From Rheinheimera sp. (lineage in GTDB: Bacteria > Pseudomonadota > Gammaproteobacteria > Enterobacterales > Alteromonadaceae): a stretch of DNA of 64,000 nt. The stretch is from positions 558,001 to 622,000 of the forward strand of contig NZ_JAUYGV010000006.1 in assembly GCF_030690345.1 (NCBI RefSeq), written 5' to 3'. Under the pieces are notes generated by a model, which saw nothing but the letters and a program-made list of their open reading frames with translations, was not told the DNA's origin and did no database searches. Both the position numbers and the translations under genes were made by a program. The stretch's first letter is position 1, and each line of letters begins with the position of its first letter. Shown here in pieces: positions 1 to 64,000 of the stretch.

Positions 1-566
1 TCGATAAAGCCCGTCAGGCGTTGCCGGTGCTGCTCTACCAGTTTTTTGTCACGCTGTAATTGTGCCGCTTGCCTGGCTAAGGTGCTGCGGGCAATTTCTG
101 TTTCCGCCAACGCTGCTAAATCCTGCAACAGTGTAAGCTGCAGCGCATTTAATTCGCGGGGGATGTCATCAATAATGCACAAGGTACCCAGCGGCAAACC
201 ATCGACAGAGTGCAGCGGTACTCCGGCATACAAGCGGATAGCAGGGGCACCGGTAACTAACGGATTATCGGCAAAGCGTTGGTCGGCGCTGGCGTCCGGT
301 ATATACAGCAACTGATCATTAAATACCGCATGCGCACAAAACGACACATCGCGCGGCGTTTCTGTTGCGGTAATACCGAGGCGTGATTTAAACCATTGCC
401 GCTTCTCATCGACCAGTGACAACAGCGAGATTTTGCAGCCAAATAACGCCTGCGCCAGCCGGGTGAAGCGGTCGAAATCTGTATCAATATCGTTGTCCAA
501 CAAACCGGAATCGATAAGTGATTGTAATCGTTCTATTTCGTTATCAGGAATAGCAGGGGTTTGCAT
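1..566 (-). CDS. GAF-domain sensory protein (N-terminal part, truncated by window edge)
   Basis: The reverse strand from the ATG at 566 is open to base 1, so about 188 residues are visible and the C-terminus lies outside the window. Residues about 25-165 form a GAF domain of the type found at the N-terminus of many diguanylate cyclases and histidine kinases. Recognisable stretches are SLVDEKRQWFKSRLG, SFCAHAV, DNPLVTGAP and PLGTLCIID. The last visible part is coiled-coil-like and glutamine-rich, as expected before an output domain. The output domain (GGDEF, HisKA or other) cannot be seen, so the role beyond small-ligand or redox sensing is unknown. The ORF track omits this gene because it has no stop inside the window. 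The ribosome-binding site is weak. Confidence 0.85.
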   Translation of the reverse strand, partial: MQTPAIPDNEIERLQSLIDSGLLDNDIDTDFDRFTRLAQALFGCKISLLSLVDEKRQWFKSRLGITATETPRDVSFCAHAVFNDQLLYIPDASADQRFADNPLVTGAPAIRLYAGVPLHSVDGLPLGTLCIIDDIPRELNALQLTLLQDLAALAETEIARSTLARQAAQLQRDKKLVEQHRQRLTGFI

Positions 567-660
567 AGAAAGTGCTCATCAAAACAGTAACGACAAGGCT
601 TAAAGTGTAAGCCAAAGCGTTACTCACCGCTAACGCTGTTTTGCCAAATTTGGCTGCCGG

Positions 661-692
661 TCACCTTGTACCGTGTTAGCGGCACAAGGTGA
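661..692. repeat. Inverted repeat between two minus-strand genes
   Basis: TCACCTTGT and its exact complement ACAAGGTGA are separated by 14 bases, just downstream of the 626-aa membrane-protein gene. There is no T-run on either side, so it is not a clear intrinsic terminator. It could be an RNA stem at the 3' end of the transcript. Confidence 0.35.
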
Positions 693-707
693 TTAACGGT
701 TGCCGGT

Positions 708-2588
708 TTAATCTTTCGGCTGTTCCGGCGGTAGGCTGGTGCTGGCTTCAGCGTCTTGCTGAGGGCTGGCGAGAGTGGCCTGATCATTGTTGACCGGCAT
801 GGCGCGCGACTGCTGGTTAATCTGGTAAATTTGCTCGGTGTTGGATAAATCCTGCTGGTTTTTAATATTGGCAATGGTTTCACGCTGAGATAAAAAGCTT
901 TGAATATCGTCCAATATTGCCTGCATTTCTTGTGGGTTATCCTGCATTTCCAGAATATGCCGCGGGTGCTCAACGTTTTTCGCGCCGCTGTCGGCAAAGG
1001 TGCTGCTCATAATGCGCGAGCTGATGATCCACGGCGTAAGTGAGGAGCGCATCACATAGTTCTCTGACGAGGTGGAATCGTAAATACCTTTACCGGTAGT
1101 CAGTTTACTTTGGGTGTAAGTGCCTTCGCATTTTAAGTACACCAGTAACGAATCAAAATTCAGCTCGGCCCAGAAGGTGTGGCTGTAGTTTTCCAGCAGG
1201 CGGCCAAAGCTGTGGCAAATTAACCAGCTGAAAATCAGGCTTAACATAAACTGGCTTTCATTAAACAGGTTAACCACAAAGCTTTGGGTTAGCGCGTCAG
1301 TGGGCCGCGCCAGTGCAGTGTATTCACGCACCAACGCCAGTACTGTTTGGGCTTCGAACAGTAAATAAAACAGAATAAAGGGACCGATTAACAGCAGGAT
1401 CTGGCCGGCAACGGTGGCCCACAAGCGCAGCTGTTTAAACAGCGCTGTGTGTTCCAGCGGCGCATAGGCCGGCTGGGTTTCAATCATCACTTCACCGCTG
1501 AAATCGCCTTTGCTTTCCGATTGCTCGTTCAGGTTAGGCGTTAATTCGCGGTATACCCGGTTGGGGATTTCCTTGTAACGGCGGTTGGCCATTACAATAT
1601 TGTCGATATTAACAAACAGCTCGCGCGGGTGAATATTTTCCTGCCAGTTGGCGCGGTACTCCGATACTTTGGTTTGTGCCTGTACCTTAGCGGTGCGCTG
1701 CTTTAACAACAAAAAGATAAAGCTGCCGCTGACCGCCGCAAACAGCAGCACCAGCAGTAATTGCGGCACCACGGCAAAGCTGTGTAACTCTGAGTTTTGC
1801 AGTTCGCTGACAAAATTTTGTATATCGCGCTGTTGCAGTAAGTAATTAATGGCTAACCCCAGCAGCACCGGCGCCAGAATGGCAAAGGCCATAATTTTTG
1901 CCAGTTTCAGGTTGCCCTGGGTTTCAATGCTTTTTTCTGCCTGACGAAACACCGTACTGGCGCCGCGCCAGCTTAGTATTAAATACACCACCAGCACAAA
2001 AGAGAAAAACGGCAGCAGAATATCACCGGTGTCACCGGCCAGCCCGGTTAAACAAACAAAAGCGGTTAGCGCATAAGCTACCAGCGCAACCACCGTGGCA
2101 ATTAAGGCGCCGGCAAAACGTTGCGCCAGGTTGCGCAGCGGGTACGGCAGGAAGATCAGCTTGGGTACTAAGGTATGCACTAAGCGGGAAATAAAACCGT
2201 CCGGTTCAACAAAGGTTTTATTTTTGCGGCCCATCAGCATTTCTTCCAGATCAATGCTTTTATAGTGCGGCTGTTCCAGTTTGGCGGTTTCGCGCTCAGA
2301 CTTGCTATAATTCGGCGCCAGTGAGGTAGGCACACTGCGGCCGACAAAGAAGCGCAGCATTTGAAAAATACCGCTGCCCAGCGCCCGTAAACCACCGGCC
2401 AGCAACACAAAACCCACCGCGGCGTAAATCCAGGCCAGGGGTTTATCCTGCTGTACCAGGCTAACCACCTGTAGCAGCGGGTAAATACCCAGCAAGCTTA
2501 CAATTAAGCCACGTATAGCCCGCAGCAAGCCTTCGGCTTTAAACGGGTTACGGATCCCTAACGACTCACTACCATAATCATACGCCAT
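708..2588 (-). CDS. Uncharacterised polytopic membrane protein, 626 aa
   Basis: I do not recognise a named family. About eight hydrophobic segments are visible: two near residues 23-75, four between about 155 and 300, and two near 395-465. They are separated by charged cytosolic-looking loops. The C-terminal ~130 residues are hydrophilic and end in a Gln/Pro/Ser-rich tail (SLPPEQPKD). A loop around residues 310-375 has many charged residues. The start is well supported: AAGGAAGTCACC precedes the ATG. The gene lies on the same strand as the MetX-like hydrolase upstream (181 bp) and the GAF gene downstream (141 bp), so co-transcription is possible but not shown. No catalytic motif was found. 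Confidence 0.8.
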   Translation of the reverse strand: MAYDYGSESLGIRNPFKAEGLLRAIRGLIVSLLGIYPLLQVVSLVQQDKPLAWIYAAVGFVLLAGGLRALGSGIFQMLRFFVGRSVPTSLAPNYSKSERETAKLEQPHYKSIDLEEMLMGRKNKTFVEPDGFISRLVHTLVPKLIFLPYPLRNLAQRFAGALIATVVALVAYALTAFVCLTGLAGDTGDILLPFFSFVLVVYLILSWRGASTVFRQAEKSIETQGNLKLAKIMAFAILAPVLLGLAINYLLQQRDIQNFVSELQNSELHSFAVVPQLLLVLLFAAVSGSFIFLLLKQRTAKVQAQTKVSEYRANWQENIHPRELFVNIDNIVMANRRYKEIPNRVYRELTPNLNEQSESKGDFSGEVMIETQPAYAPLEHTALFKQLRLWATVAGQILLLIGPFILFYLLFEAQTVLALVREYTALARPTDALTQSFVVNLFNESQFMLSLIFSWLICHSFGRLLENYSHTFWAELNFDSLLVYLKCEGTYTQSKLTTGKGIYDSTSSENYVMRSSLTPWIISSRIMSSTFADSGAKNVEHPRHILEMQDNPQEMQAILDDIQSFLSQRETIANIKNQQDLSNTEQIYQINQQSRAMPVNNDQATLASPQQDAEASTSLPPEQPKD

Positions 2589-2769
2589 GGTGACTTCCTT
2601 TTATAAATCAGATTATTAAAAACGCAGCTATCTTGCCTGACTATAGCCGTTTTGCAATGCTCAGCCGGATAGTTTTAGCGGAAAATATGGCGGTTGGCGA
2701 ATAAATTATCCGGCGGGGAAAAAGGGCGCCCAATAGCTGCAGCGCCCACCAGGAAAATGCCGGCGTAAG

Positions 2770-3927
2770 CTAGTTAAGAAAGGCTTCGATTTGTTGCGCA
2801 ACAGCGCTTATGCCTACCACGCCGTCGAGGTGGCCCCAACTGCCCGGAATTTCGGCATACTGCGGCGCATTGCCGGCGGCTGTCATCACGGTTGCGCTGT
2901 GTTGGCTTAAGGCCGGTGGCAGCAGTAAATCGCCGCTGGCCGGTAAAAACAGTGTTTTGGCCTTTACCCGGCTAAGGGCTTGTTGCCAGTTGTCGCCCAT
3001 GCCGGCGCGCCACAACTGTGAGGCCCGCACCAGATACAAAATATGGTTGGCATCCTGGTAGGTGGCGCGCGTTTGGGCATGTTGCAGCAGTTGCTGCCAC
3101 GCCTGTGGCAGCGCGGTTATGCTGTGATGCAAGCTGTTATCTGTGCTCATGGCGCTGTAACGCGGATTAAAACCATCCGGATGCAACGCATCCTGGGTAA
3201 TATAGGCCAGCGCTGTGCTTAATCCCTGCAGCGGTTGGCCTTTGTTGTAGTAGTTGCCGTTATGCCAGGCGGGGTCTTGCAAAATAGGGTAGGCCCAACG
3301 CTGCAGTTTCACTGCGCTGTAAGTGTCGATATAAGCACTGCCGATCACCGGGATTAAGCGCTGTACGGCATCGGGATAGCGCACCGCCCACTCAATGGCC
3401 TGAAACGAGCCCATTGACGGACCAATTACCGCATACAGTTTGCTGATGCCGAGGCTGTCGAGCAGGGCTTTTTGCAGTTCAACAAAGTCGCCGATAGTCA
3501 CCACCGGAAAGCTTAAACCGTAGGGTTTGCCGGTAGCCGGGTTAACGGTAGCCGGGCCGGTGGTGATAACATTTTTATCAAACGCATTGGCATTAACCAG
3601 GGTGTCGCTGCTGAGCACATAAAACTTGTTGGTGTCGATGGCTTTGCCCGGGCCAATAATGGCATCCCAATAGCCGGGCGCAGTGTCATCTGTATGGTAT
3701 TTGCCGGCAGCGTGGCTGGAGCCGGAAAAATAATGTGTGATTAAAATGACATTGGATTTATCGGCGTTAAGGGTGCCGTAGGCTTCCCAGCCAACCGCTA
3801 CCTGAGCAATAGTTTGGCCGTTCTCAGTACTGAAATTATCCAGCGTAAAGCGTTGTTTTTGCACTAACATCGCCTGGGCGGCGCCGGATACGATAACGCA
3901 GCAAAGCAGGATCAGCTTGATAAACAT
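2770..3927 (-). CDS. Secreted alpha/beta hydrolase of the homoserine O-acetyltransferase (MetX)-like fold
   Basis: The start is placed at 3927, not 3951 as in the ORF track, because GGAGGTAACACC directly precedes that ATG. It gives a 385-residue protein beginning with a clear signal peptide (MFIKLILLCCVIVSGAAQA). The nucleophile elbow is GPSMGSFQAIEW (Ser about 171), the acid is likely in PASGDLLLPP, and the histidine is in WGHLDG near the C-terminus. The overall pattern is that of the MetX/alpha-beta hydrolase 1 family. True MetX enzymes are cytosolic and carry GGSMGG at the elbow, so an exported version probably acts as a periplasmic esterase or acyltransferase on an unknown substrate. It starts 15 bp after the GntP permease stop and is very likely co-transcribed with it. 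Confidence 0.85.
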   Translation of the reverse strand: MFIKLILLCCVIVSGAAQAMLVQKQRFTLDNFSTENGQTIAQVAVGWEAYGTLNADKSNVILITHYFSGSSHAAGKYHTDDTAPGYWDAIIGPGKAIDTNKFYVLSSDTLVNANAFDKNVITTGPATVNPATGKPYGLSFPVVTIGDFVELQKALLDSLGISKLYAVIGPSMGSFQAIEWAVRYPDAVQRLIPVIGSAYIDTYSAVKLQRWAYPILQDPAWHNGNYYNKGQPLQGLSTALAYITQDALHPDGFNPRYSAMSTDNSLHHSITALPQAWQQLLQHAQTRATYQDANHILYLVRASQLWRAGMGDNWQQALSRVKAKTLFLPASGDLLLPPALSQHSATVMTAAGNAPQYAEIPGSWGHLDGVVGISAVAQQIEAFLN

Positions 3928-3941
3928 GGTGTTACCTCCGG

Positions 3942-5243
3942 TTAAAACCACTGGAACAGCGCTATCGCCAATATAGTGCCGAGCACCGGCATTAACACGC
4001 TAACCACCGCTACCGGCCAATAGGCGTTCTGGTGCGTTTCACCACAAATAGCACGAATGGTGGTAACCACATAGCCATTATGCGGCAGAGAATCCAGTGC
4101 GCCGGAGGAAATGGCTACCACGCGGTGCAGCTGCTCCGGGTCGACGCCGCGGTCCAGATAATGCGGCGCAATTTCCGGTAAGGCAATAACCTGGCCGCCT
4201 GAAGCCGAGCCGGTTAAACCGGCAATGGCGCTTACTGCCACTGCGGCGCCCACCAGCTCCGGCCCGGGCAGATGGGTCATATAGTCGACCACGCTGGCAA
4301 AAGCGGGGGTCAGCTTGGCTACCGCACCAAAGCCGACCACAGCGGCAGTATTACCAATGGCTAACAGCGCGCCCAGCACGCCTTCATTGGTGGCCGCTGC
4401 AGGGTTATGCAAGAAACGGAAGTTGAGTAAATACAAGCTGATAACACCACCGGACAGTGCAATAATCAGTGCTGCCTGCTGCAGGCTGTCATGCAGTAAG
4501 AACGAGGTAACCAATACCACTAACAACGGCAGCAGGCCGGTAAGCCAGTGCGGCAAGGGTTTGTCGGTTAACACCGGATCGCTGCTGCGGGCAGCAAACT
4601 GCTCACCTTTTTTAGTGGCTGATTTAATCATCCACATCAGGGCAAAATAGCCGCCCACGGCCATAAACAGCGCCACTATGATACTAACCTGCCAACCGGC
4701 GTAAGGCGTAGTGCCTAAATACGGAATAGGGATCCAGTTTTGTATTTCCGGTGAGCCTGCTGAGGTCATGGTAAAGGTCACTGAGCCCAGCGCCAGCGTA
4801 GCCGGAATAAAGCGCCGAGGCAGGTTGGCGCCTTTAAATAAGCTGACGGCCATTGGATAAGCCGAAAACGCCACCACGAATAAACTAACGCCGCCATAGG
4901 TAAGAACAGCACAGGCCAGCACGATAGCCAGCACGGCGCGGGTATGGCCTAAGCGTTTTACAATGGCCAATGCCACTGCATCGGCGGCACCGGTATGTTC
5001 CATCAGTTTGCCGAAGATAGAGCCGAGCAAAAACATTAGAAACCAGGCGGCGACAAAGCCGGCAAAACCAGACATATAGCCATGCACAAAATCAGCTTTA
5101 TCGGCCAGTTGCCAAAACGGAATGCCGTTAGTTACTGCCACCAGCAGCGCACACAGCGGTGCTGTGATAAACAGATTAAAACCGCGCATGGTCAGTACGA
5201 TTAACAGACCCAGCCCAAGCAGCAACCCGAGAAGACTCAACAT
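3942..5243 (-). CDS. GntP-family permease
   Basis: This is a 433-residue inner-membrane transporter with about 12-14 hydrophobic helices. It matches the GntP family (gluconate and other hydroxy-acid:H+ symporters, including 3-hydroxybutyrate permeases). The conserved C-terminal half is clear: GLTGSASGGQVIALPEIAP followed by SSGALDSLPHNGYVV. AAGGATAACAAG precedes the ATG, supporting the start. It is the first gene of a pair with the secreted MetX-like hydrolase. A reasonable reading is that the hydrolase releases an organic acid in the periplasm which this permease takes up. The substrate cannot be read from sequence; gluconate, 3-hydroxybutyrate or another hydroxy acid are all possible. Confidence 0.88.
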   Translation of the reverse strand: MLSLLGLLLGLGLLIVLTMRGFNLFITAPLCALLVAVTNGIPFWQLADKADFVHGYMSGFAGFVAAWFLMFLLGSIFGKLMEHTGAADAVALAIVKRLGHTRAVLAIVLACAVLTYGGVSLFVVAFSAYPMAVSLFKGANLPRRFIPATLALGSVTFTMTSAGSPEIQNWIPIPYLGTTPYAGWQVSIIVALFMAVGGYFALMWMIKSATKKGEQFAARSSDPVLTDKPLPHWLTGLLPLLVVLVTSFLLHDSLQQAALIIALSGGVISLYLLNFRFLHNPAAATNEGVLGALLAIGNTAAVVGFGAVAKLTPAFASVVDYMTHLPGPELVGAAVAVSAIAGLTGSASGGQVIALPEIAPHYLDRGVDPEQLHRVVAISSGALDSLPHNGYVVTTIRAICGETHQNAYWPVAVVSVLMPVLGTILAIALFQWF

Positions 5244-5400
5244 CTTGTTATCCTTATTCTCATTTTCGTTTAGTCTGATACAGGACAGCGGGCATCACCA
5301 TAGTACTAAGGTACAGGTTAAAAATTCTGCGTTTGCGCCTACAGTAAAGCCATACCAATAAAGACAAGATGATGTGACATCAAACAGCAGGAGAGCCAAG

Positions 5401-7716
5401 ATGGCCCATAACTATAATAGTGATACACAGCACAAGTTTAGCCGTAGCCTACTTAAACCCAGCCTTATCGCATTGGCCATCAGCAGCTGTTTTGCCGGTT
5501 CTGCGCTGGCGCAGGAACAAGCCAAAGACGCCGAAGCCGACGTAAAACTGGAACGGATTGAAGTAACCGCCCGCCGTACCATTGAAAACCTGCAGGAAGT
5601 ACCGGTAGCCGTAACCTCAATTGGTGCTGCCGATCTTGCCGAGCGTGGTATTTCAACCGTAGTGGAAATTCAGCAGTTTTCGCCCAATACCACCTTGCAG
5701 CAAAGCCGTGGCACTAACTCAACGCTGACCGCCTTTATCCGTGGTGTGGGTCAGGAAGATCCGTTATGGGGTTATGAGCCGGGTGTGGGTATTTATATTG
5801 ATGATGTATATGTAGCGCGGCCACAAGGCGCAGTACTGGACATCCTGAATGTCGAGCGGATAGAAGTACTGCGTGGTCCGCAAGGCACGCTGTATGGTAA
5901 AAATACTATAGGTGGCGCGGTTAAATACGTTACCAAAGAAATGAGCGGTGACACTGAGTTTGCGGTAAACCTGACAGCGGGCTCCTATAAACAGGGGGAT
6001 ATTAAAGCCACCGGTCAGATCCCGTTGATCGATAACCAGCTGTATCTGGGGTTTGGTTATGCCAACCTGCAACGCGATGGCTACGGTAAATTTCTGACAT
6101 CAGCCCTGAGCGGTCAGGATGGTGAAAACTACAACAAAGATATGCAGGCTTTTCGTCTGACGTTGGAATACCGCCCCTCCGACGATTTATTTTTCCGGCT
6201 GAACTACGATAAAACAGATGATAAATCTAACGCCAAAGGCGGCTATCGTTTATTACCCAGCTTATTAACTGATGCGCCGGTGCCGGACAGTGTGTTTGAT
6301 TCCTACACCAGTTTACCGACGTGGAATAAAGTAGAAACCGAAGGTTTAAGCCTGACGGCTAACTGGGACATTAACGATAACTGGACGTTTAAATCTATTA
6401 CCTCTCAGCGCGAAAGTTACTCGCCAACCAATATCGATTTTGATAATACTTCGTTGCAAATCTTTGATGTACCGGCTATTTACGATGACGAGCAGTTTAC
6501 CCAGGAATTCCAGCTAAATTACCAAACCGACGGCTTTAAAATGGTATCGGGCGCCTACTACTACACAGCAGATTCGTGCGGTGTGTTTGATGCCATATTG
6601 GGTGTACTGGGTCAGTCACTTGGCGCTCCGGGTTTAACCCGTGAAGTTGGCGGCTGCAGTAACGGCGACAGTACGGCGCTGTATGCCCAGGGTAGCTACG
6701 ATATTGACGACAAATGGTCAGTTACTGCAGGTTTACGTTACACCAAAGATGAAAAAGATGCGGTGGTGCGCAACGGCTTAATTTTTGACATTGTGTATCC
6801 GGAGTCCGGCTGGGTGCCGGGCTATGTGCGGCCGGATGGCTTAACCACACCGGTGGTGCTGGATGACAGCGAAAGTTGGTCTAAAGTGACGCCAAAGCTT
6901 GGTGTTGAATATCAGCACTCAAGTGATTTAATGGTATTTGCCAGCTATAGCCAGGGCTTTAAGTCCGGTACTTTTAACCCACGTGCGACAACTCCTGAAG
7001 AGGCTGCAGATCCGGAGAATGTTGATTCATTTGAAGTGGGTATCAAGAGCGATTGGAACGACCGTTTACGTGTTAATGCCACCTTGTTTATGTTGGATCA
7101 TAAAGACAGGCAGTATATTTCGATTATTCCGGATGAAAACGATGCCACTGCGTTAAACCAACGACTGGGCAACGTTGGCCGCTCGGACGCTACCGGCCTT
7201 GAACTCGAGGTAACCTGGAAAGCCAGCCGCGAACTGGAGATTTACGGTAACTTAGGTCTGATTGACGCTTCCTTTAAAGAGGTTGAAAGTCGTGATGCTG
7301 TAGGCAATGTTATTGATATTTCAGATGGTTTTACAATCACGAACACACCAGAAACCACTGCCAATATTGGCTTTAGCTACAATATGGTTTTTGACAGCGG
7401 CGATGTGATATTAAATGGTAACTACAATTATCGCAGTAGTTACGATTTGACAGAGCAAAGCAATCTGTTGACGCAGGACGGCTATGGTCTGCTGAACCTC
7501 GGTGTAACTTGGCTAAGTAATGACGGCCATTGGAGTATCGCGTTGCACGGTAAAAACCTGACCGATGAAGAGTACCTGGTGGGTAACTATGCCTTTATCG
7601 CGCCGGACCCGGCTAACCCCGGTCAGTTTATTCCGGGCCTGGGCGGCGACAATACTCTGATAGGCTATTATGGTGCGCCACGTACCGTAAGCCTGAGTGT
7701 TGGTTACCGTTTCTGA
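5401..7716 (+). CDS. TonB-dependent outer-membrane receptor
   Basis: The start is placed at 5401 (MAHNYN...) because AGGAGAG lies just upstream of that ATG. The track start at 5374 has no comparable site. The product of about 771 residues has a signal peptide ending near ALAQ, a TonB-box-like stretch (LERIEVTARR) and a plug domain with VERIEVLRGPQGTLYGKNTIGG. A 22-strand-type barrel follows and ends in the terminal aromatic SVGYRF. This is the iron-complex-receptor subfamily layout, but such proteins also import other ligands in Alteromonadales and Sphingomonadales. It is divergent from the GntP permease/hydrolase pair and 67 bp upstream of a LuxR-type regulator. The substrate is unknown. Confidence 0.92.
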   Translation: MAHNYNSDTQHKFSRSLLKPSLIALAISSCFAGSALAQEQAKDAEADVKLERIEVTARRTIENLQEVPVAVTSIGAADLAERGISTVVEIQQFSPNTTLQQSRGTNSTLTAFIRGVGQEDPLWGYEPGVGIYIDDVYVARPQGAVLDILNVERIEVLRGPQGTLYGKNTIGGAVKYVTKEMSGDTEFAVNLTAGSYKQGDIKATGQIPLIDNQLYLGFGYANLQRDGYGKFLTSALSGQDGENYNKDMQAFRLTLEYRPSDDLFFRLNYDKTDDKSNAKGGYRLLPSLLTDAPVPDSVFDSYTSLPTWNKVETEGLSLTANWDINDNWTFKSITSQRESYSPTNIDFDNTSLQIFDVPAIYDDEQFTQEFQLNYQTDGFKMVSGAYYYTADSCGVFDAILGVLGQSLGAPGLTREVGGCSNGDSTALYAQGSYDIDDKWSVTAGLRYTKDEKDAVVRNGLIFDIVYPESGWVPGYVRPDGLTTPVVLDDSESWSKVTPKLGVEYQHSSDLMVFASYSQGFKSGTFNPRATTPEEAADPENVDSFEVGIKSDWNDRLRVNATLFMLDHKDRQYISIIPDENDATALNQRLGNVGRSDATGLELEVTWKASRELEIYGNLGLIDASFKEVESRDAVGNVIDISDGFTITNTPETTANIGFSYNMVFDSGDVILNGNYNYRSSYDLTEQSNLLTQDGYGLLNLGVTWLSNDGHWSIALHGKNLTDEEYLVGNYAFIAPDPANPGQFIPGLGGDNTLIGYYGAPRTVSLSVGYRF

Positions 7717-7731
7717 TTAATAAAACACTTG

Positions 7732-7749
7732 CCGGGGCGCAAGCCCCGG
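7732..7749 (+). terminator. GC-rich hairpin after TonB receptor, no U-tract
   Basis: CCGGGGC and GCCCCGG form a perfect 7-bp stem with a GCAA loop, 16 bases after the receptor stop codon. No T-run follows, so termination is uncertain. It may instead stabilise the 3' end. Confidence 0.4.
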
Positions 7750-7783
7750 TACATTATGGGCCAAAAGGCTCAGAACCGGATTT

Positions 7784-8425
7784 ATGATTGCTTTAATTGC
7801 TGACGACCACCCGCTGTTTCGCGTAGCATTGTCTCAGGCCTGTGCCAATATTCTTGGCAGTGATGCCTTATTGCTGCAAGCGCAGAGTATGCAACAATTG
7901 TGGCCTTTGCTGCGCCAACACCCTGATACCAACTTTATTTTCCTCGATTTACGCATGCCCGGCAGTGATGGCTTTACCGGCCTCAGTGCCCTGCGCACCG
8001 AGTATCCCGACGTGCCGGTAATTATGGTGTCGGCTGAAGAAGACCCGGTCATTATCAAACAAGCGCTGACATTGGGCGCGGCGGCTTATATACCGAAATC
8101 GGCCCCGTTGGAGCTGTTATCGGAGGCGATCGCGGCGGTATTAAACGGTGACAGCTGGTTACCGCCGGCGCTGGAAGCTGATGTGCGTAACGCTAAGGCG
8201 TTGATTGACGACGATTTTGCCGGCCGGTTGGAGCAACTGACACCGCAGCAGTTTCGCGTATTAAAAATGATTGCCGATGGCCTGTTAAATAAGCAAATTG
8301 CTTACGAGATGAAAGTGCAGGAAACCACCATCAAGCAGCATGTGTCGGCGATCTTGCGCAAACTCAATGTGAATAACCGTACCTTAGCCGGTATTTTGTT
8401 TGAAAAACTCCGGCTGCCACAGTAG
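7784..8425 (+). CDS. LuxR/NarL-type response regulator (CrbR/ErdR-like)
   Basis: This 213-residue protein has an N-terminal receiver domain: acidic pocket ADDHP, phospho-acceptor Asp about 55 in FIFLDLRMPGSDG, and a conserved Lys in YIPKSAP. A C-terminal LuxR helix-turn-helix follows (LTPQQFRVLKMIADG through TIKQHVSAILRKLNVNNR). The lengthy AILNG...LPP linker and IAYEMKVQETTIKQHVSAILRKL resemble the AgmR/ErdR/CrbR group, which in other gammaproteobacteria is paired with SSF-type histidine kinases and controls acetate or alcohol metabolism genes. Such a kinase is encoded at 12594-16049, so the two may be partners. That pairing is inference from family and proximity only. No cognate kinase gene is directly adjacent. 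Confidence 0.85.
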   Translation: MIALIADDHPLFRVALSQACANILGSDALLLQAQSMQQLWPLLRQHPDTNFIFLDLRMPGSDGFTGLSALRTEYPDVPVIMVSAEEDPVIIKQALTLGAAAYIPKSAPLELLSEAIAAVLNGDSWLPPALEADVRNAKALIDDDFAGRLEQLTPQQFRVLKMIADGLLNKQIAYEMKVQETTIKQHVSAILRKLNVNNRTLAGILFEKLRLPQ

Positions 8426-8524
8426 CGTTGTTGCCTGATGACGCAGGGTATGCAGCCTTAAACGTCAGGCCATTTTACATTCATCTCCCGCTTTGCCTGG
8501 TTTTTCTAATTTAACTTCAATTAA

Positions 8525-8535
8525 AACAGCATGTT
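8525..8535. promoter_or_regulatory. Palindrome AACA-GCA-TGTT upstream of the cohesin/dockerin operon
   Basis: The 11-bp inverted repeat AACAGCATGTT lies 7 bases before the -24/-12-like element. A matching palindrome of the form RACA-GCA-TGTY (GACAGCATGTC) lies upstream of the other PEP-CTERM gene at 42636. Because the outer base pair differs in both arms together, the symmetry is kept. A shared activator site is an inference. Confidence 0.35.
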
Positions 8536-8542
8536 CTAATGT

Positions 8543-8558
8543 TGGCTTGTACTATGCA
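8543..8558 (+). promoter_or_regulatory. Putative sigma-54 (-24/-12) promoter of the cohesin/dockerin operon
   Basis: TGGCTTGTACTATGCA has the invariant GG and GC separated by exactly 10 bases and matches 9 of the 12 informative positions of TGGCACGNNNNTTGCW. The predicted start would be near 8569, about 67 bases before the first ATG. A near-identical element precedes the other PEP-CTERM gene. An alternative sigma-70 reading exists in the same stretch (TTGTAC, 17 bases, TGTTAT), so this is a hypothesis. Confidence 0.45.
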
Positions 8559-8635
8559 CTGCGCATGGTTGTTATATTCCCTGCATATTTAGGTGTGATG
8601 TGGGTTTCTGCTTGATAGCAAAGGAGAAGCTGGCA

Positions 8636-8989
8636 ATGAACAACCCTTATTTAATCCGGCGCGCTGGCGCCGCCATACTCAGTCTTATGTTGTTATTCAG
8701 TACCTTAGCAATTGCTGCGCCCAAAGCTGTGTTGTCCGGGCCATCGCAAGCTGTTGCCGGTGATATGGTAACGCTTAGCGGTAAGCACTTTACTGCCGGA
8801 GCCACCTTCACGGTGAAAACGCTGGTGGGTAAGCGCAGCAGCCAGGAGGTGGTTACTGCCGGCAGTGATGGAAGTTTGTCGTATCAACTGGTTACCGGCA
8901 ACGCCGGAACATACCAGCTACAGGTACGTGACAGCCGTAACAGGCTGGTCGCGACGTCAGTAGTGATGGTGCACCCGGCAGGAGGTTAG
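8636..8989 (+). CDS. Small secreted beta-rich protein, 117 aa
   Basis: The start is placed at 8636 (MNNPYLIRR) because AAGGAG lies 10 bases upstream. The track start at 8600 has no site. A signal peptide (to about ...LAIAAP) is followed by one roughly 85-residue domain of alternating hydrophobic residues (VLSGPSQAVAGDMVTLSG...). It looks like an Ig/IPT-like beta-sandwich such as those that mediate adhesion or act as accessory modules, but I cannot name a family with confidence. It is the first gene of a tight run: the next gene begins 3 bp after its stop and takes its ribosome-binding site from the end of this gene. Likely role: small periplasmic or secreted partner of the propeller proteins that follow. 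Confidence 0.75.
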   Translation: MNNPYLIRRAGAAILSLMLLFSTLAIAAPKAVLSGPSQAVAGDMVTLSGKHFTAGATFTVKTLVGKRSSQEVVTAGSDGSLSYQLVTGNAGTYQLQVRDSRNRLVATSVVMVHPAGG

Positions 8990-8992
8990 GCT

Positions 8993-10087
8993 ATGTCATT
9001 TTATCAAGATGCCGGCCTGATTACGCTGGTGTTGACGCTATGCTGTTGTGCAGCTGTTGCTGGCGGACCAAAGCCGGAGCTGGCGTTTGTGTCAATCCGC
9101 GACGGTAATGCGCACATTTACGTTACCCGTGGCGAGCAGCAACAAGCGCTGACCAGCGGTAACTCTGTCAACACTCAGCCGGCTTGGTCTGCCGATGGCA
9201 GCACTTTGGCATTCAGTTCGGTACGTGACGGCCAGTCGGCTATTTATCTGATTGGCGCGGATGGACAAAACCTGCGCCGGCTTAACTACAGCACACTGTG
9301 GCAAACGGCACCGTCCTGGTCGCCGGATGGCACGGCCATAGCTTTTCTGGCGCGGGATAACAGCAAAGCCGGGGTTGATCTGCATATAGTGCGGTTGTCT
9401 GATGCGGCGCTTACGGTGATCGGTGGCAATGCGCTGGAAAAAGGCCCGGATGCGCCGGTCTGGTCGGCAGACGGTAAACAATTGGCTTTTTTAGGTGCTA
9501 ATGACGCGGGTAAAGCCGATGTCTGGGTAGTGCAGCGTGATGGCAGCGGGCTGAAAAATATCAGCCAGCAGGTGTCAAAGCGGCATAAAGCGCACCCGGC
9601 TATTTCACCGGATGGCCGTTATGTGGTGTATGTGGCTGATATGCGCGGCCACCTGGCGCTGATCCGCACCGATTTACAAAGCGGCGAGTCAGTCAATTTA
9701 ACCGCCGATACACCTGCAGCCTACGAAACACCGCGTTGGTCTGCTGATGGCCGCCGGTTGGTGTTTGCCAGCAGCCGCGACGACCCGGGGTTAACGCGGA
9801 TGGATATTTTCCTGATGAATGCCGATGGTTCAGCAGTAACTAACCTGAGCCGGCACCCGCATGAGGATTTTAATCCGCATTGGGCGGCAGATGGTCAACG
9901 CATTATTTTTACCAGTTTGCGCAGCGGTACCGCACAAATTTTTGCCTACGATTTGGCGTCGCAACAGGCGATGCGGATCACTGACAACCAATCGCATGAT
10001 ATGGACCAGGTGCCTCAGCCTGCAGCAGTACGTGCTTTGCAAACTGCGGTATCGGTAACACAAGGAGACCTGTCGTATGAGAACTGA
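8993..10087 (+). CDS. TolB-like secreted beta-propeller protein (PD40 repeats)
   Basis: This 364-residue protein has an N-terminal hydrophobic signal region (LITLVLTLCCCAAVAGG) and at least six PD40/WD40-like repeats. Each carries the W-S-x-D-G-x-x-L/I-x-F core, as in PAWSADGSTLAFSS, PSWSPDGTAIAFL and PRWSADGRRLVFAS, so it should fold as a beta-propeller. It resembles TolB but lacks the TolB N-terminal domain and is not in a tol-pal operon, so it is not the Tol system protein. GGAGG precedes the ATG. Its last 11 bases overlap the start of the dockerin-bearing gene, which indicates translational coupling. It probably takes part in binding a protein or polymer at the cell surface. Confidence 0.85.
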   Translation: MSFYQDAGLITLVLTLCCCAAVAGGPKPELAFVSIRDGNAHIYVTRGEQQQALTSGNSVNTQPAWSADGSTLAFSSVRDGQSAIYLIGADGQNLRRLNYSTLWQTAPSWSPDGTAIAFLARDNSKAGVDLHIVRLSDAALTVIGGNALEKGPDAPVWSADGKQLAFLGANDAGKADVWVVQRDGSGLKNISQQVSKRHKAHPAISPDGRYVVYVADMRGHLALIRTDLQSGESVNLTADTPAAYETPRWSADGRRLVFASSRDDPGLTRMDIFLMNADGSAVTNLSRHPHEDFNPHWAADGQRIIFTSLRSGTAQIFAYDLASQQAMRITDNQSHDMDQVPQPAAVRALQTAVSVTQGDLSYEN

Positions 10088-11909
10088 ACCTATCAGCCCC
10101 CTTAAAAAGGGCCTGTTTTGCCAACTGATAATTGCGGCATTCTGTTGTTACAGCAATACAGCACTGGCGGCAGATAAAACCTATACCCTGGATGCGGACT
10201 TTGCGCTGGGTTTGCTCGATGGTGTGAACTACGATGCGCCCAACAGTGATCAGCTGCAGCTTAATGCTGTGGGTACGACTTTCCCGGTAGCCTGGATTGC
10301 TAACGCCGGTGAAGACACAGTGTCTAAGTTCGATACAAATTTGAATAAAGAGGTTGCGAGGTACCGCACCTGGTTTGGCCCGGCGGGGCAGGCCGGCTTT
10401 TATAATCACCTGGGCAATGCTTATGACGGTGCTGCACCTTCGCGCACTGCGGTTGATATTAATGGTAATGCCTATGTGCTGAACCGGCATTTTAGCCAGG
10501 GTGTCTCCAGCGCCGGTGTGGTGCTGAAAATTCTGGCCGAAGGTTTTATTGACCGCAATGGTAATGGCGTAATGGACACCTCGCAGGATAGCAATGATGA
10601 CGGCATTATCGACAGCAGTGAAATGCTGCCGCTGGCTGACAGCAATGGCAACGGCATCATCGATGACGCTGAAATTCAGGATGAGCGTATTGCCTGGGTA
10701 AAGCGGGTACCTGACGGGGTTGCTGCACCGCTGCGGCCCACCGGTGTGCTGGGGCGTGCCATGTGTATCGGTACTGACGGCAACCTTTGGGTGGGACTGT
10801 TTAATGACAGAACCTACTACAAAATCAGCTCAGCTGATGGCGCCACCATTACCGGGCCGGTGTCGACAGCGCCCGGCGCCGGCCAGCCTAATGCCGGCTC
10901 CTGGACGCCTTATGGTTGCCTGATTGATGCCAACGGCACTTTGTGGAGCGCGTCGTTGTCAGGCATCCTCGGCAAAATTACCAACACCCAAAGTGATACC
11001 GGCCCTTATACGGTGGCGTCTTTTTCCTCCGGTTTTAACTACGGTATAGGTTTAGGTAATGGCCGTGTGTATCTGGGCAGCTCTAACCAGCAGTTTGATC
11101 CCGCTACTAATACCTATTCTGCCATTACCAATATGACGGTTGGCAGTTCCGGTATCGTAGTTGACGGCAGTGGCAATATTATTGCCGGCAGTGCCACAGT
11201 GCGTAAAGTCGCGCCGGATGGCACTTTGCAATGGCAGGCACCGCTGCAGGCCGGCGGTAGCAGCTCAGTTGGTATCCAGGTTGATGCCAATAATGACGTA
11301 CTGCAAATCGGCTTTACCAGCGCCGGCCGCATTCAAAAATACCGTGGCACTGACGGCGCGCCACTCGGTGTATTCCCGGTGGGCAATATGCCTTACACCT
11401 ACAGTGATGCTACCGGGCTGGTGGCGCGCAATGTTACCAACCCTACCGGTACCTGGACTGTAGTGTATGACAGTGGCAGCAGTGGTACAGCCTGGGACAA
11501 TATCAACTGGAATGATCTGACACCGCCCGATACTGCAGTTCAGGTGTCGTACCGTACAGCAGAAACCGAAGCCGGTCTGGCGCTGGCGAGCTATCAGGCG
11601 ACGGCTAAGGGCGATACATTGACAGGTAGTGGCCGCTTTATTCAGGTGCAAAGCCGGCTTAACGGCAATGAACAGGGTGACACGCCGGTACTGTTTGATC
11701 TGACCATTAGTGCGGTTGATGCCGGTTGTGACGTTGATGGCAATGGCGCCACCGACTCTGCAGACGTATCGCTGGTGCGTGCGGGCATAGGTCAGACTCC
11801 GTTGCCCGGCGATGTCAGGGATCAGAACGGTGATGGCAAAATCACGGTAAATGATACCCGGTTATGTGCGTTGAAATGCAGCTTACCCCGCTGCGCCATT
11901 GCACCTTAA
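10077..11909 (+). CDS. Secreted propeller-like protein with EF-hand-type loops and C-terminal type-I dockerin
   Basis: The 610-residue product has a signal peptide (to about ALAADK). It then has NHL/SMP-30-like repeats, seen as recurring DxxGNxx(I/L)W/A elements such as GTDGNLWVG, DANGTLWSA and DGSGNIIAG. Residues about 159-202 insert three Asp/Asn-rich calcium-loop sequences (DRNGNGVMD, DSNDDGIID, DSNGNGIID). Residues about 551-600 form a dockerin: the two loops DVDGNGATDSAD and DQNGDGKITVND are about 30 residues apart, with helix segments VSLVRAG and TRLCALK. Cysteines flank the domain (551, 597, 601 and 606 approximately). GGAGACC precedes the ATG. A cohesin-like protein is encoded next, so the natural prediction is that the two bind each other outside the cytoplasm. 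Confidence 0.87.
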   Translation: MRTEPISPLKKGLFCQLIIAAFCCYSNTALAADKTYTLDADFALGLLDGVNYDAPNSDQLQLNAVGTTFPVAWIANAGEDTVSKFDTNLNKEVARYRTWFGPAGQAGFYNHLGNAYDGAAPSRTAVDINGNAYVLNRHFSQGVSSAGVVLKILAEGFIDRNGNGVMDTSQDSNDDGIIDSSEMLPLADSNGNGIIDDAEIQDERIAWVKRVPDGVAAPLRPTGVLGRAMCIGTDGNLWVGLFNDRTYYKISSADGATITGPVSTAPGAGQPNAGSWTPYGCLIDANGTLWSASLSGILGKITNTQSDTGPYTVASFSSGFNYGIGLGNGRVYLGSSNQQFDPATNTYSAITNMTVGSSGIVVDGSGNIIAGSATVRKVAPDGTLQWQAPLQAGGSSSVGIQVDANNDVLQIGFTSAGRIQKYRGTDGAPLGVFPVGNMPYTYSDATGLVARNVTNPTGTWTVVYDSGSSGTAWDNINWNDLTPPDTAVQVSYRTAETEAGLALASYQATAKGDTLTGSGRFIQVQSRLNGNEQGDTPVLFDLTISAVDAGCDVDGNGATDSADVSLVRAGIGQTPLPGDVRDQNGDGKITVNDTRLCALKCSLPRCAIAP

Positions 11910-11942
11910 ACCGGGTTTTAACATAAATAGAAGGATACTGTT

Positions 11943-12557
11943 ATGAGTAAGTTTCTGATGTCTGTTTTGTTGGCATTGTTATTGGCCGCTGTGCCGGCAA
12001 AAGCAGCAATGATTTACCTGTCACCGGCCCAGCAACAGGTGGCCGTGGCTGATACGCTGTCGCTGGATGTGTTTGTGTCCGGTCTGGCCGGAGAAATTGT
12101 CTCAGGTTGGGATTTGAATTTGCTGTTCGACAACAACATTTTGCAGGCGACGGATGTGTTTTTTGATCTGGCAAACTTTACTGAAGATCCGATATTGGAT
12201 GCTATATATGATGCCACTATTACCGGTGGGGAAATAAGCAGTTTTCTGGTGTCGTTTCTGACCGATGCGGAGCTGGCGCTAAAACAGACCGAGCCGGTAA
12301 GGCTGTTTTCAATCAGTTTTCTGGCGCTGACCGATGGCGTTAGTTTGGTGAACTTTGGCACAGACCCGGATTTTGCGCTTAATGTAGTCGGGCGTGATGG
12401 GGTCAGTTTGGATCTGGTAGCACGTGGTGCTTGTATCGGCGTGGGGCAAGGCCAGTGTGTGGTAACAGATGTTCCGGCACCGGCAACCTTGTGGCTGTTT
12501 GCCCTGGCTGCAATGTTACCGCTGAGCCGGCGGTTCAGGCTAACAGGCAACAGCTAA
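11943..12557 (+). CDS. Cohesin-like domain protein with PEP-CTERM sorting signal
   Basis: This 204-residue protein has a signal peptide (...VPAKA). The domain of about 140 residues starts IYLSPAQQQVAVADTLSLDVFVSGLA and continues GWDLNLLFDNNILQATDV. This is the pattern of cohesin and cohesin-like modules (early strand, then W/F-DL-x-Y/F-D-x-x-x-L). The C-terminus VPAPATLWLFALAAMLPLSRR is a PEP-CTERM-type tail: Pro-rich motif, hydrophobic helix, then basic residues. Such tails are cut by exosortase for surface release or attachment. No exosortase gene is in the window. It is the last gene of the operon, 33 bp after the dockerin gene (AGAAGGATACTG precedes the ATG). It probably serves as the surface anchor for the dockerin partner. 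Confidence 0.85.
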   Translation: MSKFLMSVLLALLLAAVPAKAAMIYLSPAQQQVAVADTLSLDVFVSGLAGEIVSGWDLNLLFDNNILQATDVFFDLANFTEDPILDAIYDATITGGEISSFLVSFLTDAELALKQTEPVRLFSISFLALTDGVSLVNFGTDPDFALNVVGRDGVSLDLVARGACIGVGQGQCVVTDVPAPATLWLFALAAMLPLSRRFRLTGNS

Positions 12558-12593
12558 GTTTAATGTGCCGGCATAGCTTACGCAGTAGCATAG

Positions 12594-15500
12594 TTAACGC
12601 AGCAGGCGCTGGAAGAGTTTTCTCAGCGCCGCTGGCTTTAACGGCTTCAGTAAAAAGTAATAGCCGGCGTTTAATGCGTTTTCGCGAATGTGTTCACTAT
12701 GATCCGCCGAGTGAATAACCACCGGCACATTTACCGCAAAATGCGCCGCCAGCTGATTGGCTACCTCTACGCCGGTGGCGCCATTATCCAGATGATAATC
12801 AAACAGCAGTAAGTCGGGCTTTAAGCCCTGTTGCAGCGCCTGTAACGCTTCTGCCGGTTGGCCAACAGCGGTAACGTCAATCTGCCAGCTACGCAGTAAC
12901 TCGGCTACGGCAGCGCGCAGTTGTGGTTCGTTATCCAACAGCAATACCTGTTTTGCCGCAAAGCTGGCGCTAATGGCGCCCGGTACCGGTGTTAGTGCCG
13001 TTGCGGCTGGCTGCTGCGCCAATGGCAGGGTAACGCTGAAGCAACTGCCTTTGCCGGCTGCAGAATGCACGGCGAGGCGATGCTGCAAAATACCGCTGAT
13101 GCGTCTGGCAATAGCAAGGCCCAAGCCCAGGCCTTTTTGATCCGGCTGCGAGCCTTGTTGGAACTCTTCAAAAATACGTTGCTGGTCTTGCGCGGCAATA
13201 CCGACACCGGTGTCGATAACGCAAATTTGCAGCTCTGTGCCGCGCCGTTTTACGCCTAATATTACCTTGCCGCTGTCGGTATAGCGGATGGCATTGGCCA
13301 GCAGATTTTGGATCACGCGTTTAAGCAATTTTCGGTCTGTCATTACGGCCAGTTTTACCGGCAGGTAGTGAAACGCCAGGCCTTTTTCGGCGGCCAGCGC
13401 CGCTGCATCTTTAGCAATATCATCCAGCACCATGTTTACGGCAACTGCTTGCGGTTGGGCGCTGATCACGCCTGAATCCAGCTTGGTGAGCTCGAGAATA
13501 GCTCCGAGCAACTCTTCTGCCGAGTTAAGTGAGTTGATCACATTTTGGCTCAGCTGCTTTAACGCCGGCTCGGTCTGTTTATCGCGCAGCAGGCCGGCGA
13601 ATAAAGCGGCGGCATTAAACGGCTGCATTAAATCGTGGCTGGCGGCAGCAAAAAACCGGGTTTTGGCGCGGGTGCTGGCTTCAATTTCCTGCTGTGCCAG
13701 TTGCAGCTTTTCGTTTAGCTGTTGCAGAGCCTGAGTGCGTTCGGTTACGCGCTGTTCCAGTTGTTGCTGGGTGTCGATAAAGGCACTGACATCACTGTAG
13801 GTGGTAACAAAACCGCCACCGGGCAGCGGGTTGCCCTGCATTTCCAGCACACGGCCATCTTGCTGGCGACGCTGAAACTTATAGGCGCTGCCTTGCTTTA
13901 AGTAGCTGAGGCGCTTTTGGATTTCAGCTTCAATATCTTCGCTGTCTATCAGGCCGCGCTGCAGGTTAAAGCGGATTACATCCGCCACCGGTTTACCCAC
14001 TTCGACCAGGCCGGGCGGATAGCTGAACATATCAATATAACGCTGGTTCCACGCAATTAAGCGCAGATCGGCATCGACTACGCTGATACCCTGGCTGATA
14101 TTGTCGATAGTGGCACGCAGTAAGGCCTGGTTAAACTGAAATACCTGGCTGGCTTCGTCGACAAAGCGGGCAACAGACTCCAGCGGCAGGGCGGCATGTT
14201 TACCACTGGCGTCCATGATCAGCCGCATCGACGCGCCACCGACCACTGCAGCTAAGCTGCGTTCAGCGGCCTGCAACAGATTGGCCGGTGCCAGTTGCTG
14301 CAGCTCGTGCGGCTCTTTTAAATTGCGCTGTAGCAGGCGTCGGGCTTCTTTTTCACCGGCAAAACGCTTAACCAGCAGGTAACAGTCCTGCACCGACAAA
14401 TTCAGTGGCCGGCTGTGACGACTGTTAACCTGCAACCGCAAAAAGCGGCCGCTCTCCAGCCATTCGCCGACACGGGTCGCACTTAAGCGGCTTACCAGTA
14501 CCACCAACAGGCAATTCAGGCTCAGACTAACCAGGACGCCAATGCTTATGACATCGGCATTTAAACCAAACAATTGCTGCGGTGCCAGCAGGCGAAAGCC
14601 AAACGGGCCCTGGCTAAGCCAGCTGCTGCCGATTAAACCGGCCCGGCTGAGCTCGGGCAGCAGAATAATATACGCCCAGGCGAAGGCGCCACCGCATAAG
14701 CCGGCAATAGCACCCTGACGGTTAATATTGCGACTGAGTAAGCCGAGAATTAACGCCGGCGCCAGCTGCGCCACCAGCGCAAAGGCCATCAGGCCCAACT
14801 GGGCGAGACCGGTTTCGGTACCAATCCAGCGGTAATAAATATAGCCCAGTGCCATTACCGTTAGCATGGCAATACGGCGCAGAGTAGACACTTTAATATG
14901 GTTGGGTGAGTCGACCCGACGCGCCGGCGTGCGGTACACCAGTGGTGCCAGCAATTCGTTGGTGATCATAATGCCCAGTACTACGGTGGCCACTACCACC
15001 ATACTGGTTGCCGCTGAAAAACCGCCCAAATAGGCCAGCAGAGCAATATCGGTGCGCTGCGCTGCCAGCGGGATTTGCAACACCACCAAATCGATATTGG
15101 CGTCAGCGCCCAGCAGCATGACACCGGCCAGCGCCAGCGGCAGGGTAAACATGCCCATCAGCAATAAATACAGCGGAAAAATCCAGCGTGCACTGCGTAA
15201 ATGGCCCAGGTGCTGGTTTTCAACAAAGGTAACGTGAAACTGCCGTGGTAAACACAAGGTAGCAGCAAAGCCCAGCAACACATGCAGCCAATAAGTGTGG
15301 GCCGGCAATGCGCCCTGCTGCAGTTGTTGCACCGCCGGGTGGGTAGCGGCCAGGGTGAAAATCTGGCCGATGCCGTCATACAACCCCCAAAATACAAAGG
15401 CGCTGATGGCCAGCAATGCCAACAGTTTTACCAGTGATTCAAAAGCGATGGCGGTCATCAAGCCGGGGTTAGGCTGGTGTGCTTTAGCACTTTTACTGAC

Positions 15501-16049
15501 AAACAGCAGCGCAAACACCGCCATCCACAAGGTAACGTACAAACTGGTATCGGTATACCAGTGTGGGTCCGGCGCACTGCTCACCAAAGTATTAATACTG
15601 GTAGACACCGCATGCAGTTGCAGCGCGATATAGGGGATCACCGACATCAGCAGAATAAGGGTGGTAATAACCGCCAGTGCGCGCGAATGGCCAAACCGGG
15701 TGGCGATAAAGTCGGCGATAGAGGTAATGCGGTAGCGGCGACAGGCGATAGCGATGCGGGCGATCAGTTTAAAGCCAAACCAAAACAGCAAAAAGGAACC
15801 GATATAGGTAGGTGGCATCCACCAGCCGTTTACCGCGGCCTGGGCAGTAACGCCGTAAAACGCCCAGGAAGTGCAGTAAATAGACAAAGCGAAACTGAAC
15901 ACCCAGGGCGCCAACGGGTGCTTGCTGTTAATACGTTTGCCAAAATGGCCGACACTAAACAGGATCAGCAGGTAAACAAGAGAAAGCGCAGCTATGGTGC
16001 CAAGGCCAATGCTGCTGCCGTTTAATATCATAAGCTCAGGCGCTGTCAT
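12594..16049 (-). CDS. SSF-type hybrid sensor histidine kinase/response regulator (CrbS-like)
   Basis: The 1151-residue protein has five parts. Residues about 10-520 form a sodium/solute symporter (SSF) domain with some 13 membrane helices. A linker of about 545-620 may be a STAC-like domain. A PAS domain spans about 640-760 and a coiled coil 760-795. A HisKA domain carries His about 805 in FFAAASHDLMQPFNAA. A HATPase follows (NLLANAIRYTDSGK; DTGVGI; GLGLGLAIARR), and a C-terminal receiver has its Asp in LLFDYHLDNGATG. This is the CrbS/CbrA-like architecture, in which a transporter-like domain senses or accompanies uptake of a carbon source. CrbS-type kinases act through LuxR-type regulators on acetate activation; one lies at 7784-8425. 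The gene converges with the cohesin gene, 36 bp apart. An internal start at 16031 (MILNGSS) is possible. Confidence 0.9.
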   Translation of the reverse strand: MTAPELMILNGSSIGLGTIAALSLVYLLILFSVGHFGKRINSKHPLAPWVFSFALSIYCTSWAFYGVTAQAAVNGWWMPPTYIGSFLLFWFGFKLIARIAIACRRYRITSIADFIATRFGHSRALAVITTLILLMSVIPYIALQLHAVSTSINTLVSSAPDPHWYTDTSLYVTLWMAVFALLFVSKSAKAHQPNPGLMTAIAFESLVKLLALLAISAFVFWGLYDGIGQIFTLAATHPAVQQLQQGALPAHTYWLHVLLGFAATLCLPRQFHVTFVENQHLGHLRSARWIFPLYLLLMGMFTLPLALAGVMLLGADANIDLVVLQIPLAAQRTDIALLAYLGGFSAATSMVVVATVVLGIMITNELLAPLVYRTPARRVDSPNHIKVSTLRRIAMLTVMALGYIYYRWIGTETGLAQLGLMAFALVAQLAPALILGLLSRNINRQGAIAGLCGGAFAWAYIILLPELSRAGLIGSSWLSQGPFGFRLLAPQQLFGLNADVISIGVLVSLSLNCLLVVLVSRLSATRVGEWLESGRFLRLQVNSRHSRPLNLSVQDCYLLVKRFAGEKEARRLLQRNLKEPHELQQLAPANLLQAAERSLAAVVGGASMRLIMDASGKHAALPLESVARFVDEASQVFQFNQALLRATIDNISQGISVVDADLRLIAWNQRYIDMFSYPPGLVEVGKPVADVIRFNLQRGLIDSEDIEAEIQKRLSYLKQGSAYKFQRRQQDGRVLEMQGNPLPGGGFVTTYSDVSAFIDTQQQLEQRVTERTQALQQLNEKLQLAQQEIEASTRAKTRFFAAASHDLMQPFNAAALFAGLLRDKQTEPALKQLSQNVINSLNSAEELLGAILELTKLDSGVISAQPQAVAVNMVLDDIAKDAAALAAEKGLAFHYLPVKLAVMTDRKLLKRVIQNLLANAIRYTDSGKVILGVKRRGTELQICVIDTGVGIAAQDQQRIFEEFQQGSQPDQKGLGLGLAIARRISGILQHRLAVHSAAGKGSCFSVTLPLAQQPAATALTPVPGAISASFAAKQVLLLDNEPQLRAAVAELLRSWQIDVTAVGQPAEALQALQQGLKPDLLLFDYHLDNGATGVEVANQLAAHFAVNVPVVIHSADHSEHIRENALNAGYYFLLKPLKPAALRKLFQRLLR

Positions 16050-16094
16050 CTGTTCGCTAAGTCGCCTGATTGTGCCTGAGTTTTCTGCATGCGG

Positions 16095-16844
16095 CTAGCG
16101 GGCTGTCCAACCGCCGTCCAGCACCAGGGTTTGCGCAGTCATATGCCGCGCGGCGTCAGTGCAGAGAAATGCGGTAGTAGCAGCAATTTCATCGACGCCG
16201 ATAAAGGCTTTTTGCGGCATTGGTGCCAGCATAATCTGCTCTGTTACCTGCTGCTCGGTCAGGTTATGCTCTTTGGCTTGGGCAGCAATTTGCTGTTCTA
16301 CCAGCGGTGTTTTCACGTAGGCCGGGCACACTGTATTAATAGTGAAGTTGATATCGGCATTTTCCAGCGCCACTACTTTACTAAAACCAAGCAAACCATG
16401 CTTGGCGGCAACATAAGCTGATTTGAACGGCGATGCCACCAGCGCATGAATAGAGCCGATATTAATAATGCGGCCAAAATTGCGTGAGCGCATACCCGGT
16501 AGCATGGCGCGGCTAAGCATGGCCGGGCCGGTCAGCATCACATTGATTAACTGCTGCCACTTTTCTGGCGGAAAATCCTCCAGCCGTGCCACATGCTGAA
16601 TACCGGCATTGTTTACCAGCACATCGGCCGGATACAGCGCAGCGCAATTAGCAATGGAGGCCGCATCGGTTACATCCAGCACTATGCCGGCGGCGGTAAA
16701 GCCCTGCGCTTGCAGTTGTGCTACTTTGTCGTCAATCGCGTTTTGGTGTAAATCTGCAATCACCACCTTGTGGCCCTGTGCGGCAAAATGGCCGGCAATA
16801 GCAAAGCCTATTCCACCGCTGCCGCCGGTAATAACAACCTGCAT
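16095..16844 (-). CDS. bdhA: 3-hydroxybutyrate dehydrogenase (short-chain dehydrogenase)
   Basis: The start is placed at 16844 (MQVVITGGSGG) because AGGA lies 8 bases upstream. The 77-residue extension in the track is cysteine-rich and unlike the family. The 249-residue product has the SDR Rossmann motif TGGSGGIGFAIA, NNAGIQ, the catalytic Ser in NIGSIHA and YVAAK with the catalytic Tyr and Lys. The C-terminus FLCTDAARHMTAQTLVLDGGWTA is typical of D-3-hydroxybutyrate dehydrogenase (3-hydroxybutyrate + NAD+ to acetoacetate). It lies 45 bp upstream of the SSF hybrid kinase on the same strand and may share its transcript. Other SDRs have similar motifs, so the substrate is likely but not certain. 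Confidence 0.82.
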   Translation of the reverse strand: MQVVITGGSGGIGFAIAGHFAAQGHKVVIADLHQNAIDDKVAQLQAQGFTAAGIVLDVTDAASIANCAALYPADVLVNNAGIQHVARLEDFPPEKWQQLINVMLTGPAMLSRAMLPGMRSRNFGRIINIGSIHALVASPFKSAYVAAKHGLLGFSKVVALENADINFTINTVCPAYVKTPLVEQQIAAQAKEHNLTEQQVTEQIMLAPMPQKAFIGVDEIAATTAFLCTDAARHMTAQTLVLDGGWTAR

Positions 16845-17213
16845 AGTACTCATCCTGTTATTCACTGTAATAGCTATCATGCTAGAAGCGGTTGCTGTGC
16901 GCAGCAACGCTACTTTAGTGCTATAGCAGCGTAAAAGGTGACAGCAGAGCAAAATATAAAATTGGCAAAAACAAACCGATACCGGTGCAGTAACCGCAAA
17001 ATCCGCTGTATCGCTTTGTATGGCCCAGTGCTTATGATAAATTCGCTTCCAGTTTACAAAATTAGTGCCGGCCACAATGCGTTTTTACTGCATTAAGTAG
17101 TACTGACCTGGTGGCTATACAACTTAATTTGATTAAAGTACCTGAAAACAGTGGTTTTCTTTGTGCAGTACGCAGCAGTATTGCCAGGTGCGCTTTGATT
17201 TTAAGGATTAACG
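16845..17213. other. Divergent intergenic region bdhA / AbgT transporter
   Basis: These 369 bases must hold the promoters of both neighbours. I see no confident palindrome, terminator or RNA element. The ORF running back to 17075 is judged to be a chance upstream extension of bdhA. AAGGATTAACG just before 17214 is the ribosome-binding site of the transporter gene. Confidence 0.5.
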
Positions 17214-18812
17214 ATGTCTGCTTCTGACAATGCTTCTGTTACCGGTGACGGCAAACGCGGCTGGTTTACCCGTTTTCTTGATACCGTAGAGTGGTTGGGC
17301 AATTTATTACCTCATCCGGTAACCTTGTTTGCCATGTTTGCTGTGGCGGTGGTGTTAGGCAGCGGTATTGCTGCTTACTTTGATGTCAGTGCCATAGACC
17401 CCAGGCCGGAAGGTACGGCTGGCCGCGCCGCCGATGGTGTGATCCGTGTGGTGAATTTGGTTAGTGTCGATGGCCTGCAGCGCATCGTGTCTAACCTGGT
17501 CACTAACTTTACCAGCTTTCCGCCACTGGGCGTGGTGTTGGTGGCCTTGCTGGGTGTAAGTATTGCCGAGCATTCCGGGCTGATTTCAGCCGCTATGCGT
17601 GGCCTGGTAATGGGCTCATCAAAGCGCATGGTTACTGTGACTATTGTATTCGCCGGTATTATTTCTAACACCGCTTCGGAGCTGGGATACGTGGTATTGA
17701 TCCCGATGGCGGCGGTAATCTTCCACTCGCTCGGCCGCCACCCTTTGGCAGGCCTGGCGGCGGCTTTTGCCGGCGTGTCAGGTGGTTATAGCGCTAACTT
17801 GTTTATTGGCACAGTGGATCCTTTGCTGGCAGGTTTTACCCAGTCTGCCGCTAACTTAATAGACCCTAACTATACCGTCGGGCCGGAAGCGAACTGGTTC
17901 TTTATGATCGCCAGCACGTTTTTTATTGCTGGTTTGGGGGCTTTTGTTACCGAGAAAATAGTAGAGCCCAAATTGGGCAAATACGACGCCAGTGAAGCGG
18001 CGGTTGATTTAGGCAAACCGCAGTTAGACAAACTGAGCGCAACGGAAAAGCGCGGCTTAAAAGCGGCCGGCCTGGCGTTTCTGGCGCTGGGTATTTTGCT
18101 GGCATTAAGTGTGGTGCCGGATTGGGGGCCATTACGGCATCCTGAAACCGGGTTGGTTGCCGGTTCGCCATTTTTAAAAGGTATAGTGGTATTTATTTTT
18201 ATCACCTTTGCTATTCCGGGTTATATCTATGGCCGCATTGTCGGCACGATGAAAACCGACCGTGATGTGATTAATGCGATGGCAAAAAGCATCAGCTCTA
18301 TGGGCTTGTATATAGTACTGGTGTTCTTTGCCGCCCAGTTTGTTGCTTTTTTTGGCTGGTCTAATTTAGGCTCAATTTTGGCGGTGAATGGAGCTACTTT
18401 GCTGCAGGATATTGGCTTAACCGGGCCGGGGTTATTTTTCTTCTTTATCGGTATGTGTGCTTTGGTCAACTTGTCGCTGGGTTCAGCTTCGGCGCAATGG
18501 GCTATTTTCGCGCCTATTTTTGTGCCTATGCTGATGATTGTGGGTTACTCGCCGGAGGTGATTCAGGCAGCTTACCGTATTGGTGACTCGGTAACTAACC
18601 TGATCACGCCGATGATGAGCTACTTTGGCTTAATTCTGGCGGTGGCAGCACGCTATAAGAAAGATTTAGGCATTGGCACGCTGATTGCCACCATGCTGCC
18701 TTATACCATGGTGTTTTTTGTGGGTTGGACCTTACTGTTTTACGTGTGGGTGTTTGTGCTGGGCTTGCCGGTAGGGCCGGGTTCACCAACTTACTATCAG
18801 TTTGGTGGTTAA
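17214..18812 (+). CDS. AbgT-family transporter
   Basis: The 532-residue inner-membrane protein opens with a cytosolic stretch, then FLDTVEWLGNLLPHPVTLF. It carries the AbgT-family core: LGVSIAEHSGLISA, IISNTASELGYVVLIPM, AGVSGGYSANLFIGTVDPLLAG, and later NLSLGSASAQWAIFAPIFVPM. About 11-13 helices are present, with hairpin re-entrant regions rich in Ser/Gly. Family members import p-aminobenzoyl-glutamate or export folate-pathway compounds including sulfonamides. No amidohydrolase partner (abgA/abgB) is present here, so import of p-aminobenzoyl-glutamate as a nutrient is not supported by context. It is a monocistronic unit with a strong terminator directly downstream. Confidence 0.9.
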   Translation: MSASDNASVTGDGKRGWFTRFLDTVEWLGNLLPHPVTLFAMFAVAVVLGSGIAAYFDVSAIDPRPEGTAGRAADGVIRVVNLVSVDGLQRIVSNLVTNFTSFPPLGVVLVALLGVSIAEHSGLISAAMRGLVMGSSKRMVTVTIVFAGIISNTASELGYVVLIPMAAVIFHSLGRHPLAGLAAAFAGVSGGYSANLFIGTVDPLLAGFTQSAANLIDPNYTVGPEANWFFMIASTFFIAGLGAFVTEKIVEPKLGKYDASEAAVDLGKPQLDKLSATEKRGLKAAGLAFLALGILLALSVVPDWGPLRHPETGLVAGSPFLKGIVVFIFITFAIPGYIYGRIVGTMKTDRDVINAMAKSISSMGLYIVLVFFAAQFVAFFGWSNLGSILAVNGATLLQDIGLTGPGLFFFFIGMCALVNLSLGSASAQWAIFAPIFVPMLMIVGYSPEVIQAAYRIGDSVTNLITPMMSYFGLILAVAARYKKDLGIGTLIATMLPYTMVFFVGWTLLFYVWVFVLGLPVGPGSPTYYQFGG

Positions 18813-18828
18813 GCTCTTTTAGGCCACT

Positions 18829-18857
18829 AAAAAACCGCACGAAAGTGCGGTTTTTTA
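18829..18857. terminator. Bidirectional intrinsic terminator between AbgT gene and nagR
   Basis: AAAAAACCGCAC, a GAAA loop and GTGCGGTTTTTT form a perfect stem with A and T runs on both sides. It serves the transporter gene (+) and the convergent LacI gene (-), whose stop codon begins at 18858. Confidence 0.92.
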
Positions 18858-19883
18858 TTACTCACTGACAGCGGTAGACTCACGCACTACCAGCTCGGGA
18901 ATAAATACCGGCTGCTTGTCTGACAGCGTCTTACTGGCATTCGGTTTGGTATGACGGAATAACAGCTCTGCCGCTTGTTGCGCTATGGTCACGTTAGGTT
19001 GGTGCGCGGTAGTTAGCGGCGGCCAGGTTTGACGTGAAAACGGGCTGTTTTCAAAGCCGGCTATTGCCAACTGCTGCGGAATAGCAATGTTCATTAAGCG
19101 GGCACTGAATAACGCACCGGCGGCAATTTCATCGTTACAGGCAAAAATAGCAGTGGGCTTTTTACTCAGCGCCATCAGCTGTTTTGCACCCTGCACACCG
19201 GATTCAAATGAATAGCTGCCGGGCACAATAAATTTCGGATTTGGCGCAATATTACGTTTGGCCAACGCGGCCTGGTAACCGGCTAAACGCTCACCACTGG
19301 AGCTGTGTTCTTCATCACCGCATAAAAAGGCGATGTCGCTATGGCCCAGTTCCAGCAAGTGGGTGGTTATTTTAAATGCCGCAGTAAAGTCATCCACTAA
19401 CACACAGTTACTCAGTTTCGGTGAGGGTGTTGAGCCGGAAATAATCCGCACAAAATGCACGCCTATACTTTCCAGTGCTTCGGCAATATGCGGCATTTCT
19501 GAAAACGGTGGCGTCAGTACCAACCCCGCCAGCCGTGATTGCTGCACTAAATCTATTACTTCTTGCACTATGCCCGGTGATTTGGCATTAGTCGGGTGGA
19601 TCAGCAGTTCATAGCCGTGTTTGCGGCAAGCATCCAGTAAACCGCGCTGCATATCAATAACATAGTAGGCATTGGGGTTGTCGTAGATATAGCCGATGCT
19701 GAAGGAGCGGTTGCTGGCCAAATTACGTGCCGCAGCATTAGGCTGATATTGCAGCTCGTTAATGGCCGCCATCACCTTGTCGCAGGTATCCTTGCGCACT
19801 GACGGCTCATTATTCATTACCCTGGACACCGTTTTAATCGATACGCCGGCGTGGCGGGCTACATCATTAATGGTAACTTTCAT
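18858..19883 (-). CDS. nagR: LacI-family transcriptional regulator of N-acetylglucosamine use (NagR-like)
   Basis: The 341-residue repressor has an N-terminal LacI helix-turn-helix (VTINDVARHAGVSIKTVSRVMNNEPSV, hinge PNAAARNLASNRS). The C-terminal periplasmic-binding-like sensor ends IAIAGFENSPFSRQTWPPLTT. It is divergent from the NAG-type TonB receptor and at the edge of a full N-acetylglucosamine locus. Two copies of an 18-bp palindrome (AATGACAGCGTTGTCATT and a one-mismatch form) lie in this locus. They match my recollection of the NagR operator of Shewanella and relatives (AATGACARCGYTGTCATT). It therefore most likely represses the receptor, hexosaminidase and nag operon in the absence of an amino-sugar effector. 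The effector cannot be read from sequence. Confidence 0.87.
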   Translation of the reverse strand: MKVTINDVARHAGVSIKTVSRVMNNEPSVRKDTCDKVMAAINELQYQPNAAARNLASNRSFSIGYIYDNPNAYYVIDMQRGLLDACRKHGYELLIHPTNAKSPGIVQEVIDLVQQSRLAGLVLTPPFSEMPHIAEALESIGVHFVRIISGSTPSPKLSNCVLVDDFTAAFKITTHLLELGHSDIAFLCGDEEHSSSGERLAGYQAALAKRNIAPNPKFIVPGSYSFESGVQGAKQLMALSKKPTAIFACNDEIAAGALFSARLMNIAIPQQLAIAGFENSPFSRQTWPPLTTAHQPNVTIAQQAAELLFRHTKPNASKTLSDKQPVFIPELVVRESTAVSE

Positions 19884-19956
19884 GGCGTTTTCCGGGCCCC
19901 CGAAAATGGCTGATATGACGATAATAGCGCGTTCTTTATTAAGTCATAGTATAAAT

Positions 19957-19974
19957 ATGACAGCGCTGGTCATT
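19957..19974. promoter_or_regulatory. nagR: Weak NagR operator-like site near nagR
   Basis: ATGACAGCGCTGGTCATT keeps both half-sites of the operator (ATGACAGC and GTCATT) but has one extra G that offsets the arms. It lies 74 bases upstream of the nagR start and could allow autoregulation. The offset lowers confidence. Confidence 0.4.
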
Positions 19975-20230
19975 AATTAGATCAAATTGAACTAATGGAT
20001 ACCTCTTTTTTGACCAAACGGCAAATACTAATTACAGAAATAAACGGCTATTTATACAACCTGTGTTGCGCTGATAGTGGAAATTGCTGCTTAATAATTG
20101 ATATTAAATGGTATTATTTTCTTTTTGCTGTAGGTGACAACCGCGGCCTAAGCCATTAAAACCACTTTAGCTTGTAGTAGGCTAACGGCTGTAGTTTGTA
20201 ATATTCGTTTAAAATTTCGTCGAATTGGGT

Positions 20231-20259
20231 TTGCAAAGGCGAAATTTTTTGTGTATGTT
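20231..20259 (+). promoter_or_regulatory. Sigma-70-like promoter of the NAG TonB receptor
   Basis: TTGCAA and TATGTT are separated by 17 bases. The NagR operator begins 7 bases after the -10 element, so a bound repressor would cover the transcription start. Confidence 0.6.
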
Positions 20260-20266
20260 AAATTTC

Positions 20267-20284
20267 AATGACAGCGTTGTCATT
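20267..20284. promoter_or_regulatory. NagR operator in front of the NAG TonB receptor
   Basis: AATGACAGCGTTGTCATT is an 18-bp palindrome (one central mismatch in symmetry) at the expected +1 region of the receptor promoter. The same sequence with two changes (and one departure from the recalled consensus) sits upstream of nagK. Confidence 0.85.
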
Positions 20285-20338
20285 AAGGTGTCCGGGAAAT
20301 AAGACAACAAAATTACAGAACAGGAACGGGAGAAGCAT

Positions 20339-22891
20339 ATGCAGCACAATAAAATAAATAAATGTGCCTTAGCAGTGAAACTGAGTTTGTTAGTGGGTAG
20401 TGCCGCATTAACGATGCCAGCGTTCGCTGCTGATGAAGCAGCAAAGGAACAACAAGTAGAAGTGATTCAGGTGCGCGGCATTAAAGCCTCGCAGGAAGCC
20501 TCGCTGAATGTGAAGCGCTACGCAGTGGCCACCGTGGATGCGATTACATCGGAAGATATCGGTAAGTTTCCGGATAAAAATATCGCTGAATCGTTACAGC
20601 GTATCGCCGGTGTTGCCATTAACCGCGGCTTTGTTGGTGAAGGCGCGGAAGTATCCATTCGTGGTGTTGACCCGACCCTGACCCAGGTGCAGATGAACGG
20701 CCAGTTTGTGGCATCTACCTCCTGGTTCTCTCAAGGCGCAAATAAGCGCAGTTTTAATATGGATTTGATGCCATCAGAGATGATTTCAGATCTTGAAGTA
20801 TATAAATCACCGGTAGCATCGCTGGATGAGGGCGGCGTTGGCGGTACCGTAATTCTGCATACCCGCAAACCACTGGATTTGGACAGCAACACCTTGTTTG
20901 CTTCTGTTGAAGCGAACCAGAACTCTCTGGCAGATGACACCGGAGTGGGTGCTTCTGCGTTATACAGCTGGAAAAATGACGACGAAACCTTTGGTGTGCT
21001 CGGTATGATTTCAACACTGGAGCAGATTGGTCGTGGTCGTAAAGCAGAAAACTACTGGGAAGAGGGCTGGTCAGCTGCCGGTATTGCCGGTTTTGACCAA
21101 GACCGTAAGCGTGACGCTTTTGATATCACTGCACAGTTTCAGGCAACAGATCAGTTAGGCTTTACCTTACATGCGTTTCGTACCAAGTTAGATGCCTTTA
21201 ACACCAACCAGAACTTTTTAGTTATTGGAGCTGATCCGGCTTTTATGACCGATACCAGTGGCCGCGTAGCACCTAACGGCTTGCCGTTAACCGGCACCGT
21301 GACGCGCGCAGCCTGGTTAGCACAGGACACTAACACCCGTAATGCTGAAATGACCAGTGATGTACTGGACTTGCGTGTCGATTATGAAGCGGCAAATTAC
21401 ACCTTATCGGGTGTGATCGGTAAAACCTCTGCTGACGGCGGTAACGGCGGCAATGCCAACGGTTTATGGGGTCAGCCAATCGATGGTACTAACGGCATTA
21501 CGGTTGATGTCGATATGGATTTAGCCAATAGCATGTTGTTGGTGCCAAATGGCGTAAGCTTGAGTGATGCGTCGTGGCAGGATTTCCAGGGCGGCTCCCT
21601 GGCTCGCACTGAACTGGAAGACGAAGAAACCTATGCCCAGGCCGATTTAAAGCTGGATGTGGATTTCGGCGCCATTCAGAGTATTGAAACCGGTGTTAAA
21701 ATTCGCTCACATGAATTCATTTACAACTCTTACGGCGCTGAATTAGGCGATCATGGCATTACCAATATCGGCCAGTTTGAAGATGGCCTGTTAGAGGATT
21801 TTGATGGCGTGATGGCAGCCGGTTCACCAACCAGCTATGTCAAAATTGATGGCAAGGCTTACTGGAATGCATTAAATAATTCGGTAACAGCCTGGAACAG
21901 ACAGCTTGCCAGTTTTAGTTCAGTGACTGAAGACGTATATGCCGCCTATGTGCAGGGTAATTTTTCCGGCGATAACTACCGTGGTAATGTTGGTGTGCGC
22001 TATGTGAAAACTGAAACGGATGGCCGGGCTTACAACGGTAACCTGACCGCTATCGATTCCTTTAAGGGCGATTACAGCGATTTTCTGCCCAGTTTAAACC
22101 TGGCTATCGATCTGTCAGATGACCTGATATTGCGGATGTCGGCCGCTAAAGTGATGACCCGTGCCGGTTATAGCCAATTAGCACCGGGTTATAAAGGTTT
22201 GCCGGACACGCCACCGGAAAGCGGCCGTTTGCAGGCTTCACGGGGTAACCCGGCGATAGACCCGTTCCGTGCAACACAAATGGATATTGGTCTGGAATGG
22301 TATTACGACGAATCATCGCTGTTATCTTTCGCCGTGTTTAATAAAGATATTGCCTCTTTTATCAGCACGAAGAAAATCATTGAAGATTTAGTTGATGTAC
22401 CGGTGCCGGGTGAGTATGAGGTGTCTGTACCGGACCAGGGCCGAGGCGGTAAGATTGAAGGCCTGGAGTTCCAATGGCAAACCAACTTTGGTAATGGTTT
22501 CGGTGCCTTGTTTAACTATACCTATGTTGATGCGACCGGCGAGACCGACAACGGTGAGCAAATTATTCTGCCCGGCTCATCGCGTAACCAGTTTAACGTA
22601 ACCGGTTATTATGAGCATGATATGTTCTCTGCCCGTTTGGCCTATACCAACCGCAGCGAGTTCTTCGCTGAAGGTACCGCTTTGGGTAATGGCAACGATT
22701 CTTTTGATGCGCAGGATTTCCTTGATGCGTCAATTGTATTCAAAATTACCGATCAGCTGGATGTGTCATTGGAAGGTGTCAACCTGACCAATGAGATCAC
22801 TTACCAGCGCCACAGCACCGGTGCGGAAACGGTGCGGGTTATTACAGAAAATGGTCGGCGTTATGCGTTAAAAGCATCTTATCGCTTCTGA
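20339..22891 (+). CDS. TonB-dependent receptor for N-acetylglucosamine/chitin oligosaccharides
   Basis: The 850-residue outer-membrane protein has a signal peptide (...TMPAFAADE) and a TonB-box-like IQVRGIKASQEASLN. Its plug is of the carbohydrate-receptor type (ITSEDIGKFPDKNIAESLQRIAGVAINR; SIRGVDPTLTQVQMNGQ). The long barrel ends ALKASYRF. GGGAG lies before the ATG. The FPDKN plug signature is characteristic of TBDRs found in sugar-use loci of Alteromonadales, Xanthomonadales and Caulobacterales. A NagR operator overlaps its promoter, and nagR and halogenase/SapC genes flank it, so the likely ligand is NAG or chitooligosaccharides. A strong terminator follows, so the downstream halogenase gene either depends on read-through or has its own promoter in the 60-bp gap. 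Confidence 0.92.
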   Translation: MQHNKINKCALAVKLSLLVGSAALTMPAFAADEAAKEQQVEVIQVRGIKASQEASLNVKRYAVATVDAITSEDIGKFPDKNIAESLQRIAGVAINRGFVGEGAEVSIRGVDPTLTQVQMNGQFVASTSWFSQGANKRSFNMDLMPSEMISDLEVYKSPVASLDEGGVGGTVILHTRKPLDLDSNTLFASVEANQNSLADDTGVGASALYSWKNDDETFGVLGMISTLEQIGRGRKAENYWEEGWSAAGIAGFDQDRKRDAFDITAQFQATDQLGFTLHAFRTKLDAFNTNQNFLVIGADPAFMTDTSGRVAPNGLPLTGTVTRAAWLAQDTNTRNAEMTSDVLDLRVDYEAANYTLSGVIGKTSADGGNGGNANGLWGQPIDGTNGITVDVDMDLANSMLLVPNGVSLSDASWQDFQGGSLARTELEDEETYAQADLKLDVDFGAIQSIETGVKIRSHEFIYNSYGAELGDHGITNIGQFEDGLLEDFDGVMAAGSPTSYVKIDGKAYWNALNNSVTAWNRQLASFSSVTEDVYAAYVQGNFSGDNYRGNVGVRYVKTETDGRAYNGNLTAIDSFKGDYSDFLPSLNLAIDLSDDLILRMSAAKVMTRAGYSQLAPGYKGLPDTPPESGRLQASRGNPAIDPFRATQMDIGLEWYYDESSLLSFAVFNKDIASFISTKKIIEDLVDVPVPGEYEVSVPDQGRGGKIEGLEFQWQTNFGNGFGALFNYTYVDATGETDNGEQIILPGSSRNQFNVTGYYEHDMFSARLAYTNRSEFFAEGTALGNGNDSFDAQDFLDASIVFKITDQLDVSLEGVNLTNEITYQRHSTGAETVRVITENGRRYALKASYRF

Positions 22892-22901
22892 GCATGACAC
22901 T

Positions 22902-22931
22902 AAAAAGGAAGGCATTTGCCTTCCTTTTTTT
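22902..22931 (+). terminator. Intrinsic terminator after the NAG TonB receptor
   Basis: AAAAAGGAAGGCA and TGCCTTCCTTTTTTT form a long perfect stem with a two-base loop followed by a T-run, 11 bases after the stop codon. Confidence 0.9.
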
Positions 22932-22977
22932 CTGCTTTGTAGTAACGTAAAACAGTTTCGTTTCTAAAGGTTGCAGT

Positions 22978-24525
22978 ATGCAAACAGAGGCAATACGTTC
23001 AGTGCTGGTGGTTGGCGGGGGTACTGCCGGCTGGCTTACTGCGGCCAATCTGGCGCAGTCGTTTAACAGCGGCGCAGCGGGGGCTGTCAGTGTAACGCTG
23101 ATAGAATCGCCGGATATTCCTACTATCGGCGTGGGTGAGGGCACCTGGCCCACTATGCGGGCAACATTGCAAAAGCTTGGCATAAAAGAAGACGACTTCC
23201 TGCGCAGTTGCAACGCCACTTTTAAGCAGGGCACCAAATTTATCAACTGGCAGCACAGCGAGCTGCCGGGCAGTTATCATCATTTGTTTACCTCCGTCAG
23301 CGACCCGACGCAATTTAACCTGGCACCTTATTGGTTACAGGGCCGCGCCGGCGACAATCTGTCTTATGCCAGTGCAGTAAGCGCCCAGGGCGTGATTGCG
23401 GAGCTTGGGCTGGCGCCGAAAAAAATCACCAACAAACCCTACGAGGGTGTACTTAATTACGCTTATCACCTGGATGCCGGTAAATTTGCTGAGCTGTTAA
23501 AAAACCATGCGCAGCAAAAGCTGGGCGTGCAATTTATCAGTGCTAATGTGCTGGATGTTACGCTGGCCGCGGATGGCAGCATCGCTGCCGTGGTTACCGA
23601 CACAGCGGGCACGCAGCAAGCCGATTTCTACGTGGATTGCACCGGTTTTCAAAGCCTGTTACTGGGTAAAGCGATGGGTGTGGGGTTTCGCTCCGTCGCC
23701 GACACCTTATTGGCAGATCATGCCGTAACAATCCAGGTGCCGCATCCGGCGACGGATACACCGCTCAACGCCTGTACCCACTCAACGGCACAGGCGGCAG
23801 GCTGGATTTGGGATATCGGTTTAACTAATCGTCGCGGGGTTGGCTATGTGTATAGCAGCAACCATGTATCACACGATGAAGCCGAGCAGACCTTACGGCG
23901 CTATATTGGCCCGGCTGCAGAGTCGCTCAATGCCAGAAAGCTGGCAATGCAGGTGGGGTATCGGGAAAAGTTCTGGCATAAAAACTGTGCCGCTGTGGGC
24001 TTGTCTGCCGCCTTTGTTGAACCGCTGGAAGCATCGGCAATTTTTCTGATTGAGGCCGCAGCCAATATGCTGGCCGATCAGCTGCCGGCACTGAAACAAA
24101 ACCTGCCACTGGCTGAGCGTAAATTTAACAGCTCGTTTTTGTTTCGCTGGCAAAAAACTATCGACTTTATCAAGCTGCATTATGCGCTGTCCGGCCGCAC
24201 AGAGCCGTTCTGGCAAGCTGCGCGGGCAAAGTCATTAATACCCGAATCACTGCAGGACTTAATGCAAAGCTGGCAAACTCAGCCGGTTAGCGCCTATGAC
24301 TTTGCCCATGTGTACGAGCCGTTCCCGATGGAAAGCTACCAATATGTGTTATACGGCATGGGCTTTAAGCAGCAACTGGCCGATCCGCAGCGTTACCGGC
24401 AAGCTGAGAAAGCCGGCATGTATTTTCAGCGGGTGCAGCAGCTGACCAGACAACTGCAACAGGAGCTGCCGCCCCAGCGCGAGCTGCTGGCAAAAATTTA
24501 TCAGTATGGTTTTTCTGCGCTTTAA
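22978..24525 (+). CDS. Flavin-dependent (tryptophan-type) halogenase homologue 1
   Basis: The 515-residue protein has the FAD-binding motif VVGGGTAGWLTAANL (residues about 11-25). The block GVGEGTWPTMR is typical of tryptophan halogenases. Lys83 in TFKQGTKFINW aligns by position with the catalytic lysine of PrnA (Lys79), and Glu351 in VEPLEASAIFLIEA with the catalytic glutamate (Glu346). The usual WxWxIP motif is present as WIWDIG (276-281), with Gly in place of Pro. Homologues are regularly found beside TonB receptors and SapC genes in sugar loci, and some have shown activity on indoles in vitro. The native substrate is unknown. AAAGGTTGCAGT precedes the ATG. The SapC gene follows at 28 bp, so they are probably co-transcribed. 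Confidence 0.9.
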   Translation: MQTEAIRSVLVVGGGTAGWLTAANLAQSFNSGAAGAVSVTLIESPDIPTIGVGEGTWPTMRATLQKLGIKEDDFLRSCNATFKQGTKFINWQHSELPGSYHHLFTSVSDPTQFNLAPYWLQGRAGDNLSYASAVSAQGVIAELGLAPKKITNKPYEGVLNYAYHLDAGKFAELLKNHAQQKLGVQFISANVLDVTLAADGSIAAVVTDTAGTQQADFYVDCTGFQSLLLGKAMGVGFRSVADTLLADHAVTIQVPHPATDTPLNACTHSTAQAAGWIWDIGLTNRRGVGYVYSSNHVSHDEAEQTLRRYIGPAAESLNARKLAMQVGYREKFWHKNCAAVGLSAAFVEPLEASAIFLIEAAANMLADQLPALKQNLPLAERKFNSSFLFRWQKTIDFIKLHYALSGRTEPFWQAARAKSLIPESLQDLMQSWQTQPVSAYDFAHVYEPFPMESYQYVLYGMGFKQQLADPQRYRQAEKAGMYFQRVQQLTRQLQQELPPQRELLAKIYQYGFSAL

Positions 24526-24553
24526 AGGCAGATGTTAAGCGGAAATAATAATA

Positions 24554-25252
24554 ATGACTAATATAGTTGCGCTGGACAGCCAGCAACATCAGCAGCATAA
24601 ATTACGCGAAGATCCGCTGTTCCCGCATATTGCGTCGGCACATATTTTGCCATTGGAAGTTACTGAGTTTGCCGCTGCGGCAGTAAGCTTCCCGATAGTA
24701 TTTGTTAAAGACAGCGCTACAGGGCAGTTTCGTGCCTGTGCCCTGACCGGTTTGCAACCCGGGCAGAATTTGTATTGGCAGCCAAGCGGCTGGCAGGCCG
24801 CTTATATACCTCTGGCGGTGCGCAATTACCCGCTGCTGGCGGTACAGCCTGAGGCGCAATCCGGCGATTATATTATTGCGGTAGATGCCGATAGCCCGCT
24901 GTTTAATCAACACAGCGGTGAGGTCCTGTTTGCCGCGGATAAGGGCACTGCTTATCTGCAACAGCGGGCCCGCTCTGCCATTGCCCTTGCGCAAAGCAGC
25001 GCTTTAACGCAGCAATTTATTGCCCGCTTGCTGGAGCTTGAGCTGTTAGTGGCCCGAACCTTAACGCTGACACCTAAAGGGGCGGAGCCTTATGATCTGA
25101 CCGGCTTGTACGGCATAAATGAGCAACGGCTGGCGCAACTGACGGCAGAGCAATGGCTGTCGTTGCGCGCCAATAATGGTTTGTTGGCTGTGCATGCGGT
25201 GCTGATGTCGATGAGCCAGCTGCCGTTGTTGGTTGGTCGCTTAGCACAATAG
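24554..25252 (+). CDS. SapC-family protein 1
   Basis: The 232-residue protein has no signal peptide. It opens with a short variable N-terminus, then HIASAHILPLEVTEFAAAAVSFPIVFVKDSATGQF, QNLYWQPSGWQAAYIPLAVRNYPLL and a C-terminal region ending LVGRLAQ. These blocks match SapC (a family first named from Campylobacter S-layer loci). It is paralogous to the gene at 28208, with the same order of motifs. It lies between the two halogenase genes with short gaps (28 and 12 bp), so the three form one transcription unit. The function of SapC proteins in TonB-receptor loci is not established. Constant association with these halogenases suggests a joint role, perhaps in cofactor, substrate or protein handling. 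Confidence 0.87.
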   Translation: MTNIVALDSQQHQQHKLREDPLFPHIASAHILPLEVTEFAAAAVSFPIVFVKDSATGQFRACALTGLQPGQNLYWQPSGWQAAYIPLAVRNYPLLAVQPEAQSGDYIIAVDADSPLFNQHSGEVLFAADKGTAYLQQRARSAIALAQSSALTQQFIARLLELELLVARTLTLTPKGAEPYDLTGLYGINEQRLAQLTAEQWLSLRANNGLLAVHAVLMSMSQLPLLVGRLAQ

Positions 25253-25264
25253 AGGAATAAGGCT

Positions 25265-26824
25265 ATGTTAAAACCCACTTTGGACGACATTATCATCGTC
25301 GGTGGCGGCACAGCGGGTTGGTTAACCGCGGCGATACTGGCGAAAAAGCTTAATGCCGGTACAGCCGGCAGCGTGCAAATAACAGTAATTGAATCGCCGG
25401 ATATTCCGATTATCGGCGTGGGTGAAGGTACCTGGCCAACTATGCGTACGACCTTGCAGAGCGTGGGCGTGGATGAAGGCGAGTTTATGCGCGAATGCGA
25501 TGCTACCTTCAAGCAGGGCGCTGAATTTGTTAACTGGCAGCACACTCCGGCTGCCGGTGAGACCCACAGCTATTTTCATCCGTTAAGTGCGGTGTTTCAT
25601 TCCTCCTATGATTTTAATCTGGCACCGTATTGGCTGCAGGGCGCATCTGAACTGCCTTACGATTTAGCCGTCGCATCGCAAAGCCGTATTTGTCAGCTGG
25701 GGTTAGCGCCGAAAAAAATTACGACCCCTGCGTTTGCGGCGCTGCAAAACTATGCCTATCACTTTAATGCGGTGAAGTTCGCCGCCTTTATGAAAAAGCA
25801 TTGCACCGAAAAACTGGCAGTACACTTTATTGCCGCCAATGTGCAACAAGTGCGGTTGCATCCCTGTGGCGCCATTGCTGGGGTATTGACGGACAGCCAT
25901 GGCGACATTAACGGCGATTTTTTCGTTGATTGCACCGGCAGCAAAGCGTTGTTGTTAGGCGAAGCGTTAGGCGTAGGCTGGCACAGCATTAATGACGTAA
26001 TTTTTAACGATACTGCGCTGGCGATGCAGGTACCTTATCCGACAGCCGACTGGCCTATTGCTACGCATACCATAGCCACAGCGCATGAAGCCGGTTGGAC
26101 CTGGGATATTGGTTTGCATAACCGTCGTGGTGTCGGTTACGTTTACTCCAGCGCGCACAGCACGGATCAGCGGGCAGAGCAGATATTGCGCCAACATATC
26201 GGTGAGCAGGCAGAGGGGCTGGAGGCGCGTAAAATAAAGCTGAACCTGGGGTACCGGCAGCAGTTCTGGCAGCAAAACTGCGTGGCCATCGGTATGTCCG
26301 CCGCCTTTATCGAGCCGCTGGAAGCGTCGGCAATTTTTCTGATAGAAGCCGCGGCCAATATGCTGGCAGAGCAGTTTCCGCGCAGCCGTGCCGCGCTGGG
26401 TTTTGTTGAAAAGAAATTCAACGATACCTTTAAGCTACGCTGGGATAAAAGCATCGACTTTATCAAATTGCATTATTGTATCAGTCAGCGCCGTGACACG
26501 GCTTACTGGGTAGACAACTGTGCCGACAGTTCCATTCCAGATTCACTGCAGCAGCGTTTAGCGCACTGGCGGCTGCACCCGCCCGGTAAGTACGATTTTG
26601 ACTATGCGTTTGAACCCTTTGTGCTCGACAGCTATCTGTTTGTTTTGTATGGCATGAAGTTTAATACCGACCTCAGCCATAACCTCAGCAGTTACCCGGA
26701 TAAACAGCGCGCGCAACAATTGTTTGCCGAAATTGACCGCACCACAGCATTGTTGCAACAGCAATTGCCAACGCATCGTGAGTTAATCGATAAGGTGTAC
26801 CGCTACGGTCTACCCAAGCTGTAA
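25265..26824 (+). CDS. Flavin-dependent (tryptophan-type) halogenase homologue 2
   Basis: The 519-residue protein is a clear paralogue of the halogenase at 22978 and aligns along its whole length. It has FAD motif IIVGGGTAGWLTAAIL, GVGEGTWPTMR, Lys83 in TFKQGAEFVNW and the catalytic-glutamate block FIEPLEASAIFLIEA. WTWDIG takes the place of WxWxIP, so the Pro-to-Gly change is shared by both copies. GAGGAATAAGGCT precedes the ATG. Two full-length copies kept side by side, with catalytic residues intact, suggest distinct substrates or a functional pair. It converges with the TauE/SafE gene, with only 11 bp between stop codons. Confidence 0.9.
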   Translation: MLKPTLDDIIIVGGGTAGWLTAAILAKKLNAGTAGSVQITVIESPDIPIIGVGEGTWPTMRTTLQSVGVDEGEFMRECDATFKQGAEFVNWQHTPAAGETHSYFHPLSAVFHSSYDFNLAPYWLQGASELPYDLAVASQSRICQLGLAPKKITTPAFAALQNYAYHFNAVKFAAFMKKHCTEKLAVHFIAANVQQVRLHPCGAIAGVLTDSHGDINGDFFVDCTGSKALLLGEALGVGWHSINDVIFNDTALAMQVPYPTADWPIATHTIATAHEAGWTWDIGLHNRRGVGYVYSSAHSTDQRAEQILRQHIGEQAEGLEARKIKLNLGYRQQFWQQNCVAIGMSAAFIEPLEASAIFLIEAAANMLAEQFPRSRAALGFVEKKFNDTFKLRWDKSIDFIKLHYCISQRRDTAYWVDNCADSSIPDSLQQRLAHWRLHPPGKYDFDYAFEPFVLDSYLFVLYGMKFNTDLSHNLSSYPDKQRAQQLFAEIDRTTALLQQQLPTHRELIDKVYRYGLPKL

Positions 26825-26835
26825 CGCCGGCTGGC

Positions 26836-27891
26836 TTATTTACTGCCGGCCACAACAATAGCGCCTTGCTTATCGGCGACCTGATGTTCTGCTGCGGCAC
26901 TGCGCTCGCCCACCAGTTTTGCACCCCAGCGCCGCAGTTGTTCAAAGCCCAATAAACAAATGCCTACCGCCAGGGTGGATAACAGCATACCGCTAAGGCC
27001 TAAACTGGCGCGTTCGGAGTGCATCGTCCAGAAAAACTGCAGCACACATAAAAATGCCACGACTAACAATGTTGGTTTACGGCCAATCAGCGCAACGATA
27101 AATACCCCCAGCGGTGCGCCCAGCGCGACAACGGGCGCGGCGGCCAGCCAGTTTTCAAATACGCCCGGCTGCATGCCGGTGGTGAGGTTTTTTACGATCA
27201 CGCCAAGCACTGAAGTGAAGGCCATAATGATCACTGAAGTGGGAATGGCAATTTTTAAATCGGTGCGGCACAGCAACACCAGGGCAGTATACAGCACCAT
27301 ATCGATGCCAACACCGGTAACAGAGGCTACGGCAGCGCCGGATAACAAACCAATCCAGCAGCCAACTTTAAAATCCCATTTTTCGTTAAATTCGGTCATG
27401 CCGCTGTGGCCGGCAATTTCGTTAACACGATACAGATGCAAAATGCCAAAGCTGGCCCAGACTACGGCAAACACCAGTTTGATCCATAAACCCGGAATAT
27501 AAGGCGCTATTAACCAAATGCCCAACGGCGTGCCAATCAAGCTGCCAAGCATGGCGCCTTTGAGCATGGCCCAGGCAATGGGCTGGCGCCGCGCCAAAAT
27601 AAAGATACTGGCGCTGGTCATGCCGATGGCTTGCACCGCAAAGCTGAAATCGCGTCCCAGGGTGGCGGGGAGTTCAAACAGCAATACCAGCACCGGAAAG
27701 CCCACAGTGCCGCCGCCCATCGGCGTAGAGCCGGCGGCATAGCTGCCTATCGCCATAGCGACAGCGATTGGCCAGTGCGCTTTGGCCTCCGGCCAGTACC
27801 CTAAGCCAATAACCAGATATAACCAGACGGCATAAAAGCTCACCAGCCAGAGTAACCATACCCACAAATATTGTTTCAGTTTTTGCTGCAT
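26836..27891 (-). CDS. TauE/SafE-family sulfite/organic anion exporter
   Basis: The 351-residue inner-membrane protein has about 8-9 hydrophobic helices. It carries the TauE/SafE pattern of two similar halves, seen in GSYAAGSTPMGGGTVGFPVLVLLF and the later GLLSGAAVASVTGVGIDMVLYTAL. Family members move sulfite, sulfoacetate or similar anions, but many are uncharacterised. It lies in antisense orientation inside an otherwise plus-strand halogenase/SapC group. It may have been inserted there, or have a role tied to that group. The substrate is unknown. The C-terminal ~30 residues are hydrophilic. Confidence 0.87.
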   Translation of the reverse strand: MQQKLKQYLWVWLLWLVSFYAVWLYLVIGLGYWPEAKAHWPIAVAMAIGSYAAGSTPMGGGTVGFPVLVLLFELPATLGRDFSFAVQAIGMTSASIFILARRQPIAWAMLKGAMLGSLIGTPLGIWLIAPYIPGLWIKLVFAVVWASFGILHLYRVNEIAGHSGMTEFNEKWDFKVGCWIGLLSGAAVASVTGVGIDMVLYTALVLLCRTDLKIAIPTSVIIMAFTSVLGVIVKNLTTGMQPGVFENWLAAAPVVALGAPLGVFIVALIGRKPTLLVVAFLCVLQFFWTMHSERASLGLSGMLLSTLAVGICLLGFEQLRRWGAKLVGERSAAAEHQVADKQGAIVVAGSK

Positions 27892-28207
27892 GTACGCGGT
27901 CTATGCCGGTTGAAATTGTTGCTTTGTTATATCGGTTTCTCTGCTGTTTTACCAGTAGCAAAGCGGCAGGCTGCGGCTATAACGTAAAAAACAATATTGC
28001 ATAACAGCGCTGGTAAAACGGTGTAGTGATAAAAAACTGATGGCAGATAACCGATTAGCTAATCTGCTGCGGTTTGCACCGGTGCGGCTGTTGATCCGGC
28101 CGCCGACTTAGCGCATGATAAGGCCGCACTGCTGATGGCAATCAGGGGACACAACATCAACGCCCTCAGCACTTCTCACATTAATGACTAAAATAAAGAG
28201 CAGTTTT
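27892..28207. other. Intergenic region TauE/SafE gene / SapC gene 2
   Basis: This 316-bp divergent spacer must hold promoters for both neighbours. The only item of note is ATAACAGCGCTGGTAA at about 28001, a degenerate version of the nagR-proximal operator-like site. It is too weak to call. No other element was found. Confidence 0.4.
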
Positions 28208-28921
28208 ATGACTTCAATTCCAAAGATTGTGCCGTTAAACAAGGAACAGCACGCAGATACCAAAATTAATAATAACAACGCCTTTTCTCATATCAGCAGC
28301 GAGCATATGTTGCCGGTGGTGGTGCATGAGTTTGTGGTGGCGGGTGCTGAGTTTCCAATCGTGTTTGTTAAAAACAGCGAAAACAATACCTATCAGCCGG
28401 TGGTAATGCTGGGGTTGTCGGCCAAACAAAACCTGTTTATGCAGGATGATAAATGGCAGGCGTTATATGTGCCCCGCGCTGTGCGTAACTATCCGCTGGT
28501 GCTGGTGCAGGATAAAGCCGAAAGCGAGCGTTTGCTGGTGGCTCTGGATGAATCTTCAGAGCGTGTTGGCCAGACAGAAGGCAATGCACTGTTTAACGCC
28601 GATGGTGCTGAAAGCGAGTTTTTAACTCATCGTAAGCAACAGATGGCCGAGTACCTTGAACTGGGGCAAATTACGCGTAATTTTGTTGCCAAATTACAAG
28701 AGCTGGAGCTGATTAAAGAGCAGGTGCTGACTTTAAACGTCAACGGTGAAGAGCGCCGCATTAACGGTATTCACCTGCTGGATGAGAAAAAACTGAACGA
28801 GCTTAGCGATGAGGTTTTTGTTGAGCTGCGTAAAAATGGTTTCCTCACTGCTATCTACGCCCATCTGATGTCATTGCAACACACGCAAAAACTGGTTAAG
28901 AAAATCGCTGACGCCAGTTAA
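28208..28921 (+). CDS. SapC-family protein 2
   Basis: The start is placed at 28208 (MTSIPKIVPLNK) because AAAGAG lies 7 bases upstream. The track start at 28184 has no clear site. The 237-residue product shares all blocks with the SapC protein at 24554: HISSEHMLPVVVHEFVVAG, FPIVFVKNS, LYVPRAVRNYPLVLVQ, LQELELIKEQVLTLNVNG, and a C-terminal LMSLQH region. The core motif order and spacing are the same, so the two are paralogues. It stands alone between the divergent TauE/SafE gene and the convergent hexosaminidase, and a two-way terminator follows it. The role is not established. Confidence 0.87.
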   Translation: MTSIPKIVPLNKEQHADTKINNNNAFSHISSEHMLPVVVHEFVVAGAEFPIVFVKNSENNTYQPVVMLGLSAKQNLFMQDDKWQALYVPRAVRNYPLVLVQDKAESERLLVALDESSERVGQTEGNALFNADGAESEFLTHRKQQMAEYLELGQITRNFVAKLQELELIKEQVLTLNVNGEERRINGIHLLDEKKLNELSDEVFVELRKNGFLTAIYAHLMSLQHTQKLVKKIADAS

Positions 28922-28928
28922 GCGTTGC

Positions 28929-28960
28929 AACAGGTAACAGCAAAGGCTGTTACCTGTTTT
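28929..28960. terminator. Bidirectional terminator between SapC 2 and hexosaminidase gene
   Basis: AACAGGTAACAGC and GCTGTTACCTGTT form a 13-bp perfect stem with an AAAG loop and a short T-run. It lies 7 bases after the SapC stop and 7 bases beyond the hexosaminidase stop on the other strand. Confidence 0.8.
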
Positions 28961-28967
28961 ATGGTTA

Positions 28968-31559
28968 CTACCCGCCGTTTGTTACTTCTACTGTTCTGCT
29001 GTGTACCGCCTGATGCCGGCTGCGTAACCAGAGCGGTTTAGTGTCAATTGCCAGTGGCGCCTGATAAGGCTGCCAGCTTGCCCCCTGATCGGTGCTGAAC
29101 TCGGTATACAGGCCGGGCAAGGCGTTATTTACCTCAATACCTGCTGCGGTTGTTCTTGCTCCGGGTGGTGGCAGATAAAAACTGCTGCCGTTGCCGGCTA
29201 ACCGCGCTAACTCAATCTGGCCAAGCCGTGTTGCAAAGCCGTACCAGTCTTGTTGTCGCTGTTGCTGAGCCTGTTGCAGGTTGTTGCTTTGCTCCCACGT
29301 GGCTTTATGCCAGGCGCGTTCGGCCAGCGCCAGCATTCTGGGGTATAGCATCTGTTCCAACTGTTCAGCGGTGCGAACCGTTTCGCTCCAAAGCTGGCCC
29401 TGGATGCCGAGAATATTTTGCGTTTGTTGCAACGCCGGCATTTCGCGGCCAACCAGTGCTTCTAAATCGGTAATGGCGGCGCCGTTTCGGGTGGTATCGG
29501 CATTGGCATACAGGTTATCCGGCATAAAGCCGAACACTTTGTCGATGCTGCTAAAGCGGGTAGCCCAGTAGTAGCCGCGCTCAAGAGGGTGGGCTTCATG
29601 CGGATGATCAAAGTACAAATGTGTGCCGGGTGACAGCACCACCTGATAACCATTATTGGCCAGCCGGTAAGCACGGTCGGCCACGCCCCATTCCCAAATG
29701 TTATCCCAGGCATTGGCAATCACTTTGTCATTGGCAAACTGAGCACGGTTAAAGGTATTTTGCTGATCGTACATTAAGCCATCTTCCCAGCCGGCCAGGT
29801 TCAGACCGCGACGATGGGTAATTTCTGCTACCCGGCTGACAAACCACGGCTTTAAATCAGCGACACCGGCTATGCCGTTGTCCGCAATAGCAAACAATTG
29901 CTGACAGGCCGGCGAGCCAAGCCAGGAGCCGGCCGCCACTTCATCACCACCCATATGGAAGGTATTGAGCCTGACCCCTGCGCTGCGGTACATCTGCTGC
30001 AGCTCGTACACCACTTTCTCTACAAAGGCATAGGTAGAGGCCAGGCAGACATTAGCCGAACTGTCGGTATAGTTTTGCACGCTAAGGTAGCGGGAGCTGT
30101 CGGCAGGGTCTGATAGCAAGTATTGCGCGGCAGCCTCCGGTTGGCCCAACGCCTGCAGGCGGTTATAGCGCGCTTGCATCGCGACTATGGCCGCCCTGGC
30201 GTGGCCGGGTAAATCAATTTCCGGAATGACTTCAATGTGCCGCGCTGCAGCATATTGCAAAATCTCAATAAAATCAGCGGTGCTGTAGTAGCCGTTGCCG
30301 GATCCGGTTTTATGCGGCCCGGTGCCAAGCTGGGTTAATAAACACTGTTGCTCGGTTAAGTCAAAGCAGCGCTGGCCGCCGATGTCGGTCAGCTCCGGTA
30401 AGCCCGGTATTTCCAGCCGCCAGCCTTCATCTTCGGTTAAATGCAGATGCAGCTTATTCAGCTTGTAGCGCGCCATATTGTCGATCAGCCGCAAGGTTAC
30501 GTCTTTGCCGTGAAAATTGCGCGCCATATCATAATGCATACCGCGCCAGGGCGCGCGTGGCTGATCAAATACCTTGCCTTGTGGCAGCTGAACGCCGTTA
30601 TCTGCAGGTTGCAACAACGCCAGCAACGACTGCACCGCGTAAAACGCCCCGGCATTGTCTTTACCAATCAGATGGATATGTTTGTCGTTAATCTCCAGCT
30701 GATAACCTTCTGCCGGCAGCGGCAAATTACTGTCTACCGCTAAGCGGATCTGTGGAGTGTTCTTCGCAATGATGTTGGCACTGCTTTGCAGCGTCAGACC
30801 CGCTTGCTGCAGTTGCTGCTGTAAGTACGCCGCTTCGTTGGTTAAGCGCCCGCTATAACTGATTTGCCAGCTGTTGTTCAGCGTTAGCCGGCGCTTACTG
30901 AATTTGGCCTGTAGCGGTGTGGGGATAATCCGCTGTGCGATATCCGCTTCGCTGTTATGTGCATTAAGCTTAGCGTTGTGGGCAAAACGCGTGGCGGCGG
31001 TAACAACCGGCACTAAATCGGCTGCACCGCTGTTGCGCAATTGCTGTTGCGCCGTAGTAATAGGCGTAACAAAGCGGCTGAACTGTTCGGTATCGGTATT
31101 GCCAAATACCACCGGGGTTAGCCCTGCGGCGGTAATAAAAGCGCGTGGCATAAAGTCGCTGTAACTCACCACCCAGGGCGCTGAGGTATAGCTTATACGC
31201 AGGTGCTGGCCGGGCGCCAAACCGGCAAAGTTGCTATCGGGGCTTAACCGGTGCAGGTCGCCCTGAATATGTTGCAGTATCAGGCCTTGCTGCTGTGTGG
31301 TGTCAATGCGGCGGATGGAGTGAAAGTAAATTTGCCAGTCTGACTTACCGCGTGGCAATGCCTGGCCGGAGCCGTTGTGTAAGGTAATAGCCGCGCTGAA
31401 ACGCGAGGCTTCTGTTAAGTGGTTCGACAGCACACTGAACATCAGGCTGCTGTCGTTGGCAAAATCAGCCAACTGTTGTTGTGTAAATGCCGTTGCTGCC
31501 AGCGTGGGTTGACAACAGCAAGTCAACAACAGACAAAACAGTACCCGTAGTAATGGCAT
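28968..31559 (-). CDS. hex: Beta-N-acetylhexosaminidase (GH20, chitobiase-type)
   Basis: The 863-residue protein has a signal peptide ending near QPTLAA; a double cysteine (TCCCQ) in it makes lipoprotein processing conceivable. The order of domains is that of chitobiases. An N-terminal carbohydrate-binding domain includes YTSAPWVVSYSDFMPRAF. A GH20b domain follows, then the GH20 catalytic barrel starting APWRGMHYDMARNFHGK with HLHLTEDEGWRLEIPGLPEL. The catalytic Asp-Glu pair is in FHMGGDEVAAGSW. A C-terminal Ig-like domain (FYLPPPGARTTAAGIEVNN) completes it. It removes terminal GlcNAc from chitooligosaccharides in the periplasm or on the surface, feeding NagP. It is divergent from nagK, with the NagR operator in the shared intergenic region. 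Confidence 0.93.
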   Translation of the reverse strand: MPLLRVLFCLLLTCCCQPTLAATAFTQQQLADFANDSSLMFSVLSNHLTEASRFSAAITLHNGSGQALPRGKSDWQIYFHSIRRIDTTQQQGLILQHIQGDLHRLSPDSNFAGLAPGQHLRISYTSAPWVVSYSDFMPRAFITAAGLTPVVFGNTDTEQFSRFVTPITTAQQQLRNSGAADLVPVVTAATRFAHNAKLNAHNSEADIAQRIIPTPLQAKFSKRRLTLNNSWQISYSGRLTNEAAYLQQQLQQAGLTLQSSANIIAKNTPQIRLAVDSNLPLPAEGYQLEINDKHIHLIGKDNAGAFYAVQSLLALLQPADNGVQLPQGKVFDQPRAPWRGMHYDMARNFHGKDVTLRLIDNMARYKLNKLHLHLTEDEGWRLEIPGLPELTDIGGQRCFDLTEQQCLLTQLGTGPHKTGSGNGYYSTADFIEILQYAAARHIEVIPEIDLPGHARAAIVAMQARYNRLQALGQPEAAAQYLLSDPADSSRYLSVQNYTDSSANVCLASTYAFVEKVVYELQQMYRSAGVRLNTFHMGGDEVAAGSWLGSPACQQLFAIADNGIAGVADLKPWFVSRVAEITHRRGLNLAGWEDGLMYDQQNTFNRAQFANDKVIANAWDNIWEWGVADRAYRLANNGYQVVLSPGTHLYFDHPHEAHPLERGYYWATRFSSIDKVFGFMPDNLYANADTTRNGAAITDLEALVGREMPALQQTQNILGIQGQLWSETVRTAEQLEQMLYPRMLALAERAWHKATWEQSNNLQQAQQQRQQDWYGFATRLGQIELARLAGNGSSFYLPPPGARTTAAGIEVNNALPGLYTEFSTDQGASWQPYQAPLAIDTKPLWLRSRHQAVHSRTVEVTNGG

Positions 31560-31751
31560 AACATGCTCCCCTTTGTTTTGGCCGGTGTTTGCTGCTGCAG
31601 CGCCGTGCCGGCAGTATTTGCTACTGCGTTGTGGTTTTATTCGTCAGCTTAACAGCTCAGATCTCTTGGCTAAACTGCTGATTAAAATCTTATTTATATA
31701 TGTATCTGTCGCAAACCGGCAAAATGTCCGTTTGATTTTTAAACAAGACAC

Positions 31752-31779
31752 TTGTTATTTGTCAGAATTATTATATGCT
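31752..31779 (+). promoter_or_regulatory. Sigma-70-like promoter of the nag operon
   Basis: TTGTTA and TATGCT are 16 bases apart. The operator starts 11 bases after the -10 element, the same geometry as at the TonB receptor promoter. Confidence 0.55.
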
Positions 31780-31789
31780 GAATTTAAAA

Positions 31790-31807
31790 AATGACAACGC
31801 TGTCAAT
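31790..31807. promoter_or_regulatory. NagR operator between hexosaminidase and nagK
   Basis: AATGACAACGCTGTCAAT differs by one base from the recalled consensus AATGACARCGYTGTCATT and closely matches the site at 20267. It can control the nag operon and possibly the divergent hexosaminidase gene. Confidence 0.83.
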
Positions 31808-31903
31808 TCACTTGGTTGTTGATTAAATCTACAGCGCAGAGTATTGACCACTTCGCAGTTGGCCCCGGTAGCCGGCTGCATTACTTGTGACGAGGTTATA
31901 GGG

Positions 31904-32818
31904 ATGAAAGCAATGCTGAAGGCCGATACGCCTTTGTATTTGGGGATAGACGGCGGTGGCAGCAAATGCCGCGCTGTTATTGTATCGTCGGATCAGCAAA
32001 TTTTAGGTGAAGGTTTATCCGGCCCGGCTAATCCGCTGCGCGGCATGAAAGTTGCGACCGACTCTATTTTAAACGCAACCCAACAGGCATTAAGCTGTGC
32101 CGGGCTGACATTTAACGATATGTCGCGTCTGGTGGCCGGCGCCGGCTTGGCAGGGGTGAATATACCGCAGTATTTTCAGCTGTTTTCTGATTGGCAGCAC
32201 CCGTTTAAAACGCTGCACCTGACCAGCGATTTGCATATCGCTTGCATGGGCGCACATCAGGGCGGTGACGGCGCTGTCATTATTGTCGGCACCGGCTCCT
32301 GTGGTTTGGCAGAAGTGAACGGCCAGCTGATTGAAGTGGGCGGTCATGGTTTTCCTTATGGCGATAACGGCAGCGGCGCCTGGTTTGGCATGCAGTTGCT
32401 GCACAAGGTACTGCTGAGTTTGGACAAGTTGGCGCCGGACACCATGTTAACTGATTTACTGTTGCAGGAGCTGGGGGCGACGAACAGCCTGGAGCTGGTT
32501 GCGCACTTTATGCATGCTACACCAACAACTTATGCTAAGTTTGCGCCCTTAGTGTTTGTGGCCGCCGAAGCCGGTGATGAAACCGCATTGCAGCTGGTGC
32601 AGCAAGGCGCCGGTTTTATTGCAGCCATTGCCAACCGCTTGCTGAGTATTCAGCCGCCGCGGCTATCTTTTATTGGTGGCCTGGCGCACAAGTTGCTACC
32701 TTATTTACCCGCGCAAGTACAACAACAGGTTACGCCGGCACTGCAAACGCCGGAACTCGGAGCTGTTTGGTTTGCCCGTTCACGCAATCAAACGCAATCT
32801 ATCGCTATGTCGTTATAG
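31904..32818 (+). CDS. nagK: N-acetylglucosamine kinase (BadF/BadG family)
   Basis: The start is placed at 31904 (MKAMLKADT) because GAGGTTATAGGG precedes it. The track start at 31844 would place coding sequence in the leader region. The 304-residue protein has the ASKHA-fold phosphate-1 motif LGIDGGGSKCRAVIV, the phosphate-2 region VIIVGTGSCGLAEV and GGHGFPYGDNGSGAWFG, as in BadF/BadG/BcrA/BcrD-type sugar kinases. This is the kinase type used for N-acetylglucosamine in Shewanella and relatives in place of ROK kinases or a PTS. It makes GlcNAc-6-phosphate from sugar imported by NagP. It is the first gene of nagK-B-A-P-X, with nagB 10 bp downstream. Confidence 0.9.
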   Translation: MKAMLKADTPLYLGIDGGGSKCRAVIVSSDQQILGEGLSGPANPLRGMKVATDSILNATQQALSCAGLTFNDMSRLVAGAGLAGVNIPQYFQLFSDWQHPFKTLHLTSDLHIACMGAHQGGDGAVIIVGTGSCGLAEVNGQLIEVGGHGFPYGDNGSGAWFGMQLLHKVLLSLDKLAPDTMLTDLLLQELGATNSLELVAHFMHATPTTYAKFAPLVFVAAEAGDETALQLVQQGAGFIAAIANRLLSIQPPRLSFIGGLAHKLLPYLPAQVQQQVTPALQTPELGAVWFARSRNQTQSIAMSL

Positions 32819-32828
32819 GTAGGAAGTA

Positions 32829-33827
32829 ATGAGCAACAGTATTATGGCGCTTGAAGCCAGAGAAGCCCCGCAACGTATCGCCGAACAACTGGCAGCCAAC
32901 AAGGCCATGGTAGAGCAGGTGGTGCAGCAAATTCGTCAGCGCGCACCCAAGTTTGTCTATATGGTGGGGCGAGGCTCTTCCGATCATGCCGGGGTATTTG
33001 CTAAATATTTAATTGAGATAGAGGTGGGCCTGCCGGTGGCGGCGGCGGCACCTTCTATTGCCAGCGTGTATAACAAGTCACTGCAGCTGGCTGATGCGCT
33101 GGTGCTGGTGATTTCGCAGTCCGGTCGCAGCCCGGATATTCTGGCTCAGGTAGAAATGGCCAAACGCAGCGGCGCCATGGTAGTGGCCTTGGTAAACGAT
33201 ACGTCATCACCCTTAGCTGAGCTGGCGCACTATACGTTACCGTTGCACGTTGGGGCAGAAAAAGCCGTGGCGGCCACCAAAAGTTATCTGGCGACTTTAA
33301 GTGCTATCTTGCAACTGGTGTCGGTGTGGTCCGGCAATCAGGCATTACAGCAGGCGGTGCAACAATTACCGCAAAGTTTAACCGCTGCTATAGCGTTGCC
33401 GCAGCAGCTTACAGCGCAGGCACTGGAGCGGGTAGCGCATCTGGTGGTGTTGGGCCGCGGCTTGGGTTATGCCATTTCACGTGAAATTGCACTGAAATTA
33501 AAAGAAGTGTGCGGCATTCATGCTGAAGCGTTTTCCAGTGCGGAGTTTTTACACGGCCCGGTTACCCTGGTAAAAAACCAGTTTGCTATTGTCGATGTCA
33601 GTATTAATGATGAGAGCATCAGCGCGCACCGTGCTCAGGTAGAAGATGTACGTAGCCGCGGCGCTGCCATAGTGCAGTTGCACCATAGTGACATAGCAGC
33701 ACATCCGCGGGTGTTGCCGTTATTGTTACTGCAGCGGTTTTATCTGGATGTTGAAGTGGTGGCCCGTAGCCGTGGCATTGACCCGGATGCACCCCCTGGC
33801 CTGAATAAAGTGACGAAAACGGTATAA
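32829..33827 (+). CDS. nagB: Glucosamine-6-phosphate deaminase, SIS-domain type (NagB-II)
   Basis: The 332-residue protein has two SIS (sugar isomerase) domains. Visible marks are VGRGSSDHAGVFAKYLIE, SQSGRSPDILAQVE and AVAATKSYLATLSA in the first, and GRGLGYAISREIALKLKEVCGIHAEAFSSAEFLHGP in the second. It corresponds to the synthase half of GlmS without the glutaminase domain. This is the alternative NagB-II deaminase that turns glucosamine-6-phosphate into fructose-6-phosphate and ammonia. Its position between nagK and nagA fits this role rather than a biosynthetic one. GTAGGAAGTA precedes the ATG. Confidence 0.92.
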   Translation: MSNSIMALEAREAPQRIAEQLAANKAMVEQVVQQIRQRAPKFVYMVGRGSSDHAGVFAKYLIEIEVGLPVAAAAPSIASVYNKSLQLADALVLVISQSGRSPDILAQVEMAKRSGAMVVALVNDTSSPLAELAHYTLPLHVGAEKAVAATKSYLATLSAILQLVSVWSGNQALQQAVQQLPQSLTAAIALPQQLTAQALERVAHLVVLGRGLGYAISREIALKLKEVCGIHAEAFSSAEFLHGPVTLVKNQFAIVDVSINDESISAHRAQVEDVRSRGAAIVQLHHSDIAAHPRVLPLLLLQRFYLDVEVVARSRGIDPDAPPGLNKVTKTV

Positions 33828-33849
33828 CGCAACTAACGGTAAACAGCGA

Positions 33850-34965
33850 ATGCAGCAGTTAAGTGTCAGCCGGTTGTTTGACGGCGAAAATTGGTTTGAG
33901 AATGTTACTGTCGCTATTAAAGACGGGATTATTCAGGCGATCACGCCGTCAGTGGGCCAGGTGCAACCCGGTACCCTGGTGCCGGGTTTTATTGATGTCC
34001 AGGTCAATGGCGGCGGCGGTGCCTTATTTAATACCGCGCCGACGCGGCAGACGCTGCGCACTATGTTGCAGGCGCATGCCCGTTTTGGCACTACCGCTAT
34101 GCTGCCTACGGTGATCACCGACAGTGTAGCGGTAATGCAGCAAGCCGCCGATGTGATTGCCTTGGCTATTGCTGATGCGGAACCCGGTATTATCGGCGTG
34201 CACTTTGAGGGGCCGCATTTATCGGTGCCGAAAAAAGGCGTGCATCCGCAGCAGCATATCCGCCAACTAAGCGCGGCGGAGCTGGCAATTTACGGCCGTG
34301 CCGATCTTGGCATTAAGCTGGTAACAGTAGCGCCGGAAAACATCAGCCCGGCGCAAATCCGCCAGTTAGTGGCACTAAATGTGATTGTTTGCCTTGGCCA
34401 TTCCAATGCAGATGCGGCTACAGTGCAGGCCGCGCTGGATGCCGGCGCTACCGGCTTTACCCACTTATATAATGCTATGTCGCCGCTGACATCGCGCGAG
34501 CCTGGTATGGTGGGCGTAGCGCTGGCCGACCCGCACAGTTGGTGCGGCGTGATCTTTGATGGCCACCATATGCATCCGGTTGCTGCCAAAGTGGCGCTGG
34601 CGGCTAAGGCCAAAGGCAAGTTGATGATTGTTACCGATGCCATGTCACCGGTGGGCACCGATGATCGCGAGTTTGATTTATTTGACGGCAAAGTGCAGCG
34701 CGACGGCGATAAACTAACCGATGCCGACGGTCGTTTGGCCGGCTCGGTATTGGATATGGCAGGCGCCGTGCGTTATGCCATCGATTCCCTGGGTGTTGTG
34801 CCGGAAGAAGCGCTTAGGATGGCGTCGTTGTATCCGGCACAATTTTTAGCCCGCCACGGCGCCGGGCGCATAGTGGCAGGTGCACAGGCAGATTTAGTGT
34901 TACTGGATAACGATTGGCAGGTACAGGCCAGCTGGATTAACGGCCGGCCACTATTTAACGCTTAA
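33850..34965 (+). CDS. nagA: N-acetylglucosamine-6-phosphate deacetylase
   Basis: The 371-residue amidohydrolase has the expected NagA blocks: VPGFIDVQVNGGGGALFN, the metal-binding HFEGPHLSVPKKGVHP (Glu and His), CLGHSNADAATVQAALDAG, the substrate-binding HLYNAMSPLTSREPG and the catalytic Asp in IVTDAMSPVGTDD. It removes acetate from GlcNAc-6-phosphate to give glucosamine-6-phosphate, the NagB substrate. Length is near the family norm (about 370-380). It is 22 bp after nagB in the same operon. The N-terminus (MQQLSVSRLFDGENW) forms the small beta domain usual for the superfamily. Confidence 0.93.
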   Translation: MQQLSVSRLFDGENWFENVTVAIKDGIIQAITPSVGQVQPGTLVPGFIDVQVNGGGGALFNTAPTRQTLRTMLQAHARFGTTAMLPTVITDSVAVMQQAADVIALAIADAEPGIIGVHFEGPHLSVPKKGVHPQQHIRQLSAAELAIYGRADLGIKLVTVAPENISPAQIRQLVALNVIVCLGHSNADAATVQAALDAGATGFTHLYNAMSPLTSREPGMVGVALADPHSWCGVIFDGHHMHPVAAKVALAAKAKGKLMIVTDAMSPVGTDDREFDLFDGKVQRDGDKLTDADGRLAGSVLDMAGAVRYAIDSLGVVPEEALRMASLYPAQFLARHGAGRIVAGAQADLVLLDNDWQVQASWINGRPLFNA

Positions 34966-34994
34966 TATAATGATAACAACAACGGGGAAGGAAT

Positions 34995-36293
34995 ATGGAA
35001 ATGACAGCTGAACAGTCGCAGCGGCGCAGCAGCCTGCTGCCGATGGTAATAGTAGCGATACTGTTTTTTGTGCTGGGTTTTGCTACCTGGCTGAATGGCT
35101 CTTTAATGCCTTATCTGAAACAGATGCTGCAGCTGACACCGCTGCAGGCGTCATTGGTCATATTCTCCTTTTATATCGCAGTAACCTTTACTGCGCTGCC
35201 ATCGGCCTGGCTGATCCGTAAAGTCGGCTATAAAAACGGTATGGCGCTGGGTATGGCCACCATGATGCTGGCCGGCTTGTTGTATATTCCGGCGGCCCAG
35301 ACACAAACCTTTGCTTTGTTTTTACTGGCGCAGCTGGTTATCGGTACCGGCCAAACGCTGCTGCAAACAGCGGTAAATCCCTATGTGGTAAAAATTGGCC
35401 CGGAAGAAACCGCTGCCGTGCGTATCAGTATTATGGGCATTCTGAACAAAACTGCCGGTGTGGTAGCGCCGATAGTGTTTACCGCGCTGATGGCCGGTAG
35501 CTTTGTTGTTACTGCCGATGTGGCATTAACGCCGGCACAAGTTGATGAGATGGCAGCACGTTTAGTTCTGCCATATTTAGGCCTGGCGGCATTTTTGGGC
35601 TTACTGGCGCTGGCAGTGAAGTTTTCACCACTACCGGAGCTGGCCAAGGAAAGCGGTGATGAGAATAAAGCCGGACAAATCAAAGCGGTGCTGGCTAAGC
35701 CCGGCCTGGTGCTGGGCGTGCTGGCGCTGTTTGTTTATGTCGCCGTTGAAGTTATTGCCGGCGACACTATCGGTTTATTCGCACTGTCGCTGGGTGTAGA
35801 GCGCTATACCGTGATGACGTCCTACACTATGGGCTGCATGGTGCTGGGCTATGTGCTGGGTATTTTGCTGATCCCAAGGCTGTTGTCGCAACAGGCGGCA
35901 TTAGCGGTATCGGCGGTACTGGGTGTGCTGCTGACACTGGCAATAGTGCTGGGCGACAGCTCATCTTATGCTATTGCCAATACCGTACTGGTGCCGTTTG
36001 GTGGCACGGCGTTGCCGGACACCCTGTTGTTTATTGCGGTGCTGGGGTTGGCTAATGCCATTGTTTGGCCAGCGGTATGGCCGTTGGCGTTGTCCGGCTT
36101 AGGTGCGTTAACCAGTATTGGCTCAGCACTGCTGATTATGGGTATCGCCGGTGGTGCTTTTGGTCCGCTGTTCTGGGGCCTGGCCAGCGGCAGTTCGCTG
36201 GGCCAACAGGGTGCTTATATTGTTATGCTGCCCTGCTATGTGTTTATTTTGTTCTATGCGCTTAAAGGCCACAAACTGACCAGCTGGAAATAA
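34995..36293 (+). CDS. nagP: N-acetylglucosamine MFS permease
   Basis: The 432-residue inner-membrane transporter has about 12 helices and belongs to the FucP-type (glucose/galactose/fucose) sugar:H+ symporter group. Marks are FFVLGFATWLNGSLMPYLKQMLQLTP at the N-terminus, LFLLAQLVIGTGQTLLQTAVNPYV in helix 4 and NAIVWPAVWPLALSGLG in the C-terminal half. This is the NagP type known from Shewanella and Xanthomonas NAG loci. It replaces a PTS and explains the need for NagK. GGGGAAGGA precedes the start; the second ATG at codon 3 is equally possible. It overlaps nagX by one base. Confidence 0.92.
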   Translation: MEMTAEQSQRRSSLLPMVIVAILFFVLGFATWLNGSLMPYLKQMLQLTPLQASLVIFSFYIAVTFTALPSAWLIRKVGYKNGMALGMATMMLAGLLYIPAAQTQTFALFLLAQLVIGTGQTLLQTAVNPYVVKIGPEETAAVRISIMGILNKTAGVVAPIVFTALMAGSFVVTADVALTPAQVDEMAARLVLPYLGLAAFLGLLALAVKFSPLPELAKESGDENKAGQIKAVLAKPGLVLGVLALFVYVAVEVIAGDTIGLFALSLGVERYTVMTSYTMGCMVLGYVLGILLIPRLLSQQAALAVSAVLGVLLTLAIVLGDSSSYAIANTVLVPFGGTALPDTLLFIAVLGLANAIVWPAVWPLALSGLGALTSIGSALLIMGIAGGAFGPLFWGLASGSSLGQQGAYIVMLPCYVFILFYALKGHKLTSWK

Positions 36294-37372
36294 TGCAAAG
36301 CGGTACACGGTTTTACGCGCTGGATGCGCTGCGCGGCCTGGCAATTGCGCTGATGATTTTGGTCAACACACCAGGCTCGTGGCAGCATGTATATAGCCCG
36401 CTATTGCATGCACCATGGGACGGTTTTACCTTTGCTGATATTGTGTTTCCGGCGTTTTTGTTTGTAGTGGGTGCGGCAATGTTTTACTCGTTGCGCCACG
36501 CCGAATTGAATATGGCAACTCTGGCGCGCATTGCCAAACGCAGTGCGCTGTTGTTCGCCATTGGCGTGTTGTTAAACTGGTTCCCGTTTACTACTGATAT
36601 TGCAGAGCTGCGTATTTTCGGCGTATTGCAGCGCATTGCGTTGTGTTATGCCGTGGCGGCAGTGTTGGTGTTGCTGCTGAAAGGCCGTTACTTGCCATTC
36701 CTCGCCGGCGGCATTTTGCTGCTGTATTGGGGCTTATTGCTCGGCTTTGGCACAACAGAGCCTTACAGCCTGAGCGGTAATGCGGTATTGCAGCTGGATT
36801 TGTATCTGCTTGGCGGTGCACACCTGTATCAGGGTTTTGGTATCGCCTTTGACCCGGAAGGGCTACTCAGTTCCTTGCCGGCGGTGGTGTCGGTGCTGGC
36901 CGGTTACTCTGTGGCGGCACAGCTTAAAGTGCGCAGCGCCCAAGCCGGTGCGCTTTGGTTGCTAAACGCGGCCTTAGTGCTGCTGTTGGCTGCATGGCTG
37001 TGCAGTATGTTCTGGCCGGTAAATAAAGCGCTGTGGAGTGGCAGCTATGTGTTGTTGTCTGTTGCGATACTGCTGCTGATATTGGCGGCTCTGGTTTGGC
37101 TTTGTGATGTGCGGCAGCAGCGTACTGTGCTGCAACCACTAATAGTGTATGGCAGCAATCCGCTGTTTATTTATATTCTGGCCTGGCTATGGGCGGTGTC
37201 AGCGACGTTAATTCCTGTAGCCGGTAGCAATCTGTACCAATACAGCTTTGAGCTGCTGGCGCAGATGTTTGCGCCCAAAGCGGCTTCGTTGCTGTTTGCC
37301 TTATTGCATGTGCTGTGGTTTTGGTGGTTGTCGCTGCTGTTGTACCGGCGCAATATCATTATTAAGTTATAA
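36293..37372 (+). CDS. nagX: NagX-type transmembrane protein (heparan-alpha-glucosaminide N-acetyltransferase-like)
   Basis: The 359-residue polytopic protein starts RFYALDALRGLAIALMILVNTPGSW and continues GFTFADIVFPAFLFVVGAAM. This is the signature of the DUF5009/HGSNAT-like acyltransferase group (related in fold to acyltransferase 3 membrane enzymes). About ten helices are present. Members named NagX occur in NAG operons of Alteromonadales and Xanthomonadales; a role in amino-sugar acetylation across the membrane is proposed by analogy with the lysosomal enzyme. The start codon overlaps the nagP stop (TAATG), so translation is coupled and it is the last gene of the operon. Confidence 0.9.
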   Translation: MQSGTRFYALDALRGLAIALMILVNTPGSWQHVYSPLLHAPWDGFTFADIVFPAFLFVVGAAMFYSLRHAELNMATLARIAKRSALLFAIGVLLNWFPFTTDIAELRIFGVLQRIALCYAVAAVLVLLLKGRYLPFLAGGILLLYWGLLLGFGTTEPYSLSGNAVLQLDLYLLGGAHLYQGFGIAFDPEGLLSSLPAVVSVLAGYSVAAQLKVRSAQAGALWLLNAALVLLLAAWLCSMFWPVNKALWSGSYVLLSVAILLLILAALVWLCDVRQQRTVLQPLIVYGSNPLFIYILAWLWAVSATLIPVAGSNLYQYSFELLAQMFAPKAASLLFALLHVLWFWWLSLLLYRRNIIIKL

Positions 37373-37402
37373 CACCGGACGCCACCCGGTTTAACTCTGT
37401 CC

Positions 37403-39306
<1,904 letters not shown>

Positions 39307-39397
39307 CTAAGCCATGTCCGGCCTGCTACTGGAGTTTTTAATCAATTTGGCGTTACTATAGCAAATTAATTTCGCGAAGAATAAGCCTGTTTAGCAG

Positions 39398-40045
39398 ATG
39401 GAAAAAAAGTTAAGAACCAAAGATAAAATTCTGCAAGCCAGCATTGAATTGTTTAATCAGGTGGGCGAGCGTCAGGTTACTACTAACCATATTGCTGCGC
39501 ATCTGGGCATTAGTCCGGGTAATCTGTACTACCACTTTCGCAATAAAGAAGACATCGTACGGCAGATTTTTAAAGAATACGCTAAGTTGCTGGAAACCCG
39601 CATTAAGCCGCCGTCGGATAAAGCGGAAGCTTTGGATGCGCTGGCCTGCTATCTGGATGCGGTGTTTGAGTTGATGTGGCGCTTTCATTTCTTCTATGCC
39701 AATTTGCCGGATATTTTGGCGCGCGATCCGGCCTTGCAACAAGATTATCTGCAGGTACAACATGGTGTACTAAGCCGCGTTATTGCGGTGCTCAAAGCGC
39801 TGAAACAATCCGGCGTGATCCGCATAGACGATGAGGATATCACCGACCTGGCGCACAGCATTAAGCTGTTAGTTACCTTCTGGATCAGTTATCTGAAAAC
39901 CCAGGCACCGCACAAAGAGATTGATCAGGCCAGCGTGTATCAGGGCGTGTTAAAAGTGCTGCTGTTGTTTAAACCCTATGCCACTGAACAAGCTAAACCG
40001 CGCATTACCCGGTTACAACAGCATTACGAGGCGCTGGCGCTGTAA
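39398..40045 (+). CDS. TetR-family transcriptional regulator
   Basis: The 215-residue protein has an N-terminal TetR helix-turn-helix (KILQASIELFNQVGERQVTTNHIAAHLGISPGNLYYHFRNKEDIV). The C-terminal helical ligand domain includes LMWRFHFFYANLPDILARDPALQQDYLQVQ, which matches the TetR-like group with a DUF-type C-terminus common in Shewanella and relatives. It lies 142 bp upstream of kbl on the same strand and divergent from coaD, so it could regulate kbl-tdh, itself or coaD. The ligand is unknown. No operator palindrome could be identified with confidence in the flanking spacers. Confidence 0.88.
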   Translation: MEKKLRTKDKILQASIELFNQVGERQVTTNHIAAHLGISPGNLYYHFRNKEDIVRQIFKEYAKLLETRIKPPSDKAEALDALACYLDAVFELMWRFHFFYANLPDILARDPALQQDYLQVQHGVLSRVIAVLKALKQSGVIRIDDEDITDLAHSIKLLVTFWISYLKTQAPHKEIDQASVYQGVLKVLLLFKPYATEQAKPRITRLQQHYEALAL

Positions 40046-40187
40046 CAACGCCGGTCTTTGTAGGCTAAACTTTACAGCAGCAGGTCTGAACAGCGCTTAA
40101 GTTAACGTAAAAGCGCTGCAGCCTTGCGCTATAAGCTTTACAATGGCGCCGTTTTTCTGATCCCTCACCCCCGCAACAGGAGGCTTT

Positions 40188-41384
40188 ATGCGCAATGGCG
40201 CTTTTCTGCAACATCTACAACAACAACTAGACGATGTGAAAGCAGAAGGTTTGTACAAAGCAGAGCGTATTATTACGTCACAACAAAGCGCCGGCGTTAC
40301 CGTTGGCGGCCAACAGGTACTTAACTTTTGTGCCAATAACTACTTAGGTTTGGCCAATCACCCCGACCTGATTGCCGCTGCACAGCAGGGCTTACAAAGC
40401 CATGGTTTCGGTGTGGCGTCGGTGCGCTTTATCTGTGGCACCCAGGATATTCATAAAACACTGGAGCAAAATATCAGTGCGTTTTTAGGCACTGAAGATA
40501 CCATTTTGTATTCTTCCTGCTTCGATGCCAACGGCGGCTTGTTCGAAACGATCTTAGGCGCCGAAGATGCAGTAATTTCCGATGCATTAAACCATGCTTC
40601 TATTATTGACGGTGTGCGTTTGTGTAAAGCCAAACGTTACCGTTATGCCAATAACGATATGCAGGAGCTCGAAGCGCAGCTAAAACAAGCTGATGCCGAT
40701 GGCGCGCGCTTTAAGCTGATTGCCACCGACGGCGTATTCTCGATGGATGGCGTGATTGCTGATCTGAAGTCAGTTTGTGACCTGGCCGACAAATACGGCG
40801 CCATGGTAATGGTAGATGACAGCCATGCTGTAGGTTTTGTCGGCAAAAATGGCCGCGGCACCCATGAATACTGCGATGTAATGCAGCGCGTTGACATTAT
40901 TACCGGCACCCTGGGCAAGGCCCTGGGTGGCGCGTCCGGTGGCTATACCTCGGGTAAAAAAGAGGTGATTGAATGGCTGCGTCAGCGTTCACGGCCGTAT
41001 TTGTTTTCTAATTCTTTAGCGCCGTCAATTGTTACCGCCTCTATTAAGGTGTTGGACATGCTGGCCTCGGGCGATGCGCTGCGGGCTAAGCTTTGGGATA
41101 ATGCCAACTACTTCCGCGAAAAAATGTCTGCCGCCGGCTTTACGCTGGCCGGTAAAGACCACGCCATTATTCCGGTAATGTTGGGCGATGCCAAAGTAGC
41201 GGCAGAAATGGCCAAACGTATGCTGGCCGAAGGCATTTATGTGGTGGGTTTTTCATTCCCGGTAGTGCCAAAAGGCCAGGCGCGTATTCGTACACAAATT
41301 TCAGCAGCACATACAACAGAGCAACTGGATAAAGCAATTGATGCCTTTATCCGCATTGGTAAAGACATGGGCGTGATCGCATAA
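40188..41384 (+). CDS. kbl: Glycine C-acetyltransferase (2-amino-3-ketobutyrate CoA ligase)
   Basis: The 398-residue PLP enzyme of the alpha-oxoamine synthase family has the same length as E. coli Kbl. Visible marks are [41 protein letters not shown], the Asp and His of [18 protein letters not shown] and the PLP lysine in [18 protein letters not shown]. It cleaves 2-amino-3-ketobutyrate with CoA to glycine and acetyl-CoA. It is followed 15 bp later by tdh, the enzyme that supplies its substrate, in the standard operon order. CAGGAGGC precedes the ATG. Confidence 0.96.
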
Positions 41385-41399
41385 GGGCGGGGCGTGAAA

Positions 41400-42425
41400 A
41401 TGAAAGCATTAGCAAAGTTAAAAGCAGAACCGGGCATTTGGCAGACCGAAGTCGACAAGCCACAAGTGGGCCCGAATGATGTGTTAATCCGCATCAAAAA
41501 AACCGCCATTTGTGGCACCGATGTGCATATTTACAAATGGGATGAGTGGGCGCAGAACACCATTCCGCATGGCATGGTGGTAGGCCACGAATACGTGGGC
41601 GTAATAGAGGGCATGGGCTCGGAAGTACGCGGTTTCAGCATTGGTGATCGTGTATCGGGCGAAGGCCATATTACTTGCGGCCACTGCCGTAACTGCCGTG
41701 CCGGCAGGGTGCATTTATGCCGCAACACTATTGGGGTTGGGGTTAACCGCGCCGGCTCTTTTGCCGAGTATCTGGTTATTCCGGCCTACAACGCCTTTAA
41801 ACTGGCGGATAATATTCCGGATAATATCGCTGCTATTTTCGACCCGTTCGGTAATGCCGTGCATACTGCTTTGTCGTTCGATTTAGTCGGTGAAGACGTG
41901 CTGATCACCGGCGCCGGCCCCATCGGCATTATGGCGGCAGCCGTGGCGCGCCATGTCGGAGCCCGCCATGTAGTGATCACCGATGTTAACCCTTACCGGC
42001 TTGAACTGGCACTGAAAATGGGTGCCACCCGCGCGGTGGATGTCAGCAAGCAAAATTTGAAAGATGTAATGAAAGAGCTGGGCATGACAGAGGGCTTTGA
42101 TGTTGGTCTGGAAATGTCCGGTGTGCCGGCGGCGTTTCGCGCCATGCTGGACACGATGAACCACGGCGGCAAAATTGCCATGCTGGGTATCCCGCCTTCC
42201 GACATGGCGGTAGACTGGAACAAGGTGATTTTTAAAGGCCTGGTGATTAAAGGCATTTATGGTCGTGAGATGTTTGAAACCTGGTACAAAATGGCCAGCT
42301 TAATTCAGTCCGGGCTGGATTTAACACCCATGGTAACGCATGAGTTGCCGATGGAGCGCTTTCAGGAAGGCTTCGACATTATGTGCTCCGGCCAATCCGG
42401 CAAAGTGGTACTAAACTGGTCATAG
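41400..42425 (+). CDS. tdh: L-threonine 3-dehydrogenase
   Basis: The start is placed at the ATG at 41400, giving 341 residues as in E. coli Tdh. The track starts two codons earlier at a GTG. It is a zinc medium-chain dehydrogenase. The catalytic zinc site includes [13 protein letters not shown] and GHEYVG, and the structural zinc cysteines are in [15 protein letters not shown]. The NAD fold is [22 protein letters not shown], and the C-terminal [13 protein letters not shown] is diagnostic. It oxidises L-threonine to 2-amino-3-ketobutyrate for Kbl. A strong terminator follows 17 bases after the stop, so kbl-tdh forms a two-gene operon. Confidence 0.97.
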
Positions 42426-42442
42426 TCAGCCAGATCAACAAC

Positions 42443-42468
42443 AAGGCGAACTCCGGTTCGCCTTTTTT
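42443..42468 (+). terminator. Intrinsic terminator of kbl-tdh
   Basis: AAGGCGAAC, loop TCCG, GTTCGCCTT followed by a T-run: a perfect 9-bp stem. Confidence 0.92.
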
Positions 42469-42516
42469 ATTGTCTGCTTTTTATACAGTAATCTGTGTTG
42501 CTCGCTACAAAACAAA

Positions 42517-42527
42517 GACAGCATGTC
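42517..42527. promoter_or_regulatory. Palindrome GACA-GCA-TGTC upstream of PEP-CTERM gene
   Basis: GACAGCATGTC (extended AAGACA-GCA-TGTCTT) is a perfect inverted repeat 32 bases before the -24/-12-like element. It matches in form the AACAGCATGTT palindrome of the cohesin/dockerin operon. A shared activator site is an inference. Confidence 0.38.
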
Positions 42528-42559
42528 TTAAGTTATTGAATAAATTTGATATTAACAAT

Positions 42560-42575
42560 TGGATTGCTTTATGCA
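42560..42575 (+). promoter_or_regulatory. Putative sigma-54 (-24/-12) promoter of PEP-CTERM gene
   Basis: TGGATTGCTTTATGCA has GG and GC with the obligatory 10-base spacing and shares TGG-TTG---TATGCA-like positions with the element at 8543. The predicted start near 42586 would leave a leader of about 50 bases. Confidence 0.45.
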
Positions 42576-42635
42576 TTGCGTAATTTGCAAGCAATTGCAT
42601 ATCACATAATCAATAACAAAATTAAGAGGTAATCC

Positions 42636-43175
42636 ATGTTGAAGTCTATTCTTATCGCCCTGTCTGTACTGATGCTCAGCGCTGTCACCTTGTCACAGCC
42701 GGCACAGGCAGGCCCTATACTGACTCAGGAGTTTTTGGCCGAAGATACTAACGGCAACACTATTTCTATCGGCGCTATCAGTTTTGACACTGACGACCTT
42801 GATGAATGGTTCCCGGGCACCGGCGACTTGCTGGCGTGGGAAAGTTTCACCTTGTTCGGCTATGAAATTGATACCAGCTTTTTCTTTGTCAGCCTCGGCT
42901 TTAATCCGGATAACATTTTTGCCGGACTGGAGTATATCAACTTTGATGTTACCGATATCGACATGACCATCGCCTTTCAGGGCTTTTTCGATCTGAATAA
43001 CTCAGGCCTGCCGGCTGAATACACTACTTTTGATTTCGCTACAGGCGAGTTCACAGTATTCGCTAATTTCGCACCCGGCCGCGTCTCTGCAGTATCGGCG
43101 CCGGCTACTATTTGGCTGTTGTTTGCTGCAGCCGGTGGCTTGCTATTGCGTCAGCGTCGTCATAACGCGGCTTAA
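42636..43175 (+). CDS. PEP-CTERM surface protein of unknown function
   Basis: The 179-residue protein has a signal peptide (MLKSILIALSVLMLSAVTLSQPAQA), an acidic aromatic-rich beta-type central domain (no Cys, many Asp/Phe) and a C-terminal PEP-CTERM tail. The tail is VSAPATIWLLFAAAGGLLLRQRR: Pro-containing motif, hydrophobic helix and Arg-rich end. The tail closely resembles that of the cohesin-like protein at 11943 (shared APAT-W-LF core), so both are probably handled by the same exosortase, encoded elsewhere. AAGAGGTAATCC precedes the ATG. The central domain is not one I recognise. It lies alone between the tdh terminator and an S8 protease gene. Confidence 0.83.
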   Translation: MLKSILIALSVLMLSAVTLSQPAQAGPILTQEFLAEDTNGNTISIGAISFDTDDLDEWFPGTGDLLAWESFTLFGYEIDTSFFFVSLGFNPDNIFAGLEYINFDVTDIDMTIAFQGFFDLNNSGLPAEYTTFDFATGEFTVFANFAPGRVSAVSAPATIWLLFAAAGGLLLRQRRHNAA

Positions 43176-43439
43176 ATCGGGATTGTCAGTTTTCTTTGCA
43201 AAAGGCCGGGCGATATACAAACCAGACTTATGCGCAGCGTCAAAGCTACGCTGTGTTTAGCTGCGCTCCCTGCTGTTTTTGCTAAACAATTGACTGTCCA
43301 AATTTTATACAGTTGTTGCCGGTGTGTTTACCCAACAACAAAGATATTACGGCTATATACATCGCTACAGCATGAGTTGGGCGGTTCCCGTAGTTACTTC
43401 TGTTGCACAGCGAGCTATAACAATAAACGGAGACATCAG

Positions 43440-46400
43440 ATGCAATTTAACAAATTTATGTCCAGAACAGCCTGTGCAGTAGCGCTGGCTGTTGGCGGGG
43501 TCCACGCCGATACGATGGCCAATAATTATCAGATAGAAGTTGACCGTTCTGCGCTGCAACAAGCCGGTGAAGACAGCGCTGCAGTGCCCTATATCGTGCA
43601 GGTTAAGGGTAAAAGTGGCGTGGAGAAAGCTGAGGAGTTTGGCGAATTATTGCCGGCGGCACAATCTGTCACTGTTGGCCTGAACCGCTACAATGCAGCT
43701 TCAGCACGTATGCTCAGTTACACCAATGGGTTAAAACATTTTCATCAACAGTTAGCTGCGCAAAATGGTAGCGGCAAGCTGCTTTACTCCTACACCCACA
43801 CTTTTAACGGTTTCTCGGCGAAAATGACACCCGCTCAGGCCGAGGCGCTGCGTAACCATCCCAATGTAGCCGGCGTCTGGCGCGATGAAGCTCAGCAACT
43901 GACGACGTCAAATACACCGGCTTTTCTTGGTTTGACTACGGGGCCGGATGGTCTGCATGTGCAGGGTGTTAAAGGGGAAGGTGTGGTTATAGGGGTAGTA
44001 GACAGCGGCATTTGGCCGGAACACCCTAGTTTTGCTGATGATGGCTCTTACGCGCCTTTAGCCGGCTGGGCCGGTACTTGCGACAGCGGTGAAGATGCCG
44101 ATTTTAGTTGTAACAATAAACTGATTGGTGCCCGCTATTATAAAGAGTCATTTGAAAGCGCATATCAGTTACAACCCGGCGAGTTTGTCTCGCCACGGGA
44201 TGCCGATAACCACGGCACTCATGTGGCCTCAACTGCAGGCGGCAACGAGGGCGTAACGGCGGTATTTAACGGTACTGAAGTAGCAACCGTGTCCGGTATA
44301 GCACCGCGTGCCCGCATTGCTATGTATAAAGCCTGCTGGAACAGCAGTTACACCAACCCGCAGGGCCAGCCGGAACGTGGCTGTTTTGGCGGTGATACTA
44401 TGGCGGCGATTGATCAGGCGGTAGCAGATGGCGTCGATGTAATTAACTATTCTATCAGCGGTAGCTTAACTAATATCACCACGCCGCAAGCTGCGGCAAA
44501 ACTACGCGCGGCTCAGGCCGGTGTCTTTGTTGCGGTATCTGCCGGCAATAACGGGCCGACAGCAAGTACTATAGGCACGCCGGCTCCCTGGGTCACAACA
44601 GTAGCCGCGTCAACTTATAGCGGCACCAGTATTGCCAATGGTTTGGAGGTTCTGGGCGGCCCTTTACAGGGAGTATATCAGGCTGTAGAAGGTGGCACTT
44701 CCGTACCGTTGAGTGAAGTGGGCGAGATTACTGCAGATGTGGCAGTAGCATCTCCGCTTGAAGCCTGTGAGCCGCTGGATAATGCGGCTGAACTGGCTGG
44801 TAAATTTGCCCTGATACAGCGTGGTACCTGTAGCTTTGATATCAAGCTGGGTAATGCGCAAGCGGCCGGTGCAGCCGGTGTTATCGTATACAACAACTCA
44901 GCAGCAGCACCGAGCACTATGGGAGGCACAGCCAGCTTTAACATACCGTCCGTAATGACCACTCTGGCAGCCGGCAGCGCTTTTAATGCAGAGGTAACAG
45001 CAGGTGGTGTGGTGACAGTAAAACTCAGCCCGTCGGTGTTCGTTGACGATGTGGTTGAAGTGGGTAACCTGATGGCCGGTTTCTCCTCCCGCGGCCCTAA
45101 CCTGAATACATTAGATATTATTAAACCGGATATTACTGCGCCCGGGGTGAAAATCCTCGCTGGTGCCTCTGCACAGACAATGTTTGGTACACCAGGTACC
45201 AGCTTTACCTACCTGCAGGGCACGTCTATGTCGAGCCCGCACATTGCCGGTATTGCGGCGCTGGTTAAAGAGGTGAACCCGGGTTGGTCTGCGGCAATGA
45301 TTAAATCTGCCATTATGACTACCGCCCGACAAAACCTGACCAAAGAAAATGGTTTAACTGCTGCAGATCCGTTTGATTTTGGCGCCGGCCATGCTGTACC
45401 TAACAGTGCGGTTAATCCGGGTTTAACTTACCCTATTTCCAACTTAGAGTATTTCGCCTTCTTGTGTGGTGTCGGTGAGGCTGCCTTCGTGCAAACTGCC
45501 AGTGGTTTTTCCTGCGCCGCCTTTGTTAACGCAGGGTACAGCACTGATGCCAGCCAGTTAAACCTGCCGTCTATGGCGATTGCTGAGTTATCGGAGCAGG
45601 AAACGCTGCAACGCCGTGTGATGAATGTCAGTGGTTCTGCTTCTGTTTATACCGCCAGCATTGAAGCGCCTGCCGGTGTGAATGTGTCAGTGGTTACCAA
45701 TGACGGTGGCAATACCTTGTCGGTACCGGCAAATGCTACAGTACCTTACAGCCTGATTTTTACACCAACGCAAAGCGCAGTGATGAACCAGTGGGTGTTT
45801 GGTGCTATTACCTGGTCTGATGGTGTGCACAGTGTACGTAGTCCTATTGCCGTAAAAGTAGTGCCGCCAAAATTAATTCTGGCGCCGGCTGAGGTTAATG
45901 CTTCGGTAGCCGCCAAAGGTGGCCGTGTCAGCTTCCCGGTAACAATGAACTACAGCGGTTTAACCAGCACCACTATGGCCGGGCTTACAGCGCCATTTGG
46001 TTCATCTGGTGTAGTAGCGCAAGACGCCGACAGTACTTTTGCCTTTAACGAACCAGGCTTGGGCTTCCATACTTTCCTGATACCGGAAGGTACCCGCATG
46101 GTGCGTTTCAGCTTGTATGAAGAGTTAACCGATGTACCCGGAGCAGATCTGGATATGTTTGTTTATCGTTGTATTGCTCTGTCTTGCACTGCGGTAGGTT
46201 CTTCTGCCAGAGAAGGTGGTTATGAAGAGGTAAGCTTACGTGACCCTGCGCCGGCAGCCGATGGCGCAGCCGGTGACTTCTATCTGGTGTTTGTACATGG
46301 CTATTCGTTGTTTGGCGCAGAGCAGGCCAATTACACCATGCCGGTATGGGTAGTAAACGGCAATGAAGGTAACAGCCGCGTAGCCGCCAGCATGCGGGCA

Positions 46401-46541
46401 ATAGCCGGCCGGCCGAGCAATGTCACCTTGATCACCACCGGGCTTACCGCCAGCCCGTTCCCGTATCTTGGTGTGATGTCATTTAATGACGCCGATGGTA
46501 ATGAACAGGCAACCAGCTTGCTGGAAATTATTGCTAATTAA
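43440..46541 (+). CDS. Secreted S8 (subtilisin/cucumisin-like) serine protease with PA domain
   Basis: The start is placed at 43440 (MQFNKFMSR), preceded by GGAGACATCAG. The 70-residue in-frame extension in the track has no ribosome-binding site. The 1033-residue product has a signal peptide to about residue 23 and an I9 inhibitor/propeptide domain (about 48-152). The S8 domain has Asp188 (GVVDSGIWPEHPSF), His258 (DADNHGTHVAS), oxyanion Asn370 (SAGNNGP) and Ser596 (LQGTSMSSPHIAG). A protease-associated (PA) insert lies at about 435-530. A fibronectin-like domain (about 690-790) and a C-terminal beta domain follow. This layout is like plant cucumisins and Alteromonadales exoproteases and predicts extracellular protein digestion. 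A terminator follows. Confidence 0.93.
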   Translation: MQFNKFMSRTACAVALAVGGVHADTMANNYQIEVDRSALQQAGEDSAAVPYIVQVKGKSGVEKAEEFGELLPAAQSVTVGLNRYNAASARMLSYTNGLKHFHQQLAAQNGSGKLLYSYTHTFNGFSAKMTPAQAEALRNHPNVAGVWRDEAQQLTTSNTPAFLGLTTGPDGLHVQGVKGEGVVIGVVDSGIWPEHPSFADDGSYAPLAGWAGTCDSGEDADFSCNNKLIGARYYKESFESAYQLQPGEFVSPRDADNHGTHVASTAGGNEGVTAVFNGTEVATVSGIAPRARIAMYKACWNSSYTNPQGQPERGCFGGDTMAAIDQAVADGVDVINYSISGSLTNITTPQAAAKLRAAQAGVFVAVSAGNNGPTASTIGTPAPWVTTVAASTYSGTSIANGLEVLGGPLQGVYQAVEGGTSVPLSEVGEITADVAVASPLEACEPLDNAAELAGKFALIQRGTCSFDIKLGNAQAAGAAGVIVYNNSAAAPSTMGGTASFNIPSVMTTLAAGSAFNAEVTAGGVVTVKLSPSVFVDDVVEVGNLMAGFSSRGPNLNTLDIIKPDITAPGVKILAGASAQTMFGTPGTSFTYLQGTSMSSPHIAGIAALVKEVNPGWSAAMIKSAIMTTARQNLTKENGLTAADPFDFGAGHAVPNSAVNPGLTYPISNLEYFAFLCGVGEAAFVQTASGFSCAAFVNAGYSTDASQLNLPSMAIAELSEQETLQRRVMNVSGSASVYTASIEAPAGVNVSVVTNDGGNTLSVPANATVPYSLIFTPTQSAVMNQWVFGAITWSDGVHSVRSPIAVKVVPPKLILAPAEVNASVAAKGGRVSFPVTMNYSGLTSTTMAGLTAPFGSSGVVAQDADSTFAFNEPGLGFHTFLIPEGTRMVRFSLYEELTDVPGADLDMFVYRCIALSCTAVGSSAREGGYEEVSLRDPAPAADGAAGDFYLVFVHGYSLFGAEQANYTMPVWVVNGNEGNSRVAASMRAIAGRPSNVTLITTGLTASPFPYLGVMSFNDADGNEQATSLLEIIAN

Positions 46542-46561
46542 CCATCAGTAGTAAAACAAGG

Positions 46562-46588
46562 GCCCGGTATTTATGCCGGGCTTTTTTT
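46562..46588 (+). terminator. Intrinsic terminator after S8 protease gene
   Basis: GCCCGG and CCGGGC form a stem with an eight-base loop, followed by seven T. Confidence 0.85.
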
Positions 46589-46674
46589 CAGTGAAAACAG
46601 TGGTCTTTACCCTGTAAATAGCTGACCTATACTGAATAGGTTACTTGCAACGCCAGATAGGCAGGAACTTAGTT

Positions 46675-47472
46675 GTGTGCAGAGCCAAATGCTATAAGAG
46701 CAGGTTGATACGGAAACAAACTAAGCTTTGCAGCGCAGTAGTGCTGATAAGTATTACCGGCAGCGGCATGGCCTCCGATAGTGATTCAGCCGCACAATTT
46801 TCCGGTTATACGCCGGCTGTTATAGCGCTAATGGTGTTATTTTTTGTCGTAATGGCATTACTTATTTTTGTGGTGTTGCGGTTTCGGCGTATGGCAGCGG
46901 CTTTACGTGCAGAGATTGCCCGTCACGCTGACACCGAACAGCAACTGGTGCAGCGTAATCAGGAGTTGTTGCAGTTAGCAAGTACTGACTTGCTCACCGG
47001 GTTGGCTAACCGGCGCGCTATTATGCAGCAAGCGATGGTCGAGATCCGTCGTGCCAACCGGTATCAAAAAGACCTGGCGGTGCTGATGTTGGATATTGAC
47101 CACTTTAAGCAAATTAATGACCAACACGGCCACGCTGCAGGCGACAAAGTATTGGCCGAATTTGCCGATGTATGCCGGCAAAGTATCCGCGATACCGATT
47201 TAGCCGGGCGCTACGGTGGCGAAGAATTCTTTATCTTACTGCCGGAGATTGATTTGAAAACGGCTATTCTGTCTGCTGAGCGTATTCGTATGACAGTGGC
47301 CGAACATGCGTTTACCTTACGTGATAACACTGTGCTGAATATTACCTGCAGCCTGGGCATTGCCATGTATCTGCCGGACCGCGATGACCTGGACAAATTG
47401 CTGCTGCGCGCTGACCAGGCCTTATATCAGGCGAAACGTCAGGGCCGTAACCGCTGTTGTGTGCAGCAATAA
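46675..47472 (+). CDS. Membrane-anchored diguanylate cyclase (GGDEF)
   Basis: The start is proposed at the GTG at 46675, with AGGA 8 bases upstream; the track uses a TTG at 46645. The product of about 265 residues has an N-terminal signal-like segment, a membrane helix (VIALMVLFFVVMALLIFVVLRF), a short coiled coil and a GGDEF domain. The domain has STDLLTGLANRRA, LDIDHFKQINDQHGHAAGDKVL, the active-site GGEEF and an inhibitory RxxD site (RDTD) five residues before it. It should make cyclic di-GMP, with product inhibition at the I-site. No sensory domain of size is visible, so the input is unclear. It lies upstream of pstS but a Pho box separates them. Confidence 0.9.
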   Translation: MCRAKCYKSRLIRKQTKLCSAVVLISITGSGMASDSDSAAQFSGYTPAVIALMVLFFVVMALLIFVVLRFRRMAAALRAEIARHADTEQQLVQRNQELLQLASTDLLTGLANRRAIMQQAMVEIRRANRYQKDLAVLMLDIDHFKQINDQHGHAAGDKVLAEFADVCRQSIRDTDLAGRYGGEEFFILLPEIDLKTAILSAERIRMTVAEHAFTLRDNTVLNITCSLGIAMYLPDRDDLDKLLLRADQALYQAKRQGRNRCCVQQ

Positions 47473-47506
47473 GCTATATTGGCTAAGTAGAGAAATAATT
47501 CCCCCA

Positions 47507-47524
47507 CTGTCATATTACTGCAAT
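47507..47524 (+). promoter_or_regulatory. pstS: PhoB box upstream of pstS
   Basis: CTGTCATATTACTGCAAT matches the 18-bp PhoB box (two CTGTCAT-like repeats 11 bases apart), about 53 bases before the pstS start. It overlaps no coding sequence when pstS starts at 47577. Confidence 0.8.
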
Positions 47525-47576
47525 AAAAATGCAGCAAACTGGTCGGGTACATACTTCGGATAACCGGGAACCTGAT

Positions 47577-48608
47577 ATGAAACTGAATACTTTTTCCAGC
47601 CTGTTAGTGGCGGCTACTGTCGCTTTAACCGCATCAGCAACAGCACAGGCACAAAGCCGTGACACTATCCAAATTGCCGGTTCTTCTACCGTGCTGCCGT
47701 TTTCTTCTGTAGTGGCAGAAGAATTTGGTAATAATTTTGCTCAGTTCCGCACCCCGGTAGTGGGCTCAGGCGGCTCGTCAGGCGGTCTGCGCCAGTTTTG
47801 CCAGGGCGTAGGTGCTAACACTATTGATGTGGCCAACTCGTCACGTAAAATTCGTCCGAATGAAGTTGAAGCCTGTAAAGCCAATGGCGTAAAAGAAATT
47901 ATTGAAGTAAAAATCGGCTATGACGGCATTGTGTTCGCTTCACGTGTAGATGCGGCAATATTTAAACTGGAGCCGGTTCATGTGTTCCTTGCCCAGGCAG
48001 CACAAGTACCACAGAATGGCAAAATGGTTGCCAACCCTTATAGCCGTTGGAGTCAGATAGATAAAGCTTTGCCGGACCAGGAAATTTTACTGGCCATCCC
48101 GGGCTCTAATCACGGTACCCGCGAAGTTTATGAAGAAAAGGTAGTGGTACCGGGCTGCGAGACCTTGGCTGAAGTAAAAGCTTTGGATAAAGAGGCTTCA
48201 CATAAATTTTGTACTGCTATGCGTACCGATGGTCGGGTAGTAGAAATTGCCGGTGATTACACTGAAACCCTGGCGCGGTTACAGGCGCAAAAAGATGCGA
48301 TTGGCGTATTTGGTTTAAGCTTTTATGAAGCAAACCGCGACCGCATTAAAGTGGCAACAGTATCAGGTGTAGAGCCAAACCTGGATACGATTATTTCCGG
48401 CGAATATCCGGTATCACGTCCACTGTATATCTATGTTAAAGGCGCGCATATTGGTGTTATCCCGGGCTTGCAGGAATATGCTCAGTTCCACGTAAGTGAA
48501 GGCATGTCTGGCTTTGGCAGCGTGCTGGAAAGTGCCGGTTTAATTCCGCTGGCTGACGATGAACGTGCGGCAATTATACAGAACATCCGGCTGAAAAAGT
48601 CGCTATAA
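47577..48608 (+). CDS. pstS: Phosphate ABC transporter, periplasmic phosphate-binding protein
   Basis: The start is placed at 47577 (MKLNTFSSLL): it gives a clean signal peptide ending TAQAQ. The track start at 47529 would sit against the Pho box. The 343-residue product has the phosphate-binding loop IQIAGSSTVLPFSSVVAEEF, GSGGSSGGLRQFCQG, DVANSSRKIRPNE and PGSNHGTREVYEEK. It captures phosphate in the periplasm for PstCAB. A terminator separates it from pstC, which has its own Pho box, so the binding protein can be made in excess of the permease. The length matches the PstS group of Pseudomonas-like type rather than the enteric one. Confidence 0.93.
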   Translation: MKLNTFSSLLVAATVALTASATAQAQSRDTIQIAGSSTVLPFSSVVAEEFGNNFAQFRTPVVGSGGSSGGLRQFCQGVGANTIDVANSSRKIRPNEVEACKANGVKEIIEVKIGYDGIVFASRVDAAIFKLEPVHVFLAQAAQVPQNGKMVANPYSRWSQIDKALPDQEILLAIPGSNHGTREVYEEKVVVPGCETLAEVKALDKEASHKFCTAMRTDGRVVEIAGDYTETLARLQAQKDAIGVFGLSFYEANRDRIKVATVSGVEPNLDTIISGEYPVSRPLYIYVKGAHIGVIPGLQEYAQFHVSEGMSGFGSVLESAGLIPLADDERAAIIQNIRLKKSL

Positions 48609-48623
48609 TCTGTCTGCTGTTAT

Positions 48624-48653
48624 AAAGAGAACCTGTAGCGGGTTCTCTTTTTT
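48624..48653 (+). terminator. Terminator between pstS and pstC
   Basis: AAAGAGAACC, a seven-base loop and GGTTCTCTTT with a T-run: a 10-bp stem 16 bases after the pstS stop. Confidence 0.88.
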
Positions 48654-48662
48654 GCATTCTTA

Positions 48663-48696
48663 CTGTCATAAAAATGAAATATAAGCCGCTTACACT
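48663..48696 (+). promoter_or_regulatory. pstC: PhoB box and -10 element of pstC
   Basis: CTGTCATAAAAATGAAAT (48663-48680) is followed after 10 bases by TACACT (48691-48696). This is the spacing expected for PhoB-activated promoters, where the box takes the place of the -35. Confidence 0.75.
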
Positions 48697-48741
48697 GCGC
48701 ACCTTAGTTAGTATCACGTGTAAGCCGTTTACGGAGCGACC

Positions 48742-50121
48742 ATGAGTAACCTTTCGTTAATTGTCGTGCTGCTGATCCTGATGGCATTGGGCTACCAACT
48801 TGGTATGACCCGCAGCCGCAAAGTAGCAACAGTTAACCCCGATTTGCGCATGCATTCCAGGCCACATCATTACGGTATGATGGTTGGTTTATGGGCCGTG
48901 CTGCCGGCATTTTTTATCCTGTTGCTGTGGCTGTGGCTGGCACCGGCAGTCATTAATTCTATGATGCTGGCACAATTGCCGGCTGATGTAGCTGCTTTAG
49001 CCGCCGATGAGTTGCGGGTGGTGTCGCAGCGTATCGGTAACTTAGCCGGTAACTTCGGTGTGGTAGCCGATGCTGCTGACTGGGAACTGGCGGCGGCGGA
49101 ACACTTGCGCCAGCTTAAAGCCAACAGCGCCCTAGTATTGACCGCGTTAATGGCGGTAATAGCGGCAGTGGGTATGCTGTATAGCCTGTTGCGCATTACG
49201 CCGCGTTTAAAGGCCAGGCATCAGGTAGAGCGTGTCGTCAAAGCCCTGCTGGTACTGTGCTCTACCGTTGCTATTCTGACCACCATCGGCATAGTGCTGT
49301 CGATGCTGGGCGAAACCATGAAATTCTTCAGTTATATCCCGCCTGGCGAGTTTTTCTTTGGTACCACCTGGAACCCGCGTTTCTCTACGGTAGGTGTAGG
49401 CGAGCAGGGTGATTTTGGTTTAGTGCCGTTGCTGGCCGGTACGGCAATGATCGCCGGTATCGCCATGCTGGTGGCTATTCCGCTGGGTTTAATGGTGGCT
49501 ATCTATCTGGCCGAATATGCGCCGGTTAAGCTGCGTAATACCGCCAAACCGGTTATCGAAGTGTTGGCCGGTATTCCAACCATAGTGTATGGCTTCTTTG
49601 CGCTGGTCACGGTAGGGCCCTTTTTGCGCGACTTGGGTGCCGCAGTAGGGCTGGATATTAATGCTACCTCGGCGTTAACCGCCGGCGTGGTAATGGGCAT
49701 TATGATTATCCCGTTTATTTCATCCTTGTCAGACGACATTATCACCCAAGTACCAAAATCGATGCGCGATGGCTCATTGGGGCTGGGCGCGACCAAGTCT
49801 GAGACTATTTTAAAAGTGGTGCTGCCGGCGGCGCTGCCGGGCATTGTCGGTGCAGTGTTACTGGCAGCCAGCCGTGCTATCGGTGAAACCATGATAGTGG
49901 TACTGGCCGCAGGTAACAGCCCGTCGCTGACCGCTAACCCGTTTGAAGCGGTATCTACTGTAACGGTAACCATAGTTAATCAGTTAACCGGCGACAACGA
50001 TTTTTCCAGTCCGCAATCACTGGTGGCCTTCGCATTGGGCTTAACCCTGTTCGTTATTACCTTGCTGCTGAACGTAATAGCGCTGGTGATAGTGCGTAAA
50101 TACCGTGAGCAATACGAGTAA
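48742..50121 (+). CDS. pstC: Phosphate ABC transporter permease PstC
   Basis: The 459-residue inner-membrane protein is about 140 residues longer than E. coli PstC. The extra length is at the N-terminus: a first helix, a second helix (WAVLPAFFILLLWLWLAP), a periplasmic region of about 60 residues and a third helix. The standard six-helix permease follows from about residue 165, with the ABC coupling region around SLGLGATKSETILKVVLPAALPGI. Related long PstC forms occur in other gammaproteobacteria. GGAG precedes the ATG. pstA begins 3 bp after the stop. It forms the phosphate channel with PstA. Confidence 0.93.
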   Translation: MSNLSLIVVLLILMALGYQLGMTRSRKVATVNPDLRMHSRPHHYGMMVGLWAVLPAFFILLLWLWLAPAVINSMMLAQLPADVAALAADELRVVSQRIGNLAGNFGVVADAADWELAAAEHLRQLKANSALVLTALMAVIAAVGMLYSLLRITPRLKARHQVERVVKALLVLCSTVAILTTIGIVLSMLGETMKFFSYIPPGEFFFGTTWNPRFSTVGVGEQGDFGLVPLLAGTAMIAGIAMLVAIPLGLMVAIYLAEYAPVKLRNTAKPVIEVLAGIPTIVYGFFALVTVGPFLRDLGAAVGLDINATSALTAGVVMGIMIIPFISSLSDDIITQVPKSMRDGSLGLGATKSETILKVVLPAALPGIVGAVLLAASRAIGETMIVVLAAGNSPSLTANPFEAVSTVTVTIVNQLTGDNDFSSPQSLVAFALGLTLFVITLLLNVIALVIVRKYREQYE

Positions 50122-50124
50122 GTT

Positions 50125-51495
50125 ATGACCATTATTGCAGAAAACCCGATTAAAGCTGTTGCAGCGCCCAGCCAGGTGCAACAAAAGGTAATAGCGTCGC
50201 TTAACCGCCGGCACCGTAAAGAAAATCTGTTCCGCCGTTTGGGGCTGACAGCGGTACTGATCAGCCTCGGGCTGGTTGCGGTGTTGTTTATCAATATTTT
50301 CTCCAAAGGATTACCGGCATTCTGGCAGTCGGCCATTACGCTGGATATCTACTTCGATCCGCAGATCATTAAGATCCCGCCGATGCCACAGCAGCGTGAC
50401 GACGAGTCTGATAACGATTTCCGTCAGCGGCATATTGAATGGCAGACCGAAATTGGCTTTGTTAACTTTAACCGGCTGATCACCGACAGCTTGCAAAAAA
50501 TCCTGCCCGATGCAAACAAGCACCGGCGCGATCTGGCGCGGGTGGTGACCTCAGGCGAGCGTTTTGCACTGCGCGATATGGTGGTAGCAGATCCGTCAAT
50601 TATTGGCCAAACCCGCACGCTGCACCTGCTAACGGATGCCAATATTGATGTCTGGTTAAAAGGTAATATTGATCGCAGTCTGCCGGATGGGCAACAGCAG
50701 CTCAGCCCGAAAATGCGTGAATGGGTAGATAAGCTGTCCGCCGATGGTGTTATTCAGAATCGCTTTAGCCTGGCACTGTTTATGAACCCGGATTCGCGCA
50801 GCTCACTGGCATCTGCCGGTTTAGCCGGTGCTTTTATGGGCTCTTTCTACATGATGCTGGTGGTGATTCTGCTGGCGGTACCGATGGGGGTGGCCGCGGC
50901 CATTTACCTGGAAGAATTTGCACCGCGTAATAAAATTACTGACCTGGTGGAAGTAAACATTAATAACCTGGCGGCGGTACCGTCGATAGTGTTTGGTTTG
51001 CTTGGCGCCTCTGTGTTAATTGGCTGGTTTAACCTGCCGATGTCAGCACCTATTGTCGGTGGCCTGGTGTTATCACTGATGACCTTGCCCACTGTAATTA
51101 TTGCTACCCGCTCCACATTAAAGGCAATACCACCGTCTATCCGTCAGGCGGCGCTTGGGCTGGGTGCATCAAAGATGCAGGCTATTTTCCACCATGTGTT
51201 ACCGCTGGCCATTCCCGGTATTTTAACCGGTGCTATTCTTGGCGTAGCCCAGGCACTGGGCGAAACTGCGCCATTGCTGTTGATCGGCATGAAGTCCTTT
51301 GTCGCGTCAATTCCGGCTTCACCGTTTGAGCAAGCCAGTGCCTTGCCGGTACAAATTTACCTGTGGCAGGGCAACGAGTTGCGCAACTTTTTTGAAGCCC
51401 GCACCTCTGCCGCCATTATCGTGTTGCTGCTGATGATGATTAGCTTAAACGGCCTGGCCATTTGGCTGCGGAAAAAATATGAGAAGCGCTGGTAA
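50125..51495 (+). CDS. pstA: Phosphate ABC transporter permease PstA
   Basis: The 456-residue inner-membrane protein has a large insert after the first helix (about residues 55-225). The insert is hydrophilic and periplasmic, rich in charged residues (QQRDDESDNDFRQRH). The permease core follows, with LAVPMGVAAAIYLEEFAPRN and the coupling region AALGLGASKMQAIFHHVLPLAIPGI. The enteric PstA is about 296 residues, so both permeases here are enlarged on the periplasmic side and may contact each other or PstS. It is co-transcribed with pstC and pstB. Confidence 0.93.
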   Translation: MTIIAENPIKAVAAPSQVQQKVIASLNRRHRKENLFRRLGLTAVLISLGLVAVLFINIFSKGLPAFWQSAITLDIYFDPQIIKIPPMPQQRDDESDNDFRQRHIEWQTEIGFVNFNRLITDSLQKILPDANKHRRDLARVVTSGERFALRDMVVADPSIIGQTRTLHLLTDANIDVWLKGNIDRSLPDGQQQLSPKMREWVDKLSADGVIQNRFSLALFMNPDSRSSLASAGLAGAFMGSFYMMLVVILLAVPMGVAAAIYLEEFAPRNKITDLVEVNINNLAAVPSIVFGLLGASVLIGWFNLPMSAPIVGGLVLSLMTLPTVIIATRSTLKAIPPSIRQAALGLGASKMQAIFHHVLPLAIPGILTGAILGVAQALGETAPLLLIGMKSFVASIPASPFEQASALPVQIYLWQGNELRNFFEARTSAAIIVLLLMMISLNGLAIWLRKKYEKRW

Positions 51496-51554
51496 CCCAA
51501 GTCGTTAATTAAACCGCGCTCAACAGATTTAATTTTAAGGTAACGGATAAACAA

Positions 51555-52325
51555 ATGAGTAATTCAGCTCCGGTAAAAATCAGTGCTACAGATGTAAAGG
51601 TGTTTTACGGCGATAATCAGGCGCTGCATGGCATCAGCATGGATGTGTATCAGAATGAGGTTATCTCCTTTATCGGCCCGTCGGGGTGTGGTAAATCGAC
51701 CTTTTTACGTTGTATGAACCGGATGAACGATACCATAGAGCATTGCCGTGTTACCGGCAGTATTTTGCTTGATGGCCGTGATATTCATGAGCCGGCACTG
51801 GACGTGGTGCAACTGCGGGCGCAGGTGGGCATGGTGTTCCAAAAACCTAACCCGTTCCCGAAATCCATTTACGAAAACATCTCTTACGGACCGAAGTTGC
51901 ACGGCCTGGCAGAGCGCAAAGCCGATCTGGATGACATTGTGGAGTCCAGTCTGCGTCGCGCTGGTTTGTGGAATGAAGTAAAAGACCGGCTGGACCAACC
52001 CGGCACCGGTTTATCCGGTGGTCAGCAGCAACGTTTGTGTATTGCGCGCAGCATCGCAGTAAGCCCGGAAGTTATCCTGATGGATGAGCCTTGCTCGGCA
52101 CTGGATCCCATTGCTACCTCTATTATTGAAGAGTTGATTGACGAGCTGAAGCAAAACTTCACCATCGTTATTGTCACGCACAATATGCAGCAAGCTGCCA
52201 GGGTGTCAGATCGTACTGCCTTCTTCCATCTGGGTAACCTTATCGAGATCGGCAATACTAATGATGTGTTTACTAACCCGCAGCAAAAGCGCACCGAAGA
52301 CTATATTACCGGCCGCTATGGTTAA
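51555..52325 (+). CDS. pstB: Phosphate ABC transporter ATP-binding protein
   Basis: The 256-residue ATPase has Walker [13 protein letters not shown]-loop [19 protein letters not shown], signature [14 protein letters not shown], Walker [14 protein letters not shown] and the H-loop His in [19 protein letters not shown] and the length are typical of PstB. It powers phosphate import through PstC/PstA and, with PhoU, relays phosphate status to PhoR. It follows pstA by 59 bp in the same operon. Confidence 0.96.
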
Positions 52326-52331
52326 GTGTTG

Positions 52332-52365
52332 TTAAGCGGCGACAGGATTTAAGCGGCGACAGGAT
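52332..52365 (+). repeat. Perfect 17-bp tandem duplication between pstB and phoU
   Basis: TTAAGCGGCGACAGGAT occurs twice in direct succession in the short pstB-phoU spacer. It does not form a hairpin or a recognisable binding site. It may be a recent replication slip. Confidence 0.9.
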
Positions 52366-52397
52366 AGTGGCGAAGACTAATTCAGGAGAGCGGCATT

Positions 52398-53123
52398 ATG
52401 CCAAATAGCAAAATCGGCGGCCATTATTCACAGGCCTATGATGAAGAATTACAGCAGGCAGTAGCGCGTTTAATGCAGATGGCAGAGCTGGCGCAGCAAC
52501 AGCTGGTCGATGCGTTGACGGCTTTTACCACCGCAGATATGAAACTGGCGCAACAGGTAAAAGACTTTGACCGGCGCGTGAATAATTTCGAAGTGGATAT
52601 TGACGAGCACTGCCTGGATATACTGGCACGGCGGCAACCGGCAGCCAGTGACTTACGCCTGGTACTGGCCGTATTAAAAAGTATTAACGACGTTGAGCGT
52701 ATAGGCGATTTAGCCAAACGTATTGCAAAAGCCTTGTTAAAAGAAGAGCCTGACAGCCGGCCGGCGACATCACAGTTGGATGCACTGGCGCAAATGGGAC
52801 AAAAAGTACTGCAGATGTTGCAGCGTGCTTTAGCGTCTTTTGAGCAAATGGACGCGGAAGCGGCGCTGGCGGTATTGCGCGAAGATAAAGCCATCGATGA
52901 TGATTACGCCCGCATTTTACAACACAGCCTCAACAGCATGATGCACGATGCCCAGCAAATCAGTGTCAGTCTGCAGATTTCACAAGTTGCCAAAGCGTTG
53001 GAGCGGGTGGGTGATCACGGGCGTAATATTTGCGAACATGCTATTTTCCTCAGTTTAGGTCGCAATGTTTCCCATCTTAGCGATGAAGAATTGCAGCAGG
53101 TCGTCGATAAAAAACGCAGTTAA
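52398..53123 (+). CDS. phoU: Phosphate-specific transport regulator PhoU
   Basis: The 241-residue all-helical protein consists of two similar three-helix bundles with the metal-binding E/DxxxD pattern: FDRRVNNFEVDIDEHCLDILARRQP in the first and REDKAIDDDYARILQHSL in the second, plus VERIGDLAKRIAK and LERVGDHGRNICEHAI. PhoU connects PstB to PhoR and shuts off the Pho response when phosphate is ample. AGGAG precedes the ATG. It ends the pst operon at a strong terminator. Confidence 0.95.
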   Translation: MPNSKIGGHYSQAYDEELQQAVARLMQMAELAQQQLVDALTAFTTADMKLAQQVKDFDRRVNNFEVDIDEHCLDILARRQPAASDLRLVLAVLKSINDVERIGDLAKRIAKALLKEEPDSRPATSQLDALAQMGQKVLQMLQRALASFEQMDAEAALAVLREDKAIDDDYARILQHSLNSMMHDAQQISVSLQISQVAKALERVGDHGRNICEHAIFLSLGRNVSHLSDEELQQVVDKKRS

Positions 53124-53140
53124 ACAACATTTTTTGCAAA

Positions 53141-53166
53141 AAAAGGGGCTTTAGCCCCTTTTTTTA
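53141..53166 (+). terminator. Terminator of the pstCAB-phoU operon
   Basis: AAAAGGGGCT, TT loop, AGCCCCTTTTTTT: a perfect stem and T-run 18 bases after the phoU stop. Confidence 0.92.
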
Positions 53167-53243
53167 TAGCTGAACACGGCAGATTGCCGGCTATGCTGCT
53201 AATTTAATACATACTTTTCCTCAGAAAGTTCAAATTTTGGCTG

Positions 53244-53317
53244 TGGTCATAAAAACATCATTTAAAAGTCATAAATATGCCATCTTGTCATTTAACTGTC
53301 ATGAAATGGTCATATTA
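53244..53317 (+). promoter_or_regulatory. Array of PhoB half-sites upstream of porin gene
   Basis: Two runs of 11-base-spaced repeats are visible. The first is TGGTCAT (53244), ACATCAT (53255) and AAGTCAT (53266). The second is TTGTCAT (53285), CTGTCAT (53296) and TGGTCAT (53307). The 11-base period matches PhoB dimer binding. The second run contains a full-strength box (TTGTCATTTAACTGTCAT). The array ends about 70 bases before the porin start. Confidence 0.75.
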
Positions 53318-53386
53318 TGACGCCGTCATCAACAGCTGGCCGCTGACGATAGTAGCGATGAGCCGGTAATAACTCAGGTGCAGAGT

Positions 53387-54292
53387 ATGAAAAAAACATC
53401 AGTAGCATTAATAATGGCAGTAGCAGGCGTAGCAACAGCGCAAGCTGAGCCGGTAACACTATATGGCCAGCTGAATGTATCAGCGCAGTCCACAGATGAA
53501 GGCGAAGGCCGGTTCTCGGAGTTAAAAAGTAACAGTTCACGTTTTGGTTTAAAAGGCGATTATGCGCTGGAAGACGGTCTTACCCTGGTGTATCAGCTGG
53601 AGTGGGGCGTGGATTTGGCTGATGTCGGCGACGGTGACAACATCACTTCGCGCAATCAGTATGTCGGTCTGGCCGGTAACTTTGGTGAAATCCGTTTAGG
53701 CCGCCACGATACTGCACTGAAAGATGCACAGGGTAAAATCGATTTATTCAGTGATTACGAAGCCGACGTAAAAAACCTGTGGAAAGGCGAAGTACGCGCC
53801 AGCGATTCCATCACATACTACACGCCTACGTATAACGGTTTTGGTGTGCACTTAACCTATGTAATGGAAGATGCCGCTGACGCTGAAGATGCATACTCTG
53901 CCGCTGTATATTATGGTGATGAAAACCTGAAAAACAGTAACTTCTATGCAGCAGTAGCAGTCGATTCTGAGGTAAATGGCTACGATACGCTGCGCTTACA
54001 GGCTCTGGGTAAAGTATCAGGTATCAGGTTAGGCGCTATATTTCATCGTCAGGAAGATATTATCACCGGGCTGGAGCAAGATGGCTGGTTGGTAAGCGGT
54101 GCTTATCCACTGGGTAAAACTGAGTTAAAAGCCCAGTATCAGACGCTGGAAGATGACAATGCGATAAGTGTTGGTGCCGATTATAAAGCCGGCAAAAATA
54201 CCACTTTATTTGCCTGGTACAGCAGTTTTAACCTGGATACGCCAACACCGGACCGTGACTACCTGGCGGTGGGTATCAAGCATAAGTTTTAA
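53387..54292 (+). CDS. Phosphate-starvation-type outer-membrane porin
   Basis: The start is placed at the ATG at 53387 (MKKTSVALIM); the track begins at an upstream GTG. The 301-residue product has a signal peptide (...GVATAQAE) and a general-porin pattern. It opens VTLYGQLNVSAQST, continues SSRFGLKGDYALEDGLTLVYQLEWGVD and RNQYVGLAGNFGEIRLGRHDT, and ends in Phe (YLAVGIKHKF). The loop-3 region is acidic. The strong array of PhoB sites in front predicts induction when phosphate is scarce, as for PhoE in enterics and phosphate-selective porins elsewhere. The specificity cannot be read from sequence. It converges with the TonB receptor gene at a two-way terminator. Confidence 0.88.
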   Translation: MKKTSVALIMAVAGVATAQAEPVTLYGQLNVSAQSTDEGEGRFSELKSNSSRFGLKGDYALEDGLTLVYQLEWGVDLADVGDGDNITSRNQYVGLAGNFGEIRLGRHDTALKDAQGKIDLFSDYEADVKNLWKGEVRASDSITYYTPTYNGFGVHLTYVMEDAADAEDAYSAAVYYGDENLKNSNFYAAVAVDSEVNGYDTLRLQALGKVSGIRLGAIFHRQEDIITGLEQDGWLVSGAYPLGKTELKAQYQTLEDDNAISVGADYKAGKNTTLFAWYSSFNLDTPTPDRDYLAVGIKHKF

Positions 54293-54323
54293 TTGAGCAT
54301 AAGTTGTAATCTGCTTTGCAATA

Positions 54324-54350
54324 AAAACGCCGGCTGTCAGCCGGCGTTTT
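54324..54350. terminator. Bidirectional terminator between porin and TonB receptor genes
   Basis: AAAACGCCGGCTG and CAGCCGGCGTTTT form a long perfect stem with flanking A and T runs, placed between convergent stop codons. Confidence 0.92.
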
Positions 54351-54368
54351 GAGTTAGCAGTAACCTGC

Positions 54369-57029
54369 TTAGTATTTGTACGAGAAGCTTAAGCTATAGC
54401 TTTGGCCTTCGATACGTTTTTGCAGTACTTCACCTTGCTGCAGAATTTCAACATCTTCATCCAGCAGGTTTTTCAGCCCCAGTTTCACTGTCATACTTTC
54501 CAGTGGCGTATAGCTGTATGTGAAATCCAGCGAGTTAAACGGTTGCTCATAGGCATCGTCTTTGTCATTAACACCGGCAAAAGCAATGCGTTTGCCAAAC
54601 ACGTTGTAGGTAAAGGTAGCGTTGTGCTGGTTGTTGTCTGAGTCAAAACCCAGTTGCAGGTTAGCGACATATTTTGAGTGACCGCTTAGCCCGCGCTCAA
54701 AATTAGTCAGGTCGGCGCCCGGGAATGACTGGATTTTAATTTCTGACTCACTGACTGTCAGGTTACCGGCAACAAAGAAGTTATCAGCCAGTTGGCCAAA
54801 GTCACCACCAAACATATCCAACTGTTGCAGAAACTCAGTTTCAATACCGTACAGGTTGCCGCTTTGTGCATTGCGGAACGACATTAGCAGGTTACCGTCA
54901 GAGCCGGACAGCTCTATGGCTTCAATCGGGTTATCCAGATCTTTGTAGAACACGCCAACACTGTAGTTACTGTTGTCGTAGTACCACTCTAAGCGGGCAT
55001 CAACGCTGGTAATATCGGTGCTTTTTAAGCCGGCAAAACCGGTTACTTTAAAGTCGGTAAGCGGGTCAACGTATAATACCGGGGTGACTTCACGTAAGTC
55101 CGGCCGCACCACTGTCTGGCTGTAACCAAACCGCGCTTGTAAATCATCGTTTATAAACCAGGTTAAGGATAACGCCGGATAAAAGCCGTCTTCCTGTAAT
55201 ACTGAGTCGATGATATTGCCGCTGATTTCGCCATCTGCGGTTAACGGCAGTGAAATTTGCTTAAAGTCTTCATAACGCACGCCTAAGTTCAGGCGGAACT
55301 TGTAATCGTAGTTCAGCTCCAGTGCGCCATAGCCGGCATCAATCATCTGTGCTGCCAGATAATCATCCGCTTGTGTAGTCACGTTGGAGATCTTAAAGCC
55401 GTTGGCTGCGTCCAGAATATTGTCGTTTGAGAAAATCTCTGAGAAGCTGCCGGATAACTGCTCAAGGCTGTAACCTACGGTGTCAAAGTTAAAACGATCG
55501 GTTTGCGCGTTACGGTTACGTTCAAAGTAGCTGTAGCCGCCGCTTAAGGTCATTTCGGCTTTACCCAGCGTCAATGGCAATTTGGCATTCCAGCTTAAGT
55601 TTTCCGTGTTGTCTTTCATATCGCCGAAGCTGTAATTTACCGCATTTTGGTTACGGCGCAGGAAAGAAGTCACGGAACCATCAGCCTGAGTTTCATTCAG
55701 GTAGCGGTATTCTACTTCGCCCGGCGCATAGCGGCGTGCTTTGGCGTCGGTATACTGCCAGTCTACGGCTAAGTCCATCAGGAACGGAAAGTTATGTTTA
55801 CCACGTACCTGATTACTTAACATGGTACGTTCTTCATACAATATAGAGGTGTCGGTGTTAGAGCGATTGTTCTCGTTTATCGTCTCTATACTGTCGCCGT
55901 TTTTAATTTTAATTTCGTCTTTGGTATCGCGCAGATAAATGGTGGCCGTTTCTAAGCGGTGATCCACGCCCAGCTCTAAACCAAAGTTCAGCATGCCGGA
56001 CAGTTTTACCTGATGTTCGGTACCTTTAATATCGTCATAACGGTTTAGCGGCACCAGGTTGGCACCAGACACAGAGTAATAACGTTCCTGCTCGTCGATA
56101 TTCTGCGTTGAACGGTCATAACTCAGGCCGGTCATTACGCCAAATACCACGTTTTGCGCCAGTTCAAAGCGGTCGCCAAAGGACACACTGCCGTCAAAAT
56201 CCGGCTTTACGCTTTTGCGGCTGATATCAATATCGCGGTTAAAGGCCGTACCCAGCTCGCGTACTATGGTATCTGCCTGCGCGAGGTTGTCGGCGTTAAT
56301 GCCACCTAAAGCTTCAGCAATATTAACCGGAGTTAAAATGCCGTATTGGGCCTGAGCGGCTGCCAGGTCAGGTGAAATACCGCGTAAGCCATCATCTTTG
56401 CCGCGCCAGTCATCGCCGCCACCGGCATAATCAAAGCCGTCGTCGCTGTTCAGGCTGTTATAGCCGGTACCAACAGAGATATTAAAACTGGTTTGCAGCG
56501 GAATGGCTGCGGTGCGGATATTCACATTACCGCCACCAAAGGCTGCCGGCAGTTCCGGCGAATAGGCTTTTTGTACCACTAAGCTTTCAATAATACCGGC
56601 CGGAAACATATCCAGCGGAATAACATTACGGGTAGGGTCCGGGCTTGGTACCAGGGCGCCGTTAAGCAAGGTGCTGGAGTAGCGCTCGCCTAAACCACGC
56701 ACATAAATAAACTTATCTTTTACCAGGGTTAAACCGGTTACACGGCGCAGTGCGGTGGCGGCATTGCTGTCACCGGCGCGCGAAATTTGCTCCATGCCAA
56801 GCAGTTCGGCAACATAAGGTTGCTCACGACGCTCTGCTGCGGCAGAGGCGGCTGAACTCATCAGACGGCCGGATACAGAAATACGTTCAACATCTTCTTC
56901 ATTTTGTGCCGGTTGTGGCTGTGTTTCCTGCGCTACAGCGCCCAGCGACACCAGCGCGGTTGCCGTGCTAAGGGCCAGCAACACACTGCGGCCAACACGA
57001 CTGAAATTAAACTTTTGCATGCTGCTCAT
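54369..57029 (-). CDS. TonB-dependent receptor linked to the phosphate-response block
   Basis: The 886-residue outer-membrane protein has a signal peptide (...LGAVAQE) and a TonB-box-like VERISVSGRLMSSA. The plug contains RRVTGLTLVKDKFIYVRGLGERYSSTLLNGALVPSPDP, and the long barrel ends SYSLSFSYKY. The plug is of the type with YVRGLGERYS, seen in receptors often found beside secreted beta-helix-like lipoproteins. It lies between a Pho-box porin and phoBR and downstream of such a lipoprotein gene, with a terminator in the gap. Import of a phosphorus-containing ligand is a reasonable inference. No PhoB box is visible in the 122-bp gap upstream. The initiation site is weak; a second ATG three codons on is possible. 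Confidence 0.9.
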   Translation of the reverse strand: MSSMQKFNFSRVGRSVLLALSTATALVSLGAVAQETQPQPAQNEEDVERISVSGRLMSSAASAAAERREQPYVAELLGMEQISRAGDSNAATALRRVTGLTLVKDKFIYVRGLGERYSSTLLNGALVPSPDPTRNVIPLDMFPAGIIESLVVQKAYSPELPAAFGGGNVNIRTAAIPLQTSFNISVGTGYNSLNSDDGFDYAGGGDDWRGKDDGLRGISPDLAAAQAQYGILTPVNIAEALGGINADNLAQADTIVRELGTAFNRDIDISRKSVKPDFDGSVSFGDRFELAQNVVFGVMTGLSYDRSTQNIDEQERYYSVSGANLVPLNRYDDIKGTEHQVKLSGMLNFGLELGVDHRLETATIYLRDTKDEIKIKNGDSIETINENNRSNTDTSILYEERTMLSNQVRGKHNFPFLMDLAVDWQYTDAKARRYAPGEVEYRYLNETQADGSVTSFLRRNQNAVNYSFGDMKDNTENLSWNAKLPLTLGKAEMTLSGGYSYFERNRNAQTDRFNFDTVGYSLEQLSGSFSEIFSNDNILDAANGFKISNVTTQADDYLAAQMIDAGYGALELNYDYKFRLNLGVRYEDFKQISLPLTADGEISGNIIDSVLQEDGFYPALSLTWFINDDLQARFGYSQTVVRPDLREVTPVLYVDPLTDFKVTGFAGLKSTDITSVDARLEWYYDNSNYSVGVFYKDLDNPIEAIELSGSDGNLLMSFRNAQSGNLYGIETEFLQQLDMFGGDFGQLADNFFVAGNLTVSESEIKIQSFPGADLTNFERGLSGHSKYVANLQLGFDSDNNQHNATFTYNVFGKRIAFAGVNDKDDAYEQPFNSLDFTYSYTPLESMTVKLGLKNLLDEDVEILQQGEVLQKRIEGQSYSLSFSYKY

Positions 57030-57107
57030 CTGAACTTTGTCCTATCAGCTTGTACTGTTACTTCTGCGTTGCACCAAACCGCTAACTGGCGGGCTCAATG
57101 CAGTGGA

Positions 57108-57144
57108 ATAAAAAAACACTGCCAGGCAAAACCCGGCAGTGTTT
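57108..57144 (-). terminator. Terminator after the duplicated-domain lipoprotein gene
   Basis: On the minus strand AAACACTGCC and GGCAGTGTTT form a 10-bp stem followed by a T-run. It lies between the lipoprotein gene and the TonB receptor gene, so expression of the receptor would need read-through or its own promoter. Confidence 0.82.
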
Positions 57145-57151
57145 GTTGCTG

Positions 57152-59824
57152 TTAGTCGTCTAAACCGACGGCCCAGCCTGCAGTCCAGTCATTAGCGGCA
57201 TCTACTGCACCGATAAAGTCTACTGCTTCAAAGAAATCATCTACCGCAGTCATATCTTTTGGCGCCGTTGTATCGATAGTAAAGATACCGTCCAGTACCG
57301 CGGCCTGGTTAGCGGCCAGACTGTTACCGTCTTGAGCCAGGAACCATTGCTCTGTGGTGGTGCCGTTACCCAGGTCGCCCACGGTAGGTTCGTTACAGGC
57401 AAGAACCGAATTGGTCATTTCCAAAGAGCCATCGATAGCGAAAGCTTTAGTTTCGGTTGAATCAAGCTCCAGACATTCGCCCATGCCGGCAGGGCCGGTG
57501 ATAACAAAGTTATGTAGCTTGGCATTGGTACCGGCGCGCAGTATTACCCCTTCAGAGTCATCCTCACCGTCAAAGTTATTACCAATAATGGTCATATTGG
57601 CGATAGTCGGGTTAGATACCGGTGTAGCAGTCAGATTGTTGGACTGGTTATCCGCTTCAATACCGCGGTTAGATTTAGAGTCATCTGCGCCGTGTTTTAC
57701 CAGCACAAATTGCAGCTTACCGCGATAGCCATCGGCCCAATCTACTGAGTCATCACCGTTCGAAGTCAGTACCACGTTTTTACAGTTAACGGCGCCACCG
57801 AACATTTCAATGCCGTCATCCACGTTCTGATGTACCTGAATATTTGAACACTGAGTACCTGAACCAACACCGGCGAAAGTAATACCGTTTAACTCGTTGT
57901 CCGGGATAACTTCAAAGCCGGCGTGTTTTACTACTACGTAGTTTAGTGTGCCACTGTTGTCTTCCCAATCGCCGCCACCGTAAGGACCGGCGTTACCTTC
58001 AGCTTCAACTAAGCAGCTGTCTAAATCGGCCTGATCAGCGCACTTAGTGCTGGGAGCTTTACCCAGTAATACCAGGCCACCCCATTGGCCGGCAGCCGTT
58101 GGTGAACCGATAACATCCTGTACAGACGTCATTACTATAGGGTTAGTGGCCGTGCCGTTGGCTTCAATTTTCGAGCCGCGGGTTACCACAAGGAAATCAG
58201 CACCTGATTTACCGAAGATGGTTACGCCAGGTTGCACGGTTAAAGTAGCAGCGGTAGTGTTATCAACACCGATACGTACACGACCATCTAATACATAGTC
58301 TGCACCGGCAGCCAGCGTGATGTTAGTGGTAATATCGCCGGTTAACTGGCAGTTTAAGCGGCCGGTTAAGCTGTTTACTTCGTTGGTGCCGGCAGGGCAA
58401 GCCGCTAAGTCATCTTCCGGGTGTATGCCAACTGTCCAGCCGACAGTCCAGTCTTCTGTGCCGTCAAAAGCGCCGATATAGTCAACGTTGTCAAACCAGG
58501 CGTCAACGTTATTGGCTACGTTATAGCCGCCGCCTAAAGCCGGCGAATTTGGTGCCGGTACATAGCCACCTAATAATGCATCACCAACGATATTGCCGGG
58601 TTGGTCGCGGAACCAGGCATCAGCGTCCAGGGTTTCCACATCATTGTCGTCGACAGAGTTTTTAAATGGTTCAGCGCAGTCGATAATGGAGTTACGGAAG
58701 ATGATTTCACCGTTACCGGCATTGGTAACAGACTCATCACTGTTGATTTCAAAGCACTCACCCATACCCGCCGGGCCGGTAATGATGAAGTTGTATAATT
58801 CACCGGCGGTACCAGCGCGCAGCAACACACCTTCTGAATCGTCTTCGCCATCAAAGTTATTACCAATAATGGTCATATTGGCGATACGTGGCTTGGATAC
58901 CGGCTCAGCAGTAAAGTTACCTGACTGGTTATCGGCTTCAATACCACGGTTAGCTTTAGTATCATTTGGATTGTGGCGTACTAATACATGCTGCATACGG
59001 CCGCTCCAGCCATCTGCCCAATCCAGTGAATCGTCGCGGTTGCCGGTTAATACTACATACTTGGCATCTACTGTACCGCCGAAGAATTCCACACCGTCAT
59101 CCAGGTTATTATGTACCTGGATATATTCCACTTCTGTACCACGACCAACACCGGCAAAGGTAATACCGTTCAGCTCGTTATCCGGAATAACTTCAAAACC
59201 GGCATAACGCACCTGCACATATTTCAGTGCACCGCTGTCATCATCTTCATCTGCGCCGCCGTATGGGCCGGCTTCGCCTTCGGCCTGAATTTCACAGCTT
59301 TCCAGTGCAGCCTGATCACATTTGTTACTCGGTGCATTACCCAGCAATACCAGGCCACCCCATTCAGCGGTAGATTCTTCATCCGACAAACCCAGCATAT
59401 CGTTAACCGATGTCATTACGATAGGTGCATTTACTGTACCCACCGCCTGGATTTTTGAACCACGGGCAACTACTAAGTAATCAGCGCCGCTTTTACCAAA
59501 TACATAAGTACCAGGCTCGATAGTTAAAGTAGCGCTATCGGCGTTGTCATTACCTACAGTAACCTTGCCGCTTAATGACCAGGCGATATCGGCGGTTAAA
59601 CGGGTATCGCTGGTAATGGTGCCGCTGATTTCACATACGGTTTTATCTACACCTGCAAGGCTGCTGCCTTCAGTGGCAAAGGCAGGGCAATCTGCAGTTG
59701 GTGGTGGCGTGCCGCCATTACCGTTGTCATCGCCACCAGCATTCACTACCAAGTCGCCACCACAGCCAGCCAGTGCCAGTGCTGACGCTATCGCGCTTAG
59801 TTTTAATAGTTTGCGTAAAGCCAT
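57152..59824 (-). CDS. Lipoprotein with two tandem copies of a ~400-residue beta-rich domain
   Basis: The start is placed at 59824 (MALRKLLKL), since GGAG is 8 bases from that ATG. The track start is two codons earlier. The 890-residue product has a lipobox (ALAGCGGD), a Gly/Asn/Pro linker, then two homologous halves of about 400 residues. Both carry the same ordered motifs: FGKSGADxLVVxRGSKI, NPIVMTSV-type, WGGLVLLG, EAxGxAGPYGG, GFEVIPDNELNGITFAGVG, RGIEADNQS, NMTIIGNNFDGEDDSEGV and ITGPAGMGEC. They end DWTVGWTVGI and DWTAGWAVGL. The repeated short hydrophobic turns with Asn/Gly/Asp suggest a right-handed beta-helix. It is probably an outer-membrane lipoprotein working with the TonB receptor next to it. 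Function is unknown. Confidence 0.87.
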   Translation of the reverse strand: MALRKLLKLSAIASALALAGCGGDLVVNAGGDDNGNGGTPPPTADCPAFATEGSSLAGVDKTVCEISGTITSDTRLTADIAWSLSGKVTVGNDNADSATLTIEPGTYVFGKSGADYLVVARGSKIQAVGTVNAPIVMTSVNDMLGLSDEESTAEWGGLVLLGNAPSNKCDQAALESCEIQAEGEAGPYGGADEDDDSGALKYVQVRYAGFEVIPDNELNGITFAGVGRGTEVEYIQVHNNLDDGVEFFGGTVDAKYVVLTGNRDDSLDWADGWSGRMQHVLVRHNPNDTKANRGIEADNQSGNFTAEPVSKPRIANMTIIGNNFDGEDDSEGVLLRAGTAGELYNFIITGPAGMGECFEINSDESVTNAGNGEIIFRNSIIDCAEPFKNSVDDNDVETLDADAWFRDQPGNIVGDALLGGYVPAPNSPALGGGYNVANNVDAWFDNVDYIGAFDGTEDWTVGWTVGIHPEDDLAACPAGTNEVNSLTGRLNCQLTGDITTNITLAAGADYVLDGRVRIGVDNTTAATLTVQPGVTIFGKSGADFLVVTRGSKIEANGTATNPIVMTSVQDVIGSPTAAGQWGGLVLLGKAPSTKCADQADLDSCLVEAEGNAGPYGGGDWEDNSGTLNYVVVKHAGFEVIPDNELNGITFAGVGSGTQCSNIQVHQNVDDGIEMFGGAVNCKNVVLTSNGDDSVDWADGYRGKLQFVLVKHGADDSKSNRGIEADNQSNNLTATPVSNPTIANMTIIGNNFDGEDDSEGVILRAGTNAKLHNFVITGPAGMGECLELDSTETKAFAIDGSLEMTNSVLACNEPTVGDLGNGTTTEQWFLAQDGNSLAANQAAVLDGIFTIDTTAPKDMTAVDDFFEAVDFIGAVDAANDWTAGWAVGLDD

Positions 59825-59916
59825 TACCATCTCTCCATTGAGTTGTTATAGGTCGTGCGTAATAAGTTGGGTGCACCCTACAACAGGGAAATGACGCTTT
59901 TATTACACTTTTGCGG

Positions 59917-59934
59917 CTGTCATATTACGGTCAC
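59917..59934 (+). promoter_or_regulatory. PhoB-box-like site upstream of lipoprotein gene
   Basis: CTGTCATATTACGGTCAC has two TGTCA(T/C)-type repeats 11 bases apart. It lies 93 bases upstream of the lipoprotein start but in the plus orientation, that is, pointing away from that gene. Function toward the lipoprotein gene is therefore uncertain. Confidence 0.6.
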
Positions 59935-60095
59935 AGCAGCAGCTGTTAACATTGGGGTGGCAGCGCGACTGTCAAAAAAAATTCATCTAAGTGTCACGGG
60001 ATACGCCACAGCTGATGTTTAAATTTTGTGAATTATGTATTTTATTTGCGTTACTTTTGCGCTGAGGCCGGATGAGCAAAGATTAACCGTGTGTT

Positions 60096-60129
60096 TTCAT
60101 AAAAATGTCATAAACTGCAGCAATACTAT
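60096..60129 (+). promoter_or_regulatory. phoB: PhoB box and -10 element of phoB
   Basis: TTTTCATAAAA and ATGTCATAAAC are 11-base direct repeats (60096-60117). TACTAT follows at 60124-60129, about 10 bases after the box core. This predicts autoactivation of phoBR. Confidence 0.75.
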
Positions 60130-60191
60130 GCGCAGTAGATAGTTAGAACAGTGCCGGCACAGTAGCCGGGTAACAGAGTGTGGTGGATGCT

Positions 60192-60878
60192 ATGGCAAGA
60201 AAGATCCTGGTGGTGGAAGATGAAGCCCCGATCCGCGATATGTTGTGTTTTGTACTGGAACAAAATGGTTATCAGGCAACAACAGCTGAAGATTATGATT
60301 CGGCAATTAATGCCCTGATGGAACCCTACCCGGATTTAGTGTTACTGGATTGGATGTTGCCCGGCGGCAGCGGTATTCAGATCGCGAAAAAAATGAAACA
60401 ACACGAGCTGACGCGCAATATCCCGATTATTATGATCACCGCCCGCGGTGAGGAAGAAGACAAAGTACGCGGCCTTGAAGTCGGCGCCGACGACTACGTT
60501 ACCAAACCGTTTTCACCGAAAGAACTGATGGCACGTATTAAAGCGGTGATCCGCCGCGTGGCGCCAACCAGCCTGGACGAAGTAATAGAAGTGCAGGGCT
60601 TAAAGCTGGACCCGGTATCGCACCGTGTGATGGCTTCCGATCAGGCACTGGATATGGGGCCAACCGAGTTTCGTTTACTGCATTTCTTTATGACCCATCC
60701 GGAGCGGGTATACAGCCGCGAACAGTTGCTGGACCATGTATGGGGCACTAATGTGTATGTGGAAGACCGCACTGTTGATGTGCATATCCGCCGCCTGCGC
60801 AAAGCGATTTCTATTGCCGGACATGATAGATTAGTGCAAACCGTGCGGGGCTCCGGCTACCGTTTCTCTGCCAAGTAA
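60192..60878 (+). CDS. phoB: Phosphate regulon response regulator PhoB
   Basis: The start is placed at the ATG at 60192 ([11 protein letters not shown]), giving 228 residues, one less than E. coli PhoB. The track begins at an upstream GTG. The receiver domain has the acidic pair in VVEDE, phospho-Asp53 in [11 protein letters not shown] and Lys in [11 protein letters not shown]. The winged-helix domain has [31 protein letters not shown] and the recognition helix [17 protein letters not shown]. It binds the Pho boxes listed here. phoR begins 17 bp downstream. Confidence 0.97.
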
Positions 60879-60895
60879 GGTTATATACCAACGCT

Positions 60896-62236
60896 ATGCG
60901 TCAGCTGTTATCCAAAAGGAAGGTGTACATAAAGCTCTTCCTTTTTTACTGTTTTATTGCCCTGGTTGGCTTGGTTTCCAACAGCTTGCTGCTGGCGTTG
61001 CTGATATTCACCGTGGCGCTGTTGCTGTGGCATTACCATAATTTGTTTGTTATGGACAAATGGCTGTGGCGCGACCGCAAGCTATCGCCGCCGATCAGCG
61101 AAGGTATTTGGGGCCACTTATTCGAAGGCATTTACTACCTGCAGCGGCGTGACCGGCGTAAAAGGCGTGAACTGCGCAACGTAGTACGCCGCTTTCGTGA
61201 CGGTGCCGAAGCCCTGCCGGAAGCCGTTGTGGTAATGCACCGCGACTGGAGCATTATCTGGAGCAACAAGCTGGCGCAGATTCTGGCGGGTTTGCATTGG
61301 CCGGCCGATGAAGGCCAGCGGTTGGATAACCTGATCCGCCATCCGGATTTTTTACAGTATCTCAAAGCAGGTAAATTCGAGCTGCCGATAGAGCTGCCCT
61401 CACCGGTAAACGACCAGTTAACGCTGGAGTTTAATATTATGGCCTATGGTGTAGAGCAGTACCTGTTGATAGTGCGTGACATTACCCAGCTGAAGCAACT
61501 GGAGCAAATCCGTAAAGACTTTGTCGCCAACGTATCGCATGAGCTGCGAACCCCGCTTACCGTATTGCAGGGCTACCTGGAGGTGATGGATGATGAGCAC
61601 CTGCCGGATAAAGCCATGTGGAAAAAAGCCCATAATGTGATGCTGGACCAAACCAAACGTATGGATGCGCTGGTGCAGCAACTGCTGACATTATCGCGTA
61701 TTGAAGCCTCAGCGCGGGTGCAGTTTGACGATGAAGTAGACGTACCGGCCATGCTGGTGCAGTTGGAGCAGGAAGCCCAGGCGGTAAACCGTGACAAACA
61801 GCATCAACTGGTGTTCGACATAGATCCACAGCTGAAAGTCACCGGAGTAACGGAAGAGCTACGCAGCGCTTTTTCTAATCTGGTGATTAATGCCATTAAG
61901 TACACGCAAAACGGCGGTGATATTTATGTCAGCTGGCAGCGGCAACACTTAAAAGCGGTATTTTCGGTCAATGATAACGGCCCGGGTATAGCGCCACAGC
62001 ATGTAAAACGCTTAACCGAGCGCTTCTACCGCGTTGATGAAGCCCGCGCCCGCAATACCGGCGGTACCGGCCTTGGCCTGGCGATAGTGAAGCACGTACT
62101 GTCACGTCACAACAGCCGGCTGATGATTTTCAGCGAGCCGGGCAAAGGCAGTAGTTTCTCTTTTAGCTTGCCGCCTGAGCTGGTGCATGGCAACAACGCT
62201 AATACGAAAAAAAAGCGCAATATTAAACCGGTTTAA
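60896..62236 (+). CDS. phoR: Phosphate regulon sensor histidine kinase PhoR
   Basis: The 446-residue kinase has an N-terminal membrane region (about 12-48, probably two helices, no large periplasmic domain), a charged linker (about 55-100) and a PAS domain (about 102-200). HisKA carries His215 in FVANVSHELRTPLTVLQGYLE. The ATPase domain has N-box NLVINAIKYTQNGG, NDNGPGIA and GGTGLGLAIVKHVLSRHNS. This is the standard PhoR layout, in which the signal comes from the Pst complex and PhoU. The C-terminus is a basic tail (NTKKKRNIKP). It follows phoB in one operon. Confidence 0.96.
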   Translation: MRQLLSKRKVYIKLFLFYCFIALVGLVSNSLLLALLIFTVALLLWHYHNLFVMDKWLWRDRKLSPPISEGIWGHLFEGIYYLQRRDRRKRRELRNVVRRFRDGAEALPEAVVVMHRDWSIIWSNKLAQILAGLHWPADEGQRLDNLIRHPDFLQYLKAGKFELPIELPSPVNDQLTLEFNIMAYGVEQYLLIVRDITQLKQLEQIRKDFVANVSHELRTPLTVLQGYLEVMDDEHLPDKAMWKKAHNVMLDQTKRMDALVQQLLTLSRIEASARVQFDDEVDVPAMLVQLEQEAQAVNRDKQHQLVFDIDPQLKVTGVTEELRSAFSNLVINAIKYTQNGGDIYVSWQRQHLKAVFSVNDNGPGIAPQHVKRLTERFYRVDEARARNTGGTGLGLAIVKHVLSRHNSRLMIFSEPGKGSSFSFSLPPELVHGNNANTKKKRNIKPV

Positions 62237-62347
62237 CCGCCGCCTGGCGGCAATAAAACCATTGTCACAATTTGGCCCTATAGTTATAGTCTGTACCTCA
62301 GTAAGCGATTACATAAATAAGCCATGGAATTGGCAGGGCCTGAAAAC

Positions 62348-63112
62348 ATGAGCAAAGTAGTGAAAGCGGGGTTATTGCTGTTAGCTTTAGCTGGCAGCAG
62401 CGTATGGGCTGCTGAACCGGCGCAAAGCATTAACGTAGGGATTTACTACCCGCAAGTGCCACCGTATATGTACAAGTCTGACGCGGCCAGCCCGGTGCGC
62501 GGTGTTATACCTGAACTGCTGAATCAGTTTTTTTCTGCCAATGATATTCAGGTCAATTATGTTGAAGACAACCGCCAACGTGCCGAGCTTAAGCTGTACG
62601 ACGGCGAGATAGGTATGATGGTGCTGGCCGAAAAATGGAGCAAGCAGCCGGAAAAAGCACTGTATAGCAGCGCCGTAATAACTCACCGTGATTTTATCTA
62701 CACTATGCAACCGCAAAAGTTGCAGGCGTTGCATGCGTTAAAAAACAGCACCATTTGTTTGCGCCGGCATTATGTTTATACCGGTCTGCAAGAGGCGCTG
62801 AACAGCGGCCGGCTATTGCGGCTGGATTCTGACAGCGAATTTGATCAAATGAATATGCTGGTAAATGGCCGCTGTGATTTTGCTTACCTGAACGAGCATG
62901 TGGCGCAGTGGCTAAAGCTGCATCAGTTTGCCGATGCTGAGTTATACCGCTCGGATTATGTGGTGGATGAAACCGGCATGACGCTGGCTTTATCATTAGA
63001 GTGGCAGCCATTACTACCTAAGTTGAATACCTTTTTACAGCAAGCGAAAGAGTCCGGCCTGACAGACAATTTGTTACAGCAACATATCAATGGTTCCGCT
63101 GCCAACCAATAA
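62348..63112 (+). CDS. Periplasmic solute-binding-like protein (SBP family 3 type)
   Basis: The start is placed at 62348 (MSKVVKAGLL), giving a proper signal peptide (...GSSVWAAE); the track start lies eight codons upstream. The 254-residue product has the two-lobed pattern of family-3 amino-acid-binding proteins: INVGIYYPQVPPYMYKSDAASPVRGVIPELLNQFF at the N-terminus, then ALKNSTICLRRHYVYTGLQEAL and GRCDFAYLNEHVAQWLKLH. Stand-alone proteins of this type without permease genes are common in Alteromonadales and may be enzyme- or sensor-associated. Two Cys (in STICLRR and GRCDF) could form a disulphide. No ABC permease is nearby. The ligand is unknown. Confidence 0.78.
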   Translation: MSKVVKAGLLLLALAGSSVWAAEPAQSINVGIYYPQVPPYMYKSDAASPVRGVIPELLNQFFSANDIQVNYVEDNRQRAELKLYDGEIGMMVLAEKWSKQPEKALYSSAVITHRDFIYTMQPQKLQALHALKNSTICLRRHYVYTGLQEALNSGRLLRLDSDSEFDQMNMLVNGRCDFAYLNEHVAQWLKLHQFADAELYRSDYVVDETGMTLALSLEWQPLLPKLNTFLQQAKESGLTDNLLQQHINGSAANQ

Positions 63113-63213
63113 GCATGGCAGACAGTAACCGCGCGGGATAAACCGGCAGTAAAATGGCTTTGTCACCGGCCACGTTAATTCCCGGTTAACGTACGCTGCT
63201 TTATATCTGCGTT

Positions 63214-63729
63214 ATGAAAATAAAACGCTATTTACTGCTATTACCGGCGCTGTTATTGATAGCCGGCTTTATAATGCCGGAGCGGATCAGCATGCCTGTA
63301 GCCGGCGCCGCGTCGCGTGACTGGCACCCCGATTCTTTCTGGTATGAGCCCTGGGGCAGCTCTGGTGTGCACAAAGGTATCGATATTTTCGCTCACAAGG
63401 GTACTGCCGTAATCAGCACTACAACTGGTTTAGTGTTATATCAGGGCGAAATTGCCAAAGGCGGTAAGGTAATATTAGTGCTGGGGCCGAAATGGCGGCT
63501 GCATTATTTTTCGCACCTTAGCCGCATAGCTGTCAGCAGTTTTACAGCGGTAAGGGCAGGTGAGGTTATAGGCGCAGTGGGGGACAGCGGCAATGCCAAA
63601 GGCAAGCCGCCACATTTACATTATTCTATCGTCAGGCTAATTCCGGCACCTTGGGCGATAGATAGCAGCAGCCAGGGCTATAAAAAGATGTTTTATATTG
63701 ACCCCGGTAATTATCTGGCTGGTAAATAG
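63214..63729 (+). CDS. M23-family (LytM/peptidase) metallopeptidase
   Basis: The 171-residue protein has an N-terminal signal or membrane anchor (MKIKRYLLLLPALLLIAGFI). The M23 domain has the zinc ligands in HKGIDIFAHKG (HxxxD) and PPHLHYSI (HxH). HYFSHLSRIAV supplies the further active-site His. All catalytic positions are present, so cleavage of peptidoglycan cross-links is likely. It is shorter than most M23 proteins and lacks a coiled coil or LysM domain. It is alone after the binding protein, with 101 bp between. Confidence 0.88.
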   Translation: MKIKRYLLLLPALLLIAGFIMPERISMPVAGAASRDWHPDSFWYEPWGSSGVHKGIDIFAHKGTAVISTTTGLVLYQGEIAKGGKVILVLGPKWRLHYFSHLSRIAVSSFTAVRAGEVIGAVGDSGNAKGKPPHLHYSIVRLIPAPWAIDSSSQGYKKMFYIDPGNYLAGK

Positions 63730-63893
63730 TGGCGTTTTTGATAAGTGTGTAGTAAGACCAACAAGTCTGCAATAAGGTCAAAAAGATTCAGTTTTAATAA
63801 AGCCCTGCAATTAAGTAATATAGCCTGGTTCAACATTAGCCCTATGCTTGCTTTTGGGTGTGATCAGATAGTTATTTGGGATTTAGAGGCGCA

Positions 63894-64000
63894 ATGGACA
63901 AGCAACTTCGTCAAGAGTGGTTGGTATCCTTACTCGGTTGGAGTGGGGTGATCATATTTTTAAGCTTGATAGATACCCTGCATGATCTGTGGGTGCCTGA
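63894..64000 (+). CDS. N-terminal fragment of a membrane protein cut by the window end
   Basis: An ATG at 63894, preceded by GAGG, opens a frame that runs to the end of the window (35 complete codons). The visible sequence is MDKQLRQEWLVSLLGWSGVI followed by a hydrophobic helix (IFLSLIDTLHD). It overlaps the short ORF 63745-63951 in another frame, which looks spurious. The family cannot be named from so little. Confidence 0.55.
   Translation, partial: MDKQLRQEWLVSLLGWSGVIIFLSLIDTLHDLWVP

Follow-up and report, generated by a model that had tools for sequence, protein, structure and literature searches.

A locus of Rheinheimera sp. raises the question of whether a secreted protein with a dockerin can be held at a Gram-negative surface by a cohesin that is itself an exosortase substrate. 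How Gram-negative bacteria retain their secreted DNases and proteases is poorly known, as is what exosortase substrates do. The locus lies in a 64,000-nucleotide stretch of DNA, which is called the window here. We consider it likely that an exosortase-processed receptor with a single cohesin tethers dockerin-tagged secreted proteins to the cell surface or to exopolysaccharide; the binding, the calcium requirement, the exosortase cleavage and the location are inferred.

The four-gene operon and its dockerin and cohesin domains

Four genes follow one another on the + strand of the window; the first two are 3 nt apart, the second and third overlap by 11 nt, and 33 nt separate the third from the fourth. 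A signal-peptide-like (Sec-type) segment is present at the start of all four products. The preliminary description had claimed four secreted proteins encoded head to tail with short or overlapping junctions, and this held for the coordinates, the junctions and the signal-like segments; the gene set is thus shown by computation. The features are as follows.

8636..8989, + strand: small secreted beta/Ig-like protein, 117 aa, gene 1 of the conserved four-gene set (sequence)
8993..10087, + strand: exported TolB-like PD40 beta-propeller, 364 aa (PF07676, 1.6e-45, 6 stretches)
10077..11909, + strand: secreted beta-propeller protein (P0003), 610 aa, with a Ca-loop-rich insert and a C-terminal dockerin
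10545..10688, + strand: aspartate-rich insert (EF-hand / thrombospondin-3-like) within the propeller, residues 157-204 (sequence; conserved in the propeller-family alignment)
11715..11906, + strand: type-I-like dockerin, residues 547-610, with the tail C...C.LPRCA (PF00404 at 552-593; alignment; PDB profile; AlphaFold)
11730..11765, + strand: dockerin calcium loop 1, D552-D563, DVDGNGATDSAD (D552, D560 and D563 invariant in both the dockerin and the propeller-family alignments)
11820..11855, + strand: dockerin calcium loop 2, D582-D593, DQNGDGKITVND (D582 and D593 invariant in the dockerin alignment)
11943..12557, + strand: single-cohesin protein (P0004), 204 aa, with a signal peptide and a PEP-CTERM-like tail
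12006..12452, + strand: cohesin domain, residues 22-170 (AlphaFold pLDDT 93-98 nearly throughout; Foldseek)
12468..12539, + strand: PEP-CTERM-like sorting tail, residues 176-199, VPAP...LLPLSRRFR (PF07589 16.9 bits, below cut-off)

The C-terminus of the 10077-11909 product is a two-loop type-I dockerin, as had been claimed. Both loops consist of 12 residues with Asp at positions 1 and 12, and each is followed by a helix. In the AlphaFold model, the dockerin part contains two helices (model residues 15-23 and 45-53) with pLDDT mostly 90-98. As a single sequence, the window dockerin scored 18.5 bits against Pfam PF00404 (cut-off 22.9 bits), and the cut-off was passed by dockerins of relatives (32.5 bits in L042 and 25.7 bits in L109). 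The top PDB match of the family profile was a solved cellulosomal dockerin (2y3n_B, 2.4e-7). The two-loop pattern is present in 54/54 propeller dockerins, and the C...C.LPRCA tail is lineage-specific. Loading with calcium and calcium-dependent binding to the cohesin are inferred, and no calcium data are available. In some relatives (L040, L041, L044, L105 and L107), it is the N-terminus of a large secreted protein (the longest has 2185 aa) that carries the dockerin, and the cohesin gene is then upstream, not downstream.

The 11943-12557 product had been described as cohesin-like, and a structure prediction without a cohesin fold would have refuted this. As a single sequence, P0004 matched no cohesin model, and a search against the PDB returned only signal-peptide noise; therefore, a family profile was built from a 13-member alignment. 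About 20 of the 24 PDB matches of the profile were cohesins (best 3l8q, 4.4e-6). Pfam Cohesin (PF00963) was matched by 5/13 family members with a best value of 4.3e-4, P0004 not being among them. When the AlphaFold model of the domain was compared with the PDB by Foldseek, every one of the 50 best matches was a cohesin, with E values down to 1.2e-10 and a target TM reaching 0.80; they include the non-cellulosomal cohesin of Archaeoglobus fulgidus (2xdh). The gene thus encodes a true cohesin fold, as shown by the predicted model together with the family profile. The receptors examined have about 170-250 aa and one cohesin each. The claim of a PEP-CTERM tail held only in part. The tripartite layout of motif, TM helix and basic cluster is present, but the motif reads VPAP, and PEP-CTERM models gave 12-17 bits, under their cut-offs. 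The tail of some orthologues contains VPEP, and PF07589 was matched by 9/13 family members.

The dockerin and cohesin genes share a reading frame; therefore, the natural read-through, with the stops read as residues, was folded as one chain. The alignment was modest (58 rows), and the chain was folded with 20 paired rows from other loci. The linked model had a pTM of 0.84 and a pLDDT of 89.6, with disorder limited to the linker (67-84). By our own estimate, a dockerin placed randomly against a cohesin of about 150 residues would give a pTM of about 0.6-0.65; therefore, the relative placement of the two domains looks confident by computation. This fits a defined dockerin-cohesin contact, which remains a prediction of the model without PAE, a mismatched-pair control or binding data.

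Pairing of dockerin and partner genes in relatives

Searching GTDB species genomes with the propeller family yielded 68 named loci in addition to the window. Every propeller with a dockerin (54/54) has a neighbouring PEP-CTERM partner gene, which encodes a cohesin (class A) in 43 loci and a protein of another family, class B, in 11. The partner falls within a 4-kb rule for 53 of these, and in the 54th (L208) the cohesin is located 2.2 kb upstream. In contrast, no PEP-CTERM partner accompanies any of the 16 family members that lack a dockerin, which come from Chloroflexi, Planctomycetes, archaea and others (Fisher 7e-15 for partner presence versus dockerin presence). The preliminary description would have been refuted by loss of the pair in relatives keeping either gene, and it passes this check with the reservation that the partner is not always a cohesin. 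Genetic pairing is thus shown by computation, and its conservation excludes chance.

Pairing is not restricted to propellers. A scan of 395 genomes of the order (about 4 Mb each) found 42 dockerin places and 28 cohesin places, and for 25/28 cohesins a dockerin gene was no more than about 4 kb away. The passengers in the order are mostly unrelated proteins, and 33 dockerin-cohesin pairs have non-propeller passengers. Among the 45 passengers scanned, ExeM/NucH extracellular DNases (19) and endonuclease I (8) are accompanied by M4, M9, M36 and M43 metalloproteases, porphyranase-type domains, vWA, PASTA and PKD proteins, with few glycosidases. The earlier view of a self-contained pair of one operon was therefore too narrow; the module is found again and again with a wide range of passengers, DNases and proteases being frequent among them.

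Across the order, about 12 dockerin genes lack a cohesin gene next to them. The order-wide scan detected no cohesin in G173, G188, G287, G048 and G333, and several genomes with orphan dockerins (G040, G045, G371 and G405) have a cohesin elsewhere. G040 (L113, L130, L133, L138 and L143) encodes four dockerin proteins without an adjacent cohesin and one unlinked PEP-CTERM cohesin, which suggests that one cohesin may possibly serve several dockerin proteins in some genomes.

Cohesin distances and dockerin distances are correlated, with a Mantel r of 0.72 for 74 pairs and 0.33 for the 33 non-propeller pairs (p 0.0005 each). For 20/33 of the latter, the nearest dockerin was among the three nearest cohesins (3.1 expected), and paralogue matching inside genomes was 8:4 only. 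Species relatedness accounts for part of the Mantel correlation. The dockerin and partner genes are usually adjacent; therefore, another part of the covariation could be due to joint transfer of linked DNA.

In its extreme form, this objection holds that the dockerin and the partner gene are a linked recombination cassette and that they co-occur by linkage, not function. In favour of this explanation, the dockerin end is usually about 150 nt or less from the partner gene, and the cohesin gene is upstream where the dockerin is N-terminal. However, the pair is kept in L039, L045, L108, L125, L181 and L208, although the dockerin is at the gene end far from the cohesin gene. The orphan dockerins with a cohesin elsewhere in the genome also argue against it, and linkage leaves the co-distribution with exosortase described below unexplained. 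We regard the cassette explanation as very unlikely and retain a functional pairing.

The other members of the operon are less constant. Homologues of the 8636-8989 product, for which the family-model scan gave no family above cut-off, are present in 32/54 dockerin-propeller units, and the TolB-like propeller has a counterpart in 47/54. The relative of this propeller in L038 has a lipobox-like SIAGC. The four-gene set was found in Burkholderiales and Rhodocyclales too, and in L153 and L157 (Burkholderiales) the TolB-propeller-cohesin unit is duplicated in tandem. A search of viral contigs with P0004 and P0007 found no relatives. On the 5' side of the operon are a TonB-dependent receptor gene (5374-7716, +) and then a NarL-type response regulator gene (7784-8425). 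A TonB-dependent receptor gene adjoins 20/52 dockerin-propeller loci, for example at 8464-10536 (-) in L188 and 8357-10474 (-) in L192. Those beside the operon in Alteromonadales relatives are of one family, and the receptor of the window differs from it. These neighbours hint at nutrient capture by the window's propeller, which is no more than a guess; the ligand itself has not been identified.

Class B, a second partner family

Class B is a PEP-CTERM family of about 240 aa that is unrelated to cohesin. It is found beside 11 dockerin propellers and, in the order set, in L037; the loci are L152, L161, L164, L165, L167, L168, L172, L173, L176, L184, L205 and L037. The idea that every PEP-CTERM neighbour is a cohesin was rejected because the 11 class B loci gave no cohesin match by profile or fold. 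In the fold comparison with cohesins, no likeness was observed (query TM ≤0.34 among the listed hits), with a moderate model quality (2/5 models good). The AlphaFold model is weakly lectin/CBM-like.

The partner class changes seven times on the propeller tree, and at least five of these changes are forced by well-supported branches. A Pro motif in dockerin loop 2, I[TDN]P.D[VI], is present in 11/11 class B dockerins and in 0/43 class A dockerins. The switch in this motif holds in 5/5 independent pairs (p 0.06 by the sign test, the lowest value that five pairs allow). Partner class can be predicted from the nearest dockerin in 54/54 loci, compared with 34/54 from the nearest propeller. The loop-2 trait was picked after the sequences had been seen, and joint transfer of adjacent DNA could possibly produce this pattern as well.

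Direct binding between dockerin and cohesin is inferred; it is supported by the linked model, by the correlated distances and by the fact that dockerin subtype and partner class switch together. Alternatively, the proteins could be co-expressed surface components that do not bind each other, with the cohesin-fold protein binding a glycan or another partner and the dockerin acting as a calcium-stabilised end cap. Cohesins share the fold of carbohydrate-binding beta-sandwiches, and the non-cohesin, weakly lectin-like partner in 11 loci would also suit this explanation. However, dockerin presence predicts the partner on the same propeller, the pairing recurs on unrelated passengers, and the pTM of the linked pair is high. 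The explanation without binding is therefore unlikely, and we prefer docking. A bolder reading, which we consider less likely than not, is that these dockerins have two kinds of exosortase-anchored receptor, the class A cohesin and a class B beta-sandwich that is neither a cohesin nor related to one, that the dockerin surface is re-tuned at each receptor switch, and that the whole module is a general tag-and-receptor system retaining secreted enzymes at Gram-negative surfaces.

Exosortase, proposed tethering and known systems

All cohesin genomes (20/20) and nearly all dockerin genomes (25/26) encode an exosortase, compared with 82/395 genomes of the order overall; the exosortase link is thus shown by computation. 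The sole dockerin genome without one, G048, also lacks a detected cohesin. The window's genome has exosortase A (XrtA, 303 bits) inside an EPS cluster with PEP-CTERM-system glycosyltransferases, FemAB and a ligase, and it encodes at least eight further PEP-CTERM proteins. A second small exported protein in the window (42636-43175, +) has a PEP-CTERM-like tail, VSAPATIWLL...RQRR (TIGR02595, 21.6 bits), and its gene directly precedes that of a subtilisin-like protease (43230-46541, +), which is large and secreted and has no dockerin. A role of the module as a substitute in genomes without rhombosortase was rejected because rhombosortase is present in 26/26 dockerin genomes.

In the proposed mechanism, the 11943 product would be exported via its signal peptide as a single-cohesin receptor, and its C-terminal PEP-CTERM-like tail would make it a substrate for processing by exosortase A. 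The processed receptor would stay on the outer surface or on the exopolysaccharide made by the same gene system. In Aquincola, the PEP-CTERM protein PepA shifted exopolysaccharide from the soluble to the bound form and altered floc formation (PMC9850573); therefore, the exopolysaccharide matrix is a likely attachment site. The 10077 product would be secreted separately, and its calcium-loaded dockerin would clip into the cohesin, so that the propeller remains with the cell and does not diffuse away. Relatives would reuse the module for other large secreted proteins, chiefly extracellular DNases and proteases. The preliminary claim that the two products bind each other at the surface is supported by the model and the pairing but is still an inference, as are the exosortase cleavage and the attachment place. 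The VPAP tail below cut-offs, the non-cohesin partner in 11/54 loci, the orphan dockerins and the weak paralogue matching are points against tethering.

Another possibility is that the dockerin binds the cohesin in the periplasm and that the pair helps the passenger through export, folding or quality control ahead of exosortase processing, instead of displaying it lastingly at the surface. All parts have Sec-type signal segments, there is no localisation evidence, and the role of exosortase processing has been little tested. However, the passengers are typical extracellular enzymes, their ExeM relatives bear another sorting tail, GlyGly-CTERM (PMC3237569), and the effect of PepA on bound exopolysaccharide and flocs also argues against it. 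We consider a periplasmic role unlikely and favour tethering outside the cell.

The module shares with the clostridial cellulosome the cohesin fold, the two-loop dockerin and the tag-and-receptor logic for secreted enzymes. Clostridial scaffoldins carry type-I cohesins, whereas here each receptor has one cohesin, and no multi-cohesin scaffoldin was seen. The receptor also lacks a cellulose-binding module, the host is Gram-negative, and an exosortase tail replaces SLH or sortase. Plant-polysaccharide hydrolases do not predominate among the passengers, which are mostly DNases, proteases and propellers. Cohesins and dockerins outside cellulosomes are known in archaea and elsewhere (PMC9012536, PMC5244752). 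The archaeal ones (A. fulgidus, ANME) are likewise not for cellulose and possibly attach to the surface; however, the anchors named are S-layer domains, archaeosortase signals are discussed separately, and the relevant sections describe no one-to-one pairing of genes that is conserved and includes a sorting tail (PMC9012536, PMC5244752). The GlyGly-CTERM/rhombosortase system places a C-terminal tag on the same kinds of enzymes, extracellular nucleases and proteases, but there the enzyme's own tail is processed (PMC3237569), whereas here the enzyme bears a dockerin and the sorting tail is on a separate receptor. The sorting tail, XrtA and the exopolysaccharide gene cluster are common to the PEP-CTERM/exosortase A system, whose proteins are described as substrates themselves (PMC1569441); in the present case, the prediction is that the substrate serves a second protein as its docking receptor. 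The possibly new part is an exosortase-anchored single cohesin paired with a dockerin-tagged secreted protein, a use that we did not find described. Our search of the open-access literature found no report joining PEP-CTERM and dockerin, and subscription journals were mostly not covered; therefore, novelty is not proven.

Both domains of the pair are small and soluble, and together they would provide an orthogonal cohesin-dockerin pair for displaying proteins on the surface of Gram-negative hosts. The class B switch is a natural experiment on the change of dockerin specificity, and if the bolder reading is true, class B would be a non-cohesin dockerin receptor. If tethering is true, it would account for the role of dockerins outside cellulosomes, and PEP-CTERM proteins would acquire a definite function, that of a docking receptor, through a cohesin that is itself processed by exosortase.
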